From the NCBI GenBank assembly GCA_030431515.1, contig JAUIIX010000005.1, forward strand, positions 1 through 64,000: a DNA stretch of 64,000 nt, written 5' to 3'. The translations under genes and the position numbers were made by a program. The notes beneath the pieces were generated by a model that was not told where the DNA came from, did not search any database, and worked only from the letters and a program-made list of their open reading frames with translations. Positions within the stretch are counted from its first letter, which is position 1. Each line of letters starts with the position of its first letter. Shown here piece after piece: positions 1-64,000 of the stretch. This DNA is from a bacterium. GTDB taxonomy: Bacteria; Bacteroidota; Ignavibacteria; Kapaibacteriales; UBA2268.

Positions 1-61
1 TTAAATTACCAACATCTTAAATCCGTGTAATCAGCGTAATCAATTAAATCTGTGATTCTGA

Positions 62-190
62 ATTCCCCGTCATTCAGAGCGAAGCGAAGAATCCATATTC
101 TCTCAAAATTCCCCTCGGTCATTGAGCGTAGTCGAAATGTAAAAAAAAGGGATGTCTCAAAGCGACGGGGTATTTCTTGCTTTCTTTCGG
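62..190. repeat. Dispersed composite repeat, copy 1
   Basis: This stretch holds GTCATTCAGAGCGAAGCGAA followed by GAATCCATATTCTCT and then CGGTCATTGAGCGTAGTCGA. The same composite recurs at 7113-7215, including the trailing GACGGnGTATTTCTTGCTTT, and an inverted part flanks the IS element at 17.7 kb. Upstream, 16-61 (AATCCGTGTAATCAGCGTAA and following) resembles 7281-7325. No gene is credible in 1-672; the open frames there run through the repeat. Confidence 0.8.
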
Positions 191-293
191 CATATCTTCA
201 AAACAAAAACAACCAAAAAGACAAACGAAGAACAAAAAAACAAAATAAACGACAGAAACTAACAACAAGCAAACAATCAAAACCATGAAAAGC

Positions 294-417
294 TAACAAA
301 AAATCACTAATTTTTTTTGACCCTAATTTTTTCTGCATTGTAAAACATTGCAACAAAAACCATTTACAAGAAAAGTGCAAAAACCAAAAAATGAAAAAAT
401 TAGTAATTTTAACAAAA
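294..417 (-). repeat. MITE-like dispersed element, copy A
   Basis: An approximately 110-120 bp sequence that recurs on the opposite strand at 39891-40001 and 40079-40185. Shared blocks are GGTTTTTGCACTTTTCTTGT and GGTCAAAAAAAATTAGTGAT. The two ends of this copy are imperfect inverted repeats built around ACTAATTTTTT, as expected of a small non-autonomous element. It has no coding capacity. Confidence 0.7.
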
Positions 418-621
418 AAACAAAACAATAAACTCAAAATTAAGTTCACGACTATATTCTTGATTCTGAAACAAGTTCAGAATTTTGACATTTCGGCTTC
501 ATAAAAAGAACTGAAAAAATCACTCTCTATAGTTACGTCAGTTACCCTAAGAAATATAAAATTAGAATTTATCTTATCTTTATTTATGCTATAATTAAAA
601 ATACGTGGACGTTTATAACAT

Positions 622-650
622 AAAAAAAGCCACTATAAAGTGGCTTTTTA
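622..650 (-). terminator. Terminator of rpsA
   Basis: The perfect hairpin AAAAAGCCACT / AGTGGCTTTTT lies 23 bp past the rpsA stop. On the minus strand it is followed by a T-rich run, as in a Rho-independent terminator. Confidence 0.85.
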
Positions 651-672
651 AGTAAAAAATTTTAAAATCGAA

Positions 673-2163
673 TTAACCGATATTTCCTAAATCTGTTTTG
701 ACAGCATCAGATAATAAGTCACCAAGTGAGAAACCACTATTTGCAGATGATTTCTTAAATTTAGCGTCGATTTTTTCTGGTCTTTCACGACGTTCAACTT
801 GTACTTCTTCGATGTTTGGTCTTAAAATTAAAGATTCATTTTCAGGAACTATTTCAGCAATTTTAACTTCAACGCTCTCACCTACACTGTAAGGAATAGG
901 AGCATTTCTTTTAATTTGAGTAATCTTGCTTTTCGGCATAAATCCATCAACTTCATCGTTTAACTCAAATATAACCCCTTTAGGATTAACTTGAGATACT
1001 TTTGCAAAGTAAACAGAATCTACTGGATATCTGTCTTTTAAGTCAGTCCAAGGATTTTCAATTGTAGCTTTCAAACTTAAAGCTAAAGTTTCTTTTTTCT
1101 CATTTACATCTTTAACTAATAATTCAATTTTTTCGCCAACTTTTAATATTTGAGAAGGTTCTGTAAATCTTTTAGTCCAAGAAATTTCACTGTTTCTAAG
1201 TAAACCATCAACACCAGGAGCTAATTCAATATAAGCACCAAAGTTAGTTAATCTTTTGATTGTTCCAGTTTGTTTAGAGTCTTTAGGGAATTTAGCTTCA
1301 GCACCATCCCAAGGACTTGGCTCAAATTCTTGACGACTTAATGATATTTTTTTATTTTCTTTATCTAATTCAATAACAAGAGCTTTTAATTTATCACCTT
1401 TTTTACAGAAATCAGATGATTTGTTAATTCTTCTTTTTGCTAATCTTGAAATATGAATTAATCCTTCGAAACCACCAAGATCTAAGAATACACCAAAAGC
1501 AGGAGTAGAGCTAACTACACCTTCAACTTCATCACCAACTTTGATATTATCCCAAACTTTTGCTTCTAATTGTTTTTTTCTAGAAACAACAAAAGTTGTA
1601 GAACCATTCAATTCTTTAATATCTTGGATTTGAACTTCAAAAGGGATTTTTGATAATTCTTCAATTTCTTTTTCAGAAGGGTTTTTTCTAACAGAAATAT
1701 GAGAGATAGGTAAAAATAAAATATAATTTTTGTAAGATACTCTGTATCCACCAATAGTTTTATCTACAATTTCAACTTCAAAAGAAGTATTAGAACTGTT
1801 AAATTCTTTAAGCTCAACTTCTATTTTACTTTTTTCTTCATCACTTAAAGTTGGCAATACAACTTCAACTTTGGCTTCAACCTTAGTTTCAGGAGCAGAA
1901 GTTTTTTCTTCAATCACTTCTTTTGCTTCAGCAACAACTTCAACTTTCTCTTCAACAATAGCTTCAGCAGCAGGAGTTTCAACTTCTTTCACTTCTTCAG
2001 CTTTAGCTTCTGGAGCAGGAGTTGATTCTTCTTTAACTTCAGCAGTTGCAGCAACTTCTTCTACATTAATTGTTTCAGTCGGAGTTTCAGTTTTTACCGT
2101 TTCTTCGTTACTTACTTCATTTTGAATATTTTCATTATTCTCATTATTCATTTCAACAGACAT
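673..2163 (-). CDS. rpsA: 30S ribosomal protein S1
   Basis: An S1-type protein of 496 residues that would bind mRNA on the small ribosomal subunit. Residues about 1-105 are a low-complexity Glu/Ala/Val/Pro-rich extension with repeats of the form APEAK/PAAEA. A degenerate S1-like domain follows (about 113-195), then three clear OB-fold S1 domains: about 208-278 (KVGDEVEGVV, FGVFLDLGG), 295-366 (TGTIKRLTNFGAYIEL) and 380-450. Housekeeping S1 often has six domains; a four-domain form with an acidic N-terminal tail is within the range of this lineage, but the tail itself is unusual. The ATG at 2163 gives the full tail. The gene is monocistronic with a terminator downstream. The S1 family is certain; the ribosomal role is inferred from length and domain number. 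Confidence 0.9.
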   Translation of the reverse strand: MSVEMNNENNENIQNEVSNEETVKTETPTETINVEEVAATAEVKEESTPAPEAKAEEVKEVETPAAEAIVEEKVEVVAEAKEVIEEKTSAPETKVEAKVEVVLPTLSDEEKSKIEVELKEFNSSNTSFEVEIVDKTIGGYRVSYKNYILFLPISHISVRKNPSEKEIEELSKIPFEVQIQDIKELNGSTTFVVSRKKQLEAKVWDNIKVGDEVEGVVSSTPAFGVFLDLGGFEGLIHISRLAKRRINKSSDFCKKGDKLKALVIELDKENKKISLSRQEFEPSPWDGAEAKFPKDSKQTGTIKRLTNFGAYIELAPGVDGLLRNSEISWTKRFTEPSQILKVGEKIELLVKDVNEKKETLALSLKATIENPWTDLKDRYPVDSVYFAKVSQVNPKGVIFELNDEVDGFMPKSKITQIKRNAPIPYSVGESVEVKIAEIVPENESLILRPNIEEVQVERRERPEKIDAKFKKSSANSGFSLGDLLSDAVKTDLGNIG

Positions 2164-2370
2164 ACGATTCTCAATAATATTTTTTAAAAAGAGACAAATA
2201 TAGATTACAAAATTAAGAATAAATTATTTAATAAAAAACCTTTAGATAAAATTATTATTTATAATGTTTTAAATCAATTTAGATTATCAAATAATTTCAA
2301 AGTTATTGAAGTGAATCTTTGGGTCTTATTTTTCTGATTATTTTGAAAGAGTATATTTTTTAAGTTAGCT

Positions 2371-2745
2371 TTACTTAGAATTTTCTGGATAAAAAGTCTT
2401 TACATCTTTTATCTTTTCAAAATCTTTATAATTACTAGTTATTAATGTTCTGTCATATATAATAGCAGTTGCTGCAATAATACAATCGGGTAATTTAATT
2501 TTTGTATTTTTTCTTAATTCTATTGTTGCATCCATTATATTTTTATTAATCCCTATAATCGAAGACAGATTGATAAATTCATTCATTGAAGTCGTAATAT
2601 TTTTAAATGAAAGAAATTCTAAGTAAGTTATAAATGAAATAGTAAAATCATTGTCAATCTCTGTCAATATAAAGTCTTTAGATTGATTATTAAGTTTATT
2701 TGCTTGTAAATCGATTAAAATATTTGTATCAAAAAGGTATTTCAT
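2371..2745 (-). CDS. vapC: VapC-type PIN-domain toxin
   Basis: A 124-residue PIN-domain protein, the usual VapC size. Members cleave RNA (often tRNA or rRNA) with acidic residues that hold Mg2+. Visible candidates are Asp6 in FDTNI, Glu43 in TYLEF and Asp87 in LPDCIIAATA; the fourth position lies in the ITSNYKDF segment near 103-109, where many homologues read TxNxxDF. Its ATG overlaps the stop of the upstream small gene by 4 bp, which indicates translational coupling in a toxin-antitoxin operon. The PIN fold is clear; the RNA target is unknown. Confidence 0.85.
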   Translation of the reverse strand: MKYLFDTNILIDLQANKLNNQSKDFILTEIDNDFTISFITYLEFLSFKNITTSMNEFINLSSIIGINKNIMDATIELRKNTKIKLPDCIIAATAIIYDRTLITSNYKDFEKIKDVKTFYPENSK

Positions 2746-2945
2746 TCCCAGTTATTTTTTATTTTTTTGAGGTGTTTATGAAATTTTGAAGCAGTTTCAT
2801 CATCAATAGTACCTAAAAAATCGCTTGGCTTTTTATTCTTTTTTTCAATTAAATCTATCTGCAAGTGAGTCTTTTTACCAATATATTCATTTGGTATATC
2901 TATAATTAATTTATTTGTATTTGGTGTTATGGACTTTTCTATCAT
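2742..2945 (-). CDS. Putative antitoxin of the VapC pair
   Basis: A 67-residue protein upstream of and overlapping the PIN toxin by 4 bp. No DNA-binding motif is recognised with certainty. The N-terminal half (LIIDIPNEYIGKKTHLQIDL) looks like the short strand-rich segments of small VapB-like antitoxins. The C-terminal half (SDFLGTIDDETASKFHKHLK) is charged and helical, suiting a toxin-wrapping tail. The antitoxin role rests on position, overlap and size. Confidence 0.65.
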   Translation of the reverse strand: MIEKSITPNTNKLIIDIPNEYIGKKTHLQIDLIEKKNKKPSDFLGTIDDETASKFHKHLKKIKNNWE

Positions 2946-3008
2946 TTTTTTCTCGTGATGTTATTTTATTTTGACGAAATTAAATAATTATTATTTTTAG
3001 AAATTCCC

Positions 3009-3932
3009 TCACTCACTCCAACCCTTTATCGCTTTTATAAACTCTGATCTTTGGTCAACAAATACATTGTGTGAGCAGTTATCAAGATAATGTAGATTAT
3101 TCTCTCCTATGATGTCTTTTAACTTCATTACTTGTGCCTCAGAAAATAAACCATCTTCCTTTCCATATAAGCCAAATAATCTAATGTTTTTCGTTTTTAA
3201 AGATTCAACATTAGAGTACAAATCTAAAGTAGTATAAGATTCATTTTTCCAAAAACCTTGTGGTGCTTCATAAGTCATTTGTGAAGCATTCGCTTTTAGT
3301 ACTGGGTCTGTAGCAAAGTTTGCATATAATGCCATTGCCTCCGCACTTGGCTTTTTCGGAGTGTAAAATCCGTTTTGCATAGCATGAACAAAGCAGTAAG
3401 AACTATATTGAATATTAGTAGTATCCATTTGTTCAAGCATAGAAACATATTTCAAGTTTGCTTCATCTTTCTTTTCAGTATAAATCGTTTTTACCTTAGC
3501 AATTATACTTTTAAAAGTTTCTTGAAGTGAAATAGGTGCTCCTACATAATATATCGATTCAACTTTGTCAGCATTATTTTCAGCATAAAGAGTGGCAAGG
3601 ATACCACCAAAACTATGTCCAATCAAATTTGCTTTTGTAAGATTATACTTTCTATAAATTGAATTAATATCATCAAAACTTTCTTGAAAAGTGAACTTAG
3701 CATTTTTGTCTATACTTCTTCCTTCGCCTCTTCTGTCGTAAGTAATTACAAAAAAACCACTTTTGGATAGTTCTTCTGCTGCTAACACTTCAAAATTTGA
3801 GCAATTGTAACCTGAACCACCATGTAAGAAAATCAATGCTTTATCACTTTTATTACCAAATGTTTTAATATATAATTCCTGAGAAAAAGCAGTGTAAATC
3901 GATAGAAAAGTAAATAGTATTAATAGTTTCAT
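3009..3932 (-). CDS. Secreted alpha/beta hydrolase
   Basis: A 307-residue alpha/beta-hydrolase with an N-terminal signal peptide (MKLLILFTFLSIYTAFSQ), so periplasmic or exported. The oxyanion-hole segment is HGGSG at 37-41 and the nucleophile elbow is GHSFGG at 105-110 with Ser107. Asp260 (YGKEDGLF) and His288 (NCSHNVF) are the likely remaining triad members. Substrate cannot be read from sequence; such proteins include esterases, aminopeptidases of the proline iminopeptidase type, and lactonases. It stands alone, about 60 bp from the TA pair. Confidence 0.8.
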   Translation of the reverse strand: MKLLILFTFLSIYTAFSQELYIKTFGNKSDKALIFLHGGSGYNCSNFEVLAAEELSKSGFFVITYDRRGEGRSIDKNAKFTFQESFDDINSIYRKYNLTKANLIGHSFGGILATLYAENNADKVESIYYVGAPISLQETFKSIIAKVKTIYTEKKDEANLKYVSMLEQMDTTNIQYSSYCFVHAMQNGFYTPKKPSAEAMALYANFATDPVLKANASQMTYEAPQGFWKNESYTTLDLYSNVESLKTKNIRLFGLYGKEDGLFSEAQVMKLKDIIGENNLHYLDNCSHNVFVDQRSEFIKAIKGWSE

Positions 3933-4018
3933 TTTTGTTTTTAATTTATTGTAAAATCAAATTTAAGGAAAAATATTTTTTTTGGCTTATTTTACAAATC
4001 TTTTTTCATAGATTACCC

Positions 4019-4513
4019 TTACTCTTTAACTAATTTAAAAGTAATATTCTGCTCTTTCATTCTGATGAAGTATATTCCTTTTGGATAGCTTGTTATGTCG
4101 AAGTTTAGTGTGTTTTTGCCTATAAATACTTGTTTTTGGAAATTACCTACTTCTTCACCTAATACATTTACAATTTCTAAGTTTACATTTTCTGCGTTTA
4201 AAGAGTTAAATTCTATGTTTATAATACCATTACTTGGATTAGGAAAGACAATTATTTCACTACTACTTACATCATTTTCAACATTTAATAGTTAACTATT
4301 AAAATCAATCACACCATATTCACTTTTCCCATTATATAGATATGAATAATGCAAATTATTAGGTAATTTTATACTTAAAACTGACAAACTATAATTATCA
4401 AATTCATGGACTTCAAAACTACTTTTTTTACTTATATCATAAAAAATTGTTTTGTAATAATCAATTTCTGAATGATTAAAAATTAAAAAGAATAAACTCT
4501 TTAAATAGAATTT
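4019..4513 (-). pseudogene. Broken T9SS-secreted protein (C-terminal part)
   Basis: The minus strand reads as continuous protein from just below the metK terminator to 4019, except for one in-frame TAA at 4292-4294. Before the stop it gives a body segment (for example NYSLSVLSIKLPNNLHYSY). After it comes a typical type IX sorting domain: IVFPNPSNGIINIEF, then DITSYPKGIYFIRM, then a final KLVKE. There is no start codon and the 5' part is missing, so this is the tail of a gene that was truncated and then acquired a stop. The frame on either side of the stop stays coding-like, which suggests recent decay. Confidence 0.75.
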
Positions 4514-4522
4514 ATAGTAAAA

Positions 4523-4550
4523 AAAAGCAAGACTACTAATCTTGCTTTAA
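4523..4550 (-). terminator. Terminator of metK
   Basis: Hairpin AAGCAAGA / TCTTGCTT with a seven-base loop, followed on the minus strand by a run of T. It lies 29 bp past the metK stop and marks the boundary to the pseudogene. Confidence 0.8.
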
Positions 4551-4578
4551 ATAAAAATCTAAAATACTATCTTAATTC

Positions 4579-5718
4579 TTAATTAAAATATTTTTTAATT
4601 TGTTCTACTAATTCTAATTGCTCCCAAGGAAATTCTTCTCTTCCGAAATGACCATAAGCAGCAGTTTGTCTAAATATTGGATTTTTTAAACCAAGTCTTT
4701 CGATAATACCTTTTGGAGTTAAATCTATATTTTCCATTATGTATTTTTCAATTTCAAAATTAGAAACTTTAGATGTTTCATGTGTATCTACATTAATAGA
4801 AACAGGGTCAGCAACACCAATAGCATAAGATAATTGAATAGTCAATTCATCAGCAACACCAGCCGCTACTAAGTTTTTAGCAATATGTCTTGACGCATAA
4901 GCTGCAGATCTATCAACTTTAGTTGAATCCTTACCAGAGAAAGCTCCACCACCGTGAGGCGCCTTTCCACCGTAAGTATCAACTATAATTTTTCTTCCAG
5001 TTAATCCAGCATCACCGTGAGGACCGCCAATAATAAACTGACCAGTTGGATTTACGTGAATTTTAGTCCTATCATCAATCAATTCTTTAGGTAAAATTTT
5101 AGTAATTACATTATCAATCAAATCATTTTTAATAGTTTCTTGAGTGATACCTTTATCGTGCTGAGTAGAAATAACAACAGCATCAACTCTAACTATATTT
5201 TTTCCATCATATTCAAGAGTAACTTGAGATTTTGAATCCGGACGTAAATAAGTCATTATTTTACCAGCTTTTCTAATCGCTGCAAGTTCTTGCAATAACT
5301 GATGAGAATATTGAATCGGTGCAGGCATTAATTCTTTAGTTTCATTATTCGCATAACCAAACATAATCCCTTGATCACCAGCTCCACCAGTATCAACTCC
5401 CATAGCAATATCATCAGATTGTTGATTTATAACATTTACAATCGCACACGACTCGCTATCAAATCTATATTCACCTTTAGTGTATCCGATATCTCTGATT
5501 ACACTTCTTGCTAAAGTTGGGATATCGATATAAGTGTTAGTAGTGATTTCACCACCAACTAATAACATACCAGTAGTAGCAAAACATTCGCAAGCCACTC
5601 TACTATTTGGGTCTTCGCTCAAACATGCATCTAAAACCGCATCTGATACTTGGTCACATAACTTGTCTGGGTGCCCTTCAGATACTGATTCTGATGTAAA
5701 AAAATTATTATTACTCAT
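4579..5718 (-). CDS. metK: S-adenosylmethionine synthetase
   Basis: Makes S-adenosylmethionine from methionine and ATP in the cytoplasm, supplying the methyltransferases encoded in this window. At 379 residues it is the normal length. Family signatures are present: [11 protein letters not shown] (13-23), [12 protein letters not shown] (112-123), and the glycine-rich [19 protein letters not shown] segment that binds phosphate. The ATG at 5718 fits the conserved N-terminus. It lies 81 bp downstream of the nucleotidyltransferase gene on the same strand. No SAM riboswitch was seen in the short upstream gap. Confidence 0.97.
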
Positions 5719-5799
5719 TCTATTTAACCTTATAATTATTGATTTTTAGTTTATTTGTTTAAAATTTTTAAAAGTAATTTTCAAGTAAGCTGTAATATA

Positions 5800-6774
5800 T
5801 TAAATTGTAATTTCACTATTACTTCCTAAATTCAATTCAGTGAATTTCCCTTCTACAATAGCATTATTTCCGATAATTGACTTATCTAAAGCCATATTAT
5901 TAACCTGAGAATTTTCGCTTATAATCGAATCTTTGATTATCGAATCTGACACCACCGACCCTTCGGCAATAGAAGCATAAGGTCCAATTACACAGTTACT
6001 AACTTTAGCATTTTCAGAAATATATGAAGGATCAATTACAACAGTATTTTCTAAATTATATTTATTATTATACTTCTCTAATAAAAAACGATTTGTAGAA
6101 AGCATAGTTTCTTTTTTACCACAATCGAACCAACCTTCAACCGGAAAACTAGTAAATGGCTCACCACTTTCAAGCATTAATTGCAAAGCATCAGTAAGTT
6201 GATATTCATTATTAGTTTTAATTTCATTTTCAATCAAAGAGTCCAAAGCAGCTTTTAACAAAGTACCATTTTGGATATAATAAATACCAACAATAGCAAG
6301 ATTAGAAACAGGAGTTTGTGGTTTTTCAACTAACTCAACAATATTATTATCATCATCAAGTAAAACAACGCCAAATCTTCTTGGGTCATCTACATATTTA
6401 ACACCAATAGAGTTAACACCACTTTTACTCGCAAGACTTAAATCAGCATCAAAAATAGTATCACCTAAGATAATCATTAATGGCTCATCATCAAAAGTAG
6501 GAGAAGCCGTCCAAATAGCGTGTCCTAAGCCAAGCAATTCCTCTTGTTCAACAAAAGTCGAGTTAAAATCATAATGAGAATTAACATATTCCTCAATCAT
6601 ATCGCCTTTGTAACCAGTAATAATAGTTACATTATCAATATTTTGCTGAACCAACTCATCAAGAATATGAGCTAAAATTGGTTTACCTGCTACATTTAAT
6701 AGCACCTTAGGAAGTGAATAAGTATGTGGTCTCAATCTACTACCAAAACCAGCAACTGGAATAACAGCTCTCAT
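5800..6774 (-). CDS. Sugar-phosphate nucleotidyltransferase
   Basis: A nucleotidyltransferase of the glucose-1-phosphate thymidylyl/uridylyl or mannose-1-phosphate guanylyl group, which makes NDP-sugars for cell-surface glycans. The signature VAGFGSRLRPHT and LPKVLLNVAGKP lie at the N-terminus, ILGDTIFD is the sugar/metal-binding segment, and VEKP follows at mid-length. The last ~80 residues are hexapeptide-like (SNCVIGPYASIAEGSVV), predicting a short left-handed beta-helix. I start at the ATG at 6774 (324 residues) because the upstream seven codons begin with TTG and precede the conserved start of the fold. The exact sugar is unknown. Confidence 0.88.
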   Translation of the reverse strand: MRAVIPVAGFGSRLRPHTYSLPKVLLNVAGKPILAHILDELVQQNIDNVTIITGYKGDMIEEYVNSHYDFNSTFVEQEELLGLGHAIWTASPTFDDEPLMIILGDTIFDADLSLASKSGVNSIGVKYVDDPRRFGVVLLDDDNNIVELVEKPQTPVSNLAIVGIYYIQNGTLLKAALDSLIENEIKTNNEYQLTDALQLMLESGEPFTSFPVEGWFDCGKKETMLSTNRFLLEKYNNKYNLENTVVIDPSYISENAKVSNCVIGPYASIAEGSVVSDSIIKDSIISENSQVNNMALDKSIIGNNAIVEGKFTELNLGSNSEITI

Positions 6775-6962
6775 TTGTACTTTGTTTTTTTTCAAAAAAT
6801 CTTACAAATTTAAGAAAAAAAATTGACTTATTTAAATTTTCTAACATCCCACAACTCAATTAATAATAAAACACCATCATTTTAGCACATATATTTAAAA
6901 ACAAATTAAAATAATTTTAAAATAAAAATCCTGCAAAAAACTATTTATCTCTTAAATTCGCA

Positions 6963-7215
6963 TTGTCATTCAGAGGCGAAACCGAAGAATCCATATTAAA
7001 CGATATTAGAAACCTTCCGAAGGTTCAAAACCTTCGGAAGGTTAAAACTAAATCCCTCAAAAACCCCTCCGTCATTCAAAGACGTAGCCGAAGAATCTCA
7101 CAAATACCCAAGGTCATTCAGAGCGAAGCGAAGAATCCATATTCTCTAAAAATTCCCCTCGGTCATTGAGCGTAGTCGAAATGTAAAAAAGGTGTGTCGT
7201 AGCAGCGACGGTGTA
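6963..7215. repeat. Cluster of dispersed repeats with a palindrome
   Basis: Three copies of the GTCATTC...GAAGAATC family lie at 6964, 7071 and 7113, and the CGGTCATTGAGCGTAGTCGA unit at 7160. Between them, 7010-7042 is a palindrome made of AACCTTCCGAAGGTT and its partner CCTTCGGAAGGTT. The block 6965-7070 reappears inverted at about 17990-18280, there interrupted by a 198-bp insertion. From 6775 to 7828 I see no credible gene. Confidence 0.8.
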
Positions 7216-7248
7216 TTTCTTGCTTTTCCGTCACTCAGATCTTAGAAT

Positions 7249-7425
7249 TGTCATTTCGAGCGTAGTCGAGAAACTCTCTCTTAAATCCGTGCAATCTGCG
7301 TAATCCATAAAATCCGTGATTCTGAATTCCCTGTCATTCTGAGGCGAAGCCGAAGAATCTCCCAGTAAATGCAAACGTAATTCCGAACCCAGTTCTTTCA
7401 AAAACTGCAAATACTGTAAATAAAA
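7249..7425. repeat. Dispersed repeats (GTCATTTCGAGCGTAGTCGA and related)
   Basis: Contains GTCATTTCGAGCGTAGTCGA, then AAATCCGTGCAATCTGCGTA (also near position 16), then CTGAGGCGAAGCCGAAGAAT followed by CTCCCAGTAAATGC. The last part, through TCTTTCAAAAAC, is matched at 63647-63715. Open frames over this region cross repeats and resemble no protein. Confidence 0.75.
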
Positions 7426-7828
7426 AAAATGTAACCGTAAGGGAAATTCATGAATTTCCCCTACAAAAAACGAAAAAAACACCGATTTTACTGCAAATTT
7501 TTTCATCCGAAGGATAACATAAAAAAATTCAGCAGAGCTAAAAAACTGCATAACTCTTTGTATTTCAAGTCTTCCCCTTGGGGAAGAATTAGATGGGATT
7601 CTCATTTCCTTGTCATTCACAGCAAAGCATGGAATCCAGACAAACAAACAAGTTCAACGAAAACAGTCGAAGTGACAACAAAACCTCAAAAAATATCAGA
7701 AATTTTGCAAAATCAAAAATGAATAATTATAAAATTATACTTGATGCTAATTTTATTTCAAACGCTAAGTAGTTTAGGACTTGTTGAAAAAATAATTATA
7801 AATAATACGAGTTAGGATTGAATTTTCA

Positions 7829-8257
7829 TTATTTCATAAACTCTTTCACCCTTTTGATGTTTTCTTGAGTAGTGTTTTGCTCTCTGCTTTTGGTGAAATG
7901 TTTGGTCTCTCCATTTGCTTTTATAATTGTCATATATATTTCTTCTCCTCCACTTAGTTTACTTCTTGTTTTTCTATCTTCATCAATAAACATTTTGTAT
8001 TTCCATGATTTATCACGCTTAAATACTTTAAGTTCAATTTCTCTATCACAATTTACTGCAGCAAATAGCTCGATATTTTTATAATTCTGGGTTAGAAAGT
8101 CTGCCATTTCCATAGGTTCTATATAACACTTAACACAGTCAATCATTTCCATATATATAATAGCTATATCTATATTTTTATCAATGTCTTGTTCTTTTCT
8201 AAACTCATTAATAAATGAATTAGTAGTTGCAAGTAAAATCAATATCATTACGATCAT
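7829..8257 (-). CDS. Small secreted protein, last gene of the tandem operon
   Basis: A 142-residue protein with a short hydrophobic start (MIVMILILLATTNS). It is the last of four minus-strand genes joined by ATGA overlaps. A CVKC motif follows an IIYMEMID strand, as in thioredoxin-like folds, so a redox or metal role is possible but unproven. No family is recognised. Its start is read from AGGAG inside the last codons of the upstream gene, as for the other junctions in the operon. Confidence 0.7.
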   Translation of the reverse strand: MIVMILILLATTNSFINEFRKEQDIDKNIDIAIIYMEMIDCVKCYIEPMEMADFLTQNYKNIELFAAVNCDREIELKVFKRDKSWKYKMFIDEDRKTRSKLSGGEEIYMTIIKANGETKHFTKSREQNTTQENIKRVKEFMK

Positions 8258-9504
8258 TTAAAACTCCTTTTTTCTACAGTCCAACCCTTTTTGCTTTTTC
8301 GTAAAAAACATAAATAGTCATTTTTTGAATCATAAACAACTTTAAAAATCGTATTATCTATATCATTATATAATTTAGTATGACTAATTATCTTTCCATC
8401 TTTTGAATATTCCTGTAATATCAAGTAATACTCTTTTTTATCCGTATAATCATAAACCAAATAAAGTAATGCTAAGTTATTGCTTCTAACAAACATGTCA
8501 GTTATAGAAATTGGAAAAATCTTCATTCTCTCTTCATAAGGATATTGAGTATTGTGATTATTAAAATAATTCATAAAAAGGTCATAAGCTATTTTATATC
8601 CAGAATCATTTGAAAATGGTAAATTTCTTAGTTCAAATTTAATTTTATTATTTTGTCCATAAACATATTTATCTCTTGGGTGAGTTATAAATATATCCTC
8701 CTTAATGTTAGTGATTAGTGGAATTGAATTTTCATACATTAATTTACTATCAATATTTGCTTTAGGTAAATATCCAATATTATTTATTAAATTTCCTTTT
8801 AAATTAAATTTAGATAATGTTACTGTAGAATCAAATTCTAATAACTTATATTGATAGTTAGTTGAACTGGAATAAAGAAAATTATTGAGGTATAAAAAAG
8901 CTCCACCAATAACATAAACTCCTGTTGATGTTTCTAAAGGTATAATATTAATTAAATTAAATGTTGTATCATAAACAGTAATTGCCATTCGATTGTCAGT
9001 TGAGCGATTATTAGCATTTTTATATCTTGGCAAATGAAATTGATTTTGGAATAAAATTAATGTATCTTCTACAATTTGTATTTTCTTAGTATATGTTACA
9101 TATCTTTTTGAATCTTCTTCATTATAATTATACTTGTCATAGTCCGTAGATGATATATATTTATAGTCATCCGAATTTAATTGAGCAGATTTAATATTGT
9201 TAATTGCATAATAATCTTGTAATTCAAGACCAGCTTTATTTACTAATATTATAATACCAGTATTAAGATTATAAATAATTCTTTGAAAACTTGCATTATC
9301 TGCAACAATCAACTTATTTCCATTATCAAAGATTTTAGCATCTGCTAAAGTAGACAAAATAACATATTCGTTTTCTTCTAAACTAATAGTTTGCTCAAGA
9401 TTAAATTCATACGATTTTATTGATGGGTCTAATTTCAATTTCTCAGCTTTATAATCAATATCTTTTCCATTTAAAAAATTAAATAATAAAATAATCAATA
9501 TCAT
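8254..9504 (-). CDS. Tandem paralogue 3, probable beta-propeller secreted protein
   Basis: A 416-residue exported protein with an N-terminal hydrophobic segment (MILIILLFNFLNG) followed by KDIDYKAEKL. It is rich in beta strands with alternating aromatic and Asn/Asp residues. The architecture recalls six-bladed propeller proteins of the BF3164/DUF4221 kind, but I cannot assign a family. The last 26 residues (from YDSKNDYLCFLRKSKKGW on) are identical to those of its two upstream paralogues, while the centre is strongly diverged. Start and stop overlap neighbours by 4 bp. The final codons for RSFK contain AAAAGGAGT, which serves as ribosome-binding site for the next gene. Confidence 0.75.
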   Translation of the reverse strand: MILIILLFNFLNGKDIDYKAEKLKLDPSIKSYEFNLEQTISLEENEYVILSTLADAKIFDNGNKLIVADNASFQRIIYNLNTGIIILVNKAGLELQDYYAINNIKSAQLNSDDYKYISSTDYDKYNYNEEDSKRYVTYTKKIQIVEDTLILFQNQFHLPRYKNANNRSTDNRMAITVYDTTFNLINIIPLETSTGVYVIGGAFLYLNNFLYSSSTNYQYKLLEFDSTVTLSKFNLKGNLINNIGYLPKANIDSKLMYENSIPLITNIKEDIFITHPRDKYVYGQNNKIKFELRNLPFSNDSGYKIAYDLFMNYFNNHNTQYPYEERMKIFPISITDMFVRSNNLALLYLVYDYTDKKEYYLILQEYSKDGKIISHTKLYNDIDNTIFKVVYDSKNDYLCFLRKSKKGWTVEKRSFK

Positions 9505-10790
9505 TTAAAACTCCTTTTTTCTACAGTCCAACCCTTTTTACTTTTTCGTAAAAAACATAAATAGTCATTTTTTGAATCATAGAATACATTTTTAATTTGA
9601 TTTTCGGGATTATCATCAAAATATGTTTGAGAAAGTAAATCTCCCTCAATTGTATATTCTTGCAATATATAATACATTTTCAAAGAATGTTCTTCTTCGT
9701 AAACAGTAAATAAAACTAATAGATTATCTTTTCGATTTAAAAGTTTTATCATACTAATTTGACATAATTTAGCTTTTTCATTATAATCAACAAATAAATT
9801 ATCTTTGGACTTTATTTGAATTAATCTGTATAAAGAATCAAGCCCTTTAAGATTATAATAAGGTAAATTTTTAAATTTAAAAACAATCTTGTTTTTTAAA
9901 GTATATATATAATCATCTAATTGATAAGCATAGTATATTTTCTCTCTTAATGAAGTAAGTTGAGTTTCAACAAAACTATAATTAAGATATGAATTCACTA
10001 ATGAATTAGGTAAAAAACCAACATGATTAATTTTTTTTCCTTGTAAATCATGTTGTGATATAGTTAATAGTTCATATTCTTCTTTAATATTTTCCTTAGA
10101 AACCTTATTTATATTTAACATAGCATAATGATTATAATTATCGGTATAAATTGTATCATTTAGGATTGTAATTATATTATTCATGGGAAAGTATTCCCAA
10201 TTGTTTTCTTGAACTAAAGAAATTACTTTTAACAATTCTAGTTCTTCATTATATACACATAATACAGGTCTATTTGGTAACGCATTTTTATAGCTACGAT
10301 CAAAGTAAATAGATGGTATTGTCATATGAGTTAAAAAGTAATATTTATTTCTATATATTGATATTTTGTTAAATGTAGAGTTTACTAGTTTAAGCCCACT
10401 TTCTGTTAAGCCATTTTTAATATAGTCTTCAGACTGCATATACTCAGCTTTGATTTTATTAAAATTAATATAATCTTTACCGTTATTAATTATAAAACTA
10501 TCTTGAATATTATAATTTGTTTTAATATTATTGCAAAATGAACCGTCGGAATAATTGAAGAATAAGGCAGATTTTAAAGTTGGTTCTGTAAGTATTAGCC
10601 TGTTATATAGTGTATCAAAGGCAATATCATTTACTCTATTTATTATAATCGAATCATTCTCTTGCAAAGTTATTGTTTCTTCTAATTTCAATATATGATA
10701 GTAAACTGTAGTATCTAAAGGCAGTTTCTCAGCTTTATATTCTATATCTTTTCCATTTAACAAATTAAATAATAAAATAATCAATATCAT
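9501..10790 (-). CDS. Tandem paralogue 2, probable beta-propeller secreted protein
   Basis: A 429-residue paralogue of its neighbours. The signal segment MILIILLFNLLNG nearly repeats that of the downstream copy, while KDIEYKAEKLPLDTTVYY through LQENDSII matches the upstream copy. The C-terminal ~84 residues, from SMIKLLNRKDNLLVLF, differ from the upstream paralogue at only about five positions. The middle ~280 residues are only loosely alike. This pattern points to gene conversion or selection at the ends. It overlaps both neighbours by 4 bp. Function unknown. Confidence 0.75.
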   Translation of the reverse strand: MILIILLFNLLNGKDIEYKAEKLPLDTTVYYHILKLEETITLQENDSIIINRVNDIAFDTLYNRLILTEPTLKSALFFNYSDGSFCNNIKTNYNIQDSFIINNGKDYINFNKIKAEYMQSEDYIKNGLTESGLKLVNSTFNKISIYRNKYYFLTHMTIPSIYFDRSYKNALPNRPVLCVYNEELELLKVISLVQENNWEYFPMNNIITILNDTIYTDNYNHYAMLNINKVSKENIKEEYELLTISQHDLQGKKINHVGFLPNSLVNSYLNYSFVETQLTSLREKIYYAYQLDDYIYTLKNKIVFKFKNLPYYNLKGLDSLYRLIQIKSKDNLFVDYNEKAKLCQISMIKLLNRKDNLLVLFTVYEEEHSLKMYYILQEYTIEGDLLSQTYFDDNPENQIKNVFYDSKNDYLCFLRKSKKGWTVEKRSFK

Positions 10791-12103
10791 TTAAAACTCC
10801 TTTTTTCTACAGTCCAACCCTTTTTACTTTTTCGTAAAAAACATAAATAGTCATTTTTAGAATCGTAGAATACATTTTTAATTTGATTTTCTGGGTGATC
10901 ATCAAAGTATGTTTGGGAAAGCAATTCACCCTCCGTCGTATATTCTTGTAAAATATAATACATTTTCAAAGGATGTTCTTCTTCGTAAACAGTAAATAAA
11001 ACTAAAAGATTATCTTTACGATTTAAAAGTTTTATCATACTCACAGGGCAATATTGTCCAATCTCATTTGGAGTTAGATACTTTGCCATTCTTCTTTTCT
11101 TATAATTTTCTTTACTTAGTTTCTTTAAACCATTAATACTTATATAAGGTAAATTTTTGAAATTAAAAAGAACATTATCATTTTCAAGATATATTCTATT
11201 ATCATACAAATATGAATAATATAGTTTATCTTTAATATTAATCATTTGCAAATCCATAAATCCTTCGAAAATATTTGCATGTAAATACTCTTTCGGTATT
11301 GTAGCAGCAACTGAAATAAATTGACCTATAGAATCATGTTTAGATATAGTAATAAGCTTATATTTATCAACGTCATCTTCGGTTTTTACATCTCCTTGTC
11401 TTTTTTCATATAAAAATCTCTGGTTGAAACTATGCAGATAATATTCATCAAAGATTTTAACCCCAATTGAGGTAAATGGAAAATAATCTATATTATTAAA
11501 ATTGAAATATGAAAATGTTTTAAACTCATTTGTTGTTTTATTAAATTTAACGTTTATCGGCAAGTTAAATATTTGATTTGAAACTTGCGTATAGGTACTT
11601 GCTGGAATCATTAAATGAGTAAGTAATTCAATATTATCTTTATTTTCTTCTACAATAAAGTTGAAACTAGAATTAATTACTCCTTCTATAAATTCTTTAG
11701 TTAAACCAATTTCTTCATATTCGGTAGTATCTTTAAACTTATAAGAAATACCATTCCAGTCAACTATTGGTTTATCATAATTTACAGCTAAATCATGTTG
11801 AATATATAAACCGCTTACCTTTCTTTCTAAATATTTTCCATTAGTATAGTCGAAATTTAAGACACTTCTTAAAGCTCTATCGCAAATCAGAATTTCAGAA
11901 TTATCATAGTTTAGCTTTATATCTGAAATCGATGATAATATAATCGAGTCATTCTCTTGCAAAGTTATAATTTCTTCTAATTTCAATATATGATAGTAAA
12001 CTGTAGTATCTAAAGGCAATTTCTCAGCTTTATATTCTATATCTTTTCCGAATAAAGGAAGACAAAGCAACTCAATGGAAAGTAGTATAAATAACATTTT
12101 CAT
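10787..12103 (-). CDS. Tandem paralogue 1, probable beta-propeller secreted protein
   Basis: First gene of the four-gene operon, 438 residues. I use the ATG at 12103, five bases after AAAAAGG, rather than the TTG 15 bp upstream. The signal peptide (MKMLFILLSIELLCLPLFG) differs from those of the other copies, but KDIEYKAEKLPLD onward matches copy 2. The C-terminus is nearly identical to copy 2. It shares a 35-bp element 40-70 bp upstream with the unrelated tandem family at 49.4-52.6 kb. No enzymatic motif is seen; a surface or periplasmic role is inferred. Confidence 0.75.
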   Translation of the reverse strand: MKMLFILLSIELLCLPLFGKDIEYKAEKLPLDTTVYYHILKLEEIITLQENDSIILSSISDIKLNYDNSEILICDRALRSVLNFDYTNGKYLERKVSGLYIQHDLAVNYDKPIVDWNGISYKFKDTTEYEEIGLTKEFIEGVINSSFNFIVEENKDNIELLTHLMIPASTYTQVSNQIFNLPINVKFNKTTNEFKTFSYFNFNNIDYFPFTSIGVKIFDEYYLHSFNQRFLYEKRQGDVKTEDDVDKYKLITISKHDSIGQFISVAATIPKEYLHANIFEGFMDLQMINIKDKLYYSYLYDNRIYLENDNVLFNFKNLPYISINGLKKLSKENYKKRRMAKYLTPNEIGQYCPVSMIKLLNRKDNLLVLFTVYEEEHPLKMYYILQEYTTEGELLSQTYFDDHPENQIKNVFYDSKNDYLCFLRKSKKGWTVEKRSFK

Positions 12104-12139
12104 ATCAACCTTTTTCAAAATTGTTTATAAACTTATTTA

Positions 12140-12174
12140 ATAGACACATCAAACAGATAAAAAGTTACACTTTA
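12140..12174 (-). promoter_or_regulatory. Conserved upstream element, copy 1
   Basis: The plus-strand blocks ATAGACACATCAAACAG and AAAAAGTTACACTTTA are joined by two bases. The same sequence lies at 52664-52698, in the same orientation ahead of another tandem-paralogue operon. On the transcribed strand CTGTTTGATG resembles the Bacteroidota -7 box (TAnnTTTG) with an extra base. It is likely a promoter or regulator site. Confidence 0.6.
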
Positions 12175-12275
12175 TTGAAATAATGTTTTCAAATTAAGAT
12201 ATTTTCGGCTATATATCGATTAAATGCTCTATTTTTTTTAATTTTGAGAAAAATAATTACCATCTTGGAGAAAAT

Positions 12276-13058
12276 ATGTCTTACAATACTATAAAATTTG
12301 AACAAAAAGATAATTTTGCTATTCTTACTCTGAATAGACCTGACAAACTTAATGCACTTAATACTGAACTTTTTAATGAACTTGACGATGCTATTACTAA
12401 AGTTGAGTTAGATGATAGCATTAAATTATTAATTCTGACTGGTGAAGGCGAGAAAGCTTTTGCTGCAGGTGCTGATATTAAAGAGTTAAATCAATCTGAT
12501 AAAAATTCTGGCAAATTATTTTCTCAAAAAGGTTCTAAAGTAATGAGAAGATTGGAATTATTAAATATTCCTGTAATTGCTGCAGTTAATGGTTTTGCAC
12601 TTGGTGGTGGTTGCGAACTCGCTATGTCATGTCATATTAGATTTGCCTCAGATAATGCTAAATTTGGTCAACCAGAAGTAAATTTAGGGATTTTGCCTGG
12701 TTATGGAGGAACTCAAAGATTACCTCGTTTAGTTGGTGTAGCAAAAGCAATAGAATTAACTATTTCTGGAAATATTATTGGTGCAAATGATGCATTAAAT
12801 ATTGGACTTGTAAATCAAGTATATCCTCAATCTGAGTTAATGGATAAAACTGTTGAATTTGCTAATCTTGTATTATCAAAGGGTTCAATGGCTGTTTCTG
12901 CTTCGATTGATGCAATTTATCAATCACAAAATTTATCCTTGAATGATGGTTTAGATTACGAATCTAAGTTATTTGGCGAACTTTGTGCTAGCAATGATTT
13001 CAAAGAAGGAACAAGTGCATTTATCGAAAAAAGAAAAGCAAATTTTAAAGGAAATTAA
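12276..13058 (+). CDS. Enoyl-CoA hydratase (crotonase family)
   Basis: A crotonase-fold enzyme of 260 residues that would hydrate 2-enoyl-CoA in beta-oxidation or a related CoA pathway. The CoA and oxyanion-hole segments are AFAAGADIKEL (61-71) and GFALGGGCELA (106-116). Glu114 and Glu134 (GQPEVNLGILPGYGG) sit 20 residues apart, as do the two catalytic glutamates of rat enoyl-CoA hydratase, so real hydratase activity is likely. The ATG follows TTGGAGAAAAT. It is transcribed divergently from the tandem operon. Whether it acts in fatty-acid or short-chain metabolism cannot be told. Confidence 0.92.
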   Translation: MSYNTIKFEQKDNFAILTLNRPDKLNALNTELFNELDDAITKVELDDSIKLLILTGEGEKAFAAGADIKELNQSDKNSGKLFSQKGSKVMRRLELLNIPVIAAVNGFALGGGCELAMSCHIRFASDNAKFGQPEVNLGILPGYGGTQRLPRLVGVAKAIELTISGNIIGANDALNIGLVNQVYPQSELMDKTVEFANLVLSKGSMAVSASIDAIYQSQNLSLNDGLDYESKLFGELCASNDFKEGTSAFIEKRKANFKGN

Positions 13059-13178
13059 CTATTTACCTTTGTAAATTTAGAATAACTAATCACAACAATT
13101 TTTAACATTTAATAATAAATGCTTAAATTTACTTATTTTTGCATTGTGTTATTATTAATTTCAAATATTTAGGATTTT

Positions 13179-13937
13179 ATGAGTAAAACCATTGCAATAG
13201 CAAATCAAAAAGGTGGAGTTGGCAAAACTACAAGTTCTGTTAACATTGCAGCATCGCTTGCAGCACTCGAAAAGAATGTTTTGCTTATTGATATGGATCC
13301 GCAATCAAATGCATCTACTGGATTGGGTTTCGACACTAAAGAACTTGACAATACGATTTATGAAGTGTTGATTGACGAAATCAACCCTAATGATGCTATT
13401 TTGAAAACCGAAATGCCTTTTCTTGATTTGCTGCCATCTCATATTAATTTAGTTGGTGCTGAAATTGAATTGGTAAATGCTGAAAATAGAGAGTCTGCTC
13501 TCAAAAATATTATCAGCAAAATAAATAAAAACTACGATTACATTGTAATTGATTGCCCACCATCTTTGGGCTTATTAACTTTAAATTCCTTGACTGCTGC
13601 AAACTCTGTTTTAATTCCTGTTCAATGCGAATATTACGCACTTGACGGATTGGGGCAGTTACTTAATACAATTTCGATAGTTAGAAATCACTTGAATCCA
13701 AGTTTAGAATTAGAAGGTGTATTGCTAACTATGTATGATAGAAGATTACGTCTTGCAAATCAAGTAGTTGACGAAGTAAAAAGTCATTTTGGAGATAAGG
13801 TTTTCAAAACAATTATAACTCGAAATGTAAGATTATCTGAATCTCCATCTCATGGAAAACCTGTTATTTTATATGATATACTTAGTACAGGTTCTCAAAA
13901 TTATATCTCTTTAGCAAAAGAAATTACTGAAGCATAA
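13179..13937 (+). CDS. parA: Chromosome-partitioning ATPase ParA (Soj)
   Basis: A 252-residue ParA/Soj ATPase that drives chromosome (or plasmid) partition together with ParB. The deviant Walker A motif [10 protein letters not shown] is at 10-19 with the signature lysine early in it; [12 protein letters not shown] is the A' region and [11 protein letters not shown] the Walker B region. Lacking an N-terminal HTH and short in length, it is of the chromosomal Ib/Soj type. parB starts 4 bp after its stop. A TATTTTTG sequence at 13134-13141 matches the Bacteroidota -7 consensus about 40 bp upstream. Confidence 0.95.
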
Positions 13938-13940
13938 ATT

Positions 13941-14840
13941 ATGGCAAATACAAAAAAAATTAGAACTGGATTAGGCAAGGGCTTAGGAGCATTAATTCCT
14001 AATAACAATCAAGAAAGTCCAAGAAGTGAAAGCACAAATACAGCAATTAATAATATGTTCGACTTAGTTCATATTAAAGATGTGATTAAAAACCCATATC
14101 AACCTCGTATTGTTTTTGAGCCAGAAGCACTTGAAGAACTTAAAGATTCGATTTCACAACACGGCGTAATTCAACCAATTACTGTTAGAAAAACTTTTAA
14201 TGGATATGAATTAATATCTGGTGAAAGAAGACTGAGAGCATCAAAAGAATTGGGTTTAGAAACTATTCCTGCTTATATCCGAGAAGGGCTGACTAACAAG
14301 GATATGCTCGAAATTGCCTTGATTGAAAACTTGCAACGTGAAGACTTAAATCCGATTGAAATAGCTTTAGGTTACAAAAGATTAATAGATGAATGTGACC
14401 TTACTCAAGAAAATGCTGCAATTAGACTTGGCAAAAAACGTTCTACTATATCAAATTATATTCGTTTGCTAAAACTTCCTAAGGAAGTGCAAAACGGACT
14501 TAGCGAAAATATTATTTCTATGGGTCACGCTCGTTCTTTAATTACTTTACCAAGCGAACAATTAATTATTCAAGCATATAATAAAATAGTTGATAAAGGA
14601 TTAAGCGTTAGGGATACTGAAAAACTTGTTAAAGATTTGACCGTATTAAAAGAACCGAAAAAAGAATTATTTCATAAAAGTCCTGAAATTAATGAATTAG
14701 AAGATAGATTAAGAGCAAATTTTGCTACTGAAATTAAAATAAAAACTAAGAATAATAAAAGTGGTTCTATTGAATTACAATTTTATTCGGAAGATGATTT
14801 AGAAAGAATTATGGAATTATTACTTGAAGAAAAATCTTAA
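13941..14840 (+). CDS. parB: Chromosome-partitioning protein ParB (Spo0J)
   Basis: A 299-residue ParB/Spo0J that would load at parS, slide as a CTP-dependent clamp and recruit SMC (encoded at 28.9 kb). The N-terminal LGKGLGALIP segment is the ParA-stimulating motif. The ParB/Srx domain holds NPYQPR and SGERRLRA (93-100, CTP-binding). An HTH with ENAAIRLGKKRSTISNY follows, and a C-terminal dimerisation part. No exact parS-like GTTTCACGTGAAAC site was spotted in the window. Its last 17 bases overlap the thioesterase gene. Confidence 0.95.
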   Translation: MANTKKIRTGLGKGLGALIPNNNQESPRSESTNTAINNMFDLVHIKDVIKNPYQPRIVFEPEALEELKDSISQHGVIQPITVRKTFNGYELISGERRLRASKELGLETIPAYIREGLTNKDMLEIALIENLQREDLNPIEIALGYKRLIDECDLTQENAAIRLGKKRSTISNYIRLLKLPKEVQNGLSENIISMGHARSLITLPSEQLIIQAYNKIVDKGLSVRDTEKLVKDLTVLKEPKKELFHKSPEINELEDRLRANFATEIKIKTKNNKSGSIELQFYSEDDLERIMELLLEEKS

Positions 14841-15231
14841 CCATACAACACAATTTAGAGTGAGATACGCAGACACAGACAAGATGGGAGTTGTGTATAA
14901 TGGTAATTATTTTGCCTTCTTTGAATCTGGTAGAACTGAGTTAATGCGTCATTTTGGATTGCCATATACCAAAGTAGAAGAGCATGGTTATATGCTTCCA
15001 TTAGTAGATTGCTATGTAAAATATATTAATTCTGCGAAGTTTGATGATGTATTAGATATCAATGCAGAATTGGAATATGAGAACTCTGCAATATTAAAAT
15101 TTAACTATAAAATATACTGTGAAGACAAGTTAATTTCAGAAGGATATACAAAGCACGTCTTTGTTAATTCATCAAATATGAAACCTGTTAGGCCTCCATA
15201 CGTTTTTACAAGTATAATTAATCAAGAATAA
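14824..15231 (+). CDS. Acyl-CoA thioesterase (4HBT/YbgC-FadM family)
   Basis: A 135-residue hot-dog-fold thioesterase that hydrolyses acyl-CoA. The motif RYADTDKMGVVYNGNYF (14-30) carries the Asp of the YbgC/4-hydroxybenzoyl-CoA thioesterase active site. The only start that keeps this motif is the TTG at 14824, inside the end of parB; the next ATG would remove most of it. The overlap implies translational coupling to parB. The substrate is unknown. In some bacteria this family sits with Tol-Pal genes, but not here. Confidence 0.85.
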   Translation: MKKNLNHTTQFRVRYADTDKMGVVYNGNYFAFFESGRTELMRHFGLPYTKVEEHGYMLPLVDCYVKYINSAKFDDVLDINAELEYENSAILKFNYKIYCEDKLISEGYTKHVFVNSSNMKPVRPPYVFTSIINQE

Positions 15232-15237
15232 AAAAAT

Positions 15238-16161
15238 ATGATAAAAATAATATTAATCTGCTTTATAGCAAATCTACAGATTTCTTATTCTCAATCACCA
15301 TTTGATTTCATAGATTTCGAGCAATCAGCAAGAGATGCTGCCTTAGCTGGAGCGGGTATCGGAATAGAAGGTGATTTGGGAATGGCAAGTTTAAACCCTG
15401 CCTTATTCCATACAGTTGATGAAAAGAAATTATCACTTACTTTCTTGAAAAATATAGCAGATATAAACTCTGGTTATGCTTCTTACATTATTGGTGATTA
15501 TAAATTTGGTAGAATATCAACTTCAGCAATTTATAATAACTATGGTTCATTTGATTACCGAGATGAAGACGGAAACACAAATGGCTCATTCGGTGCATCT
15601 AATATTGCTTTAGTAGGTCATTTATCAGGAGAACTTGATAGTAATTTCTACTATGGAATTTCTTTAAAATTTATTTACTCTGGTATTGAAAATTATTCAA
15701 CAACTGCAGCCGCTATAGATGCCGGATTATTTTATAGATTAAATCCAAATTCAAACCTTGCTTTTTCAATTAGAAATGCTGGAACTCAGATCACAAAATT
15801 TAATGGTGAGTCTAATACATTACCCCTTGACATACGATTAGGAGCAAATCACCAGTTAAAAGGACTACCAGTATTAGTAAACTTCTCATTTCATCATTTA
15901 GCAAACGAAGAGCAAACAATACTTGAAAGATTTGGAAACATCTCAATCGGTGGTGAAGTAAGTTTCGGTAAATACATCAAAGCAAGAGTTGGTTACAACA
16001 CTTACCTAAGAAGAGAAATTGCCTCAGACTTCAACCCAGGAACAGCAGGAATAAGTGCTGGCTTAGGAATAGTGCTCGAAAAACTAAACTTCGATTATGG
16101 ATTTGTAAACTACAGTGGTGGAGCAAATCAACACCGATTTACAATGAATATAGATATATAA
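15238..16161 (+). CDS. porQ: PorQ-like protein of the type IX secretion system
   Basis: A 307-residue outer-membrane barrel-type protein of the PorV/PorQ group with signal peptide (MIKIILICFIANLQISYS). The N-terminal FIDFEQSARDAALAGAGIGI and GMASLNPALF fit PorQ, which helps the T9SS attachment complex handle sorted proteins. Alternating polar and apolar strands run to a C-terminal aromatic-rich end (HRFTMNIDI). Its likely clients are the sorting-domain proteins at 21.2 and 24.7 kb. It lies 6 bp after the thioesterase gene, with a terminator behind. Confidence 0.82.
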   Translation: MIKIILICFIANLQISYSQSPFDFIDFEQSARDAALAGAGIGIEGDLGMASLNPALFHTVDEKKLSLTFLKNIADINSGYASYIIGDYKFGRISTSAIYNNYGSFDYRDEDGNTNGSFGASNIALVGHLSGELDSNFYYGISLKFIYSGIENYSTTAAAIDAGLFYRLNPNSNLAFSIRNAGTQITKFNGESNTLPLDIRLGANHQLKGLPVLVNFSFHHLANEEQTILERFGNISIGGEVSFGKYIKARVGYNTYLRREIASDFNPGTAGISAGLGIVLEKLNFDYGFVNYSGGANQHRFTMNIDI

Positions 16162-16189
16162 AATCAGAGATAAGAATAAAATTTAAAAT

Positions 16190-16214
16190 AGCTCACTTAA
16201 TAGTGGGCTTTTTT
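16190..16214 (+). terminator. Terminator after porQ
   Basis: Hairpin AGCTCACT / AGTGGGCT (one G-T pair), followed directly by TTTTTT. Confidence 0.75.
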
Positions 16215-16218
16215 ATGC

Positions 16219-16286
16219 TTGTCATTCAGCACAAAGCAATGAATCCTTTTCCTGTCATTTAGAGCGTAGCGAAGAATCCATATTCT
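16219..16286. repeat. Dispersed repeats left of the IS element
   Basis: Two units of the GTCATTC...GAATCC family: GTCATTCAGCACAAAGCAAT and GTCATTTAGAGCGTAGCGAA. The second continues into GAATCCATATTCTCT, as in copy 1 at 69-103, and then meets the IS end. Confidence 0.7.
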
Positions 16287-16445
16287 CTGTCCTGTCCTAA
16301 AAAAAGTTGACAGATTTAATTTATTAAAAAAATACTGTTTTTCTACTTTTAAAATCAAAGTCCGGTATAAGAAAAGAAAAAAATCCCGTTAAAAATTGTT
16401 CCTTTCATCATTTCTAAAAAGAAAAGAATACCGAACTTCTTAGTT

Positions 16446-17207
16446 TTATTTTTCTGCATATTTCTCTGCTGGTGTTTGATAGTTTAAACTCATGTGTGGT
16501 CGCTCTGTATTATATATTCTTATTGCTTCCTTCACATTTTTTGCACATTCTGCTTGTGTCTGTTTTTTGTCTGATATTAAGAACTCTGTTTTTAGTATCC
16601 CATTTATTCGCTCTGCTACTGCATTCTCTTCTGGACTTCCACCTTTGGTCATACTACTTTGGATTTTGTATCTTCTTAATATCGATTGATACTCTTTACT
16701 ACAATATTGTATGCCTCTGTCGGAGTGATGTATTTCTGCTCCTTGCTTTGACTTACTGTCGCGTACTGCCATCTGTAGTGACTCTATATTGCGGATTGTT
16801 AGCATATCTTCGGCTATGTTATATCCTAGTATTTTTCTGCTATGTAAGTCTGTTACTATGCTTAAATACATAAAACCATCTCGTGTATGTAAATATGTTA
16901 TATCACTTACCCATACTTCATCTGCTCGGCTTATTGACCTGCCTTGCAATAAGTTAAGTGATACTCCTAATTCATGCCAACCCATTGTTGTTGACTTGCT
17001 TCGCTTTCGCTTTCGTACTAATAATCCACTTCTACCCATAGTTTCTATGAACTTATCTCGTCCATATTTGATTCCTAATTCGGTCAGTTTGGGTTTTATT
17101 AGTCTATAGATTTTCTTGCAACCTAACATTGGTTGACGCTTTCGTAATGCTAATGCTAAGTCGATTACTTGTAATGCTATTGCTTCATCCTCTTCTGCTT
17201 TCTGCAA
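16446..17207 (-). CDS. IS3-family transposase OrfB (DDE integrase)
   Basis: Catalytic part of the transposase. The rve-type core has Asp102 (WVSDITYLHT), Asp163 (HHSDRGIQY) and Glu199 (ENAVAERINGILK), giving the DD(35)E spacing, plus a C-terminal RPHMSLNYQTPAEKY typical of IS3 OrfB. The frame stays open upstream of the ATG at 17207, past 17260 (reading LSTRSVCKAAKISRQAYYKS), so the natural product is probably an OrfAB fusion made by -1 frameshifting from OrfA at an A-rich tract near 17281-17290. The listed start is the first ATG and may be used for free OrfB. Confidence 0.92.
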   Translation of the reverse strand: MQKAEEDEAIALQVIDLALALRKRQPMLGCKKIYRLIKPKLTELGIKYGRDKFIETMGRSGLLVRKRKRSKSTTMGWHELGVSLNLLQGRSISRADEVWVSDITYLHTRDGFMYLSIVTDLHSRKILGYNIAEDMLTIRNIESLQMAVRDSKSKQGAEIHHSDRGIQYCSKEYQSILRRYKIQSSMTKGGSPEENAVAERINGILKTEFLISDKKQTQAECAKNVKEAIRIYNTERPHMSLNYQTPAEKYAEK

Positions 17208-17263
17208 TGACTTATAATAGGCTTGACGACTTATCTTTGCGGCTTTACAAACACTTCTTGTAC

Positions 17264-17665
17264 TTAATTCTTTGTCTTTTCTTTTTGTTCGGACAATAGA
17301 ATCTCTTCGTACTTTTTTTCGATGTTTACTCCTGTTTGTTCTTCTACTATTTCCACTACACTTTCTAAATATAGTGTGCGTATTCTTGAATCTGACAAGG
17401 CTGATTCTAACTCTTTTATACGCTTTTTGTATGCTGATTCATTTGAACTTGTTTTCATTTTCTGATCACTCTCTATATATTTATGGTACTTGCCATATTG
17501 TCTGCACCATTTTAAAACTGATGAATTACCACCTATTTTGTACTTATGTTTGGCTCCTTCTTTAGTGATTCTTCCGCTTTCAACTTCATTTACTACAAAC
17601 TTTTTGAATGATTCACTGTAGTATTGACGACCATGTATCTGGAACATTTTTTTTGGTATTGACAT
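17264..17665 (-). CDS. IS3-family transposase OrfA
   Basis: A 133-residue DNA-binding protein that recognises the IS ends. The N-terminal HTH spans about residues 15-55 (YYSESFKKFVVNEVESGRI to KIGGNSSVLKWCRQYG). It is followed by a leucine-zipper-like segment (YKKRIKELESALSDSRIRTL) for oligomerisation with OrfAB. The stop falls 57 bases ahead of the first OrfB ATG, but the OrfB frame is open across the gap. Confidence 0.88.
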   Translation of the reverse strand: MSIPKKMFQIHGRQYYSESFKKFVVNEVESGRITKEGAKHKYKIGGNSSVLKWCRQYGKYHKYIESDQKMKTSSNESAYKKRIKELESALSDSRIRTLYLESVVEIVEEQTGVNIEKKYEEILLSEQKEKTKN

Positions 17666-17701
17666 TCTGTTCTCCTTTTTCTGTCAACCTATATTAGGAC
17701 A

Positions 17702-18035
17702 AGACCTTACATTTCGACTACGCTCAATGACCGAGGGGAATTTTGAGAGAAGTCAACCCTTATTTATAATACAATTATCGTTTCGTTCTGAATGACAATA
17801 TTTCCAATTTTTTGTATTCTAATATCTATGTTCAACTTCTCCGAAGTTGCGATATACTATTGATTTATATTTGCTATTAACATTAAACTTCTCCGAAGTT
17901 TTTTAAGTGGCCATGACAAATAAATGATTTTGCGAGGAATAATGACGTGGAGTTTTTTTTCTGGATTCTTCGCATTCGCTCAGAATGACGTTAGGGTTTC
18001 TGGGGGATTTAGTTTTAACCTTCCGAAGGTTTTGA
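17702..18035. repeat. Inverted copies of dispersed repeats
   Basis: The inverted CGGTCATTGAGCGTAGTCGA unit lies at about 17706-17750, directly against the right IS end. GGATTCTTCGCATTCGCTCA lies at 17961 and AACCTTCCGAAGGTTTTGA at 18017. No gene was found between 17702 and 18463. Confidence 0.7.
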
Positions 18036-18233
18036 GAGGCTGTCTAAAAAGTCCAAATTATTAATATTTTTGTTTAGAAATTCATATTTTTCTTCAATTT
18101 TTGATAATTTCTATTAATTAATAATTATCTTATATCCATAAAAATAACAAGTAGTTGTAATGGCAATTCATGAATTGCCACTACTCCTTTTAAAATTAAT
18201 TTTTCAATAAATTTAACCTTTTTAGACAGCCTC
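18036..18233. mobile_element. MITE-like element (198 bp)
   Basis: Bounded by a perfect 16-bp terminal inverted repeat, GAGGCTGTCTAAAAAG at 18036 and its complement at 18218-18233. It has no coding capacity. Inside lies a palindrome centred on GGCAATTCATGAATTGCC (about 18160). The flanks match an uninterrupted inverted paralogue at 6985-7060, so the insertion site can be read directly. The end sequence is of the kind seen on complete DDE insertion elements, the likely source of transposase. Confidence 0.8.
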
Positions 18234-18463
18234 TTCTAATATCGTTTAAAATGGATTCTTCGCTTCGCTCAGAATGACGGAATGGAAAAAGAAGGAAGGG
18301 TTTTGTTAAATTTTAATTCTATTTAATAAATGAATTATTGTCATAATATATTGCTTATTATGAATATAATGTGAAAGCGTTCCCTACAATACAATGAATT
18401 TCACGCTTCGTTCTGGATGGCGGAATATAAAAAAAACCGACAATGGGTATTGCCGGTGATTTG

Positions 18464-18721
18464 TTATTTAGTTCGAATTAGTTTTCTTACATAAGTCTCT
18501 GATACGTTAAGTTGTCGAGCAAAATCTTTGACTGATTTAAGATTAGATTCTTTCCATTTACGTAGTATAAATTTATCTAATTTGGTGATTTTTGGTATAT
18601 AAAAATGTAGCCCACCTAGATGTTCTAATATATTTTTAACTGTTTCGATACCGCAAGTGTCTGCTACGAATTTTAAATTATCGTCTAATTCATCATATTG
18701 TATATCATTATATAAATTCAT
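18464..18721 (-). CDS. Mor-like transcription activator
   Basis: An 85-residue protein resembling the DNA-binding part of the phage Mu Mor/C activators: LEHLGGLHFYIPKI matches the LGG-x-YIPK signature, followed by FARQLNVSETYVRKLI as helix-turn-helix. In Mu, Mor switches on middle genes. Here it is short, with no phage structural genes nearby, and lies opposite a CI-like repressor. It overlaps the upstream small gene by 14 bp. It may activate itself or a distant element. Confidence 0.7.
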   Translation of the reverse strand: MNLYNDIQYDELDDNLKFVADTCGIETVKNILEHLGGLHFYIPKITKLDKFILRKWKESNLKSVKDFARQLNVSETYVRKLIRTK

Positions 18722-18938
18722 TGTATTTTCCTTTTGTTATTGATTCAGTTTTTATTTGTTCATAATTGTCGAGATAGTCAAAAATGATAAATCGAAGATC
18801 TTCGATTAACTCTGCACTTGCTTTCTCGTGCTTTTTTAGTTCTTGTAGTGCATCATTGAGGGATACTCTGAGTGTCGTGCTTTTGCCTATTTTTCTTCTA
18901 TTATTTCGTGAAGAAGTAAAATTGGTAGATGTTTGCAT
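18708..18938 (-). CDS. Small protein preceding the Mor-like gene
   Basis: A 76-residue protein with a basic N-terminus (SSRNNRRKIGKSTTLRVSL) and a helical second half. No family is recognised. It is first in a two-gene unit with the Mor-like regulator and faces the CI-like repressor across a 167-bp divergent gap, so it is in the position of an early gene under repressor control. Confidence 0.55.
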   Translation of the reverse strand: MQTSTNFTSSRNNRRKIGKSTTLRVSLNDALQELKKHEKASAELIEDLRFIIFDYLDNYEQIKTESITKGKYNEFI

Positions 18939-19017
18939 AGTAAAACCTTGTTATTGTTAATTAATTTTGCTAATTTTGAGTTATTCTCATTTATATTTGT
19001 TTTTATTATACGCAAAA

Positions 19018-19036
19018 TTATGTAATATTTACATAA
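19018..19036. promoter_or_regulatory. Candidate operator of the phage-like switch
   Basis: A perfect inverted repeat, TTATGTAA-TAT-TTACATAA, in the divergent gap between the Mor-like unit (minus) and the CI-like unit (plus). Size and place suit a dimeric HTH repressor. Confidence 0.5.
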
Positions 19037-19105
19037 TAACAAGGAAATAATTGCAAATATATTTTATTTTTATTTTAATTTATTTTTAAAAATACGAGGT
19101 TATTT

Positions 19106-19468
19106 TTGTCTGGTTCTAATATAGATATTGGTTTGAGATTGAAAGAAGTGAGGAATATAATGAATGAAGGTAGTAAATTATCGGCAGAGCAGTTTGCGTA
19201 TTTACTTGAAGAAACTGGTGATAGAATTAGAAACTACGAATTAGGCAGAGCTGGTGTGCCTGTTAGATTGCTTTACAACTTATATTATCGTGGGATAAAT
19301 CCGATTTATATTATCACTGGTGAAGAAAGTATTTATGCGAATAATGCCCCCGGTAAAAAATTAAAAAGTAGAATAGAGGAAAGACAAGAAAGAAGCAATA
19401 CAATGAAACTGGTGAAAGAAAATGAAGATATGATTACTAAAGCTGCTGCAGGTAGGAAAGATGCTTGA
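19106..19468 (+). CDS. HTH protein, N-terminal half of a CI-like repressor
   Basis: A 120-residue XRE-type DNA-binding protein. IGLRLKEVRNIMNEG to EQFAYLLEETGDRIRNYELG forms the HTH, and NLYYRGINPIYIITGEES is the segment usually seen after it in phage CI-like repressors. The C-terminal tail is charged and helical. The start is the TTG at 19106, seven bases after GAGG. It overlaps the S24 gene by 8 bp in a different frame; together they make up what is normally a single repressor of about 210 residues. Confidence 0.75.
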   Translation: MSGSNIDIGLRLKEVRNIMNEGSKLSAEQFAYLLEETGDRIRNYELGRAGVPVRLLYNLYYRGINPIYIITGEESIYANNAPGKKLKSRIEERQERSNTMKLVKENEDMITKAAAGRKDA

Positions 19469-19727
19469 AGATGTGTTTAAAGTAGTTGGTAACTCTATGA
19501 AGGGTGCTGGTCTATTTGACGGTATGACTGTGAAAGTAGATAAAAATAGAAAAGCTACTAATGGCGATAAGGTTGTTGTGATGATAGACGGAAAAATTTT
19601 CATCAAAGAATATTACTACGACGGCACAAAAGAAATATTCAAAAGCCGAAACCCAGAATATCCAGATATTTCTGACTATGAATTTGCTGAAATTTTGGGC
19701 GTAATGTCTTGGTTTGGTAGGGTGTAA
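19461..19727 (+). CDS. S24 peptidase domain, C-terminal half of a CI-like repressor
   Basis: An 88-residue LexA/CI-type S24 domain. Ser12 (VVGNSMKG) and Lys49 (KIFIKEYYY) are 37 residues apart, the same spacing as Ser119 and Lys156 of E. coli LexA, so the serine-lysine dyad is intact. In repressors this domain dimerises and self-cleaves after DNA damage. As a separate chain it has no linker to cut, so it may instead hold the HTH chain as a dimer, or cleave another protein. Confidence 0.78.
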   Translation: MLEDVFKVVGNSMKGAGLFDGMTVKVDKNRKATNGDKVVVMIDGKIFIKEYYYDGTKEIFKSRNPEYPDISDYEFAEILGVMSWFGRV

Positions 19728-19736
19728 GGAAAAACT

Positions 19737-21176
19737 ATGAAAGTAATTATATTATTTATAATTTTATTATTAAATATTAAATTAACTGGAACTGTTATTA
19801 AAGGAGAATGTTTAGGTGATCCTGAAGAGTATTTTATTTTAAAAACAGCAGGTTTTAGTAATTTAGAGAGTAAATATAAAGTATTAGATACTATTTGGAT
19901 AAATAACAAAAAATTTGAACATGAAGTCGAATGTGATAGTATATTATATTGCTCAATTTTTAGTTCAAATAATATTGATTTTAATAATGAAATTATTCTA
20001 TTAAAAGATGACACACTTAACTTAGATATACTTTATAAGGGAAATCCTAAAATTAAAAACAATCTAAGTATTGAATTGTATTTTAATAAATGTAAAAGTA
20101 AAGAGCTAAATGAGTTTAATATTTTATTAAATAATCAATCAAAACAATTAATAACTCAAATTTTTAAAGAAGATTCTTATGCTGAGTTTATGCACATAAT
20201 TGATTCTTCTTACAATTTTCAAAATAAGTATATAGAAAGTAATGATGATAAAATTGATAGTGATATTATTAAAAAAATGAATGTACTTAATAATTTACAC
20301 TATGAAAATAGTAAGATTGATGCGTTAATAAGGTTAGTTTTTTCAAATGGTGATAATTATTTTCAAGATACTTTTGACTTAAGTTTTATTAAAAATCACA
20401 GAAAATATGATAATAATTTAATTAAATACTCTTATATTATTTCAATTAATAATATTTTATTGAATAAAATAAAAAAAGAAGAAAAATCATTAGATTTTAG
20501 TAATTTAAACGAAAGTATCTCGTATAAAAATAATACAAAAAGTATAGCTAATGTTGTAAATATATTTGAAGAATATTTTGGAAACGATGAATTAAATTAC
20601 AACATATTTATATATTTGAATTATGAAATAAACAAAATTGATAATTTAATTTCACTTAATGAATTAAAATCTTATATTAGTTCTAATAATATTTATTTCA
20701 AAGATACTCTTAATATTATATTAGAAAATAGAAAACAATTTATGCCTAAAAGGAAAGCACCAATTTTCACAATTAAGGATATAAATGGAAAGATAATAAA
20801 TATTGAAGATTATAAAGGTAAAGTTATTTATATAGATTTTTGGTTTTGGGGTTGTCCTGGGTGTATGCTTGAATTAGAAAATTCAAAATTATTACACAAT
20901 AAATATAAAGATGATAATGATATTGTTTTTATAAATATAAGCATATCGCACATCAATTCGATAATTTCAGAAAAAAAGAAAATAGAAGATTTAGATATAG
21001 GTGGAATTAATATAATTGACAAAGAAGAAATAATTTCTAGTTTATATGGAATAAAATCTTACCCTACTTATTTTCTGATAAATAAAAAAGGTGAAATTGT
21101 AAGCCCAAATGCACCAAAACCAAGTAGCAAAAGTGAATTGTATGATATAATAGATAGTGAGTTAAAAAAAAAGTAA
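19737..21176 (+). CDS. TlpA-like thioredoxin-fold secreted protein
   Basis: A 479-residue exported protein with a hydrophobic N-terminus (MKVIILFIILLLNI). The first ~340 residues are a strand- and helix-rich extension of no certain family. The last ~130 form a TlpA/ResA-type thioredoxin domain: APIFTIKDINGK, then VIYIDFWFWGCPGC with Cys373 and Cys376, and the cis-proline segment SYPTYFLINKKGE. Such proteins reduce or shuffle disulfides in the periplasm. It starts 9 bp after the S24 gene, but with a signal peptide it is unlikely to share function. Confidence 0.8.
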   Translation: MKVIILFIILLLNIKLTGTVIKGECLGDPEEYFILKTAGFSNLESKYKVLDTIWINNKKFEHEVECDSILYCSIFSSNNIDFNNEIILLKDDTLNLDILYKGNPKIKNNLSIELYFNKCKSKELNEFNILLNNQSKQLITQIFKEDSYAEFMHIIDSSYNFQNKYIESNDDKIDSDIIKKMNVLNNLHYENSKIDALIRLVFSNGDNYFQDTFDLSFIKNHRKYDNNLIKYSYIISINNILLNKIKKEEKSLDFSNLNESISYKNNTKSIANVVNIFEEYFGNDELNYNIFIYLNYEINKIDNLISLNELKSYISSNNIYFKDTLNIILENRKQFMPKRKAPIFTIKDINGKIINIEDYKGKVIYIDFWFWGCPGCMLELENSKLLHNKYKDDNDIVFINISISHINSIISEKKKIEDLDIGGINIIDKEEIISSLYGIKSYPTYFLINKKGEIVSPNAPKPSSKSELYDIIDSELKKK

Positions 21177-21196
21177 ATACCATTTCTGATATTTAC
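21173..21196 (-). terminator. Repeated terminator hairpin, copy 1
   Basis: GTAAATA / TATTTAC hairpin between two convergent genes. The A-tract on its left gives a T-run for the minus-strand gene. Near-identical hairpins (with ACCGTTTCTGA in the loop) lie at 24047 and 26271. Confidence 0.65.
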
Positions 21197-21221
21197 CTTT
21201 AGATTAAAATATTAAAAAAAA

Positions 21222-23711
21222 TTATTTCACTTTTTGGAAAGTGCTAATCTGTGATTGTGTATCAGAAATCAATCTTAGATAGTAAGTTCCAGTTGTAAGT
21301 TTGGAGATATTTATACTTTTTGTATTTGATTTTATCTCACCTTCTAAAGCAGTTTTACCTCTTAAGTTAATGATTTCAAATCTATTGAAATTATATTCAG
21401 ATTTGAAATTAATAATTTCGCTACTTGGATTAGGGTAGATTTCAAATGATGTGAAATTATTATTAACTGAAAAATGCTTGACACCCCAACCCTTTACTGC
21501 AAAAGTAAAATCTAATAAATCTGTTTTGATAAGAATAGAATCTAAATCATAATTACCATCTTCATATTTTTCGGCTTCTTCGAATGGTCGAGTAGGAGTA
21601 TATTCTAATTTTACTTCTATCTCTCCCTGAGCTTCTAATGTAAATGGTGCTACAGGTGATTTTATTTTAAAATAATTACCTGATATATTTAAAAGTTTCA
21701 TTTCATTAACTGTTGTTTCATAGTCTTTATTAGATTTCAAAGTAACAACTAATTCATGTGATTTATTAATTTCTTTAATAGGGAATTCAAGAGCTTGATC
21801 AAAACTTAATTTGTCAGCATAATAATTTAAAACTTTTTCAGAGTAATTTTTAAAAGTATTATCTGATAAAATTAAGTGTAATGTTGCATCTTCTCTTTTG
21901 TTCAACACTGAATATTTTAGATTAAGGTTGTTTAGTACAGGTGATCCATACCATTCTGAACCTTCTGTAAGTTCTGGCATATTTTCATAATCTAATACAA
22001 CAGGTGCAAAATTTTCATTTTTTATTATTGTTGGGATTTGCGTAAATCCTTGATCAATTTGAGGAAGGCAATCATCACAAGCATCAGGAATGGAAAAATT
22101 ATTAGATTCTACGGCATTCAATTTGAATTCTGTACCAGTTGTTTGAATTACTTCTATTGCAGGTGCAATCGTATCAATAAGAGTAAGATTATTATATCCA
22201 GAAGCTGCAGGCCATCCGTATGAATCTAATTGAGCGAAGCCATAAACGTATCCACCAAAAGATACATCTCCAAAAATTATATGTTGACCAATTTCAGGTT
22301 TAAGAGTTACCCAATATAATTTATTGTCATATTCAGTTCCTAAAGCAGGGAATTTTTGACCTTTTAGTTCAGGGTGTAAAGTAGTTAATTTTTGACCATC
22401 ATACATCATTGTATTCAATTTATCGATTCTTTCTTGTTCAGTTTCAGCATCTGCTAATACAATTAAATTAACAAAATTGTCTTTATATTCGTTATTTCCT
22501 GAACTGTTAGAAGGAGTTTGAAATATTGTTCCTTTTGTAAATTGTTCTACACTTGTAACCGGGAACATAAAAGGGTCAAAATTTCCTTTTTGAGAATTAT
22601 CCCAATCTGCTGAATAAGAATACTGCATAACAAAGATTGGTTTATTTGCTTTGAAATAAGAAACTCCTCTTATTGATTCATTATCATGTGGCATTCTAGC
22701 AGATACTTTAGAATATTCTTCAAAATCACCTTTTTTCTCTAAAATCCCATCCCAAGAACCAATGTATTCTCCAGTTTTTTTATCATACCATTTCACTTCA
22801 AATTCAGTGTTATCTTCTGCAGCAACAACTCTGAAATAATCTCCTTTATCTGTGCCTCTATCTAATTCAACAGAAAAATACTCTTTACCCCAAGTTGATA
22901 CTGGTGGTATCATAGCAGATAAATGGTCTCTTCCATTTGTTGTTACAAAAGTTGGAATCATTACTCTTTCATTTGAAGAAATAACTCCAATTGGCTTATC
23001 ACCTTTTATAATTGAACCTGACAAATCAAATTCACCTCTTGATTCTCCTGTTCCTTGTATCATAAATATATCACCTTTGTTCAATGTTTTTCTTAGGGTG
23101 TCGCCGATAGAATAACCGTTAAGAGTTTTATAATTTTCTCCTCTGCCTTTTAGTATAATTTCAATTTTTGTTCTATCCTCTGCAGCTAATACTGTAAAAC
23201 CTGATTTATATCTTTGTGCTTCATTAAAATCCCAATATGAACAATGAATATACTCTGTTCCCCAAGATTTAACTGGTATTGCTAAATAACCTTCAGAAGT
23301 AACTCTTTTAGAATTTAGCACATAAACTGAAACTGGTTTTTCCGACTCAATAATAAAACCATTAGGTACAATTATAGTTTCATCTCTATTCTCATAATCC
23401 CAAATTAAATCATTATCTGTTGTTATTGATCTAACACCCATACTTTCTACAATATATTCTCTATCAAAGCCACTCTGACTATAGACTCTAACTTTAGTTT
23501 GTTCCTTTGCTGCAATATATATACCTAATAGTTGTTTTGGAAATGTTTCTGTAACTTCATTAGGTGGAAATGCAATTACAAAATAATTTCCAAGCGAGTT
23601 GTTAGATAGCAAAGATTCTTTAATCTTTTGCTTTGCAGTTTCTGATAGATTGTCTTCAGCTTGTAAATTTAACCCAACAATCATCAGTAAAATTAGTAGA
23701 TATTTTTTCAT
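21222..23711 (-). CDS. T9SS-sorted protein with IgGFc-binding-like domain
   Basis: An 829-residue surface or secreted protein. Signal peptide MKKYLLILLMIVGLNLQA. Residues about 35-500 have the repeated pattern of the IgGFc-binding N-terminal domain (LAIPVKSWGTEYIHCSYWD; VLAAEDRTKIEI; GKEYFSVELDRG; VVAAEDNTEFEV). A C-terminal part from about 600 includes an Ig-like CARDB/ASH-type stretch (LEYTPTRPFEEAEKYEDG). The end is a type A sorting domain: FEIYPNPSSEIINFKS, then NISKLTTGTYYLRL and a short basic tail. It should be exported by Sec, then by T9SS, and anchored or released. The ligand is unknown; IgG binding should not be assumed. Confidence 0.85.
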   Translation of the reverse strand: MKKYLLILLMIVGLNLQAEDNLSETAKQKIKESLLSNNSLGNYFVIAFPPNEVTETFPKQLLGIYIAAKEQTKVRVYSQSGFDREYIVESMGVRSITTDNDLIWDYENRDETIIVPNGFIIESEKPVSVYVLNSKRVTSEGYLAIPVKSWGTEYIHCSYWDFNEAQRYKSGFTVLAAEDRTKIEIILKGRGENYKTLNGYSIGDTLRKTLNKGDIFMIQGTGESRGEFDLSGSIIKGDKPIGVISSNERVMIPTFVTTNGRDHLSAMIPPVSTWGKEYFSVELDRGTDKGDYFRVVAAEDNTEFEVKWYDKKTGEYIGSWDGILEKKGDFEEYSKVSARMPHDNESIRGVSYFKANKPIFVMQYSYSADWDNSQKGNFDPFMFPVTSVEQFTKGTIFQTPSNSSGNNEYKDNFVNLIVLADAETEQERIDKLNTMMYDGQKLTTLHPELKGQKFPALGTEYDNKLYWVTLKPEIGQHIIFGDVSFGGYVYGFAQLDSYGWPAASGYNNLTLIDTIAPAIEVIQTTGTEFKLNAVESNNFSIPDACDDCLPQIDQGFTQIPTIIKNENFAPVVLDYENMPELTEGSEWYGSPVLNNLNLKYSVLNKREDATLHLILSDNTFKNYSEKVLNYYADKLSFDQALEFPIKEINKSHELVVTLKSNKDYETTVNEMKLLNISGNYFKIKSPVAPFTLEAQGEIEVKLEYTPTRPFEEAEKYEDGNYDLDSILIKTDLLDFTFAVKGWGVKHFSVNNNFTSFEIYPNPSSEIINFKSEYNFNRFEIINLRGKTALEGEIKSNTKSINISKLTTGTYYLRLISDTQSQISTFQKVK

Positions 23712-24104
23712 AAGATGCTCCTAAAAATTATTAATAAATTATTTTTTAAATTAATGTATATTTTCTAAACGAAAAATTAAGTCTATTATTTCGATAAAAA
23801 AAGGATTTTTCTTAATAATATAACCTTTTTAAGTAAATTACTTATAAAAGGTGTGGAAGTGTCAGATAAAGTGTAAGGAATTTTAAACAATAGTTACCTT
23901 ATTTTATTATTTCTTTTATTATCAGGACAAATAAACCTAAATACATTTTTCTGTTTTTGTATCATTCATATATCCAATTAACTTTTTAGAGGCGGTTTTG
24001 TTACATTTTTGGGTGGATTATTTTATGGTTTGATTGCATAAAAAAAGTAAATACCGTTTCTGAAATTTACCTTTAGTTTAAAATTATTAATATAAAATTA
24101 CCTT
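23712..24104. other. Intergenic stretch
   Basis: No gene is supported here. The only recognisable item is the repeated hairpin GTAAAT / ATTTAC at 24047-24070, a second copy of the terminator cassette, which precedes the sorting-domain fragment on the minus strand. Confidence 0.6.
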
Positions 24105-24195
24105 CTAATCCTTCACAAATTTTATGAAATCATCGTTTATTTTGATGAAGTAAATTCCTGCTGGTATGGTGTTTATGTTCATTTCTTGGGTGGTA
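24105..24195 (-). pseudogene. Fragment of a T9SS sorting domain
   Basis: The minus strand encodes MNINTIPAGIYFIKINDD followed by FIKFVKD and a TAG stop at 24105. This is the last ~25 codons of a sorting domain and closely resembles the end of the protein ending at 24666 (SSGVYFIKVNDDFIKFVKE). Nothing upstream continues the gene. The free-standing GIY-YIG gene and its repeats lie between this fragment and the intact copy. Confidence 0.7.
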
Positions 24196-24246
24196 AAATA
24201 TTGAATTAGTTCATCCTAATTATAGATATATATGGAATTATATTTG

Positions 24247-24273
24247 TCATTCTGAGCGAAGCGAAGAATCCAG
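24247..24273. repeat. Dispersed repeat, encodes end of GIY-YIG gene
   Basis: TCATTCTGAGCGAAGCGAAG followed by AATCCAG. It overlaps the 3' end of the nuclease gene and supplies its stop codon. Confidence 0.8.
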
Positions 24274-24564
24274 TCTATTAAACCATTCCTTACTTAAATC
24301 ATTCCAATCTGGGTTATTTTCTTCAATTAAATTTATTTTAAATATTCTTTTTTTGCCTTTAATGTACTTTTCTCTTTCAATTGCTTCGGCAATATTATTT
24401 CCTTCTTCATAATATACTAACATTTTAATATTATGCTTTCTTGTAAATCCTTCTATAACATCATTTTTATGCTCATACATTCGTTTTTGTAAGTCTGAAG
24501 TTACTCCAACATATAAAGTACCATTTTTTTGTGATGCTAATATATAAACATATGCTTTTTTCAT
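24247..24564 (-). CDS. Free-standing GIY-YIG nuclease (YhbQ/UPF0213 type)
   Basis: A 105-residue single-domain GIY-YIG endonuclease: YVYIL at 5-9, LYVG at 17-20, Arg28 and His32 in KRMYEH, and Glu64 in AIEREKYIKG, matching the family's catalytic Tyr/Arg/His/Glu set. The last eight codons (LDSSLRSE) and the stop lie within a copy of the dispersed repeat GAGCGAAGCGAAGAATCC, and inverted copies of that repeat sit just before its start (24597-24660). The gene may therefore be a mobile unit together with the repeat. Other family members are also proposed to act in DNA repair. Confidence 0.85.
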   Translation of the reverse strand: MKKAYVYILASQKNGTLYVGVTSDLQKRMYEHKNDVIEGFTRKHNIKMLVYYEEGNNIAEAIEREKYIKGKKRIFKINLIEENNPDWNDLSKEWFNRLDSSLRSE

Positions 24565-24596
24565 CTTACAAATTTATGAAATTAAATTATGAATAG

Positions 24597-24660
24597 TATT
24601 CTTCGCTTCGCTCAGAATGAATTATTAAACTGGATTCTTCACATTCGTTCAGAATGACAA
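24597..24660. repeat. Inverted dispersed repeats before the GIY-YIG gene
   Basis: Two inverted units in a row, ATTCTTCGCTTCGCTCAGAA and GGATTCTTCACATTCGTTCA. With the unit at 24247 they bracket the nuclease gene in opposite orientation. Confidence 0.75.
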
Positions 24661-24665
24661 ACCAC

Positions 24666-25874
24666 TCACTCTTTCACAAATTTTATGAAATCATCATTTA
24701 CTTTGATGAAATAAACACCACTTGATAAATTGCTGATGTCTATTTCTTGGCTGCTTTTGTGATTAGGGGTGTAATCTTTTACTTTTGTTAGGTTGATAGT
24801 ATATAGTGCTAATTCTGTGATTTGCTGGTCAGTATTTACAGTTATTTTGCTTTGGCTGGGGTTGGGGTAAATACTTATATTTAATTCTCTTTTGACACTA
24901 TTATGTTCGGGGGTGTATTTTATTAACTTATTTCCACTTGAGAACCAAAAATTACCTTTAGAATCTAAACCTCTTAAACTTACTTCAAAAATACTATCTG
25001 GTATATCAAATATTTTTTCCCAATTAGTATTATCTTTATATTCATAAACAGCTTTACTATTATTTGTAAAAATTTTTCCCGTTCTTGATATATAAAATGA
25101 AAACCTATGTATCTCACTATCTAAATGAGTGCTATCATAAACTATCCAATCATTTGCATTTTTTCTTTTATGTAATTCTCTTCTATTTTCTAACCATAAA
25201 TTATTTAATGAATCAACAAAACACGAAGTAGATACATTTATTCCTGTTGAAAGTGTTTCTATTTTGTTAAATTTTACATTAGAATTATTCAAATTTGCTG
25301 AATATACTTCACTTAAAATATTTGTTATATATAAATTATTATTTTTATCTATAGCTGGTCTTCTTATCTCTCTTCTAAAATCATTTTCATCTTCAAAATA
25401 AGATTTCCAAGTTCCTTCTTTATAATGAAATAAGCCAATAACAGTAGCTACCCAAAATTCATCATTTCCTGTTACTAAAATATCCCTAATAGAATAAGGG
25501 TGCATTGGAGAGTTATGCTGATTAAAATATTCCCAATTCTCACCGTCAAATCTTATTAAACATGTTTTCTTTTCAATTGTTGGAAATGTGTTATCTTCAT
25601 AAGTTCCAAAATACATATCTCCTTTTGGTCCTTGGGTTATGCATGAAATTGATGAATATGCTAATGGTGTATTAGTTGTGTCATAATATTCTGTTTTTAT
25701 TCCATCAAAATTATAAATTTTTCCAGGGCTCGCAGTTCCTAACCAAATATTATCATTTATGTCTAAATAAAAAAATCTAACATAAGAATCTAAGTTTAAC
25801 TGAGTTGAATCTACAATTGTCCAATTTCCAAATAAATAACTTGCACTTAAAATAAATATTAAAATAAATTTCAT
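24666..25874 (-). CDS. T9SS-sorted beta-propeller protein
   Basis: A 402-residue secreted protein. After the signal peptide (MKFILIFILSASYLFG) there are six or more repeats of the two-component-regulator propeller kind (NDNIWLGTASPG, GDMYFGTYED, NDEFWVATVIGLFHY, NNLWLENRRE, KGNFWFSSGNKL). They are followed by a type A sorting domain: ISIYPNPSQSKITVNT, then DISNLSSGVYFIKV and FVKE at the end. It is probably a surface protein exported by T9SS. No enzymatic residue is evident. Its C-terminal coding sequence is echoed by the fragment at 24105. Confidence 0.83.
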   Translation of the reverse strand: MKFILIFILSASYLFGNWTIVDSTQLNLDSYVRFFYLDINDNIWLGTASPGKIYNFDGIKTEYYDTTNTPLAYSSISCITQGPKGDMYFGTYEDNTFPTIEKKTCLIRFDGENWEYFNQHNSPMHPYSIRDILVTGNDEFWVATVIGLFHYKEGTWKSYFEDENDFRREIRRPAIDKNNNLYITNILSEVYSANLNNSNVKFNKIETLSTGINVSTSCFVDSLNNLWLENRRELHKRKNANDWIVYDSTHLDSEIHRFSFYISRTGKIFTNNSKAVYEYKDNTNWEKIFDIPDSIFEVSLRGLDSKGNFWFSSGNKLIKYTPEHNSVKRELNISIYPNPSQSKITVNTDQQITELALYTINLTKVKDYTPNHKSSQEIDISNLSSGVYFIKVNDDFIKFVKE

Positions 25875-25934
25875 TAAAAAATTACTGTTTATTTAATTAT
25901 TTACAGTAACGAATTTAATTTTAATTTATTATTA

Positions 25935-26250
25935 TGCTGAGTTCAACTGCTCTGCAGTTGTGGGTGGTTGGGGTGGATTTCATCTACACCGAATTGAAAC
26001 TCGGTGCTACAAATATTGAACTTCGCTGAAGTTCGTCCCCTTTATAATTGATTTGTTTACAATCTTTTACAACTTTATTGTCTAATCAAACTTTTTTTTT
26101 GGACAATTTGGAATTATATTATTTTTTGAATTCTTCGTAAACGCTCTGAATGACTGCTGGTTTAACTGGATTCCACGCTTCGCTCTGAATGACTGCTGGT
26201 TTAACTGGTTTCATCGTTTCGCTCTGAATGACAGATTCTAAAACAAGTTC
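25935..26250. repeat. Dispersed and tandem repeats
   Basis: No gene lies in 25875-26341. CGCTCTGAATGACTGCTGGT plus TTAACTGG is repeated in tandem at about 26140 and 26182, with a third partial unit at 26217. CTGCTCTGCAGTTG and CTTCGCTGAAGTT are short palindromic units that also occur near 17830 and 33905. Confidence 0.65.
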
Positions 26251-26270
26251 TGAATGACAATAAAAAAAAA

Positions 26271-26296
26271 GGTAAATACCGTTTCTGATATTTACC
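26271..26296 (-). terminator. Repeated terminator hairpin, copy 3 (rsmI)
   Basis: GGTAAATA / TATTTACC with a ten-base loop. On the minus strand a T9 run follows. It lies 45 bp past the rsmI stop and is nearly identical to the hairpins at 21173 and 24047. Confidence 0.7.
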
Positions 26297-26341
26297 TTTA
26301 GATTAAAATTATTAATAAGATTATTTAAAATTTAAATTTTC

Positions 26342-27037
26342 TCACCCATACATTGAGTTTTTACCTTCAAAACAAACAACGAATTCTGCTTTTATTTTTT
26401 CGGATTTGAATTTTTCGTATATTTCTTTGAATGTGCCGTAGTGGTGGGTTTCGTATCCATGTGTAAGGTTTAAACCAAGATATGCTAATCTATTAGGCAT
26501 CACTTTCGCTGCTGCTTCTAACATCACTTTCATTCTATAAGGTGTTTCTAATAGTACAACTGTACGATTTTCTTCAGATAAATATCTTAATTTATCTTCT
26601 CTATCTCGGTCAGTTCTTCCAAGAAAACCTGCAAACACAAATTCTTCTGCTGGGAATCCACTTCGTACTAATGCTGTCATCACACTTGTTACTCCAGGCA
26701 CTACTTCTAATTCAATATCATTCTTGATACAAGCTCTTACAAGGTCTAAACCTGGGTCGGCAAGTAATGGAGTTCCACAATCAGAAATCAATGCTAAACG
26801 CTGTCCTGCTTGTAACTTATCAGTTATGTCGAGCAAGTCATTAAGTCCAGAATGTTCGTTGAACTGCAAAAGTTCTTTTTTTAATTTTAGATGACTTAAT
26901 AATTTTGCGGCAACTTTAAATTCCTCACAAATTACTGCGTCAGATAATTTAAGCATATTAATAGCTCTGAGCGTAATATCGTCAGGATTTCCTATCGGAG
27001 TTGAAACAATAAACAGTTTACCACGTTTTTCATTCAT
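26342..27037 (-). CDS. rsmI: 16S rRNA C1402 2'-O-methyltransferase
   Basis: RsmI methylates the ribose of C1402 in 16S rRNA using SAM. The SAM-MT (tetrapyrrole methylase-like) fold shows KLFIVSTPIGNPDDITLRA at the start, ISDCGTPLLADPG near residue 85 and VPGVTSVMTALVRSGFP next. The ATG at 27037 gives 231 residues, the normal N-terminus for the family. The frame stays open a further 63 codons upstream, but that part overlaps the divergent DUF3098 gene and is not conserved. It is divergent from the DUF3098-era pair. Confidence 0.93.
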   Translation of the reverse strand: MNEKRGKLFIVSTPIGNPDDITLRAINMLKLSDAVICEEFKVAAKLLSHLKLKKELLQFNEHSGLNDLLDITDKLQAGQRLALISDCGTPLLADPGLDLVRACIKNDIELEVVPGVTSVMTALVRSGFPAEEFVFAGFLGRTDRDREDKLRYLSEENRTVVLLETPYRMKVMLEAAAKVMPNRLAYLGLNLTHGYETHHYGTFKEIYEKFKSEKIKAEFVVCFEGKNSMYG

Positions 27038-27101
27038 AAAGATTATAATTTGTGAGAATAAATTATTAATTTTGTTTTTTAGTAAAATACAAGTTACAAA
27101 A

Positions 27102-27416
27102 ATGGCAAAAAAAATTAGAAAAACCTCTATTAGAAGTAAAAATATAGAGAAAAAAAATGTTGAGTGGAATTTCCCCTTAGCAAAGAAGAATTTATATATT
27201 CTTGTTGGTGGCTTGGGAATCATCATTTTGGGCTTTTTAGCAATGGCTACTGGCTTAGGTGATGAGTATGCTATGCCAGATGGTGGGTGGAATTCGACTA
27301 CTGCTATCGTGATCGGACCAATGCTTTTAGTTATAGCTTATTGTGTAATAATTCCTTATGGAATATTGAAAGTATTTGGTGGACAAAAAGTAGCAAGCGA
27401 TGACTCAGCAAACTAA
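27102..27416 (+). CDS. DUF3098-like small membrane protein
   Basis: A 104-residue protein with a basic N-terminus, WNFPLAKKNLYIL, and two membrane segments (about 31-50, IILVGGLGIIILGFLAMA-like; about 72-92, VIGPMLLVIAYCVIIP). This matches the DUF3098 layout widespread in Bacteroidota, function unknown. I start at the ATG at 27102; the TTG 30 bp earlier is unlikely. The last 17 bases overlap era, so the two are probably co-translated. Confidence 0.75.
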   Translation: MAKKIRKTSIRSKNIEKKNVEWNFPLAKKNLYILVGGLGIIILGFLAMATGLGDEYAMPDGGWNSTTAIVIGPMLLVIAYCVIIPYGILKVFGGQKVASDDSAN

Positions 27417-28296
27417 AGCAGGATTTGTAGCAATAGTTGGTCGCCCTAATGCTGGTAAATCGACATTATTGAATGCCTTATTGGATTTCAAACTTTCGAT
27501 TGTTACCCATAAAGCACAAACTACTCGCAAAAGAGTTGCAGGAATTCATACAAAAGACAACACCCAAATTGTATTTTTGGATACTCCAGGGATTATTAAG
27601 CCAGATTATGAAATGCAAAAGTCGATGATGACTTATGTAGCAAGTTCTGTTGAAGAAGCCGATATTTTAGTAGTTCTGATTGATAGTTCGACATATAATA
27701 TTGAAAAAGGTTTTGATGAACTAATTCAAATGTATTTGGAGAATTTCAAAAAGCATAAAATATTGCTGCTAAATAAAACTGATAAATTAGATGATAAAAA
27801 GGCATTATTACCTTTGATGCAATTTATGCAGAAAACAGGATATTTTAATCAGATAATTCCAATTTCCGCACTAAAAAAAGATAATACAGAATTACTTTTA
27901 GAAGAAATTACAAAACTGTTACCCGAAAGTCAATTTTACTATGACCCTGAACAATTAAGCACAGAAAATCAACGCTTTTTTGTGTCAGAGTTAATCCGTG
28001 AGCAAGTTTTCTATCGTTTGAATGAAGAACTACCATATTCAACCGAAGTATTGATAAACGAGTTTAAAGAGCGAGAAAATGGTAAGTGGTATATTTCTGT
28101 TGAAATAGTTGTAGAAAGAGATTCACAAAAGAAAATAGTAGTAGGAAAAGGTGGGTCGATGATAAAAGAAATCGGACAGAAAGCCAGAAAAGGAATTGAA
28201 AAACATCTCGAAAAAGAAGTATATTTAGAAATATTTGTAAAAGTCAGAAATGATTGGCGAAATAATAAAAATATGCTAAAATCATTTGGATATTAA
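27400..28296 (+). CDS. era: GTPase Era
   Basis: Era binds 16S rRNA near its 3' end and assists 30S maturation. At 298 residues it is standard. G motifs: GRPNAGKST (14-22), LDTPG and NKTD are all present. The C-terminal KH domain carries VGKGGSMIKEIGQKARKGIE for RNA binding. Its start overlaps the DUF3098 gene. rsmI and era, both acting on 16S rRNA, lie back to back. Confidence 0.97.
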   Translation: MTQQTKAGFVAIVGRPNAGKSTLLNALLDFKLSIVTHKAQTTRKRVAGIHTKDNTQIVFLDTPGIIKPDYEMQKSMMTYVASSVEEADILVVLIDSSTYNIEKGFDELIQMYLENFKKHKILLLNKTDKLDDKKALLPLMQFMQKTGYFNQIIPISALKKDNTELLLEEITKLLPESQFYYDPEQLSTENQRFFVSELIREQVFYRLNEELPYSTEVLINEFKERENGKWYISVEIVVERDSQKKIVVGKGGSMIKEIGQKARKGIEKHLEKEVYLEIFVKVRNDWRNNKNMLKSFGY

Positions 28297-28303
28297 AATA
28301 AAA

Positions 28304-28326
28304 AAGAGGCGATTGCCTCTTTTTTA
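28304..28326. terminator. Bidirectional terminator after era
   Basis: AAAGAGGC-GATT-GCCTCTTT with A- and T-tracts on the two sides. It serves era and the convergent gene at 28330. Confidence 0.85.
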
Positions 28327-28329
28327 AAT

Positions 28330-28908
28330 TTATTCACCTTTTGCTAAATTTGCTTTTATGCTTTCTATTAAATGATGTTCAAAGTAGCCATTTGATTTCC
28401 ACCAGTGGACTTCGTTAGTTACATATCCTTCTCTACCACTTAGCTCAGCTTTTAATATCATTTCAACATTTTCTTCATGCTCTTTTAATATAATTTTATA
28501 TTGAACTCTACCACTTTCCCATACTCCAGCACGTATCAATGGTAATTCATAACTATATTTAATCAAACTATCAATTACATCGTGTTTGCTTTCTTTCATT
28601 GCAAATACACAGAAGTCAGATACTATTTTACCTTTGAAAAAACCTTCATCATTTTGAGAATTTGATTTAGTACCAATTTGACAACCAGTTGCTTCTATTG
28701 ACTTTAAAATCGCATTCCAAACTTCATCAAAATAATATTCTGTAAATACTTCATTATAGTTTTCTTTATAATATTGTAATTTTGGATCTTTTGGTTTTTC
28801 AGTTACTTCACCTTTTTCGTCCATTTCCTCAAAATTTTGCATCTGAGAAAAAGCATCTATTGCAAAAATCATATTTATGATTGCAAATAGTAGAATAATT
28901 CTTTTCAT
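28330..28908 (-). CDS. Exported protein of unknown function downstream of smc
   Basis: A 192-residue protein with signal peptide (MKRIILLFAIINMIFAIDAFS). The mature part resembles small alpha/beta envelope proteins that fold as (strand-rich) domains: YYFDEVWNAILKSIEATGCQ, then IVSDFCVFAMKES. Two cysteines could pair. No family is recognised. The start lies 19 bp after the smc stop, so it is probably in the same transcript. Confidence 0.7.
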   Translation of the reverse strand: MKRIILLFAIINMIFAIDAFSQMQNFEEMDEKGEVTEKPKDPKLQYYKENYNEVFTEYYFDEVWNAILKSIEATGCQIGTKSNSQNDEGFFKGKIVSDFCVFAMKESKHDVIDSLIKYSYELPLIRAGVWESGRVQYKIILKEHEENVEMILKAELSGREGYVTNEVHWWKSNGYFEHHLIESIKANLAKGE

Positions 28909-28927
28909 AATTCACCTTAAAATTTAA

Positions 28928-31900
28928 TTATACTGAAATTTCATTTTTACCTAATTTTACAGAAACCACTTTCGAAATACCCTCTTCTTGTTGGGTAACT
29001 CCATAAAGAAAGTCTGCTGCTTCCATTGTCTTCTTATTATGTGTAACGATTAAAAACTGTGTATTGTTACTAAATCTCTTAATTAGATTTATAAATCTAT
29101 CTACATTACTATCATCTAATGGAGCATCTACCTCATCTAATATACAGAAAGGACTCGGTTTAACTAAATATATTGCAAATAGTAAAGCGATTGCAGTTAA
29201 TGTTTTTTCTCCACCTGACAGCAACTCAATACTATGTGGTTTTTTTCCAGGAGGTTTCGCCCATATTTTTAAATCTGCTTCTAAAATATTTTCGCCTTCT
29301 AAAATAATATCACATTCTGCTTCATCATTGAATAAAGTTTTGAATAAATCAATGAAATTAGTACGAACTTGTGTAAATGTATGTAATAGTAATTCAGATG
29401 CTTTTAAATTTACTTCTTTTATTGTTTGAACTAAAGTTTCTTTTGCTTTATTCAAATCTTCGATTTGTTCTTTGTAAAATAAAAAGCGTTGATTTTCTTT
29501 ATCATATTCTTCTAAAGCCATAAAGTTTACACTTCCGATAGCTTGTAATTTGCTTTTTAATTCACCAATTTCAGAATTAACTTCTACTTGATTATATTCT
29601 TCTTCTGGTTTTGATAAATCAGAAATATTTTTTTCATATTTTTCATATAATTGCTCAGATATACTTTTCTTTTGAGCTTTTATTTCTGTAAAGGTAATTT
29701 CAAGTTTATGTAATTCAGTATTAAAAGTGTTTGTTTTATTATTTAATAAATTCTTTTCTTTATTTAAAGAATCAATTAATAAATTAATATCTTTTAATTT
29801 TGAATTAAATATTTCCACTTGATTAGATAAATCTTCTTGCTTTTCTAAAAATATTTTAATTTCTTTTTGAGAGTTAATTAATTTATTTTCGTTTTCTTCT
29901 TTATTATTTACATTTCCTTCACGTTCTTTACTTAATCGTTCCAATCGTTTTTCAATACTTGTGATATTATAATTAGTATCTTCCAATTCATCAGAAGTAC
30001 GCTTTAATTCATTTTCAGCACGAACTTTGTCAATTTCAAGACGTTGAGTATTTTCTTTAAATTGATTAAAAATAGTTCTTTTTTCTTTTTCTTCTTGCTC
30101 TAATTTGAATAATTCTGAATTAATTAATTCAATTTCTTTATTTAATTTATTAATTTCTTCAGTATTAATTTTCTCTTTATCTAATTTTTCTAATTCGAGT
30201 TTATTTTTTAGAATATTATCATCAATAAATTTAGAATTATTATTTAAAGTATTATTTTTAACTTCAAGATTATTCTTTTCTCTTTGAATATCATTTAAAG
30301 AATATTCTAATTTCTGAATTTCTTGTTTTATATTATTTTCATTCAAATTGCCTAATTCTTCTGATTTTGAATTAAACTCTAATTTTAACTTACTAATTAA
30401 TTCATTTGAATTATTAATTTCTTTATTTAAACTTTCAATTTTTTCTAATTTACCGAAATTAGATTTAACTTTTTCTTCGCCACCAATTATATAATCACCA
30501 TCAACACTAACTAATGAACCATCTAGAGTTAGAGCATAATTAATATTCTTGCTTATTATTGCTTCAATTGCATTTTCAAGATTATCAAAAATAGCAGTAT
30601 TCGGATACTTATTATTTATATAATTTTTTATTTTATCATCACATCTAATAATATCATCTAAATATGCTACTAAGCCATTTAATTCGACTTTATTTTGTTT
30701 TGTTTTAGCAGCATTATTTAATATAATTAAAGATTGTTTTCCTTTCTTTAATGACTTTAAAATATTATCTGCAGACTTAATTTTATCAATACTTTCTACT
30801 ACTAATGAACCTGCAATATTGCCAAGCAAAGTCTGTAATGCTAACTGATATTCTTTATCAATAGCAATATTATCTGCAAGAGCATTATATTTATTATTCC
30901 AATCTTTATTATTTAATAAATGAATAGAATTAGATTCAGAATCAATTAAAGAATTATAAAAATTTAATTGTCTATTCCTATCATCTAAAATTGAATTTTG
31001 CTCTTTAATTTTATATGATAAATCATCAGTTATTTGTTTTAATTCTTGTTTTTTGTTTTGAATAGTGCTTAATTCATCTTTTTTTAATATTAATAAATTA
31101 TTATTTTTCTCAAAATTATTATTATTAATATTTATTTTTTCTTTAATTTCATTTATCTGTGGAATTAAATTATTTTTCTGATTTTCTAATTCTTCTTTTA
31201 TTCTATTTAATTTATTAATTTCATCATTATGTTTTCTAACACTAAATTCAAGTTCTCTTAATTTAGAACTTAAATTAGATCTATATTGATTTTTCTCATT
31301 TATAGATTTAATAAAATCACTTAAATTCTTTTCAGAGCCAGATAATTTTTCTTTTATTTGATTAATATCATTGTTAATTTCGTTTAATTTATTTTTCTTT
31401 TCTACTTCATTTTTAACTAAATTTTCAATGTTATCTTTATATCTTTTTAAAGCAGATTCAGCTCTATTTATCTCATCACTTATTCTATCTTTTTCACGAA
31501 CTAAGTTTTTTATAGTTACTTCTGCAACTGCTAATTCTTGTTTTTTATCAGCTAATCTTGCATTATTTGCATTTTGTTCAATTCTTATAGAATTAAAATT
31601 ATGCTCTAATTCTTCTTTGTTATTCTTTTCAGTATCGATTTTAACTTGGAATTCATTTAATTCAAGCGTTGCTTTCTCAATCTCAACATTTAGATTTTTA
31701 ATTTTTTCATCAAGTCCACCAGTATTTGCATCAAGAGAGTGAAACTTTAGATAAAAATAGATTAATTCTTTTTCTTTTAACTCTTCAGATAGTTTATTAA
31801 ATCTTTTAGTTTTAGATGCCTGACGAGAAAGTGTGTTTACATTTTTTTCAACTTCAGTAACAATATCTAAAACTCTATCTAAGTCTGTTTCTACAGAATT

Positions 31901-32443
31901 TAGTTTTCTTTCTGTTTCTTTTCTTTTAATTTTATATTTGGTAATACCAGCAGCTTCTTCAAGTAGATTTTTTCTATCTTCGTTTTTACCAGAAAGTAAA
32001 TTCTCAACCATTTTAAGCTCTATCACTGAATAGGAATCAGGACCCATACCAGTATCCATAAATAGGTTATTTATGTCTTTCAACCTACAATTAGCTCTAT
32101 TTAATAGATATTTAGAATCACCACTACGAAATAGTCTTCTTGCAACTGACACAGTAGTATAATCACTTGGCAATACACCCTTATTATTTTCTAAAGTAAG
32201 TACTACCTCTGCCATTCCAAGAGCTTTGTGGTTTTTAGCACCATTAAAGATTATATTTTCCATAGAGTCAGATCTAAGCACAGCAGTCTTTTGCTCACCA
32301 AGGACCCATCTTATTGCATCTACTACATTTGACTTCCCACAGCCATTAGGTCCAACCACAGCCGTAACGCCCTCTGCAAACTTGAGTTTAGTCTTTTGTG
32401 AAAATGATTTGAATCCATGAATCTCTAACTCTGATAAAAACAT
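28928..32443 (-). CDS. smc: Chromosome segregation protein SMC
   Basis: A 1,171-residue SMC ATPase that compacts the chromosome and is loaded by ParB at parS. Walker A is GPNGCGKSN (31-39). Long coiled coils flank a hinge at about 513-653 (from NKYNALADNI to DGDYIIGGE). The ABC signature is LLSGGEKTLTAIALLFAIY (about 1071) and Walker B CILDEVDAPLDDSNV. Full length, no break. The coiled coils are unusually rich in Asn, Glu and Lys, matching the low GC. parA and parB are 15 kb away. Confidence 0.97.
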   Translation of the reverse strand: MFLSELEIHGFKSFSQKTKLKFAEGVTAVVGPNGCGKSNVVDAIRWVLGEQKTAVLRSDSMENIIFNGAKNHKALGMAEVVLTLENNKGVLPSDYTTVSVARRLFRSGDSKYLLNRANCRLKDINNLFMDTGMGPDSYSVIELKMVENLLSGKNEDRKNLLEEAAGITKYKIKRKETERKLNSVETDLDRVLDIVTEVEKNVNTLSRQASKTKRFNKLSEELKEKELIYFYLKFHSLDANTGGLDEKIKNLNVEIEKATLELNEFQVKIDTEKNNKEELEHNFNSIRIEQNANNARLADKKQELAVAEVTIKNLVREKDRISDEINRAESALKRYKDNIENLVKNEVEKKNKLNEINNDINQIKEKLSGSEKNLSDFIKSINEKNQYRSNLSSKLRELEFSVRKHNDEINKLNRIKEELENQKNNLIPQINEIKEKININNNNFEKNNNLLILKKDELSTIQNKKQELKQITDDLSYKIKEQNSILDDRNRQLNFYNSLIDSESNSIHLLNNKDWNNKYNALADNIAIDKEYQLALQTLLGNIAGSLVVESIDKIKSADNILKSLKKGKQSLIILNNAAKTKQNKVELNGLVAYLDDIIRCDDKIKNYINNKYPNTAIFDNLENAIEAIISKNINYALTLDGSLVSVDGDYIIGGEEKVKSNFGKLEKIESLNKEINNSNELISKLKLEFNSKSEELGNLNENNIKQEIQKLEYSLNDIQREKNNLEVKNNTLNNNSKFIDDNILKNKLELEKLDKEKINTEEINKLNKEIELINSELFKLEQEEKEKRTIFNQFKENTQRLEIDKVRAENELKRTSDELEDTNYNITSIEKRLERLSKEREGNVNNKEENENKLINSQKEIKIFLEKQEDLSNQVEIFNSKLKDINLLIDSLNKEKNLLNNKTNTFNTELHKLEITFTEIKAQKKSISEQLYEKYEKNISDLSKPEEEYNQVEVNSEIGELKSKLQAIGSVNFMALEEYDKENQRFLFYKEQIEDLNKAKETLVQTIKEVNLKASELLLHTFTQVRTNFIDLFKTLFNDEAECDIILEGENILEADLKIWAKPPGKKPHSIELLSGGEKTLTAIALLFAIYLVKPSPFCILDEVDAPLDDSNVDRFINLIKRFSNNTQFLIVTHNKKTMEAADFLYGVTQQEEGISKVVSVKLGKNEISV

Positions 32444-32592
32444 CTATGTTTATGCCCCTAAAAAGAAAATACAATTATCTTGCTTGAATTTTATTATTTT
32501 CAAAAATACTGAATTTTTGAAGATTTTTCAAAGTATATTCAAATTAATTTCATTAATTTTAAGAATTAATTTTACAAAAAGATTTTAAAAAT

Positions 32593-33480
32593 ATGAAATA
32601 TATAATCTTATTCATTTTATTGAGTGAATCACTATTTAGTCAAATACAAGTAACAAGGAATATTATTCCAATAGTTGACAATGATACATCAAGAAGAAAC
32701 TCATTATTTGAAAGGACAGATTTCTCACCCGAACTAAGCAGAGGAAATGGTTCATATAAGGGTGATATGGCTTGGTCATTCAAATTAATCGGCTATTCTG
32801 AAGTTTATAGATTTGATAATGGGAACGCAATAGCTTTTTTACTTGGACATGAATTAAACTCTAATCCATACAATGATATAGCATTTAATCCAAGAAAGGC
32901 AACTTGGGAGGAAAATATTTCATATTATGCAAATAAAGATGATTTTTCATATTCTATTGGTATATTTCATCGTTGCAAGCATGATATTGATATTACAGAT
33001 AGGACAACAGCACAAGAAGGATATTATTCCAATAGAGTAATTATCTTAAATGGCTTAAATGCCTCCTATAATTTAATTAAAAATTATGATAATTTTAATA
33101 TAATTACAAGAGTTTATGGTGAGTATTATTTTATAAGCGAAGATTACAAAAGACCAGATAATGCTTTTGCAACTTTTGAAGATTTAATTGGCTCTATTAG
33201 AGTTAGTTCAGCAATAGACTATTCATTAGGAAAAATTGTTGATTTACGTTTATTAACAAGTATTTCAAATTCAATATCAAGAAAGAAAAGTTATCTAACA
33301 GATAGCAAGAATAATATAGATGCCCGAATTGAATTTGCTATTACTTTGAAAGGTAAGAAAAATAGAGGAGATTTTTTCTTTGCTTATGAGACAATGTTTG
33401 AAGAAACTACGCAAGTAATTCCACACCAAACAACATTTTGGCAAATTGGAATACGACTACGCCCAGAAATATTTAGATAA
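32593..33480 (+). CDS. Probable outer-membrane beta-barrel protein
   Basis: A 295-residue exported protein with signal peptide (MKYIILFILLSESLFS). It has many amphipathic strands ending in aromatic residues (WSFKLIGYSEVYRFD, SYSIGIFHRCKHDID, NIITRVYGEYYFISED) and a strand-like C-terminus (FWQIGIRLRPEIF). This suggests a barrel of about 12 strands. No family is recognised. It is divergent from smc across 149 bp. Confidence 0.65.
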   Translation: MKYIILFILLSESLFSQIQVTRNIIPIVDNDTSRRNSLFERTDFSPELSRGNGSYKGDMAWSFKLIGYSEVYRFDNGNAIAFLLGHELNSNPYNDIAFNPRKATWEENISYYANKDDFSYSIGIFHRCKHDIDITDRTTAQEGYYSNRVIILNGLNASYNLIKNYDNFNIITRVYGEYYFISEDYKRPDNAFATFEDLIGSIRVSSAIDYSLGKIVDLRLLTSISNSISRKKSYLTDSKNNIDARIEFAITLKGKKNRGDFFFAYETMFEETTQVIPHQTTFWQIGIRLRPEIFR

Positions 33481-34050
33481 AAAAAAAGACCTTGAATTAT
33501 CCCATTCATCATTATTTCATCAGAATGTTCCAACTATTTGGTTTACTGATATTAACCAAGTTGTAGGTTTATGGCGTTGAAAAATAAAGAATGCTTGCTC
33601 TGGCTCTAATCCAAAAATAATTGTAAGTGTTGAGTAAGTTTAATTAAAAAAGTTAATTAAATAGTAGTGATCGCAAATTTGCGTTTACTACTATTTTTGT
33701 GAAATAGTTTTGTTTTCTCTACTATGGTTTTGGTGCTTTGTAGAAGATTCTTTGGCTTCGCTCTGAATAACTGTGAGCAAATCTTCGATTTGCGGGGTTG
33801 TTTGGTGGTTTTTGTTGTTTATAAATATTTCGCACCTACGGAGCTGAAGAGTGCTACACCTACGGCGTAGAAGTGATTTTGGGCTGTATTTTGCTATTGA
33901 TATGAAACTGCTCTGCAGTTTTAAGAAAATGGTAAATTATATTCATTGACAATTTATTTTATACTGTTGGTTTATAGGGGGAAAAATACAAAGCATTGCG
34001 TCTCTACTATGCTGAAAACAATGGATTTATCGCTTTGCTCTGAATGACAA
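33481..34050. repeat. Gene-free region with palindromes and dispersed repeats
   Basis: No gene is credible. At 33662-33699 a palindrome reads AATAGTAG...CGCAAATTTGCG...CTACTATT. Variants of the CTTCGCTCTGAATAACTG repeat lie at 33750 and 34030. CTGCTCTGCAGTTT at 33909 echoes 25945. Confidence 0.6.
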
Positions 34051-34052
34051 AA

Positions 34053-34076
34053 AAAACCGAACATTAATTCGGTTTT
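34053..34076. terminator. Terminator copy beside the fliE remnant
   Basis: AAAACCGAA / TTCGGTTTT with A- and T-runs. It is the same stem as the fliE terminator at 37965 and comes with a copy of the fliE end. Confidence 0.7.
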
Positions 34077-34113
34077 TTTGTTAAAATTTTTAATTATTAC
34101 TTGCTATTTACTT

Positions 34114-34164
34114 CTCTACACTTGCATTCTAAGCGTTTCGCGGTAAAGGTCAAGTCCTTATTTA
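34114..34164 (-). pseudogene. Remnant of the 3' end of fliE
   Basis: The segment CTACACTTGCATTCTAAGCG and onward to CAAGTCCTTATTT matches the last 48 bases of fliE at 37998-38046, with about seven substitutions and one missing base. It lies at the same distance from the same terminator hairpin. It is the orphaned tail of a second fliE copy. Confidence 0.7.
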
Positions 34165-34166
34165 CA

Positions 34167-34194
34167 AAAAGTGTGAAGTTTTCTTCACACTTTT
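34167..34194. terminator. Strong hairpin AAAAGTGTGAAG / CTTCACACTTTT
   Basis: A perfect 12-bp stem with a TTTT loop, directly beside the fliE remnant. It looks like a bidirectional terminator, though no gene clearly ends here. Confidence 0.6.
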
Positions 34195-34340
34195 AATAAA
34201 ATCTGACAATATGTTGAAAATAATTATAAAAAAATGAAAAAAATATTATATTTTGTGAAATAAAATTTGCAAAAAAAAAAAACGATTTAAATTGCAACTA
34301 ATAGATGACAAAAAATAAAATAATATTTCGTAATTGTTTA

Positions 34341-34387
34341 CCTTAATTGCAATTATGTAGATAGTAGTTTATTATTTGTAATTAAGG
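34341..34387 (+). promoter_or_regulatory. Stem-loop in the leader of the lipoprotein operon
   Basis: CCTTAATTGCAA pairs with TTGTAATTAAGG across a ~23-base loop. It lies upstream of a short leader ORF and the first lipoprotein gene, so it may be part of an attenuator or an upstream site. Confidence 0.4.
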
Positions 34388-34423
34388 CATCTAAATTTTT
34401 TTTAACACAAAAGGATATCGAAT

Positions 34424-34459
34424 ATGAAAAGATATAGATTTAGTGTTAAAAATAGATAG
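34424..34459 (+). CDS. Possible 11-residue leader peptide
   Basis: An ATG nine bases after AAAGGA opens a frame reading MKRYRFSVKNR and a TAG stop, 30 bp before the first lipoprotein gene. It is basic and has a good ribosome-binding site. It may be a leader peptide or chance. Confidence 0.35.
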   Translation: MKRYRFSVKNR

Positions 34460-34489
34460 AGTTTTATTTTTTAACATTTAAAGGTTGAT

Positions 34490-35041
34490 ATGAAAACAAG
34501 CATTTTATTTATAATAATTCTACTTTCATTCTTTTTTATAGCTTGTAATGAAGAAAATAGTAAAATTAACGAAGATGAGTCTGTTAATATTGGTAATTAT
34601 ACATTATCAATATCTTCATCAGATAGCTTACACGTAATGGATATTTTAGCTGGATATGTAGGCTATTATGATTCTACTTTGACAATATATGGTTGCAATC
34701 CAATACAATATTTAGAAATGAGTAGTGGCGATAAATTTTGTAAATTAGAAATTGCTACAAGCGGTGGGTTGAAAAAAATAATATTAAAATATTATGATGC
34801 TGTTGAAGAAGAAGAATGTGTTGAAAAAATTACTTGTCCTGGTTGTAATGATGGATGTATAGTTGAAGTTGCTCTAGGAGTTGGTACCGTGTGTAATGAC
34901 GATGCTTGCGGTCAATCTGAATCTTGTCCAAAAACATATACGACAGAAGTAGGATTAGTAGGTGTTTTTAAGGATAATGGACATTCTGTTCTTCAAACAG
35001 TTGGTTATCCAAACTTTTTAGAATCTGAAATTTTAAATTAG
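34490..35041 (+). CDS. Cysteine-rich lipoprotein 1
   Basis: A 183-residue lipoprotein: hydrophobic start ending FFFIACNEEN, Cys19 being the lipidation site. The C-terminal half holds a cysteine cluster (ITCPGCNDGCIVEV, then VCNDDACGQSESCP), suited to metal binding or several disulfides. It is a paralogue of the next gene by layout rather than sequence. It starts after AAAGGTTGAT, the same ribosome-binding site as the operon at 12.1 kb. No family is recognised. Confidence 0.65.
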   Translation: MKTSILFIIILLSFFFIACNEENSKINEDESVNIGNYTLSISSSDSLHVMDILAGYVGYYDSTLTIYGCNPIQYLEMSSGDKFCKLEIATSGGLKKIILKYYDAVEEEECVEKITCPGCNDGCIVEVALGVGTVCNDDACGQSESCPKTYTTEVGLVGVFKDNGHSVLQTVGYPNFLESEILN

Positions 35042-35049
35042 GAGAAAAA

Positions 35050-35652
35050 ATGAAATTAAATATATCTTTATTCTTTTTAATTTTCTTACTTTTATCTTGT
35101 ATAGAAGAAAATAATGTAAAAGAACTTGATGGTTCATTTGTAAAATATACAAATAGTATTTCCCAAGATAATAATAAAGCTGATACACTTTTGGCCGTTA
35201 TGATTGGTGATTTAGATGATAAGGGTTATACTGTAAATGAAGTTTTATTTTATACTGTAATTTCAACACCAGATAGTAATAAGTTTTTCTATGCTATTAT
35301 CGAAACTAATAAATTAGTTGGATCAGGAACTATGGAACATCAAATTATGATAAAATATTATAATTATGATACAGATCCATATCCTCAACCAGATGGTTTG
35401 TCAACTTTAATAGATAATAAGAAAAAATATGAATGCAAAAGTGATTGTCCTACTTGCTCTTGGAATACAGATCCTATTTCTAAAAATTTTGTGTGTGAAG
35501 GGTGTGCTGGAATGAGTAACAAATGTGAAGTTTACGAATCTACAGTTTCATTTAATCCCAATTTTTTAGTTGAAGGTGAAACAGTAATGCAAAATATAAC
35601 AGTTGCGAATTTTACTGTAACGAATGGCTTAGTAGAGGTTGAGGTAGATTGA
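35050..35652 (+). CDS. Cysteine-rich lipoprotein 2
   Basis: A 200-residue lipoprotein (LIFLLLSCIEEN, lipidation at Cys17), 8 bp after the first. A shared design is visible: a beta-rich N-terminal half with LAVMIGDLDDKGYTVNE, then the cysteine cluster CKSDCPTCSWNTD and VCEGCAGMSNKCEVYES. The cysteine spacing is like, but not the same as, that of its neighbour. Function unknown; the pair may bind metal or partner each other at the cell surface. Confidence 0.65.
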   Translation: MKLNISLFFLIFLLLSCIEENNVKELDGSFVKYTNSISQDNNKADTLLAVMIGDLDDKGYTVNEVLFYTVISTPDSNKFFYAIIETNKLVGSGTMEHQIMIKYYNYDTDPYPQPDGLSTLIDNKKKYECKSDCPTCSWNTDPISKNFVCEGCAGMSNKCEVYESTVSFNPNFLVEGETVMQNITVANFTVTNGLVEVEVD

Positions 35653-35738
35653 TAAATTATTGAGTAATCTCGGTTTTGTAGAAATAAATGAATATATTTT
35701 AAAATTGAGGTTACTCAATATATTTTAATGAGGGATTT

Positions 35739-36833
35739 ATGTTATTTATGATATTATGTTTTTCCTTTTTATTCCCTAAAATTCATACAGTAAAAAATAA
35801 TCAAGAATATCAAGATTATTTTATTAATTATTTGTTGAACTTAGAAAACAATAATCAATTTGAACTAAGTGGAAATGTTTATTTACATAATATCGAAAAA
35901 AAAGCAATTGATAGTTCATATTTTAGTGGAATAATAATGCGTGATAGAAAAGATACTATTTTAAATAGATCATTTATTATTAATTACCCTAATCTTATTC
36001 ATTATTATAATAATTACAATAGTTATAAGTTTGATAAAACATCAAAAAGCATTTTACACAGAAAAATATTTAAAAAAAAACTTGTAGAATTTTATAACTT
36101 TACTTATGTTTTTGACATATTTCAAAATTTTATTGATTCTGATATTTCTTTTATTGAAATGTTTAAGAACAAACCTTATGAGTTTTTAGGTAGTGAATTA
36201 GATACATCATACTACTTTGTTGCAAATGAAAATAATAAAAACTCTTACTTTAATTACACATTTAGAACTAAATTAAATAAAAATAACTTATTACCAAATT
36301 ACTATTCCGTTACAATTAATGATTATTTTAGTATTCCACGTATTGTAGAATGGTTTATAGATAGCTTAAATGTATCTAAAGAAGTTGATTTTTCTAAATT
36401 AAATTTTGATAAATATTTAAATGAATATCCAATTTATGAAAGATTTGAATACTTAGGTAAATCTTGTTTTTTTGGTATAGACTATACTGGAAATACCATA
36501 TTTGATAGTAATTTGACTGAGTCAAATCACAAGTTAGTTTGTTTTTATAAAAAAGGCGATAACTTAGACGTTAATTTATTATCAGATGATATTAAAAATG
36601 CTAATGTTAATATTGATAAATATATTTATAGATATGATGATAGTGTTTTAGTTAATGTTCTAAAAGATGGTAAATATATAATTAATAGTAATTTATTAAC
36701 TCAATATGAAGTTGATTTTAATCCATCTTTTTATATATTAGATAAAAATAATAAAATTATTAAATATTTTTATGGCTATAATAATAACAAAAGAATTGAT
36801 TTTAATAAAATATTAAAAGAGGTAATGAATTGA
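35739..36833 (+). CDS. Secreted protein with redox-dead thioredoxin-like C-terminus, copy 1
   Basis: A 364-residue exported protein. The first ~230 residues resemble the half-barrel seen in LolA-like or outer-membrane lipoprotein-sorting proteins (long strands, FNYTFRTKLNKNNLLPNY). The last ~130 resemble a TlpA/redoxin domain by order: GKSCFFGIDYTGNTIF, then HKLVCFYKKGD where the CxxC strand should be, then PSFYILDKNNKIIKYFYG. The CxxC motif is absent. It overlaps the next gene by 4 bp. Confidence 0.6.
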   Translation: MLFMILCFSFLFPKIHTVKNNQEYQDYFINYLLNLENNNQFELSGNVYLHNIEKKAIDSSYFSGIIMRDRKDTILNRSFIINYPNLIHYYNNYNSYKFDKTSKSILHRKIFKKKLVEFYNFTYVFDIFQNFIDSDISFIEMFKNKPYEFLGSELDTSYYFVANENNKNSYFNYTFRTKLNKNNLLPNYYSVTINDYFSIPRIVEWFIDSLNVSKEVDFSKLNFDKYLNEYPIYERFEYLGKSCFFGIDYTGNTIFDSNLTESNHKLVCFYKKGDNLDVNLLSDDIKNANVNIDKYIYRYDDSVLVNVLKDGKYIINSNLLTQYEVDFNPSFYILDKNNKIIKYFYGYNNNKRIDFNKILKEVMN

Positions 36834-37927
36834 AAATATTAATATTATTTATTGTCTGCTTATTTATTTCTAATTTAAAAGCAGAAATTAACAAAGAAGC
36901 AGCACAACAATTCTATAGATTTTATGAAGTTTATGATAGTATTTTAGAAACAAATAATACATACAAACTAAAATTAGAATCAGTTTATTTTAATGGTAAA
37001 ACTTCTGAACTTACAAATACCGAATTGTTTTTACAAAAAAATTACAATGATACTTTAGTTGGTTTTTCATATTTTATAAAATATGATAATATTCTATATG
37101 TAAACCATGATTATATTAATTATAATATTGATTTAAAAAATAAAAATTTTGTAAAAAAAACTAAATTTAAAAAGTTAAATGATGTTGGGTATTTTTTTAC
37201 ATCTATAAATACTTTTTTTGTTCCGTTTAATGAATTAAATATGCATAATTCTTTTTTTGATACAAATTATTATAATTTTAAAATATTACAAACAACAGAA
37301 ACTTACACTACTTTTTTATGTCAAGACATAAATTTAAAAAACAGTTTTATATTTAATTATAAGTTTAAATTTAATAATAGTAGTAAACTATTAGAGAAAA
37401 TAGAATTAATAACTGATTTTATGGGAAATGGGTCATATAATATAATTGATATTAAATCTTTTGAAATAACAAATGAAGAGAATGAATCTTATTTTGATGT
37501 TAGTGAATATATAGAAAATTTTGGTGAATATCGATACTTTAGTTACAAAGGTTTTGTTTGTAAAAAACCAGGCGAAGAAATAATTGGAAATATAATTTAT
37601 GATGTCAATTTAGAAGAATTTAAAGGACATAAAATTGTATCATTTAATAATTTGAATAATGAAGTAAATAAAAATCTAACTAAAGAATTAAATGAATTAT
37701 CGAATAACTTTAAAATCGATTACATTAATTATGAATTTAAAGATTCAACTTTAACAGTAATTAAAAAAAATAAAAAAGAAGAAATATCTTTAAACAATCT
37801 TACACAATATGGTGTTGATGTATCGCCTTGTATTTATATTTTAGATGAGAACAACAAAGTAGTTGATTACTTAAAAGGATTTGGAATTGAAACTAAAAAG
37901 TTGTTGATTGATAAATTAAATAAATAA
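36830..37927 (+). CDS. Secreted protein with redox-dead thioredoxin-like C-terminus, copy 2
   Basis: A 365-residue paralogue of the previous gene, with signal peptide (MKILILFIVCLFISNLKA). The start is a TTG overlapping the TGA stop of copy 1. The ends are the most alike: LTQYGVDVSPCIYILDENNK against LTQYEVDFNPSFYILDKNNK. Again the CxxC is missing (HKIVSFNNLNNE in its place). The C-terminal fold is an inference from the YILDxNNK and GF/GY positions. Confidence 0.6.
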   Translation: MKILILFIVCLFISNLKAEINKEAAQQFYRFYEVYDSILETNNTYKLKLESVYFNGKTSELTNTELFLQKNYNDTLVGFSYFIKYDNILYVNHDYINYNIDLKNKNFVKKTKFKKLNDVGYFFTSINTFFVPFNELNMHNSFFDTNYYNFKILQTTETYTTFLCQDINLKNSFIFNYKFKFNNSSKLLEKIELITDFMGNGSYNIIDIKSFEITNEENESYFDVSEYIENFGEYRYFSYKGFVCKKPGEEIIGNIIYDVNLEEFKGHKIVSFNNLNNEVNKNLTKELNELSNNFKIDYINYEFKDSTLTVIKKNKKEEISLNNLTQYGVDVSPCIYILDENNKVVDYLKGFGIETKKLLIDKLNK

Positions 37928-37964
37928 AGATCAGTTTGCTATAGAATGTAATGACATTAAGAAA

Positions 37965-37987
37965 AAAAAACCGAACTATGTTCGGTT
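37965..37987. terminator. Bidirectional terminator between copy 2 and fliE
   Basis: AAAACCGAA / TTCGGTTTT with A- and T-tracts. The same stem recurs at 34053. Confidence 0.8.
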
Positions 37988-38000
37988 TTCTTTTAAATCC

Positions 38001-38309
38001 CTACACTTGCATTCTAAGTGTTTCTCGGTATAAATCTAAGCCCTTATTTCTGAGTTCCATAAGAAGTTCGAATGAGGTTTTTGCTTTTTGTGCGGATATC
38101 ATAACGTCGTGCAGGTCGATTGGCTCGCCTTTGATAAATTTATCTCGTGCGTCTGCTGCTTCTACTTGCAAATCATTTGTATCTGTGATTAGTTCTTTTA
38201 GGGTATCCACAAATTTTTCCGAACGCATATTTTCTGTGCCTTTCGTATTATTTTTTTGTTGGATTAATGGACTCCAAGTTTGACCTTGGATTAATTCATT
38301 TACTACCAT
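38001..38309 (-). CDS. fliE: Flagellar hook-basal body protein FliE
   Basis: A 102-residue FliE, the adaptor between the MS ring and the rod. The C-terminal two thirds fit the family: LQVEAADARDKFIKGEPIDL, then HDVMISAQKAKTSFELLMEL and a final YRETLRMQV. It is last in a four-gene minus-strand cluster. A decayed copy of its 3' end is at 34114. Confidence 0.9.
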   Translation of the reverse strand: MVVNELIQGQTWSPLIQQKNNTKGTENMRSEKFVDTLKELITDTNDLQVEAADARDKFIKGEPIDLHDVMISAQKAKTSFELLMELRNKGLDLYRETLRMQV

Positions 38310-38324
38310 ACTTTTTCCCCAATT

Positions 38325-38618
38325 TTAGAATTTTTTATCAAAAATAGTTCCTTTGCTAACACCAGCATTATGTACTTGACCGTTTCTATTGAATAATATA
38401 TAATTTTCAATTTGGTCAGAACTATCTGGAAACATTGACTTAAAGAAATTTCTTTCATTGCCTGAAATTAATTCATTTTCATCAAATGTGTTAACACTTT
38501 TTGCAAGAATATCACTATTAAGTTTCTGTGAGCGAATAGGAATCCTTGATGGATTGTTGCCCACTTCATTATTAATATACTTAGCGCTGTAAGGATTAAA
38601 CCCTGTATCAACTCTCAT
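38325..38618 (-). CDS. Small protein of the flagellar rod cluster
   Basis: A 97-residue protein of no recognised family between flgC and fliE, 15 bp ahead of fliE. It is polar and without signal or membrane segment, with ERNFFKSMFPDSSDQIENY in the middle and a C-terminus ending KGTIFDKKF. Its position suggests an assembly factor or small rod-associated protein; this is inference. Confidence 0.6.
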   Translation of the reverse strand: MRVDTGFNPYSAKYINNEVGNNPSRIPIRSQKLNSDILAKSVNTFDENELISGNERNFFKSMFPDSSDQIENYILFNRNGQVHNAGVSKGTIFDKKF

Positions 38619-38685
38619 TATGACTCTACTATTTGTTACACCAAAAGGTGTCCCACCCTCTAACTTCTAATCTTTATGCTTTAGA

Positions 38686-39171
38686 TTAAATCGACAAAGA
38701 GTTGCTTGCAATATTCTTGCCAGATTCTACAACTTGTGTATTTGCCTCAAAAGTTCTTTGTGCCGAAATCATTTCGACCATCTCTGTTACTACATTTATA
38801 TTTGGCATCAGTACATATCCATTTTCGTTTGCATCCGGATGATATGGGTCATAAGTAAGCCGAGGAGGTGTATTATCCCTTGCTACTTTTGCTTTTAGAA
38901 CTCCATAATCTGGCGGATAGTTGCTTTGATTTGCAGTAGGCGCATGATCGGCGGACGTCCTGTCCATGTCGATCAGCTTTTTCAACTCGGTATTAAAGGG
39001 CGAACCAGGTATTTCCCTTACTACAACCACTTCCCTTTGATATGGTTGCCCGTCAATTCCTTTTGTTGTATTTGCGTTTGCGATATTTCGAGCAGTTGAT
39101 GATAATCTCATCCTTTGCACCATCATACCTTGACTGCTTATATCAAAACTTGAAAATATATTTTCTGCCAT
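38686..39171 (-). CDS. flgC: Flagellar basal-body rod protein FlgC
   Basis: A 161-residue proximal rod protein. The N-terminus FDISSQGMMVQRMRLSST with ARNIANANTT is the flagellar rod signature. The C-terminal helix EMISAQRTFEANTQVVESGK packs with it. Full length. It is exported by the flagellar type III apparatus, most of which is not in this window. Confidence 0.95.
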   Translation of the reverse strand: MAENIFSSFDISSQGMMVQRMRLSSTARNIANANTTKGIDGQPYQREVVVVREIPGSPFNTELKKLIDMDRTSADHAPTANQSNYPPDYGVLKAKVARDNTPPRLTYDPYHPDANENGYVLMPNINVVTEMVEMISAQRTFEANTQVVESGKNIASNSLSI

Positions 39172-39230
39172 TTCCTACACTACAAAATTATGTTACAATA
39201 TTTCATTTTTAGTAAGTAATTTTTCTGAAT

Positions 39231-39653
39231 TTACCGAAGTACTCCAGAAATAGAACTACTAATTCCTGTGAAAAATCTATTAGCCATCTGCGAACCAAAC
39301 TTAAATCTTATTTGATTTTGGGCTAATTGCGACATTTCGTGGTCTATATTTACGTGGGTTTCCCCTTCAAAGAATATTTCTGGTTCTGGTATTGGCTTTG
39401 GTTCTTTTTCGCCTTCTTTTACATCACCATGTGCATTCCCCATTGGAATGTCTTTGCTAAATTCTCGTGAGCCACCAATTACTATTTGTTGTTTATGGAA
39501 GAACTCTTCGAATTTTACTCTCTCTGGTCTGTAATGTGGAGATGTTGCATTTGCCATATTTTTAGAAATAGTTTGTTGCCTTAGTGCATACGCATCTAAT
39601 GCTCTATTCATAAGGGGTAGCCCTTCTTTAAACAAATGAAACCTGAAAACCAT
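39231..39653 (-). CDS. flgB: Flagellar basal-body rod protein FlgB
   Basis: A 140-residue proximal rod protein. ALRQQTISKNMANATSPHYR carries the rod-family N-terminal motif. NIDHEMSQLAQNQIRFKFGSQ is the usual C-terminal FlgB segment (VDxExEMxxLAxNxxxY). It is the first gene of the flgB-flgC-small gene-fliE cluster. Confidence 0.93.
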   Translation of the reverse strand: MVFRFHLFKEGLPLMNRALDAYALRQQTISKNMANATSPHYRPERVKFEEFFHKQQIVIGGSREFSKDIPMGNAHGDVKEGEKEPKPIPEPEIFFEGETHVNIDHEMSQLAQNQIRFKFGSQMANRFFTGISSSISGVLR

Positions 39654-39890
39654 TATTCAATCCTTGAATTTAAGAAAATCCTTTTGGGATAGTTATACAA
39701 TTTCTTTGCCAAGTTTTTATAAATACTCTCATCTTTTTGATATTGCTAATGTTATCATATTTTATAAAATATCCAATTATTTATGGTTAAAAAATTGGTT
39801 GATAATAGTAGTCAGATGGTTAATAGTGTGTAGGGGATTGGGTAATAATCTCTTAAAATGTAGTGAATGTTTTTTTGTGTTTACTATGAT

Positions 39891-40001
39891 TTTTGTTAAT
39901 TTTTAATTTTTTGGTTTTTGCACTTTTCTTGTAAATAGTTATTATAACAATGCGTTACAAGGGAGAAAAAATTAAGGTCAAAAAAAATTAGTGATTTTTT
40001 G
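39891..40001 (+). repeat. MITE-like dispersed element, copy B
   Basis: Shares GGTTTTTGCACTTTTCTTGT, GTTACAAGGGAGAAAAAATT and GGTCAAAAAAAATTAGTGAT with copy C, and most of this with copy A at 294 (opposite strand). No gene lies in 39654-40235. Confidence 0.75.
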
Positions 40002-40078
40002 TAAAATAAATCATATCGTCATCATCACCTGTTAAGATTTAGGTGGGGTACTTTTTATGGTATTGAGAGTAGGGAATA

Positions 40079-40185
40079 TTTTGTTAATTTTTAATTTTTT
40101 GGTTTTTGCACTTTTCTTGTAAACAGTCATTATAGCAATGTGTTACAAGGGAGAAAAAATTAGGGTCAAAAAAAATTAGTGATTT
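40079..40185 (+). repeat. MITE-like dispersed element, copy C
   Basis: Direct repeat of copy B, 188 bp further on, about 93% alike over 105 bp. Between them is unrelated sequence, so they are separate insertions or a duplicated segment with a diverged spacer. Confidence 0.75.
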
Positions 40186-40235
40186 CACATTATATTTTAT
40201 GTTTGGTTTTAAAAATATGTTAGGATTGTTTTTGT

Positions 40236-43181
40236 TTATTTGTAAATATATTTTTGAAAGTCTATAAATGTATTTCTAATATATTTTAAATCGCCTAATT
40301 TTGTTTTTGCATCGCTTAATGAACCGTATTTTATCTCTAATAAGTCTGGTAGTTTTTTATCGTCTAATTCGGATACTCCTACTTCAGTGTATTGACTTAA
40401 TACGAAATTTAAAAATTCGATTATTTTTAAATCGTATTCGTTTAAATTTATTGTTGCATTGTTTGCTCTCACTGCTCTTGTTAAGATTTCTTTGTGATAT
40501 GCTATGTAGTTTAATACGTCATATACATCACTGTCAATACCATTTACTAATTTTTTGAGTTCGTTCAGTTGGTCTTCTGTATATCCTTTTTCTTCTAATC
40601 TATTTAATAATTCTCGTCTGGTGTCTGGTTTACTCCATATTTCTCTTAGTTCGTTTTCGTCTTTGAATAATGATGGAATATCCCCAAATAATTTTTTCAT
40701 AAATTCTTCTGCACTAATTGGCTTTCCGTCTGGATCCCAAAATGATGTTCCCATTACGGGTTTTATATCTCTTATTGTATTATCACTCAATTTTATTCTT
40801 ACTATGTTTCGTGGTTTTTCACAGATACAAGGATATGTTCCACAAAGTTCGCAAATTTGTGGATTAATTGTATTACATTCACAAGGTTTTTTACCACAAT
40901 CTATACATAGTTCTTTACCTCTGCCTGAGCTGATTTTTTCGATTGGTTCACCGTCCCATTCTGGGTCTTCAAATCTTTCTCGTGCTTTTACAAAATCGTA
41001 TATTGTGAAGTAATCTTTTGAATCAAATAATCTTGTTCCTCTTCCTACTATTTGCTTAAATTCTATAATTGACTTGACTGGTCTTAATAAAATTATATTT
41101 TTTACCTCTGGTGCATCTACTCCAGTTGATAATTTGAATGATGTTGTTAATATTGTAGGTATTGTTAGTTCATTATTTTGAAATTGTTTTAAATATTCTT
41201 CTCCTAATGCTCCATCATTGGCTGTAACTCTATGGCAATAATTAGGATTAGTACTATCTGCATTTTGATTAATTAAATCACGGATTAATGCTGCATGCAC
41301 TTGAGTTGAACAAAATACAAGCGTTTTGTGATTTTGATTTATCATTTTCAGAAATGTTTTTACTCTTAATAATTCTCTTTCTTCACTTATGATATTTCTA
41401 TTAAAATCACCTTCTTTATAAATTTTGTCTGGGTCTATTTCACCATCAATAATTTCATCATTATCATTATATTCATATTCACTTAGTAAATTATCAATTT
41501 CGACAACACGGAATGGAGTTAAGAAACCATCATTTATTCCTTGTTTTAATGAATATGTATAAACTGGTTCGCCAAAATATTTATATGTATCTGCATTATC
41601 TTTTCTTTTTGGAGTGGCAGTAAGACCAAGTTGAACTGCTGGCTTGAAATAATCCATAATATCACGCCAAGAACTTTCATCGTTTGCACCACCTCTATGA
41701 CACTCGTCTATTACTATCATATCAAAAAAGTCTGGTGGGTATTCTCCAAAATATGGGGACTTGCCTTCGACAAGCTCAGGCACCGAATCGACAAGCTCAG
41801 GCACCGAATCGACAAGCTCAGGCACCGAATCGACAAGCTCAGGCACCGAATCGACAAGCTCAGGCACCGAATCGACAAGCTCAGGCATCGTTTTACTTTT
41901 GGAAAGCTCTTTTAGTTTTACGATATCACCTTGTATTAATGCAATCTTCTTTGCTCTTCTCCATTTTTGAATTTGTTTTTCTCTTGCAAATGCTTCGTCA
42001 ATTCTGTCGAACGTTTCATAATAGACTAACTTAACAGGTAAATGTTTATATGTGAAATTTGCTCCTTCACCATTTTTATGTTGTTGAATTCTCAAAGTTA
42101 ATTCTGTTGTACTTCCTATATAAAAACTACCATCAGCACATTGCAGAATATACATATAGCCATAGCCATTTTCTTTTATTTCAATTTCATCAAATATAAT
42201 TTCTTGATATTGAGTTTCATAGCCATGAAGGGTGGGTGAGCTTGTCGAATAGCTATTTTCTTCTATATCTTCAGCGGTGGGTGAGCTTGTCGAATAGCTA
42301 TTTTCTTCTATATCTTCAGCGGTGGGTGAGCTTGTCGAACCCCCGCTCATAAAGGTCTGAAAGATTGTAAAGAATAAACTTCCATTTGTTGGAACTTTTT
42401 TGTTTTTTCTGATTTCTGAGGGTTTTATTCTAACTAAGGCATCTTCTGGGAATGCAGAAAAAGAGTTAAATGCTTGATTAGCAAGTATATTTCTATCTGC
42501 AAGAAATAATATTCTGGGTTGTCTTTTTCCATCTCGGTTTAGATTCCAGCGAGAGTGAAATAATTTCCATGCAATTTGAAATGCAATTGCTGTTTTTCCT
42601 GTTCCTGTTGCAAGGGTTAATAATATTCTATCTTTTTTATCTGCAATTGCTTCGGCTACTTTTGTGATTGCTATTTCTTGGTAGTATCGCAGTTTCCAAG
42701 TTCCGCCTCTATCTTCAAAAGGAACTGAAAGAATTTTGTCTTTCCAATTTGATATTTCAAGTTTTGATATTTCAGTTGATGTGGGGTAAGTCATTTCCCA
42801 AAGTTGCTCTGGAGTAGGAAATTCTGAAATTTCTCTTTCAACTCCAAGGTGCATATCAATTTCGTAAATTCCTACGCCATTGGTAGAATAAGCAAAACGA
42901 ACTTGAAGCATATCGGCGTAATTTTTTGCTTGACCAACACCATCACGAAATGATAATTCTTTTCTTTTTGCTTCGATAACTGCAAGTATTCTATTTTTGT
43001 AACGAAGAACATAATCGGCTTTTAAGGGTTTTTCTCTTCGAGCATTTCCTATCAATCGACCAATAGTTATTGCATATTGTTTGTGGACATAAGAATCCTC
43101 AATTCTATTCCAACCAACTTTATTTAGATTGGGGTCTATTAATTGATATTCTGTTTCTGCTTCATTAAGTTTAAACTTCAT
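40236..43181 (-). CDS. hsdR: Type I restriction enzyme R subunit with inserted GIY-YIG domain
   Basis: The R subunit cuts and translocates DNA for the HsdMRS complex. It has an EcoEI-like layout: nuclease core VLRYKNRILAVIEAKRK (Asp/Glu/Lys near 57-72), Walker A ATGTGKT (191-197), DECH (492-495), GLTATP (519-524) and a two-fold CxxCGxxPCxC cysteine segment before the C-terminal HsdM-binding part. Residues about 281-473 are foreign: after FTIFQTFMSGG come STSSPTAEDIEENSY repeats, a GIY-YIG domain (YMYIL 342-346, YIG 354-356, Arg364, Glu396/401), then six PELVDSV units, before KSPYFGEYPPDFFDMIVIDE resumes normal HsdR sequence. The frame is intact over 981 codons. Whether the enzyme works is unknown. 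Confidence 0.93.
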   Translation of the reverse strand: MKFKLNEAETEYQLIDPNLNKVGWNRIEDSYVHKQYAITIGRLIGNARREKPLKADYVLRYKNRILAVIEAKRKELSFRDGVGQAKNYADMLQVRFAYSTNGVGIYEIDMHLGVEREISEFPTPEQLWEMTYPTSTEISKLEISNWKDKILSVPFEDRGGTWKLRYYQEIAITKVAEAIADKKDRILLTLATGTGKTAIAFQIAWKLFHSRWNLNRDGKRQPRILFLADRNILANQAFNSFSAFPEDALVRIKPSEIRKNKKVPTNGSLFFTIFQTFMSGGSTSSPTAEDIEENSYSTSSPTAEDIEENSYSTSSPTLHGYETQYQEIIFDEIEIKENGYGYMYILQCADGSFYIGSTTELTLRIQQHKNGEGANFTYKHLPVKLVYYETFDRIDEAFAREKQIQKWRRAKKIALIQGDIVKLKELSKSKTMPELVDSVPELVDSVPELVDSVPELVDSVPELVDSVPELVEGKSPYFGEYPPDFFDMIVIDECHRGGANDESSWRDIMDYFKPAVQLGLTATPKRKDNADTYKYFGEPVYTYSLKQGINDGFLTPFRVVEIDNLLSEYEYNDNDEIIDGEIDPDKIYKEGDFNRNIISEERELLRVKTFLKMINQNHKTLVFCSTQVHAALIRDLINQNADSTNPNYCHRVTANDGALGEEYLKQFQNNELTIPTILTTSFKLSTGVDAPEVKNIILLRPVKSIIEFKQIVGRGTRLFDSKDYFTIYDFVKARERFEDPEWDGEPIEKISSGRGKELCIDCGKKPCECNTINPQICELCGTYPCICEKPRNIVRIKLSDNTIRDIKPVMGTSFWDPDGKPISAEEFMKKLFGDIPSLFKDENELREIWSKPDTRRELLNRLEEKGYTEDQLNELKKLVNGIDSDVYDVLNYIAYHKEILTRAVRANNATINLNEYDLKIIEFLNFVLSQYTEVGVSELDDKKLPDLLEIKYGSLSDAKTKLGDLKYIRNTFIDFQKYIYK
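41768..41890 (+). repeat. 21-bp tandem repeat, six units
   Basis: Units of CGACAAGCTCAGGCACCGAA plus T start at 41768, 41789, 41810, 41831, 41852 and 41873. Read in hsdR they encode PELVDSV. The outermost unit reads CCTTCGACAAGCTCAGG, the form in which this repeat is usually dispersed. Confidence 0.95.
42231..42341 (+). repeat. 45-bp tandem repeat, two and a half units
   Basis: Units starting with GGTGGGTGAGCTTGTCGAA at 42231, 42276 and 42321. Read in hsdR they encode STSSPTAEDIEENSY. Each unit contains the same CGACAAGCTCA core as the 21-bp array, inverted relative to it. Confidence 0.92.
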
Positions 43182-43243
43182 CTTTTTACAATTCTCCCTT
43201 AAATGCCTTTTCTTGTTAATTTTTTTATTTTTTAATTAAATTT

Positions 43244-43276
43244 ATAAAGCAAATATAAAGCATCTATAAAGCAATT
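43244..43276 (+). repeat. Three 11-bp iterons, set 1
   Basis: ATAAAGCAAAT, ATAAAGCATCT and ATAAAGCAATT in exact tandem, in the 310-bp gap upstream of hsdR. An inverted TTTGCTTTAAAT follows at about 43296. Confidence 0.8.
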
Positions 43277-43458
43277 TCTATTTTTCTTGCATACTTTGCT
43301 TTAAATGACATTGAATCAATTTTGAAGAATTTAGAATCTTTATTTCAAAAATGTTTCAATTAATAATAACATAAGTGTAAATATTATTAAGTACTTATTA
43401 AACTATTAAATATAAAAATAATTTTCATTAATTAATAAAGATTATTATTTATTATTAT

Positions 43459-43491
43459 TTAAAGCAAAAATAAAGCATATTTAAAGCAATT
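43459..43491 (+). repeat. Three 11-bp iterons, set 2
   Basis: TTAAAGCAAAA, ATAAAGCATAT and TTAAAGCAATT in exact tandem, ending at the stop of the AlbA_2 gene, with an inverted TTGCTTTAAA just inside that gene. The period and TAAAGCA core are the same as set 1. The AlbA_2 gene's C-terminal winged-helix region or another HTH protein could bind here. Confidence 0.8.
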
Positions 43492-45141
43492 TTAAGGAGT
43501 ATCTTGCTTTAAAAAATATTTCATACCTCTTCTATTACCTTTAGAAACTAAAATGCCTTTTTCAACCATACTTTTTAACATTCTTTTTACTTTATATTGA
43601 TTTATTTCTAAGCCAATCCTATTATGAATTTCACTAAACCCACTTTCAGGATAAGCGCTTAAATCTTTTGATATTAATTCTTCTAAACGATAATCTTCAA
43701 TATTTTTTAAATTAGTTTTACCTTTTAAATTAATTTTTCTAAAAAGTTCTGGATTTAAAGAGTATTGCATGCCTTTACCCTTTCCAGATTTAATGATTAG
43801 TTCATAATGAATTAACCGACCTAACCAATTCCTTAAACCATCATTTTCATCCTGATTTAAAATTGAAGAAATTTCAACAGCTGATAAAGATTGATGTTGA
43901 GCTAATAATCCAAGTGAAATTATTTCTTTTTGTTTTAAATTGAACTCATTACTAACTTTATCCATCAATTTTACTATTTCTTTACTTACAAATTGCTTCT
44001 TGATTGATACAATTACTCTATCATCAGTTTCCTTCACAATAGGAATAGGTTTTCCAATTCCTAATAACTTTGCATAAATAAGGTCATAACCACTTCCTTC
44101 TTTTTCCATTAGACCTAAATCATAAAATACTTTTGATAAATGCTCATTTCTACGTATTGTCTTGCTTAAAATATTTTGTGGTGTAACACCGTAAGGAAGA
44201 ATTCCTGGGCTATGAATTTCTGTTCTATTAGGATAAATGTTAATAAAAATATCACCTCTTGTAGGATATGTTCTATGAACTAATGCGTTAACAACAAGTT
44301 CTCTTATTACTTCAATTGGAAAGAAAGGAATATTTTTTCGAAAAATACCTTCAGAAACTTCTACACTTTCTTGCCATTCTGGAACTTCGTTTAATATCTT
44401 TTCTAGAATTTCTTTTGGATTAGAGTAGTTATCATCAATCAACATTTTCCAAACTTTCTCCTCATCTTCATCATATCTGATTATTTGAACAGAAGGAGGG
44501 TATAAAAGAGATGCTCTATCATTTCGGTTTCCAATCCATAATATTCCAAGATTAGTTAAATATCCATTATCTTGGAAAAAATAATGTTCGAGTATCTCAT
44601 TATCGTTCATTTCTTTAACAAACCTGCTCACTCTTTGTGACTTTTTTATTTCAGAAATAAAAGTATTTTTCTTAATAAAATCATAATTAGTTGAAGGAAT
44701 TTTTTTTGTTGTTTGAAGTTCCCATATATATGAATTCCTTTCAGAAGCTAATCTTGCCATTTCATCAGGTGGAATAGGCTTACATACATCATAATCTCTA
44801 ATATAATATCTACCATCTGTTGTAGATGCAATTGTTTGTATATTTCTTATAACTTGAATTTTAATATATTCAGAATTATTAGATGATTTTTCAATATTTA
44901 CTAAAATACTTACATTTATTGTTCTATTATTGATATTTTGTTGAATTTTATCAGGTAAATCTTTATCTATTATCTTTTGATTTTCTGGAGGTTTATTTTC
45001 ACCATCTTCGATACCAATATAAATATACCCACCATGTGAGTTAGCAAAACAAACGCAATCTTTAGCTAATTCTGCCCACTCAGTATTTTTTTCTTTGATG
45101 AATCTGAGAGATTTTTTTTCAATATTTTTGTTTTCAATCAT
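43492..45141 (-). CDS. AlbA_2-domain ATP-binding protein (RecG-like C-terminal region)
   Basis: A 549-residue protein of the Schlafen-AlbA_2 group often found in type I restriction loci. The AlbA_2 domain at about 10-140 has TEWAELAKDCVCFANSHGGY and IYIGIEDG. A GHKL-type ATP-binding module follows around 280-390 (VNALVHRTYPTRGDIFINIY; EIHSPGILPYGV; GLMEKEGSGYDLI). Winged-helix segments lie in the last 150 residues. It is usually annotated as a putative transcriptional regulator or helicase-like protein; no helicase motifs are present. It lies between hsdS and hsdR. Confidence 0.8.
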   Translation of the reverse strand: MIENKNIEKKSLRFIKEKNTEWAELAKDCVCFANSHGGYIYIGIEDGENKPPENQKIIDKDLPDKIQQNINNRTINVSILVNIEKSSNNSEYIKIQVIRNIQTIASTTDGRYYIRDYDVCKPIPPDEMARLASERNSYIWELQTTKKIPSTNYDFIKKNTFISEIKKSQRVSRFVKEMNDNEILEHYFFQDNGYLTNLGILWIGNRNDRASLLYPPSVQIIRYDEDEEKVWKMLIDDNYSNPKEILEKILNEVPEWQESVEVSEGIFRKNIPFFPIEVIRELVVNALVHRTYPTRGDIFINIYPNRTEIHSPGILPYGVTPQNILSKTIRRNEHLSKVFYDLGLMEKEGSGYDLIYAKLLGIGKPIPIVKETDDRVIVSIKKQFVSKEIVKLMDKVSNEFNLKQKEIISLGLLAQHQSLSAVEISSILNQDENDGLRNWLGRLIHYELIIKSGKGKGMQYSLNPELFRKINLKGKTNLKNIEDYRLEELISKDLSAYPESGFSEIHNRIGLEINQYKVKRMLKSMVEKGILVSKGNRRGMKYFLKQDTP

Positions 45142-45163
45142 AAATATCTATATATTTCCATTT

Positions 45164-46297
45164 TTACAATTCTCCCTTAAATGCTTTGTCTAATAAGGAT
45201 TTTTTGAGTTCTTCTAAGTTCTCTAATTGCTTTATATACGTTGTTTCAAGTTTTTGGGTTTCGGTTAATAATTCTTCTAAAATTTTTACAATATTAGATT
45301 GTTCTTTTATTGGTGGTAATTTAATATTAATTGGCTTTACCATTGGAACAGTCAATTGTGGAATTGATGTACCACTTTGAATAAAATCATATTTAAATAG
45401 ATAAAAATATAAATAATCAATATTGATTATGGTTACATTTGGAATTACAACAATTAATCTAATTACAGGATAAAAAGTGTCTAACCTTTTTATAGGAAAT
45501 CCAATTGTACCTCTTGCAGAAATTGTAATTGATGGTTGATCTACTTTTTTAATATTCGTATAACCGTATAATCCATTATCTTTAACACCATTTGAATAAA
45601 TCGGAATAGTATAATTTTTCGTTTTAAATTTAGAAAAATCAGATTTAGGAACATCACCACCTGCAAAAATCTTTTCACATACATCTTCCAACTTCTTCTC
45701 TTCCCAACCTTTACCTTTAGTAGAAAAAATTTCATCAAGTTTTGATTGAAATAGCTCTTTAGAATTTATAAGATTTTGTTCTATATTCTTTTTAGCTTTT
45801 TCAATATTATCAAAAGCTTTATCTAATATAGATACAATTCTTTTTTGTTCTGGGAGAGGTGGGTATGTAATTTTAACTTTTTTTAATTGACCAAAATTTA
45901 AAGCAGGCATTGTTGACGAGCCTTGTGAACTTAAGTATGACTTGATTTTTTCTTGTGACAAGAATAAACTCAAATAATCATTTGTTAATTCAGTAATTCC
46001 AATTTGTATTCTAAATAAATTATTAGCAATTACACCAGATTTACCTCGACCGATTAAACCTGGTGTACCATATCTTACCATAATTATATCATTCTCATTT
46101 ACATAATATTTATCACCTGGATTAGGTATATATCTTATATCATCAGTATTTTGAGTATAATCAACAATTCTTAAAAACCTAACATAATCCTCTTTGGGTT
46201 CATATATATGATGTTCTAATCCAACTTGGATCCCTTGTCTAAATGTTGCTATCTCCCCTAAATTTTCTTCTTTCCACCCCTTCGGCAATTTAGTCAT
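45164..46297 (-). CDS. hsdS: Type I restriction specificity subunit
   Basis: HsdS chooses the target sequence. Two recognition domains are visible, each opening with a KGW-type start: LPKGWKEENLGEIATFRQG, and KGKGWEEKKLEDVCEKIFAGG at mid-length. Each is followed by a conserved helical spacer (PPLPEQKRIVSILDKAFDNI; PPIKEQSNIVKILEELL). I start at the ATG at 46297 (377 residues), nine bases after AAGGG, instead of the GTG 30 bp upstream, which lies at a repeat. Full length. Confidence 0.92.
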   Translation of the reverse strand: MTKLPKGWKEENLGEIATFRQGIQVGLEHHIYEPKEDYVRFLRIVDYTQNTDDIRYIPNPGDKYYVNENDIIMVRYGTPGLIGRGKSGVIANNLFRIQIGITELTNDYLSLFLSQEKIKSYLSSQGSSTMPALNFGQLKKVKITYPPLPEQKRIVSILDKAFDNIEKAKKNIEQNLINSKELFQSKLDEIFSTKGKGWEEKKLEDVCEKIFAGGDVPKSDFSKFKTKNYTIPIYSNGVKDNGLYGYTNIKKVDQPSITISARGTIGFPIKRLDTFYPVIRLIVVIPNVTIINIDYLYFYLFKYDFIQSGTSIPQLTVPMVKPINIKLPPIKEQSNIVKILEELLTETQKLETTYIKQLENLEELKKSLLDKAFKGEL

Positions 46298-46324
46298 AAT
46301 AATTGCCCTTATTGTATTTAAGTT

Positions 46325-46372
46325 CACTTCGACTTCGCTCAGTGAACGTTTTGAATTTGCTCAAAGAACGTT
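46325..46372. repeat. Short repeat between rhuM-like gene and hsdS
   Basis: CTTCGCTCAGTGAACGTTTT and TTTGCTCAAAGAACGTTTC are two related ~22-bp units in tandem, starting right at the stop of the rhuM-like gene. The unit TTCGACTTCGCTCAGTGAAC is the type of dispersed repeat seen elsewhere in the window. Confidence 0.5.
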
Positions 46373-47239
46373 TCATAATAATTCCTCAATAGAATTTAAA
46401 ATATTTATTACCGATGTTGTTTCTAATTTAGAGAAAGCAAACCATTTTTTACCTAAATCTTTTAACGAAGCACCTAAGTGATATACTTCATTTCCGTCAA
46501 TAATTAAAAAGCGGTCGTGGCTTTGGGTGAAAATTGTTGCACTAAACAGCCCGTATTGTTCGTTGGCTTTTTTAAGGTCTAATTCCAGTTGTTTGCTAAT
46601 ATTTTTTGTGAGTAGATGCACTTTTACTCCTTTCTCTTTTTTTGCCAAATGAGTTAAGGTATTTTCATCAATAAAATTATCAATTAAAACGATGCTTTTC
46701 TGAGCTTTTCTTATAATTCGTGAAGTTAGTTCATAGGCATCAAATATTTGCCCATCAAAAAACACCCCTTGGGTAGGAATAAGCTGTGAGTTAATATGCA
46801 AGTCTATTTGGTTGACTTTATTAGTTATATTCTCGACAGTGTTTTCAATTCTATTCATTCGCTGATTGAGTGCATAGCCTTTAAGAAGATAATCTTTTAA
46901 TCGTTGTGTAGCCCACTGACGAAACTGTGTACCTCGCTTAGAGTTTACTCGATATCCCACAGATAGTATCGCATCAAGATTATAAAAATTGATGTTTCGT
47001 TTAACATTTCTATTTCCTTCTTTTTGAACTACCGAGAAAAGCTCGGTAGTTGCTTCTTCATCTAATTCTCCATCGCTAAATATGTTTTTTAGGTGCAATC
47101 CTATCGTGTCAGTATCTTTTTCAAACAAAAAGCCCATTTGTTTTTGTGTAAGCCAAATTGTTTCTCTTTCCTCATCTATTCTTACCTCAATATGCTCTGC
47201 GAGCTCATTGGATTGATATAAAAGAATTTCATTTTTCAT
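46373..47239 (-). CDS. RhuM-family protein
   Basis: A 288-residue RhuM-like protein, commonly found in type I restriction operons and pathogenicity islands, function unsettled. The N-terminal part has IWLTQKQMGFLFEKDTDTIG and NFYNLDAILSVGYRVNSKRG, followed by FRQWATQRLKDYLLKGYALN, the RhuM signature. The C-terminal ~110 residues resemble a phospholipase-D-like half site (SIVLIDNFIDENTL; SHDRFLIIDGNEVYHLGASL), where HxK reads HDR. It starts 2 bp after hsdM. Confidence 0.85.
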   Translation of the reverse strand: MKNEILLYQSNELAEHIEVRIDEERETIWLTQKQMGFLFEKDTDTIGLHLKNIFSDGELDEEATTELFSVVQKEGNRNVKRNINFYNLDAILSVGYRVNSKRGTQFRQWATQRLKDYLLKGYALNQRMNRIENTVENITNKVNQIDLHINSQLIPTQGVFFDGQIFDAYELTSRIIRKAQKSIVLIDNFIDENTLTHLAKKEKGVKVHLLTKNISKQLELDLKKANEQYGLFSATIFTQSHDRFLIIDGNEVYHLGASLKDLGKKWFAFSKLETTSVINILNSIEELL

Positions 47240-47241
47240 AG

Positions 47242-48696
47242 CTAAACCAAACTTTTAATTTTATCTAATATCTTAGCACTTTCTTGGTCCAATGCTTCCA
47301 TTTCTTTTAAAATAACTTCAGGACTTCTAAGAGCTTCTTCTTCTGGCAAATTAGGATTTCTAACGCTAAGGTCATAAGTATTATTATCAATATCAGATAT
47401 TTTAATATTCCAAGATTTTTCAGATTCTGGTTTTGATTTTTGTAATTCAACAAATTCTTCGAGGTCATTATCATTTAATGGGTTAGTTTTTCCCATATTA
47501 CGACCTGGGTCAAGTTGGTAGTACCATATATTTTTAGTTGGCTCGCCTTTTTTGAAGAATAGAACTACAGTTTTTACACCAGCCCCAAGAAAAGTACCCG
47601 CAGGCATATCAAGTATTGTATGCAGATTTGAATTTTCGAGTAATTGTCTTCTAAGAGCTATAGAGGCATTATCTGTATTACTCAAAAAAGTATTTTTAAT
47701 AACAATAGCAGCTCTGCCACCAGATTTTAAGAATTTAATAAAATGCTGTAAAAATAGGAAGGCAGTTTCGCTTGTTTTAATATCAAAATTATCTTGAAGT
47801 TCTGGTCTTTCCTTTCCACCAAATGGAGGATTAGCAAGTATTATATTATGTCTATCTTTTTCTTGTACTGATTTTAAATCAATGCTAAGCGTATTAGTAT
47901 GAATAAGATTAGGTGCGTCAATACCATGTAGGATCATATTCATAAGACCAATTACATAAGCAAGGTTCTTTTTTTCGTAACCAAACAAAGTATCTTCTTG
48001 TAATATCTTTAAGTTTTTAGTATTTAAGTCAATTTTATTATAAAGATATTCGTAAGCTTCGCACAAGAAACCGCAAGAGCCGGCTGCACCATCATAAATA
48101 GTTTCCCCAATTTTTGGGTCAGTTACTTTAATCATAGCACGGATTAGAGGTCTTGGCGTGTAATATTGTCCACCATTTCGACCTGCATTCCCCATATTTT
48201 TAATTTTAGTTTCATATAGGTGGCTTAGTTCGTGTTTATCTTTAGTAGTTCTAAAAGGTAATTCATTTGCATATTCAATAATATCACGCAGAATATATCC
48301 ACTTTGAATTTTATTTTTTAATTCAGAGAAAATCTCACCAATTTTATATTCGATAGTTTTATTATTTTGATTAATATTTTTGAATTTCGATAGGTAAGGA
48401 AATAATTCATGGTCAACAAAATTTATTAAATCTTCACCAATAATAGCTTTCTGATGGTCGTATTTACCATTTTTATCAAGTGGATAAGCCCATGCTTCCC
48501 ATTTGAATTTATTATCTAAAATATAATTATAATCTTCGCCTCTAAGTTCTGCTTCATCAGCTCTTTCTTTTTCTAAGTCATCAAGATATTTAAGAAACAT
48601 AATCCAAGAAGTTTGCCCAATGTAGTCTAATTCGCTATCAGCCCCAGCATCTTTATAAAGTAAATCATCAATATTTTTGAAAGTTTGTTCGAACAT
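47242..48696 (-). CDS. hsdM: Type I restriction-modification methyltransferase subunit
   Basis: HsdM methylates adenine N6 at the site chosen by HsdS. Length 484. An N-terminal helical domain (FKNIDDLLYKDAGADSELDY) is followed by GQYYTPRPLIRAMI (176-189). SAM-binding motif I reads DGAAGSCGF (202-210), with Cys in place of the usual Gly, and the catalytic motif IV is NPPF (289-292). It is the first gene of the operon hsdM-rhuM-hsdS-AlbA_2-hsdR. Confidence 0.95.
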   Translation of the reverse strand: MFEQTFKNIDDLLYKDAGADSELDYIGQTSWIMFLKYLDDLEKERADEAELRGEDYNYILDNKFKWEAWAYPLDKNGKYDHQKAIIGEDLINFVDHELFPYLSKFKNINQNNKTIEYKIGEIFSELKNKIQSGYILRDIIEYANELPFRTTKDKHELSHLYETKIKNMGNAGRNGGQYYTPRPLIRAMIKVTDPKIGETIYDGAAGSCGFLCEAYEYLYNKIDLNTKNLKILQEDTLFGYEKKNLAYVIGLMNMILHGIDAPNLIHTNTLSIDLKSVQEKDRHNIILANPPFGGKERPELQDNFDIKTSETAFLFLQHFIKFLKSGGRAAIVIKNTFLSNTDNASIALRRQLLENSNLHTILDMPAGTFLGAGVKTVVLFFKKGEPTKNIWYYQLDPGRNMGKTNPLNDNDLEEFVELQKSKPESEKSWNIKISDIDNNTYDLSVRNPNLPEEEALRSPEVILKEMEALDQESAKILDKIKSLV

Positions 48697-48889
48697 TTTA
48701 ATAAAATTAGTTTAAATAAATATTCTGCAATTTACGGAAATTATTTAATAGGTGCAATACGAGAAAGTGTCATTTTTGGAACGTGGCAGTAAAAAGCTGA
48801 TTTTGTGTGTACGTTACTTTATTTAAATATTTGTTTAAGATTTGTAATTTCTTAATATTTTTGTAAATTTGGGTAATAATAATAAAAAA

Positions 48890-49402
48890 ATGTATCAAAA
48901 CAATATAGAATATTTACAAAATTGGGATAAGAAAAGTAAAGATTATTTATTGAATTTTTATACTCAAGAAGCTAATAAAGTTAACTTTATATGTGAATTA
49001 ATTGAATATTCGAATTCTAATCCTAATGTATTAAATGCTACTACTTGGCTGATAAAGCATTTTGTTGATAATAAAAATCAAATTGATTCTATTCAAAAAG
49101 ATAAGATAATTAAACTTTTAGATATTACAAGTGAATGGGAATCACATCTTCATATTTATCAGATAATTCCTAAGTTAGAAATTAATATTTCAAATGCAAA
49201 ATATCTTGAACTAAAACTATACAAAGATTTATTTTCAAATAATAAATTTTTAAAAGCCGCCGCTTATAAAGCATATTTTGAAGTTGTAAAGTTATTTCCT
49301 GATTTGAAAAAAGAATTTATAAATATCTGTGAAAATTCACTTAAAAATGAATGTGCTTCTGTTAAAGTTAAAATTAGAAGAATATTAAAATCTATTGCTT
49401 AA
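48890..49402 (+). CDS. Hypothetical alpha-helical protein
   Basis: A 170-residue soluble protein, predicted all-helical with a HEAT-repeat-like pattern (NVLNATTWLIKHFVDNK; KAAAYKAYFEVVKLFPDLKK; VKVKIRRILKSIA). There is no signal peptide. I start at the ATG at 48890; the frame also runs 21 bp further to a TTG. It is divergent from hsdM and convergent with the lipoprotein family, overlapping its last gene by 4 bp at the 3' end. It may belong to the defence locus, but nothing shows this. Confidence 0.6.
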   Translation: MYQNNIEYLQNWDKKSKDYLLNFYTQEANKVNFICELIEYSNSNPNVLNATTWLIKHFVDNKNQIDSIQKDKIIKLLDITSEWESHLHIYQIIPKLEINISNAKYLELKLYKDLFSNNKFLKAAAYKAYFEVVKLFPDLKKEFINICENSLKNECASVKVKIRRILKSIA

Positions 49403-50487
49403 TTATCTTTGAAACCACCGCTTGTGGTTTTGAGAATTTCTCTATTACTACCAATCGCCCAGCCAGTGTTTTTATCAAGAAAATGAAAGTCTTTTATTTT
49501 TATACTATCTGGTAATTCTTGTTTTCTAAATGACAAACCACCATCCGTTGATGCAAGTAGTTCACTATTTGTTTGCGTTACATATCTTTGTAAATAGATA
49601 ATATCTTCACTTACTACTTGAATTTTTGAAAATACTAAAATATTAACAATTTCATTTAATTTTGTCCATGTTTCACCAGAATTAATAGTTTTATATATAC
49701 CATCATCATTCCAGAAATAAGCTATTTTCTCATTTAGTATTTTAAAATAATCTCTAAAATCTGTTACTTGACTATAAAAGAATGACTCTTCAAAATGTCT
49801 CGAAAAACTTATGTTAGTTTTTTTAATAGTTTTTAGTCCATCATTTGTGTAGTAAATTGTACTATCTTTCACATTTGCTAAATATCCCACTTTATCATCA
49901 AAAAATTGGATAAAAGCAATTTCGTTTTGTTTGCTATTATTCTTATTTAAATAAACAAAAGAACTATCAATTAATGTCCATTTTTGTAAATTGTTTTCAA
50001 CTTTATAAATACCGTAATTAGTAAGTAATAAACTTAAATCTTTATTTATCTTTTGAAAACATATACTATATTCTCCCTGTCTTGTGTTCATATCATAATC
50101 AAATTCTTTAGAATAATAATTTGATCCTTCATCATTTGTCCAAACAACATTTTGACCTACTTTTAAAATTAAATCTCTATAAAAATAATAGTTAGGAGCT
50201 CTAATTGTATTATGTGTTTGAATTATTTCATTCCAAGTTAGTCCAAAATCAGTTGATTTGTAATATTGTTTAAATCCTTCAAAAATACCATAATAACCTG
50301 TAGCATAGAAAACATCATCAAAAATGTATATTCTATCAAGAGTTACATCAGATTCATCTATAATATCATACTCCCCAACATTTACCCAGCCCTCTTTTTT
50401 AGTTTTGATTCTATCATCTTTTACGATATTGTCTTCATCACAAGAGAATATTAGCAATGCAAGTAGTACTATTATATACTTTTTCAT
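49399..50487 (-). CDS. Tandem lipoprotein 3, BNR/Ycf48-like propeller
   Basis: A 362-residue lipoprotein (LLALLIFSCDEDN, lipidation at Cys16) with repeated Asp-box-like segments of photosystem-stability/sialidase-type propellers: YKSTDFGLTWNEI, YKTINSGETWTKL, ASTDGGLSFRKQ. The C-terminus DKNTGWAIGSNREILKTTSG is identical to that of copy 1 at 51547. The centre differs. No catalytic residues are evident. Last of three. Confidence 0.75.
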   Translation of the reverse strand: MKKYIIVLLALLIFSCDEDNIVKDDRIKTKKEGWVNVGEYDIIDESDVTLDRIYIFDDVFYATGYYGIFEGFKQYYKSTDFGLTWNEIIQTHNTIRAPNYYFYRDLILKVGQNVVWTNDEGSNYYSKEFDYDMNTRQGEYSICFQKINKDLSLLLTNYGIYKVENNLQKWTLIDSSFVYLNKNNSKQNEIAFIQFFDDKVGYLANVKDSTIYYTNDGLKTIKKTNISFSRHFEESFFYSQVTDFRDYFKILNEKIAYFWNDDGIYKTINSGETWTKLNEIVNILVFSKIQVVSEDIIYLQRYVTQTNSELLASTDGGLSFRKQELPDSIKIKDFHFLDKNTGWAIGSNREILKTTSGGFKDN

Positions 50488-50496
50488 AATTGTTCC

Positions 50497-51534
50497 TTAA
50501 TTATCTTTAAAGCCACCGCTTGTGGTTTTGAGAATTTCGCCATTATTACCAACGGCATAAGCAATTTTATCATCTACAAATTTAAAGTCATATATTTTTA
50601 TTCCTTTTGGAGTTTCTTGAATTTCAAATGTTGCTCCACCATCTTGACTAACGTAAATTGTTGAATTCCAATCATTATCAAAATCTAAAATATATAATAA
50701 TTCTTCATTTATTGTAATAAGTTTCGAAATTTGATGAAATTTTTTATCAAATATTAATGACCAATCCTTTCCTCTGTTTGTTGATTTATATAGACCATCT
50801 CTTTTTAATATGTATAAAGTATTATTAGAAGGTATAGTTATCCATTCTCTTAATAAGGAGTTTTCATGTAAATCAATATCTTTTAAAATGTTATTATTTA
50901 CTTTAATAATTTCTTTCTTAGAATAATTATCAGATAAATAAAGAATTTGATTATCAGTAAAGTTTATTAGCATGCAGTCATTATTATCTAAGATATGAAA
51001 AAATTGATAATTATGGTTTGGTATATTCTCATTGTTTTTTGTTTCATTAAAAAAACTTGAATCGATTATTTCATAAGAAGATAAATCTGTATTCATTTTT
51101 ATAATACCTTCATCAATTGTAAGTAAATACAAATCTTGATTTTTCTTTAACCAATTAATTAAAAAGACAGAATCTATTTCTACAAAATTTTCTCCATAAT
51201 CAATCGATATTTTTGGAAAATATGTATCCCTTACTATTATATTCTCATAAATATGCATATAAAAATGACTTGAATATATATGTTCAGGCACTTGATATAA
51301 TTCTTTCTTATATAAAAATTCTCCAACTAAACCTCTTGTATTAACCATATTTATATAAAAAGTATTATCAACAACATCTAATAATCTGCTAGATGTATAA
51401 TCTTCACCAATATCTATTGAATCTATTACTACCCACCCTTCTCTCTTCTCATTAACTCTATCATCTCTAACTAAATTACCTTCATCGCAAGAGAATATTA
51501 GTAAGGCAATTAAGATTATTATATACTTTTTCAT
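50497..51534 (-). CDS. Tandem lipoprotein 2, BNR/Ycf48-like propeller
   Basis: A 345-residue paralogue. Signal and lipobox are almost the same (MKKYIIILIALLIFSCDEGN), and the very end NNGEILKTTSGGFKDN is shared. The centre is the most diverged of the three, yet keeps the propeller motifs YKSTNRGKDWSLIF and VSQDGGATFEIQ. The gap to the next gene is 9 bp and holds the ribosome-binding site AAGGAACAATT. Confidence 0.75.
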   Translation of the reverse strand: MKKYIIILIALLIFSCDEGNLVRDDRVNEKREGWVVIDSIDIGEDYTSSRLLDVVDNTFYINMVNTRGLVGEFLYKKELYQVPEHIYSSHFYMHIYENIIVRDTYFPKISIDYGENFVEIDSVFLINWLKKNQDLYLLTIDEGIIKMNTDLSSYEIIDSSFFNETKNNENIPNHNYQFFHILDNNDCMLINFTDNQILYLSDNYSKKEIIKVNNNILKDIDLHENSLLREWITIPSNNTLYILKRDGLYKSTNRGKDWSLIFDKKFHQISKLITINEELLYILDFDNDWNSTIYVSQDGGATFEIQETPKGIKIYDFKFVDDKIAYAVGNNGEILKTTSGGFKDN

Positions 51535-51546
51535 AATTGTTTTTCC

Positions 51547-52641
51547 TTAATTATCTTTAAAGCCACCGCTTGTGGTTTTGAGAATTTCTCTATTACTACC
51601 AATCGCCCAGCCAGTGTTTTTATCAAGAAAATGAAAGTCTTTTATTTTTATACTATCTGGTAATTCTTGTTTAACGAAAGATAATCCTCCATCTGTTGAC
51701 GCAAATATATCATACTCTAATCTATGCCTGTATTGTTTTACAAAAATATAGTTTTCATCTATAACTTGAACTTTATCTCTATATGCTGGAGTGAATGGAT
51801 ATAATTTATTCCACGTTTTACCAAAGTTTTCTGATTTAAATAAACCATCAGATTTTAAGAAATAAATTACATCATCACCTACAAATTTAATGTGGTTTTC
51901 AATATAATAATGAGGAAACTCTAATTGATAATCTAATAATTCATCAATGTCAAAACTATATTTATTAAATGTTTTACAAGCATCTTCTGTTGTAATTATT
52001 TGTTTATTCTCAATATCAATAAAGAATCCTTTTGATTCATTTACAAAATGCATAAATCTAATACCTGTTGTAATTATTTCTTGATTTTTATTTTTAATTT
52101 TTGAATAGTTTAATGAAGTTTCAATTCTCTCCCAAGTAGTATAGTCGTTATTTGTTGATTTATATAGTGAATGATTAGTAAATAAATAAGAACAATTAAC
52201 ATTTACTCTTGAAAAATACATAGCAAATTCAAAATCATTATCAGGATTATATGGATATATTTTAGTATTCCATGAATTACCAACATCTGTTGACCAATTT
52301 AAATTTCCAGATAATGTAACTATTAAATCTTCATAAATATAATAATTAGGATAATAATATCCAAAATTATAATCGATTGAATTCCAAGTTTTTCCTGAAT
52401 CAATTGAATTAAATAAAATTCCATGCATATCTGCTAAGTTAGGAATATCTCCAATTCCAATAAAATGACTATTAAATACTGTCATATCATTTAATAATAT
52501 ATCTTGTTCATCTATAATATCATACTCCCCAACTTTTACCCAGCCCTCTTTTTTAGCATTTACTCTATCAACTTTTACGATATTGTCTTCATCGCAAGAG
52601 AATATTAGTAAGGCAAGTAAGATTATTATATACTTTTTCAT
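51547..52641 (-). CDS. Tandem lipoprotein 1, BNR/Ycf48-like propeller
   Basis: First of the three genes, 364 residues, lipidation at Cys16. Propeller motifs: FNSIDSGKTWNSI, WSTDVGNSWNTK, FKSENFGKTWNKLY, ASTDGGLSFVKQ. Its last ~50 residues differ from copy 3 at one position, and its N-terminus through VGEYDIIDE is also close to copy 3, although copy 2 lies between. The conserved upstream element lies 23-57 bp before the start. Confidence 0.75.
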   Translation of the reverse strand: MKKYIIILLALLIFSCDEDNIVKVDRVNAKKEGWVKVGEYDIIDEQDILLNDMTVFNSHFIGIGDIPNLADMHGILFNSIDSGKTWNSIDYNFGYYYPNYYIYEDLIVTLSGNLNWSTDVGNSWNTKIYPYNPDNDFEFAMYFSRVNVNCSYLFTNHSLYKSTNNDYTTWERIETSLNYSKIKNKNQEIITTGIRFMHFVNESKGFFIDIENKQIITTEDACKTFNKYSFDIDELLDYQLEFPHYYIENHIKFVGDDVIYFLKSDGLFKSENFGKTWNKLYPFTPAYRDKVQVIDENYIFVKQYRHRLEYDIFASTDGGLSFVKQELPDSIKIKDFHFLDKNTGWAIGSNREILKTTSGGFKDN

Positions 52642-52663
52642 AATTGTTCCTTAAACTTTACAA

Positions 52664-52698
52664 ATAGACACATCAAACAGTAAAAAAGTTACACTTTA
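52664..52698 (-). promoter_or_regulatory. Conserved upstream element, copy 2
   Basis: ATAGACACATCAAACAG followed by TAAAAAAGTTACACTTTA, matching 12140-12174 with one or two differences in the A-tract. It lies in the same orientation and at similar distance from the first gene of a tandem operon. Confidence 0.6.
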
Positions 52699-52756
52699 TA
52701 TAATTTATTTTTACAAATATATGAAATTTGATTACAGATTTGGCTTTTTATGATGT

Positions 52757-52961
52757 ACGTTATTTTTTCATGCACAAGAAAACACCTTTTTGTGTGCACG
52801 TTTGTTTTTCATGCACAAGGATTCGCCTTTTTGTGTGCACGTTATTTTTTCATGCACAAAGAATCACCTTTTCGTGTGCAAGTTATTTTTTCATGCACAA
52901 GAAAACACCTTTTTGTGTGCACGTTTGTTTTTCATGCACAAGGAATCGCCTTTTTGTGTGC
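52757..52961 (+). repeat. 41-bp minisatellite, five units
   Basis: Five exact-length units (52757, 52798, 52839, 52880, 52921), followed by a decayed end to about 53008. Each unit contains CATGCACAA and, inverted, TTGTGTGCACG, so each can fold. Units alternate between two types (AAAACACC or GGATTCGCC inside), in the order A-B-A'-A-B. As 41 is not a multiple of three, all plus frames stay open here by chance. Confidence 0.9.
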
Positions 52962-53064
52962 ACGTTATTAATACGTGGCACAAAAAACCTAGTTTCTTAT
53001 CCACGTTTTTGATGTATTATTTGAATAATTATAATTTTTCTAATAATTTCCTTATTTTTGTGAT

Positions 53065-53964
53065 ATGATGTACTACAGAAGAAAAATACTATTATCATTA
53101 TTAGAAATAAATAATGGCAAATTAACTGCAAAAAAATTGCAGAAGTTTCTTTTTTTAATCTCTCAACAACAAGATGATAAATCATATCATTTTGTTCCTT
53201 ATAAATATGGTTGTTTCTCTTTTCAAGCAAACCAGGATATTCAAACCTTACAAAAATATGGGAATTTGAAAATATCAGAAAGTCCATCTGGTAGATTTAT
53301 TGAATTATATGATGGTGAAAAGTATCATTCTACTTTAAAAGTTAATGATAAGATTATTTTAAATAAAATTAAAAATCAATTTATAAATTTTAGTCAGAAT
53401 GAACTAATAAGATATACTTATGTAAATTATCCTTATTATTCTATCAATAGTTCTATTCTTGATGATGTATTAAATAAAGATGAAAAGGAATTAGTTTACA
53501 AAGAAAAAGTAGTTAAATCCGATAATACTATTTTTAGCATTGGTTATGAAGGTATTTCTATAGAAGAATACTTGAATCTTTTAATTAAAAATGATGTTAA
53601 AGTCTTATGTGATGTTAGAAAAAATGCTTTTAGTCAAAAATATGGTTTTTCAAAAAGCCAATTGAAAGGTGCTTGTGAAGGAGTTGGAATAAAGTATATA
53701 CATATACCTAATTTAGGTATTATCTCAAATAAAAGGAAAGAGTTAAATTGTCAACATGACTATGATGAATTATTTGAAGAGTATGAAAATGAAACTCTAA
53801 TCAATCAGACTGATTCTTTGTTATTTATTCAAGAATTAGTGAATAAAGAACAAAGGGTTGCAATTACTTGTTTTGAAAAGAATACTCATCAATGCCATAG
53901 AACAAGAGTTTTAAAAGCACTTCTTAATTTACCAGATGCAAATTATGATTATTTAGAGTTTTAA
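53065..53964 (+). CDS. SocA/Panacea-like domain fused to DUF488
   Basis: A 299-residue two-domain protein. Residues about 1-130 resemble the SocA/Panacea antitoxin-like domain (KLTAKKLQKFLFLISQQQ; FVPYKYGCFSFQANQDIQTL). Residues about 150-299 form a DUF488 domain: FSIGYEGISIEEYLNLL, LCDVRKNAFSQKYGFSKSQL and the signature CFEKNTHQCHR with two cysteines and a histidine. DUF488 function is unknown. The stop is 1 bp from the start of the next gene, so the two act together. It sits between a restriction locus and housekeeping genes. Confidence 0.7.
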   Translation: MMYYRRKILLSLLEINNGKLTAKKLQKFLFLISQQQDDKSYHFVPYKYGCFSFQANQDIQTLQKYGNLKISESPSGRFIELYDGEKYHSTLKVNDKIILNKIKNQFINFSQNELIRYTYVNYPYYSINSSILDDVLNKDEKELVYKEKVVKSDNTIFSIGYEGISIEEYLNLLIKNDVKVLCDVRKNAFSQKYGFSKSQLKGACEGVGIKYIHIPNLGIISNKRKELNCQHDYDELFEEYENETLINQTDSLLFIQELVNKEQRVAITCFEKNTHQCHRTRVLKALLNLPDANYDYLEF

Positions 53965-53965
53965 A

Positions 53966-54787
53966 ATGGCTTTAACAAAAGTATTAATAGCAGTAAAAAC
54001 CTACCCAAGTTTATCAACTAAATATGATGAATTGGTTTGTACAGCTGGTTTTACCGAAGACGGTCAATGGATTAGAATTTACCCAGTTCCATTTCGCAAA
54101 TTAGATTTTGAAGGGCAATATAAAAAATGGCAATGGATTGAGATTGATTTAGAAAAAAATACTTCTGACTTTAGACCGGAAAGTTTTAAAACTACAAAAT
54201 TAGAAAGTATTAAAGTTCTTGGTAAAGTGGATAGAGAAGACAATTGGTTTGAAAGAAAAAAACTTACTTTAAATAAAGTATATGATAACTTAGATTTATT
54301 AATTGCAGAAGCAAAAGATAAAAAAATAGGAACTTCCTTAGCCGTTTTAAAACCAAAAGAAATTTTAGATTTCGTTATAGAAGCAGTTGATATTAATTGG
54401 GATAAAAATAAAATAGCATCAATTTTAGCAAAGCAAGAACAAATCAGTTTATTTGATATTGAAGAATCAAAAAAAGTATTTGAAGTTGTGAGAAAAGTAC
54501 CTTATAAATTCTCATATAAATTTATAACTGAAGATAATAAAGAAAGAACTATAATGAAAGAGGATTGGGAAATTGGTCAACTTTATTGGAATTGTTTTGA
54601 TAAATATAAAGATGAAAAAATTGCTTGTAAGAAAGTAAGAGAAAAATACTATGATACATTTTTGAAAAAAAATGAGTTATACTTTTTTATGGGTACAACT
54701 TTTCTGTTTCATTATAGAGCACCAAACCCATTTTTAATTATTGGCGTCTTTTATCCTCCAAAAGATAATAAAGTTAGTTTATTTTAA
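53966..54787 (+). CDS. Partner of the DUF488 protein, function unknown
   Basis: A 273-residue soluble protein. The N-terminus ALTKVLIAVKTYPSLSTKYD and CTAGFTEDGQWIRIYPVPFR look like a small beta-barrel (possibly PUA- or OB-like) fold. The C-terminus has FFMGTTFLFHYRAPNPFLII. I know no assigned function. The one-base gap to the DUF488 gene and the absence of other neighbours on this strand mark a two-gene module. Confidence 0.65.
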   Translation: MALTKVLIAVKTYPSLSTKYDELVCTAGFTEDGQWIRIYPVPFRKLDFEGQYKKWQWIEIDLEKNTSDFRPESFKTTKLESIKVLGKVDREDNWFERKKLTLNKVYDNLDLLIAEAKDKKIGTSLAVLKPKEILDFVIEAVDINWDKNKIASILAKQEQISLFDIEESKKVFEVVRKVPYKFSYKFITEDNKERTIMKEDWEIGQLYWNCFDKYKDEKIACKKVREKYYDTFLKKNELYFFMGTTFLFHYRAPNPFLIIGVFYPPKDNKVSLF

Positions 54788-54828
54788 TTAAATCTTATAT
54801 TTCCATATTTTTTTAATAATTTTGAATT

Positions 54829-55665
54829 GTGAAAAAACATATTAGAAAAATATATTACGCATTGCCGTTAAATTTGAGATATGCACTGAGACGTGCTTTC
54901 TATCTGCCTACAGATTTATTTAATAAGCAATATTATAATGGAATTGAATTGCCACCAAAAGGTATGATATATACTGGTGGTGGGGATTTTCTATTGCAAG
55001 CAAAAAAACACACTAAGTACCTGCAAGATTTTGTCGGATTGGATAGTAATTCTAAAGTGCTGGATATTGGCTCTGGGATTGGGCGGTCGGCTATTGGACT
55101 TACTGATGTACTAAAAGATAAGGGCGAATATTATGGCTTTGATATTGTAGATACTGGTGTGAATTGGTGCAATAATAATATTAGCAGCAAATTCCCTAAT
55201 TTTCTTTTCAAACATATTGAAATTATTAATGACCTTTATTCCGATGATGGAATTGAAGGGAAAGATTTTGTGTTTCCTTACCCAGATTCAAAATTCGACA
55301 TTGCATTTTTGATGTCGGTGTTTACTCACATGCAAGTCGAAGAAATCTCTAACTACCTAAAAGAAATTAATCGTGTTTTGAATGATAATGGAAAGTGTAT
55401 GGCGACTTTTTTCCTTTATGATGATAAAATCGAAGAGAAAATTTCAAATCCTAAATTCAGATTTTCATTTCAGTATAAATATAATAATTATAGATTGATG
55501 AATAATAAGGTTAAGAATGCAAATATTGCACTATCAAAAACTTTATTGAATGAACTGGCAAATAAAAATAATCTTAAAATTGAAAGAATTATTGATGGTT
55601 TTTGGTCGGAAGAAGTAGAAATCACAAATAATGATTTTCAAGATATTGTTATATTTTCTAAATAA
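54829..55665 (+). CDS. Class I SAM-dependent methyltransferase
   Basis: A 278-residue methyltransferase. Motif I is VLDIGSGIGRSAIGL (about 75-89), followed by YYGFDIVDTGVNW and the later FDIAFLMSVFTHMQVEEI. Start codon GTG at 54829. The N-terminal part (YYALPLNLRYALRRAFYLP) is basic and amphipathic and may touch the membrane, as in methyltransferases that act on surface glycans. Substrate unknown. Confidence 0.85.
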   Translation: MKKHIRKIYYALPLNLRYALRRAFYLPTDLFNKQYYNGIELPPKGMIYTGGGDFLLQAKKHTKYLQDFVGLDSNSKVLDIGSGIGRSAIGLTDVLKDKGEYYGFDIVDTGVNWCNNNISSKFPNFLFKHIEIINDLYSDDGIEGKDFVFPYPDSKFDIAFLMSVFTHMQVEEISNYLKEINRVLNDNGKCMATFFLYDDKIEEKISNPKFRFSFQYKYNNYRLMNNKVKNANIALSKTLLNELANKNNLKIERIIDGFWSEEVEITNNDFQDIVIFSK

Positions 55666-56619
55666 TTATAATACTTCACTACCGTAAATATCGTGAATAC
55701 GTATTAGTCCAGTCAAGTTTTTATTGTCATCTAATACAGGTAACAAACTAATTTGACTGCTTCTTTTTTCCATAAGTGAAAGTGCTTCGCCTAAGTATCG
55801 ATTTTCATTAATTGTAATTGGGTCAGAAGTCATAACATCTTTAACTATTGTGTTATTTATATCAAGTTTTCTTTGTAATATTCTACGAATATCACCATCA
55901 GTTAATATACCGATATTTTTATCATTATTAACTATTACACAACCTAAGTTCTTTTTTGTTATTTCGATTATAGCATCATTCAAATTTGATTTTTCGTCAA
56001 TAATAGGCAACTTCTCACCACTTGTCATTACATCTTTTACTTTTAATATTGTGTTTCTACCTAATTGACCTGATGGATGATTGATAGAGAAATCACGCGG
56101 TCGAAGTCCTTTTGCTTTAACTAATGCAACTGCTATTGCGTCGCCCATAACTAAGGAAACTGTTGTGGAACTTGTTGGTGCAAGATTGAAAGGACATGCT
56201 TCTTTATCTATTGTTAAATCGATAAATACATCTGAATTATCTGCAAGGAAGGATTTAGAATTTCCAACTAAGCCGATTAACTTACAATTTCTACTTTTTA
56301 AATATGGATATAAACTAATTAATTCATTGGTTGTGCCTGACTTAGATAATAAAATGATACTTGCTCCTTCTTTTACTAAGCCCAAATCTCCATGAAGTGC
56401 TTCTACTGGGTCGAGGTATATCGTTGGCAATCCGTAACTAAGCATCGTAGCATTTATTTTCTTTGCTATATGACCTGATTTTCCAACTCCAGTTAATACA
56501 ATTTGTTCAGCAGCATTTAAGATATTAATTGCATTATCAAATTTATCATCAATTAGATTTTTTACATTTGTTAATTGATTTATTTGCTCTTGGAAAAGGT
56601 CTTTAGCTATGTTTTGCAT
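55666..56619 (-). CDS. kdsD: Arabinose-5-phosphate isomerase (KpsF/GutQ family)
   Basis: Converts ribulose 5-phosphate to arabinose 5-phosphate for Kdo synthesis and thus LPS. 317 residues. The SIS domain occupies about 30-170 (VLTGVGKSGHIAKKINATM; LDPVEALHGDLGLV; LLSKSGTTNELI), and two CBS domains follow (VKDVMTSGEKLPIIDEKSN; VKDVMTSDPITINENRYLG). Complete. It implies a Kdo-containing outer membrane. Confidence 0.93.
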   Translation of the reverse strand: MQNIAKDLFQEQINQLTNVKNLIDDKFDNAINILNAAEQIVLTGVGKSGHIAKKINATMLSYGLPTIYLDPVEALHGDLGLVKEGASIILLSKSGTTNELISLYPYLKSRNCKLIGLVGNSKSFLADNSDVFIDLTIDKEACPFNLAPTSSTTVSLVMGDAIAVALVKAKGLRPRDFSINHPSGQLGRNTILKVKDVMTSGEKLPIIDEKSNLNDAIIEITKKNLGCVIVNNDKNIGILTDGDIRRILQRKLDINNTIVKDVMTSDPITINENRYLGEALSLMEKRSSQISLLPVLDDNKNLTGLIRIHDIYGSEVL

Positions 56620-56679
56620 GTTAGTTTTTATTTATCAAAAATCAAAATTAAGGAAAATAATTTTATTTAATTAAATATC

Positions 56680-57072
56680 TTATTTTATAACATTTAACAT
56701 TATGTTTCTTTTATCATTAGTAGCTACTTTTTCAATTTTAGCTATTTCTTCTTCACTTAGATTATTATTTTCAAATATAGTTCTGAATTTATCCCAAGTG
56801 TATATGCCTGTATTATGTCCATTTCCCCAAAATGCTGCTATCGCATAATTTCCAACTATCTTTAAATCAAGCAAATCAAATATACCAGGTTCAAATTTAA
56901 TTGGTTTAGGTAAGGAATAAATTACTTCATTTATTTTTTCGCCCGTACACTCAGCACAAGGACATTCTCTTCTGAATTTCTCACAAGATATAGTTGCAGA
57001 AAAGCCATCTTCCCATTCTGCTTTTAACAAAAATGGCTTTGGTCTTGAAATTGAAATAGGTGATTTATTCAT
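56680..57072 (-). CDS. DUF971-domain protein
   Basis: A 130-residue protein of the DUF971 (gamma-butyrobetaine hydroxylase-like N-terminal) family. Three cysteines in CPCAEC (Cys37, 39, 42) and the conserved NYAIAAFWGNGHNTGIYTWD, whose His is a further zinc-ligand candidate, fit. In bacteria the stand-alone form is linked to Fe-S or Mrp-type genes; no such gene is here. It is divergent from the next gene by 6 bp. Confidence 0.88.
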   Translation of the reverse strand: MNKSPISISRPKPFLLKAEWEDGFSATISCEKFRRECPCAECTGEKINEVIYSLPKPIKFEPGIFDLLDLKIVGNYAIAAFWGNGHNTGIYTWDKFRTIFENNNLSEEEIAKIEKVATNDKRNIMLNVIK

Positions 57073-57078
57073 TTTTCT

Positions 57079-59577
57079 ATGCTTTTTAAAAATAATTTAA
57101 TAATTTTGTTTATTAATAAAATACAAGACGAAATGAGACTAATCATATTTATATTTTTGTTAATTATTTCAGTTTCAAAAACAGCTGAAATAGATAGTTT
57201 GAAATTTGAGTTAAATAATTCGAAAGATACTAATCGAGTTAAAATTTTAATTGATATTTCACGCCATTATTTGGTTGCAGAGCCAGTGAGTTCCTATAAA
57301 TATTTGAATGAAGCCCTAACGCTCTCTAATAAATTATCTTACCTATGGGGACAAGAGAAAGCACTTGCAAATTTATCGGCTTATTATCGAAATATTGGTG
57401 AGTTAGATAAAGCGAAGGAAAATGCTCATAAAATATTAAAACTCAAAAATGCTAATTACTCGCCTGAAGCAGTTTTCGATGCTTATTTTGCAATTGCTCA
57501 AATAAAGAAACAAGAAAATAATATAAAGGAAGAACTTAGCTATTATCATAAAGCTCTTAAAAATTCTGATAAGTTTTCGTATAAAGAAGGAATGGCGAAA
57601 TCTCACAGGATGATTTCAGATTATTGGAGTAGAAATGGAAATTTTGACTCATCTTTGTATCATATCAATCTTACTATCAAATATTATAATGAATTAGAAC
57701 TAAAAACTGAGTTGGCTGGTGCTTTTAATACAATTGCAACTACTTTTGCTCGTAATAACTTTTTAGATTCATCTATTTATTACTTTAATCTTGCTTTAGA
57801 TATAAATAAAGAATTTGGAACTCAAAGTTCAATTGCTGATAATTATTCTAATATTGCTTTAGTATATTATTTCAAAAATGATAAAGAGCAATTTATAAGT
57901 TATTCTTTACAAGCTCTTACTATTTATGAAGAAATAAAAAATAAAGTTGGGATGGCTTCAAAATATTCAGATATATCTGTTGTATATTCTGAATTAGAGA
58001 ATTATCTAAAAGCGATTGAATTTGCTAAAAAAGCAATTGATATTAATAAGGAAATTGAGAATCCTCGTGGGCTTGCAAACTCTTATAATAATATTGCTAA
58101 TTATTATAAGGAAATAGATTCTTTAGAACTTGCAATTAACTATTATAATCAAGCGATTGAACTTGCAGATAAAATTCAACTAATTGATATTAAAGCTCAA
58201 ATTTTATTTAACTTAGGTATAATATTTAAAAAGCAAAATGATTTTAAAAAAGCTGAAGAAAACTATTTACAAGCTGAAAAAATTACTTTAGAGTTAAGAT
58301 TGCCTAATAAAAATTCTCAATTAGCTTATATTTATACTAACTTAGCAGATTTATACAAAGATTCTAAAAGAATTAATACTGCATTGGATTATTTATTCAA
58401 AGCTGAAGAGTTAGCAGATAAAGAGCAGTTAGCGAATGTACAAGTTAATATTTATGATAATTATTCACAAGTATATGATTCTTTAGGCAATTATACTCTT
58501 GCTTATAAATTTCATAAGCAGTTTACTAAGCTAAAAGATTCATTGAATAATGTAGAGAAACAAAAAATTATCTCTGAATTAAATACTAAGTATGAAACTG
58601 AAAAGAAAGAGCAAGAAAATATAATATTATTAGAAAAAAATAAAGCAAGTGAACTTGAAAAAGAAAATCTTGAAACAAGAACATATTCCCTTATTCTTGG
58701 GATTTTATTAATTATTATATTGCTAATCATACTATATAATAGATATAGATTGAAACAGAAATCAAACTTGATACTTGAACAACAAAAACAAGAGATAACT
58801 GATCAAAAAAATATAGTTGATAAGCAAAATGAAGAAATTTTATCTTCAATCAGATATGCTGAAAGAATTCAAAATGCTATTTTACCTTTTGAAGAAGAGT
58901 TAAAAGAGAATTTTAAAGATCATTTTATATTTTATAAACCTAAAGATATTGTATCTGGAGATTTCTATTGGTTTGCAAAACAAAAAGATATACTATATTT
59001 TGCAACTGTTGATTGTACAGGTCATGGTATCCCTGGAGCAATGCTTTCGCTTATTGGTAATATGTTATTAAATGAAGCACTAACAACTAAAGAGGGTATC
59101 TTACCTTCTGAAATATTGAATTTTCTTGATGAAAGAATAAAAGTAATCTTAAATCAACAATCTGATAATGTTGAAACTCAAGATGGTATGGATATGAATT
59201 TGATAATGATAAATGATGGTAAACTTACTTTCGCTGGAGCAAGAAGACCGCTATTGATTTATACTGATAAACTTGAAACACTTAAAGGTACTAGAATGTC
59301 AATAGGTGGTAAACAAAGAGGTAGAATTTCTGGTTTTGAAGATGAAGTAGTTGATATTACTTCTGGTATGAAAGTTTATTTATTTACTGATGGTATTCTT
59401 GACCAAATGGGAATGAGAGGTAAAAAGTTTGGGTCGGGGAATGTTAAAGCATTTATAGAAGAGCAGAATCACAGAAGTATGGACGAGCAGTTTGCAATAT
59501 TCTCTAAAAGATTTGAAGCTCATGTTGGTTACGAAGAGCAGAGAGATGATATTACTTTTGTTGCACTTGAATTGTAA
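57079..59577 (+). CDS. TPR-containing SpoIIE-type protein phosphatase
   Basis: A membrane sensor phosphatase of 832 residues. The signal segment (MRLIIFIFLLIISVSKTA) begins at Met19, so the real start may be the ATG at 57133. About ten TPR units fill 40-500 (for example NSYNNIANYYKEIDSLELAI). A transmembrane segment lies at about 535-555 and a coiled coil to 595. The PP2C/SpoIIE domain runs from about 617: FYKPKDIVSGDFYW, then DCTGHGIPGAMLSLIGN, and EEQRDDITFVALEL at the end. It would sense periplasmic signals and dephosphorylate an anti-sigma antagonist or similar target; no partner is nearby. Confidence 0.9.
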   Translation: MLFKNNLIILFINKIQDEMRLIIFIFLLIISVSKTAEIDSLKFELNNSKDTNRVKILIDISRHYLVAEPVSSYKYLNEALTLSNKLSYLWGQEKALANLSAYYRNIGELDKAKENAHKILKLKNANYSPEAVFDAYFAIAQIKKQENNIKEELSYYHKALKNSDKFSYKEGMAKSHRMISDYWSRNGNFDSSLYHINLTIKYYNELELKTELAGAFNTIATTFARNNFLDSSIYYFNLALDINKEFGTQSSIADNYSNIALVYYFKNDKEQFISYSLQALTIYEEIKNKVGMASKYSDISVVYSELENYLKAIEFAKKAIDINKEIENPRGLANSYNNIANYYKEIDSLELAINYYNQAIELADKIQLIDIKAQILFNLGIIFKKQNDFKKAEENYLQAEKITLELRLPNKNSQLAYIYTNLADLYKDSKRINTALDYLFKAEELADKEQLANVQVNIYDNYSQVYDSLGNYTLAYKFHKQFTKLKDSLNNVEKQKIISELNTKYETEKKEQENIILLEKNKASELEKENLETRTYSLILGILLIIILLIILYNRYRLKQKSNLILEQQKQEITDQKNIVDKQNEEILSSIRYAERIQNAILPFEEELKENFKDHFIFYKPKDIVSGDFYWFAKQKDILYFATVDCTGHGIPGAMLSLIGNMLLNEALTTKEGILPSEILNFLDERIKVILNQQSDNVETQDGMDMNLIMINDGKLTFAGARRPLLIYTDKLETLKGTRMSIGGKQRGRISGFEDEVVDITSGMKVYLFTDGILDQMGMRGKKFGSGNVKAFIEEQNHRSMDEQFAIFSKRFEAHVGYEEQRDDITFVALEL

Positions 59578-59997
59578 TTATTGAAATTTCTCTAATATTT
59601 TTGATTTACTTTTTAGATTAACTAATATCCATTTATTTGATGCTTCATCATAGTCAAAAATAAAATTGATATTAAACTCATTATTATTTCTGCTTAATTC
59701 AACATCAATTTGTTTTTTATTATTGGGTTGCAAATAATATGTTTTAATATTACTTACATTAAATTTTGATATTTTAACATGAGTGAAAAAATCAACAATT
59801 AAATCTATATTAGAATCTGATTTAAAAAATATATTCAAATCACTTAAATTAGAATCAACTACTATTCCTTTCCAATTATTTGGATCTTCTTGAATAGATT
59901 CTATAATTGACTTAATATCATTTTCTTGGATTTTTTGATTTTTGTACAAGCAAGATGTAACAAAAAGCATTAAAAATATGTATTTAATATAATTCAT
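59578..59997 (-). CDS. Small lipoprotein of unknown function
   Basis: A 139-residue lipoprotein: MNYIKYIFLMLFVTSCLYKN with lipidation at Cys16. The start is the ATG at 59997, because the longer frame adds 11 codons of no signal character that approach the divergent gene. The mature part alternates strands and ends NKWILVNLKSKSK. No family is recognised. It is convergent with the phosphatase gene with no gap. Confidence 0.65.
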   Translation of the reverse strand: MNYIKYIFLMLFVTSCLYKNQKIQENDIKSIIESIQEDPNNWKGIVVDSNLSDLNIFFKSDSNIDLIVDFFTHVKISKFNVSNIKTYYLQPNNKKQIDVELSRNNNEFNINFIFDYDEASNKWILVNLKSKSKILEKFQ

Positions 59998-60033
59998 TTT
60001 CAAAATTATTAAATTTTTTACCAAAATCATACT

Positions 60034-60780
60034 ATGAAGTACTTTTTTATACTATTTTTACTTTTTCAAATCAACCTTTTTGCCGAAGATTCTCCAGATG
60101 GTGATGATGGTGGAGGTATATTAAATGATATGGAAAAATCTAATGGTAATTCAAGTGATAATGCTTTTATAGCTGAGTTAATATTAAACTTAATTGTTTA
60201 TTTCCCAGAAGTTTTTATTGGTAGTTCTAATACTTACTCTTTTACTGAATACCCCTATCAAAATGATAAAGGAATGTATGATGAATTTGGAAATAAAGAA
60301 TGGCATTTAGATGCTTCTGTATATTATACTCAGGAAATGGATTTTGTAAAAGGTATTAACTTTGACGCTAATTTATATCCTTCTAAATATGTATCTATAA
60401 ATGTAAAACATAATAGATTTTCTGAGCAATATGATTTTAAGAAAAATGAATTAAATTTTACCCAAGCATATCTACAGTATATTAGATTTAGGTACGAAAG
60501 ATTTAATTTTCAATGGGGACTTGGTTTGATAAATATGAATGGAGAAAAAAGTCATTATGGGCTTGGATTCACTTCAGGTTTTAATGCTTATATTCATAAA
60601 CCAATAAGTATTGATATGGATTATAATTTTGGAATTCTAAACGATTCATATTTTAATGAATTTAACACTCGATTAAACCTTCATTCTAAACGAATAAAAG
60701 TGTTTTTAGGATATAAGTACATATCTATAAACGAAAGTTCATTAAATAATATTATGATTGGAATGGGATATAATTTTTAG
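60034..60780 (+). CDS. Outer-membrane beta-barrel-like protein
   Basis: A 248-residue exported protein with signal peptide (MKYFFILFLLFQINLFA), an acidic-glycine segment (DSPDGDDGGG) at the mature N-terminus, then amphipathic strands (WHLDASVYYTQEMDFVKG; YLQYIRFRYERFNFQWGLGL; RIKVFLGYKYISINE) and a terminal aromatic (NIMIGMGYNF). It is likely an eight- to ten-stranded barrel of unknown role. Confidence 0.7.
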   Translation: MKYFFILFLLFQINLFAEDSPDGDDGGGILNDMEKSNGNSSDNAFIAELILNLIVYFPEVFIGSSNTYSFTEYPYQNDKGMYDEFGNKEWHLDASVYYTQEMDFVKGINFDANLYPSKYVSINVKHNRFSEQYDFKKNELNFTQAYLQYIRFRYERFNFQWGLGLINMNGEKSHYGLGFTSGFNAYIHKPISIDMDYNFGILNDSYFNEFNTRLNLHSKRIKVFLGYKYISINESSLNNIMIGMGYNF

Positions 60781-60822
60781 ATAAGTTATTATATTATTAA
60801 AGATTATAATATTACTACACTC

Positions 60823-61036
60823 TAATCCACAACTTATTAACAAGTTATTATCTACTGTTGATTTTATAATTGTAAAACTTTTGGATAAGTATTGAATTTT
60901 TAGGATTTGGTGTAAAATGTTAATTGATGTTAACTAAACACGAATTGTTAGACATTTATCCACATCTATTGTTTTGTATTAAGTAGTGATAATAATTGAA
61001 TTAAAATATTTAAATCCTATTATCAACATATCCACA
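60823..61036. other. Candidate replication origin (DnaA-box cluster)
   Basis: The gene-free 270 bp between two barrel genes holds one perfect DnaA box TTATCCACA (60956-60964). Three one-to-two-mismatch boxes lie nearby: TAATCCACA (60823-60831), TTATCCAAA inverted (60880-60888) and ATATCCACA (61028-61036). The stretch is AT-rich. It lies about 47 kb from parA-parB. dnaA itself is not in the window. Confidence 0.5.
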
Positions 61037-61050
61037 GTCCTTACTATATA

Positions 61051-61725
61051 CTAATATATAATATTTAATAGATAAGAAATACCAATATAAAGCGATGCTA
61101 CTCTTGGATTGGATTTATTTTCTGGTGGATAAAGTTCTGGATGAGGTATTACTTCTTTGTAAGGATCAAATTTAGAATAGTTAGAATATAAACCATTGAA
61201 TTGATATCCCGCCATAATAGTAGCCATTAGTCTTCCAGATTCGTTTGAGTAAACGGGAATTTGATATCCGACTCTGAACTCAGCCATGCTATTTAAAGTC
61301 TTCACAGGGTCTAATCTGTATGGTAATTGCGATTCTTCTATGTCGTGGGATGCTGAAAGTGGCATTCCGATATTTACACCAAGTAAAAAGTTGTTTAAGT
61401 GTAAATAAGCAGCAATTGATAAATACGATAAATTAGTTTGGTATTGTGTACCAAAATCTACAGATTTATCAGCATAACTCATATTATTCAGCCCAGCATC
61501 TATGTATAAGCCGATATTTTCATTTTTAAAATATGGTAAATAAGCACTCAAATTTATAGATGGAATATAGTTTAAACTAATTCCAGTTTGTCTTCCTTTG
61601 GGTGGTTGATTAGCATTAGCGTTTACACTACCATAGATTGAACCACCAACACCTAAAGGATACAACTCTTTAGAATATGTATTCAATGTTAAAATCAAAA
61701 ATAAAATAGATACAAGTTTATACAT
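61051..61725 (-). CDS. Outer-membrane beta-barrel protein
   Basis: A 224-residue exported protein. I start at the ATG at 61725, where a signal peptide (MYKLVSILFLILTLNTYS) begins; the longer frame upstream overlaps the divergent gene. Strands such as GISLNYIPSINLSAYLPYF, YLSIAAYLHLNNFLLGVNIG and ASLYIGISYLLNIIY indicate a small barrel. No known family. Confidence 0.7.
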   Translation of the reverse strand: MYKLVSILFLILTLNTYSKELYPLGVGGSIYGSVNANANQPPKGRQTGISLNYIPSINLSAYLPYFKNENIGLYIDAGLNNMSYADKSVDFGTQYQTNLSYLSIAAYLHLNNFLLGVNIGMPLSASHDIEESQLPYRLDPVKTLNSMAEFRVGYQIPVYSNESGRLMATIMAGYQFNGLYSNYSKFDPYKEVIPHPELYPPENKSNPRVASLYIGISYLLNIIY

Positions 61726-61825
61726 TATAACTCCAATATTATTTAAAAAACTATCAATTTGTATGCCGTTTTGCTTTTTAATATTAGTTAATGTAATTTT
61801 GTAAAAATATTTTAAAGGAAAAAAA

Positions 61826-62869
61826 ATGAAATTTGTAAAAATATTAGCACTATTAATAGTTTCAATTATTATTATTTTATTAATTGCATTGCCAAATGAA
61901 TTAAAGGTAAATAAGGAAATTGTGATTAAACAAGATATATCTGTTGTTTTTGAGCATATTAACAATTTAAAGAAATGGGAGCAATGGTCTCCATGGCAAA
62001 TGTTAGATCCTAAAGTTATAAATACTTATTCTGGACCAGAATCTGGTGTTGGTGCTGTGAATAGTTATTCAAGTGAGAATAGTGATGTGGGGGTTGGTAA
62101 AATGAAGATTTTGGAATCAATAGAAAATTCTAAAGTTGAACTTGGAATTTATATGGAAGGTATGAGTGATGATAATAATCCAACACTAACAACTACATTA
62201 ACTTTAGTTAAAATGGGTGATAATCATACTAAAGTTATTTGGAATACAATAGATTCTGTTTCTACTTTTTCTTTTTATAGAATAATGTTACCGATTATGA
62301 ATATGACATTAGAAGAAATGTTTAAAGAAGGTTTAGAAGAACTGAAATTTGTCTGTGAAGAATATCAAGAAAAAATAGTAGATGTAGAAATTGGTGAAGA
62401 AATAAGTAAAAAGTATAAATTAATAAGTATTAGAGATACTTCTGAAGTTAATCAAGATATAATTACAAAAAATATGTCAACTGCATTTATTAAAATGGTT
62501 GAGTATTTAAAAGAAAATAAAATAAGGTCAGAGAGTTTACCATTTACATTCAAACATAAATTTGACCCAGAAGCAAATATTGCTATTTATGAGTATGCTT
62601 TACCTATAGATACTAATATTAATGCTGCGAGTATAAGCCCAGAGTTTAATGTAATTGAAGTTGGTGGTAAATATACCGTTTCTGCTACTCATACTGGTCC
62701 AATTAGAACGATAAATCAAGCTCATAATGGGATTAAGAAGTATTTAGAATTAAGAAAATTTGAAATTGACGGTAGTCCTTATCAATTACATTTATCGAAT
62801 CCAGATAAAGTAAACGAATGGGATATGAAATCACAAGTTGTTTATCCAGTAAAGCCGATAAAACAATAA
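61826..62869 (+). CDS. SRPBCC (START-like) plus GyrI-like domain protein
   Basis: A 347-residue protein with an N-terminal membrane anchor (ILALLIVSIIIILLIALP). A START-like polyketide-cyclase domain spans about 27-170 (VFEHINNLKKWEQWSPWQML; GVGAVNSYSSENSDVG), and a GyrI/AraC-effector-like domain about 190-345 (YKLISIRDTSEVNQ; YTVSATHTGPIRTINQAHNG). Both fold types bind small hydrophobic ligands. This combination is common in Bacteroidota; the ligand is unknown. Confidence 0.83.
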   Translation: MKFVKILALLIVSIIIILLIALPNELKVNKEIVIKQDISVVFEHINNLKKWEQWSPWQMLDPKVINTYSGPESGVGAVNSYSSENSDVGVGKMKILESIENSKVELGIYMEGMSDDNNPTLTTTLTLVKMGDNHTKVIWNTIDSVSTFSFYRIMLPIMNMTLEEMFKEGLEELKFVCEEYQEKIVDVEIGEEISKKYKLISIRDTSEVNQDIITKNMSTAFIKMVEYLKENKIRSESLPFTFKHKFDPEANIAIYEYALPIDTNINAASISPEFNVIEVGGKYTVSATHTGPIRTINQAHNGIKKYLELRKFEIDGSPYQLHLSNPDKVNEWDMKSQVVYPVKPIKQ

Positions 62870-62983
62870 AAGTTTAAGAATATTCTTTCAATATCTACCA
62901 TATTTAGAAGAATTATACTTGTAATTGATTTGCAATTAAATAATTATTTTTTATGTTCGTCTTGTATTTAAAAAAGGAAATTT

Positions 62984-63172
62984 ATGAAAATAAAAGATAT
63001 GGAAATTGAAGATTTTAAAATTTTGATTAAACAAACTATAGATGAATCTTTAGAAAATTATTTTGAAGATATTGATGCTCTTACTAGTAAAAAATATCTT
63101 AAGGATATTAAAAACTCAAGACAAGAATATCTAAGAAATGAAGTATTTTCTTTAGAGGATATTGATGTTTAA
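62984..63172 (+). CDS. Putative antitoxin of the RelE-type pair
   Basis: A 62-residue protein immediately upstream of the toxin, overlapping it by 8 bp. It has a helical, acidic composition (MEIEDFKILIKQTIDESL; RNEVFSLEDIDV) like other small RelE/ParE antitoxins that lack a clear DNA-binding domain. A good ribosome-binding site (AAAAGGAAATTT) precedes the ATG. Confidence 0.7.
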   Translation: MKIKDMEIEDFKILIKQTIDESLENYFEDIDALTSKKYLKDIKNSRQEYLRNEVFSLEDIDV

Positions 63173-63416
63173 AACGATTCTTACAAAATCTGCTCTAAAA
63201 GATTTTAAGAAGTTGGATAAAAATATACAAGAAACTATTAAGAAAAAACTAACTTTATTTCAATCAGATCCTCTAAACTACGCAATTAAATTAACTAACT
63301 ATGAAATAGGGTCTTATAGATTTAGAATTGGAAAATATAGAGTAATTTTTGATTTAGATGAAGACAAAATAATAATATTGAAAATTGGTCATCGAAAAGA
63401 TATATATATGAATTAA
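63165..63416 (+). CDS. RelE/ParE-superfamily toxin
   Basis: An 83-residue mRNase-type toxin of the RelE fold: KSALKDFKKLDKNIQETIKK (helical hairpin), then YRFRIGKYRVIFDLDEDKII and LKIGHRKDIY, including the Arg/Lys and the GHRxxxY end typical of RelE proteins. I use the ATG at 63165 rather than the adjacent TTG. The family targets ribosome-bound mRNA; ParE-like gyrase targeting is less likely given the GHRKDIY end. Confidence 0.85.
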   Translation: MFKTILTKSALKDFKKLDKNIQETIKKKLTLFQSDPLNYAIKLTNYEIGSYRFRIGKYRVIFDLDEDKIIILKIGHRKDIYMN

Positions 63417-63579
63417 TAAAGACTACGAAATCAAAGACAACCTTGGCAATGTTCTAGATTTGTAGTGAATGATTTCAAACCATTCCAAATATTAAAAATG
63501 CAGAAGAATTGTTGTGAAGTCGTGGGTTGTTTCTTTTTATTAATATTAAACTTCACCGAATTTTTAGAGAAGCCAATAT

Positions 63580-63720
63580 TAGTAATGAACGCAAATTTGC
63601 GTTCACTACAATCACATTGAAAAGTATATAACATAGTTGGAATACCGTCATTCAGAGCGAAGCGATGAATCTCCCAGAAATTGCCATCGTAATTCTGAAC
63701 CCATTTCTTTGAAAAATCAA
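63580..63720. repeat. Palindrome and dispersed repeat
   Basis: The palindrome GTAATGAACGCAAATTTGCG / TTCACTAC lies at about 63581-63610, like the one at 33662. Then GTCATTCAGAGCGAAGCGAT and GAATCTCCCAGAAATTGCCA at 63648-63690 match 7331-7380. No gene is credible between 63417 and 63812. Confidence 0.7.
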
Positions 63721-63766
63721 AAAACACCAAAATCACTTCAAAAAAACAACAAAAACCAAAAAAAAA

Positions 63767-63785
63767 GCAGCATCAGAGATACTGC
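63767..63785 (-). terminator. Terminator of the edge gene
   Basis: GCAGTATC-TCT-GATGCTGC on the minus strand (one T-G pair), followed by T9. Confidence 0.75.
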
Positions 63786-63812
63786 AATTATTATAATATT
63801 TTTTTAAATCAA

Positions 63813-64000
63813 TTAATAATTCAACTGAGCTTGTAATCTTAATAAATTACCAACTTGATGATTATCTCTTAATATAAAGTCTTCGTATCTTCTATTTGAC
63901 ATTGTATATTGCACTACTAATTCAAAGTTTTTATTAGGTTGCCATTCAACACCAAGTTCCAATTCTTTGACTATATAAGACCTAGCATCAGTTTCATGTT
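63813..64000 (-). CDS. C-terminus of an outer-membrane porin-like protein (partial)
   Basis: An open frame runs in from the right edge of the window and ends with TAA at 63813. It reads KELELGVEWQPNKNFELVVQ, then YTMSNRRYEDFILRDN and LLRLQAQLNY. The repeated strand pattern and C-terminal aromatic residue fit the last strands of a beta-barrel such as an OprO/OprP-like porin. The 5' part is outside the window. Confidence 0.75.
   Translation of the reverse strand, partial: HETDARSYIVKELELGVEWQPNKNFELVVQYTMSNRRYEDFILRDNHQVGNLLRLQAQLNY

Follow-up and report, generated by a model that had tools for sequence, protein, structure and literature searches.

The sequence analysed, called the window here, is a 64,000-nucleotide stretch of a bacterial genome of the Kapaibacteriales (GenBank assembly GCA_030431515.1, contig JAUIIX010000005.1, positions 1 to 64,000). 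It contains a type I restriction-modification (R-M) operon on the minus strand, in the order hsdM, rhuM-like gene, hsdS, AlbA_2 gene, hsdR. The genes are as follows:

47242..48696, minus strand: hsdM (Pfam)
46373..47239, minus strand: rhuM-like gene within the operon
45164..46327, minus strand: hsdS (Pfam)
43492..45141, minus strand: AlbA_2 gene, 549 aa, proposed reader of the iterons (Pfam, AlphaFold2, Foldseek)
40236..43181, minus strand: hsdR, 981 aa, with an in-frame GIY-YIG insertion (Pfam)

The AlbA_2 protein consists of an SLFN_AlbA_2 domain (residues 3-123; PF04326, E 1.4e-13), a HATPase_c_4/GHKL ATPase domain (residues 297-379; PF13749, E 1.2e-15), both above the Pfam cut-off, and two C-terminal winged helices. 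The GIY-YIG domain of HsdR covers residues 341-412 (PF01541, E 1.6e-15) between the helicase motifs (window 41600-42350), and the insertion is flanked by in-frame peptide repeats, STSSPTAEDIEENSY before it and VPELVDS several times after it. Beside the operon, three tandem paralogous lipoprotein-like genes of about 350 aa (MKKYIIxLLALLIFSCDE...) occupy positions 49399-52641.

Two sets of short repeats, A and B, are found around the junction of the AlbA_2 gene and hsdR:

43244..43276, minus strand: set A, three direct 11-bp units (43244-43254, 43255-43265 and 43266-43276), read from the sequence; in 11-bp steps the minus strand is TGCTTTATA
43277..43295, minus strand: core of set A between the direct and inverted units, ..TATGCAAGAAAAATAGAA..
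43296..43305, plus strand: inverted unit of set A, TTGCTTTAAA
43459..43491, minus strand: set B, three direct 11-bp units (43459-43469, 43470-43480 and 43481-43491)
43504..43513, plus strand: inverted unit of set B, TTGCTTTAAA, which is TTTAAAGCAA on the minus strand

An initial annotation had described two triads in 11-bp steps starting at 43244 and 43459, each with a single inverted unit beside it, and both the triads and the inverted units are present. Its consensus, WTAAAGCAWWT, was somewhat too strict: all six direct units contain the 7-bp core TAAAGCA without a mismatch, while the full 11-mer fits four of them and has one mismatch in those at 43255 and 43459. It had also placed the sets on either side of the gap between the AlbA_2 gene and hsdR. 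Set B does abut the AlbA_2 stop codon (43492-43494), directly past it, but its inverted unit is not in the gap; it lies within the final AlbA_2 codons, where it encodes F-L-K-Q. Taken singly, the 11-mer is no great rarity (8 copies against 3.2 expected). The triad TAAAGCA-N4-TAAAGCA-N4-TAAAGCA has two exact copies in the 3.55-Mb genome, both of them here, compared to about 7e-6 expected from base composition, and the reversed control pattern has no copy in the whole genome. Over their 33 bp, the triads of A and B share 91% identity.

The same kind of site was found in related loci, so that the units are indeed conserved there. We fetched 64 homologues. At the 3' end of the gene, most relatives have one unit within the final codons or close to them, then a core, and then two or three reverse complements of that unit every 11 bp. 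The unit differs from gene to gene, and its inverted and direct forms are complementary and change together. For 45 of 63 homologues, at most one of 60 shuffles scored equally well. Exact 8-mer repeats at a lag of 11 bp occur at 37% of the gene 3' ends in the R-M set (n=63) and at 28% in an independent phylum survey of PF13749 genes (n=75), compared to 1.3-1.6% in control ORFs; by this test, about half of the broader PF13749 set is without an array. Within a locus, exact units are almost confined to the 3' end, and in 32 of 37 loci there was none in the 300 bp upstream of the gene with one mismatch allowed, the other loci giving single hits. Across 778 kb, 43 of 65 such arrays adjoin an AlbA_2 stop codon. 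The Rhodohalobacter halophilus relative has CTTTATAGA units, and distant paralogues have arrays with other units, such as TTATGTGATGG behind a subfamily ending in YIPYWA. A search of viral contigs found no relative, and phage records gave only two distant partial matches.

The layout is fixed as well. Measured from the TAT in the inverted unit to the ATA in the first direct one, the spacing is 37-39 bp for 25 of 29 loci; further direct units follow at 48-50 and 59-61 bp. Three loci in which the first unit is lost or altered have 49 bp, and the value of 1 at L033 is a palindromic overlap, its next values being 27, 38 and 49. The position of the stop codon, in contrast, varies over 20 bp with respect to the site. 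Three loci, L046, L057 and L076, have the whole site flipped relative to the gene and still retain the spacing (38/49-50/61-62) and the polarity from core to units. A chance origin, or a simple tandem duplication with no function, would find some support in the AT-rich region and in the ease with which tandem repeats arise. The lag-11 excess is family-wide and behind the AlbA_2 gene only, the geometry is fixed, and the covariation described below is convergent, all of which leave this explanation a negligible probability. The rarity of the triad and the lag-11 excess over control ORFs contradict chance and low complexity.

In the window, set A has the canonical spacing of the family (38/49/60 bp), and its core matches the pattern common to the cores of close relatives, xTGYAAGAAAAnnnATAAA. 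The spacing of set B (31/42/53) is 7 bp below canonical. The better formed of the two is set A, a short way upstream of hsdR, and set B is probably weakened as a site. Set A also reads in frame as HLKQSMQEK-stop, compared to YFIKQNMQENE-stop in relatives. The second sites of the window (set A), L025, L027 and L085 all resemble a leftover AlbA_2 C-terminus in frame, as might result from duplicated gene ends or from replacement of the gene upstream of an old end.

Several other arrays were noted along the way. Pairs of TTATGTGAYGG-TTATGTGAT, the unit of the different AlbA_2 subfamily with the YIPYWA C-terminus, lie between AlbA_2 and hsdR in L025, L029, L030 and L031, where no YIPYWA-type gene directly precedes them. 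In L054, at about 4890-5340, a cassette of about 67 bp with such a pair is repeated six times behind a paralogue. In L031 the hsdR start occurs twice (5460-5840): a truncated copy comes first, followed by TTATGTGATGG pairs and then the full hsdR start. The longest array seen, at least nine tandem 11-bp units of GATTCGGAAGY, directly follows the stop codon of the PF13749 gene in L122 (G146:C1).

The initial annotation had proposed that the sets delay or limit production of HsdR relative to the methylase. A controller-like operator of this kind, bound by the AlbA_2 protein or another regulator, agrees with where the site lies, which in the window as in most close relatives is between the AlbA_2 gene and hsdR, with the 63 bp that separate set A from the hsdR start, and with the AlbA_2 protein as the binder. 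A scan for sigma-70-type promoters between the two sets stayed at the level of shuffled sequence, a scan that does not cover Bacteroidota-type promoters. Against the operator, the site trails the AlbA_2 3' end whatever gene is next, which is hsdM in L105, L110 and L180, hsdS in L102 and L103, trxA in L041, and unrelated or convergent genes elsewhere. Its distance to hsdR ranges from about 10 to more than 200 bp. It is also found behind solitary AlbA_2 genes (L028, L038, L039, L041, L056, L082 and rhizobial plasmids). In the Flavobacterium locus L041, an insert of about 2 kb between dnaE and trxA consists of the AlbA_2 gene, the array and some 100 bp more, with no R-M gene, and the dnaE-trxA site is empty in relatives such as L193. 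The array therefore travels with the AlbA_2 gene. The solitary genes with a site and the dnaE-trxA insertion speak against an hsdR operator as the main purpose, and control of HsdR as the explanation of the sets is improbable. Going by the sequence comparison, each set is one site of fixed layout that belongs to the AlbA_2 3' end and is not primarily an hsdR device.

Solitary genes of this AlbA_2-GHKL-winged-helix type lie downstream of integrase-like genes in L038, L039, L065, L067, L082 and L181, which suggests small integrative elements. Another explanation for the repeats is a recombination or cassette site resembling integron attC, with the gene being inserted or exchanged at the repeat behind it. 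These integrase-like neighbours would fit, as would the position after the stop codon, where attC also lies, the copies that read like a leftover C-terminus, and the remnants of other sites in tandem between AlbA_2 and hsdR (L025, L027, L029-L031 and L085). An attC site should mark the end of the cassette and come with an integron integrase. In the one insertion that can be compared to an empty site, the array lies inside the inserted DNA, about 100 bp short of the right junction; an integrase is absent at most loci and was not found among the proteins of the window's operon; and few arrays lie away from the gene in the 778 kb. Also, a code between a winged-helix residue and a base, as described next, is not expected of a recombination site. 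We consider a cassette site very unlikely.

The favoured candidate for binding the site is the AlbA_2 protein. Its AlphaFold2 model is of good confidence (mean pLDDT 86.9) and gives the second winged helix as helices 483-496, 502-509 and 515-527 plus wing strands, with residues 516 and 519 both on the recognition helix. The best Foldseek match of the model is 3LMM (E 3e-25), followed by SLFN14/13. 3LMM (DIP2311, from structural genomics) is the only clear solved relative by sequence or fold, with the human Schlafens next. The parts of the gene that matter here are:

43561..43599, minus strand: residues 515-527, which form the recognition helix of the second winged helix in the model
43594-43596, minus strand: codon of Y516, in the recognition helix
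43585-43587, minus strand: codon of K519, in the recognition helix, the top residue covarying with the unit

When the proteins were sorted by unit, the recognition helices fell into types: QYKVKR with CTTTATA, KHKVRR with CTCAATA, IYKVRR with CTTAATA, QRTLK with GTTGATA and RxLR types with GTCAATA. Residue 519 was the best predictor of the base before ATA among 497 alignment columns (z 34.6; next column 8.4). K519 goes with T, G or C in 30 of 30 cases and R519 with A in 18 of 20. Automated calls with no hand correction gave 26 non-A and 2 A for K, and 17 A and 3 non-A for R (Fisher 4e-8). Within the window's clade, both states obey the rule in 7 of 7 cases. On a tree built without the recognition-helix domain, residue 519 changed 12 times and the base 11 times, and 7-8 of 9 well-supported independent pairs were concordant and none discordant (p 0.008-0.016). 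The tree leaves out L174 and L176, which have mixed arrays, and eight loci with units that could not be anchored on ATA (L068, L070-L073, L075, L081 and L172); L073/L075 (GAGCCAATA with K) break the rule if they are anchored on ATA. Labels were assigned by eye in seven loci. The helices of L026, L028 and L169, read after the rule had been written down, fit it, and that of L078 does not; the exceptions to the K/R rule are L065, L067 and L078 (R with T).

A second position of the helix appears to be involved in the code. In the window's clade, H516 goes with CTC and Y516 or F516 with CTT, with no exception in 6 and 8 loci, though for this third base (C/T) residue 530 is as good a predictor over the 14 loci, and residue 545, which is encoded by the inverted unit itself, also ranks high. 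Similarity between units correlates only weakly with identity of whole domains (best 0.26, for the second winged helix), and the covariation is clear only at the level of single residues. Variation of the unit is unlikely to come from HsdS specificity, given the solitary genes with no HsdS. In close relatives within one genus (L171 and L173-L176), the first inverted unit is TTATCGAC with K and TTATTGAC with R at the code residue while the downstream direct units still have another base, which looks like a switch in progress.

The repeats could also act as RNA, with alternative hairpins at the mRNA 3' end affecting termination of the transcript, its stability or its processing, for which the Schlafen domain might be responsible. 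The complementary inverted and direct units that change together would allow this, Schlafen proteins are RNases, and the RNA-binding tandem winged helices of SelB are among the weak fold matches of the AlbA_2 protein. An Rfam scan of the site gave no match, and the site contains no terminator-like G+C-rich hairpin with a U-tract. An RNA element would have no need of the geometry and polarity that the flipped sites of L046, L057 and L076 keep; the same geometry in flipped sites therefore indicates that DNA is read, not RNA. The covariation, too, is with a winged-helix recognition helix. A role as RNA is highly improbable.

The initial annotation had suggested that the phased units are read by a local HTH protein and had named the AlbA_2 protein as a candidate. 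The covariation supports the first suggestion and points to exactly this protein. Because the unit covaries with residue 519 and the tree contrasts are concordant, the AlbA_2 protein itself very probably binds these iterons. That both sets are copies of one site, bound through the recognition helix of the last winged helix, which would read each unit, is in our view likely. The two or three direct units, about 38 bp beyond the inverted unit, lie on almost one face of the helix. The AlbA_2 protein, as an ATP-dependent dimer or oligomer, could bridge the inverted and direct units, with the GHKL ATPase dimerizing with ATP and two winged helices then holding one kind of unit each. Two sites in tandem could form a loop in some loci. 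The bridged protein would sit on its own locus in cis and limit its own activity or output, and in hsd operons it could also touch hsdR as the next gene. The benefit might be a store of latent Schlafen RNase, an activity expected from the family, local transcriptional control, or both. Storage is attractive because proteins of this architecture are likely phage-activated RNases, according to the passages on them in PMC12839542, and PrrC occupies the same operon slot. One form of storage is a tether in cis, in which the sites keep the latent RNase parked on its own gene and release leads to tRNA cleavage and growth arrest. The RNase would be freed when host DNA is lost, or when the bound state is lost under phage attack, and a private address for each gene would allow paralogues in one cell with no cross-talk. 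We regard this specific form as speculative and rather unlikely.

A widespread and little-understood architecture of defence-island proteins thus appears to have its own DNA address directly behind the gene. The helix-to-base code at residues 516 and 519 is readable and should make sites predictable from protein sequence alone. It is open to test by single substitutions, and the site gives a ready binding assay, offering a way into how bacterial Schlafen proteins are held in check. Iteron-type protein-DNA sites are a known kind. A search for the family together with operators or direct repeats, limited to published open-licence papers, turned up no account of sites like these. Within that scope, the novel features are the position of the site behind the gene, its fixed arrangement of inverted and direct units, its spread across the family, and the code.

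Partition centromeres and replication iterons (ParR/parC, TubR/tubC and Rep) are likewise direct repeats of 11 to 12 bp adjoining the gene of their binder. The AlbA_2 sites differ in being chromosomal, with two or three units and one inverted unit at a fixed distance, and the AlbA_2 protein has no Par or Rep domain. The C proteins of type II R-M systems, and of the Mycoplasma gallisepticum hsd locus, which has a C-family gene (PMC12707154), resemble the AlbA_2 protein if it is indeed an HTH protein that binds repeated sites in its own R-M locus. C proteins are small and work at the promoter upstream of their own gene, whereas the AlbA_2 protein has 549 aa and its units lie behind the gene, also where there is no R-M system.

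PrrC of EcoprrI is an ABC-ATPase anticodon nuclease, a latent tRNase silenced by the Hsd complex, and its gene order is hsdM-hsdS-prrC-hsdR (PMC3014915, PMC3874165). The AlbA_2 gene is in the slot of prrC, between hsdS and hsdR of a type I R-M operon, and by analogy its product may be a latent RNase in a restriction locus. It has other domains and its own DNA sites; Pfam gives only the AlbA_2 and GHKL domains and neither the ABC-ATPase nor the anticodon nuclease domain of PrrC/RloC. The closest known counterparts are the COG2865-type proteins, which combine a Schlafen RNase, a minimal histidine kinase (GHKL) and a wHTH. The passages of PMC12839542 that deal with them link them to BREX and related systems, report them from the neighbourhood of defence loci in at least 1017 taxa, and cite a preprint in which bacterial Schlafens act against phage. 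Those passages mention no cognate DNA site, 3'-end iterons or recognition code, and the host system here is type I R-M or none, in contrast to the BREX-linked proteins that they describe. The AlbA_2 protein of the window has the same domain order as these proteins, judged by Pfam and the AlphaFold2 model, and it shares with the COG2865 type the SLFN_AlbA_2 and HATPase_c_4 domains, the C-terminal winged helix and the 3LMM-like fold.
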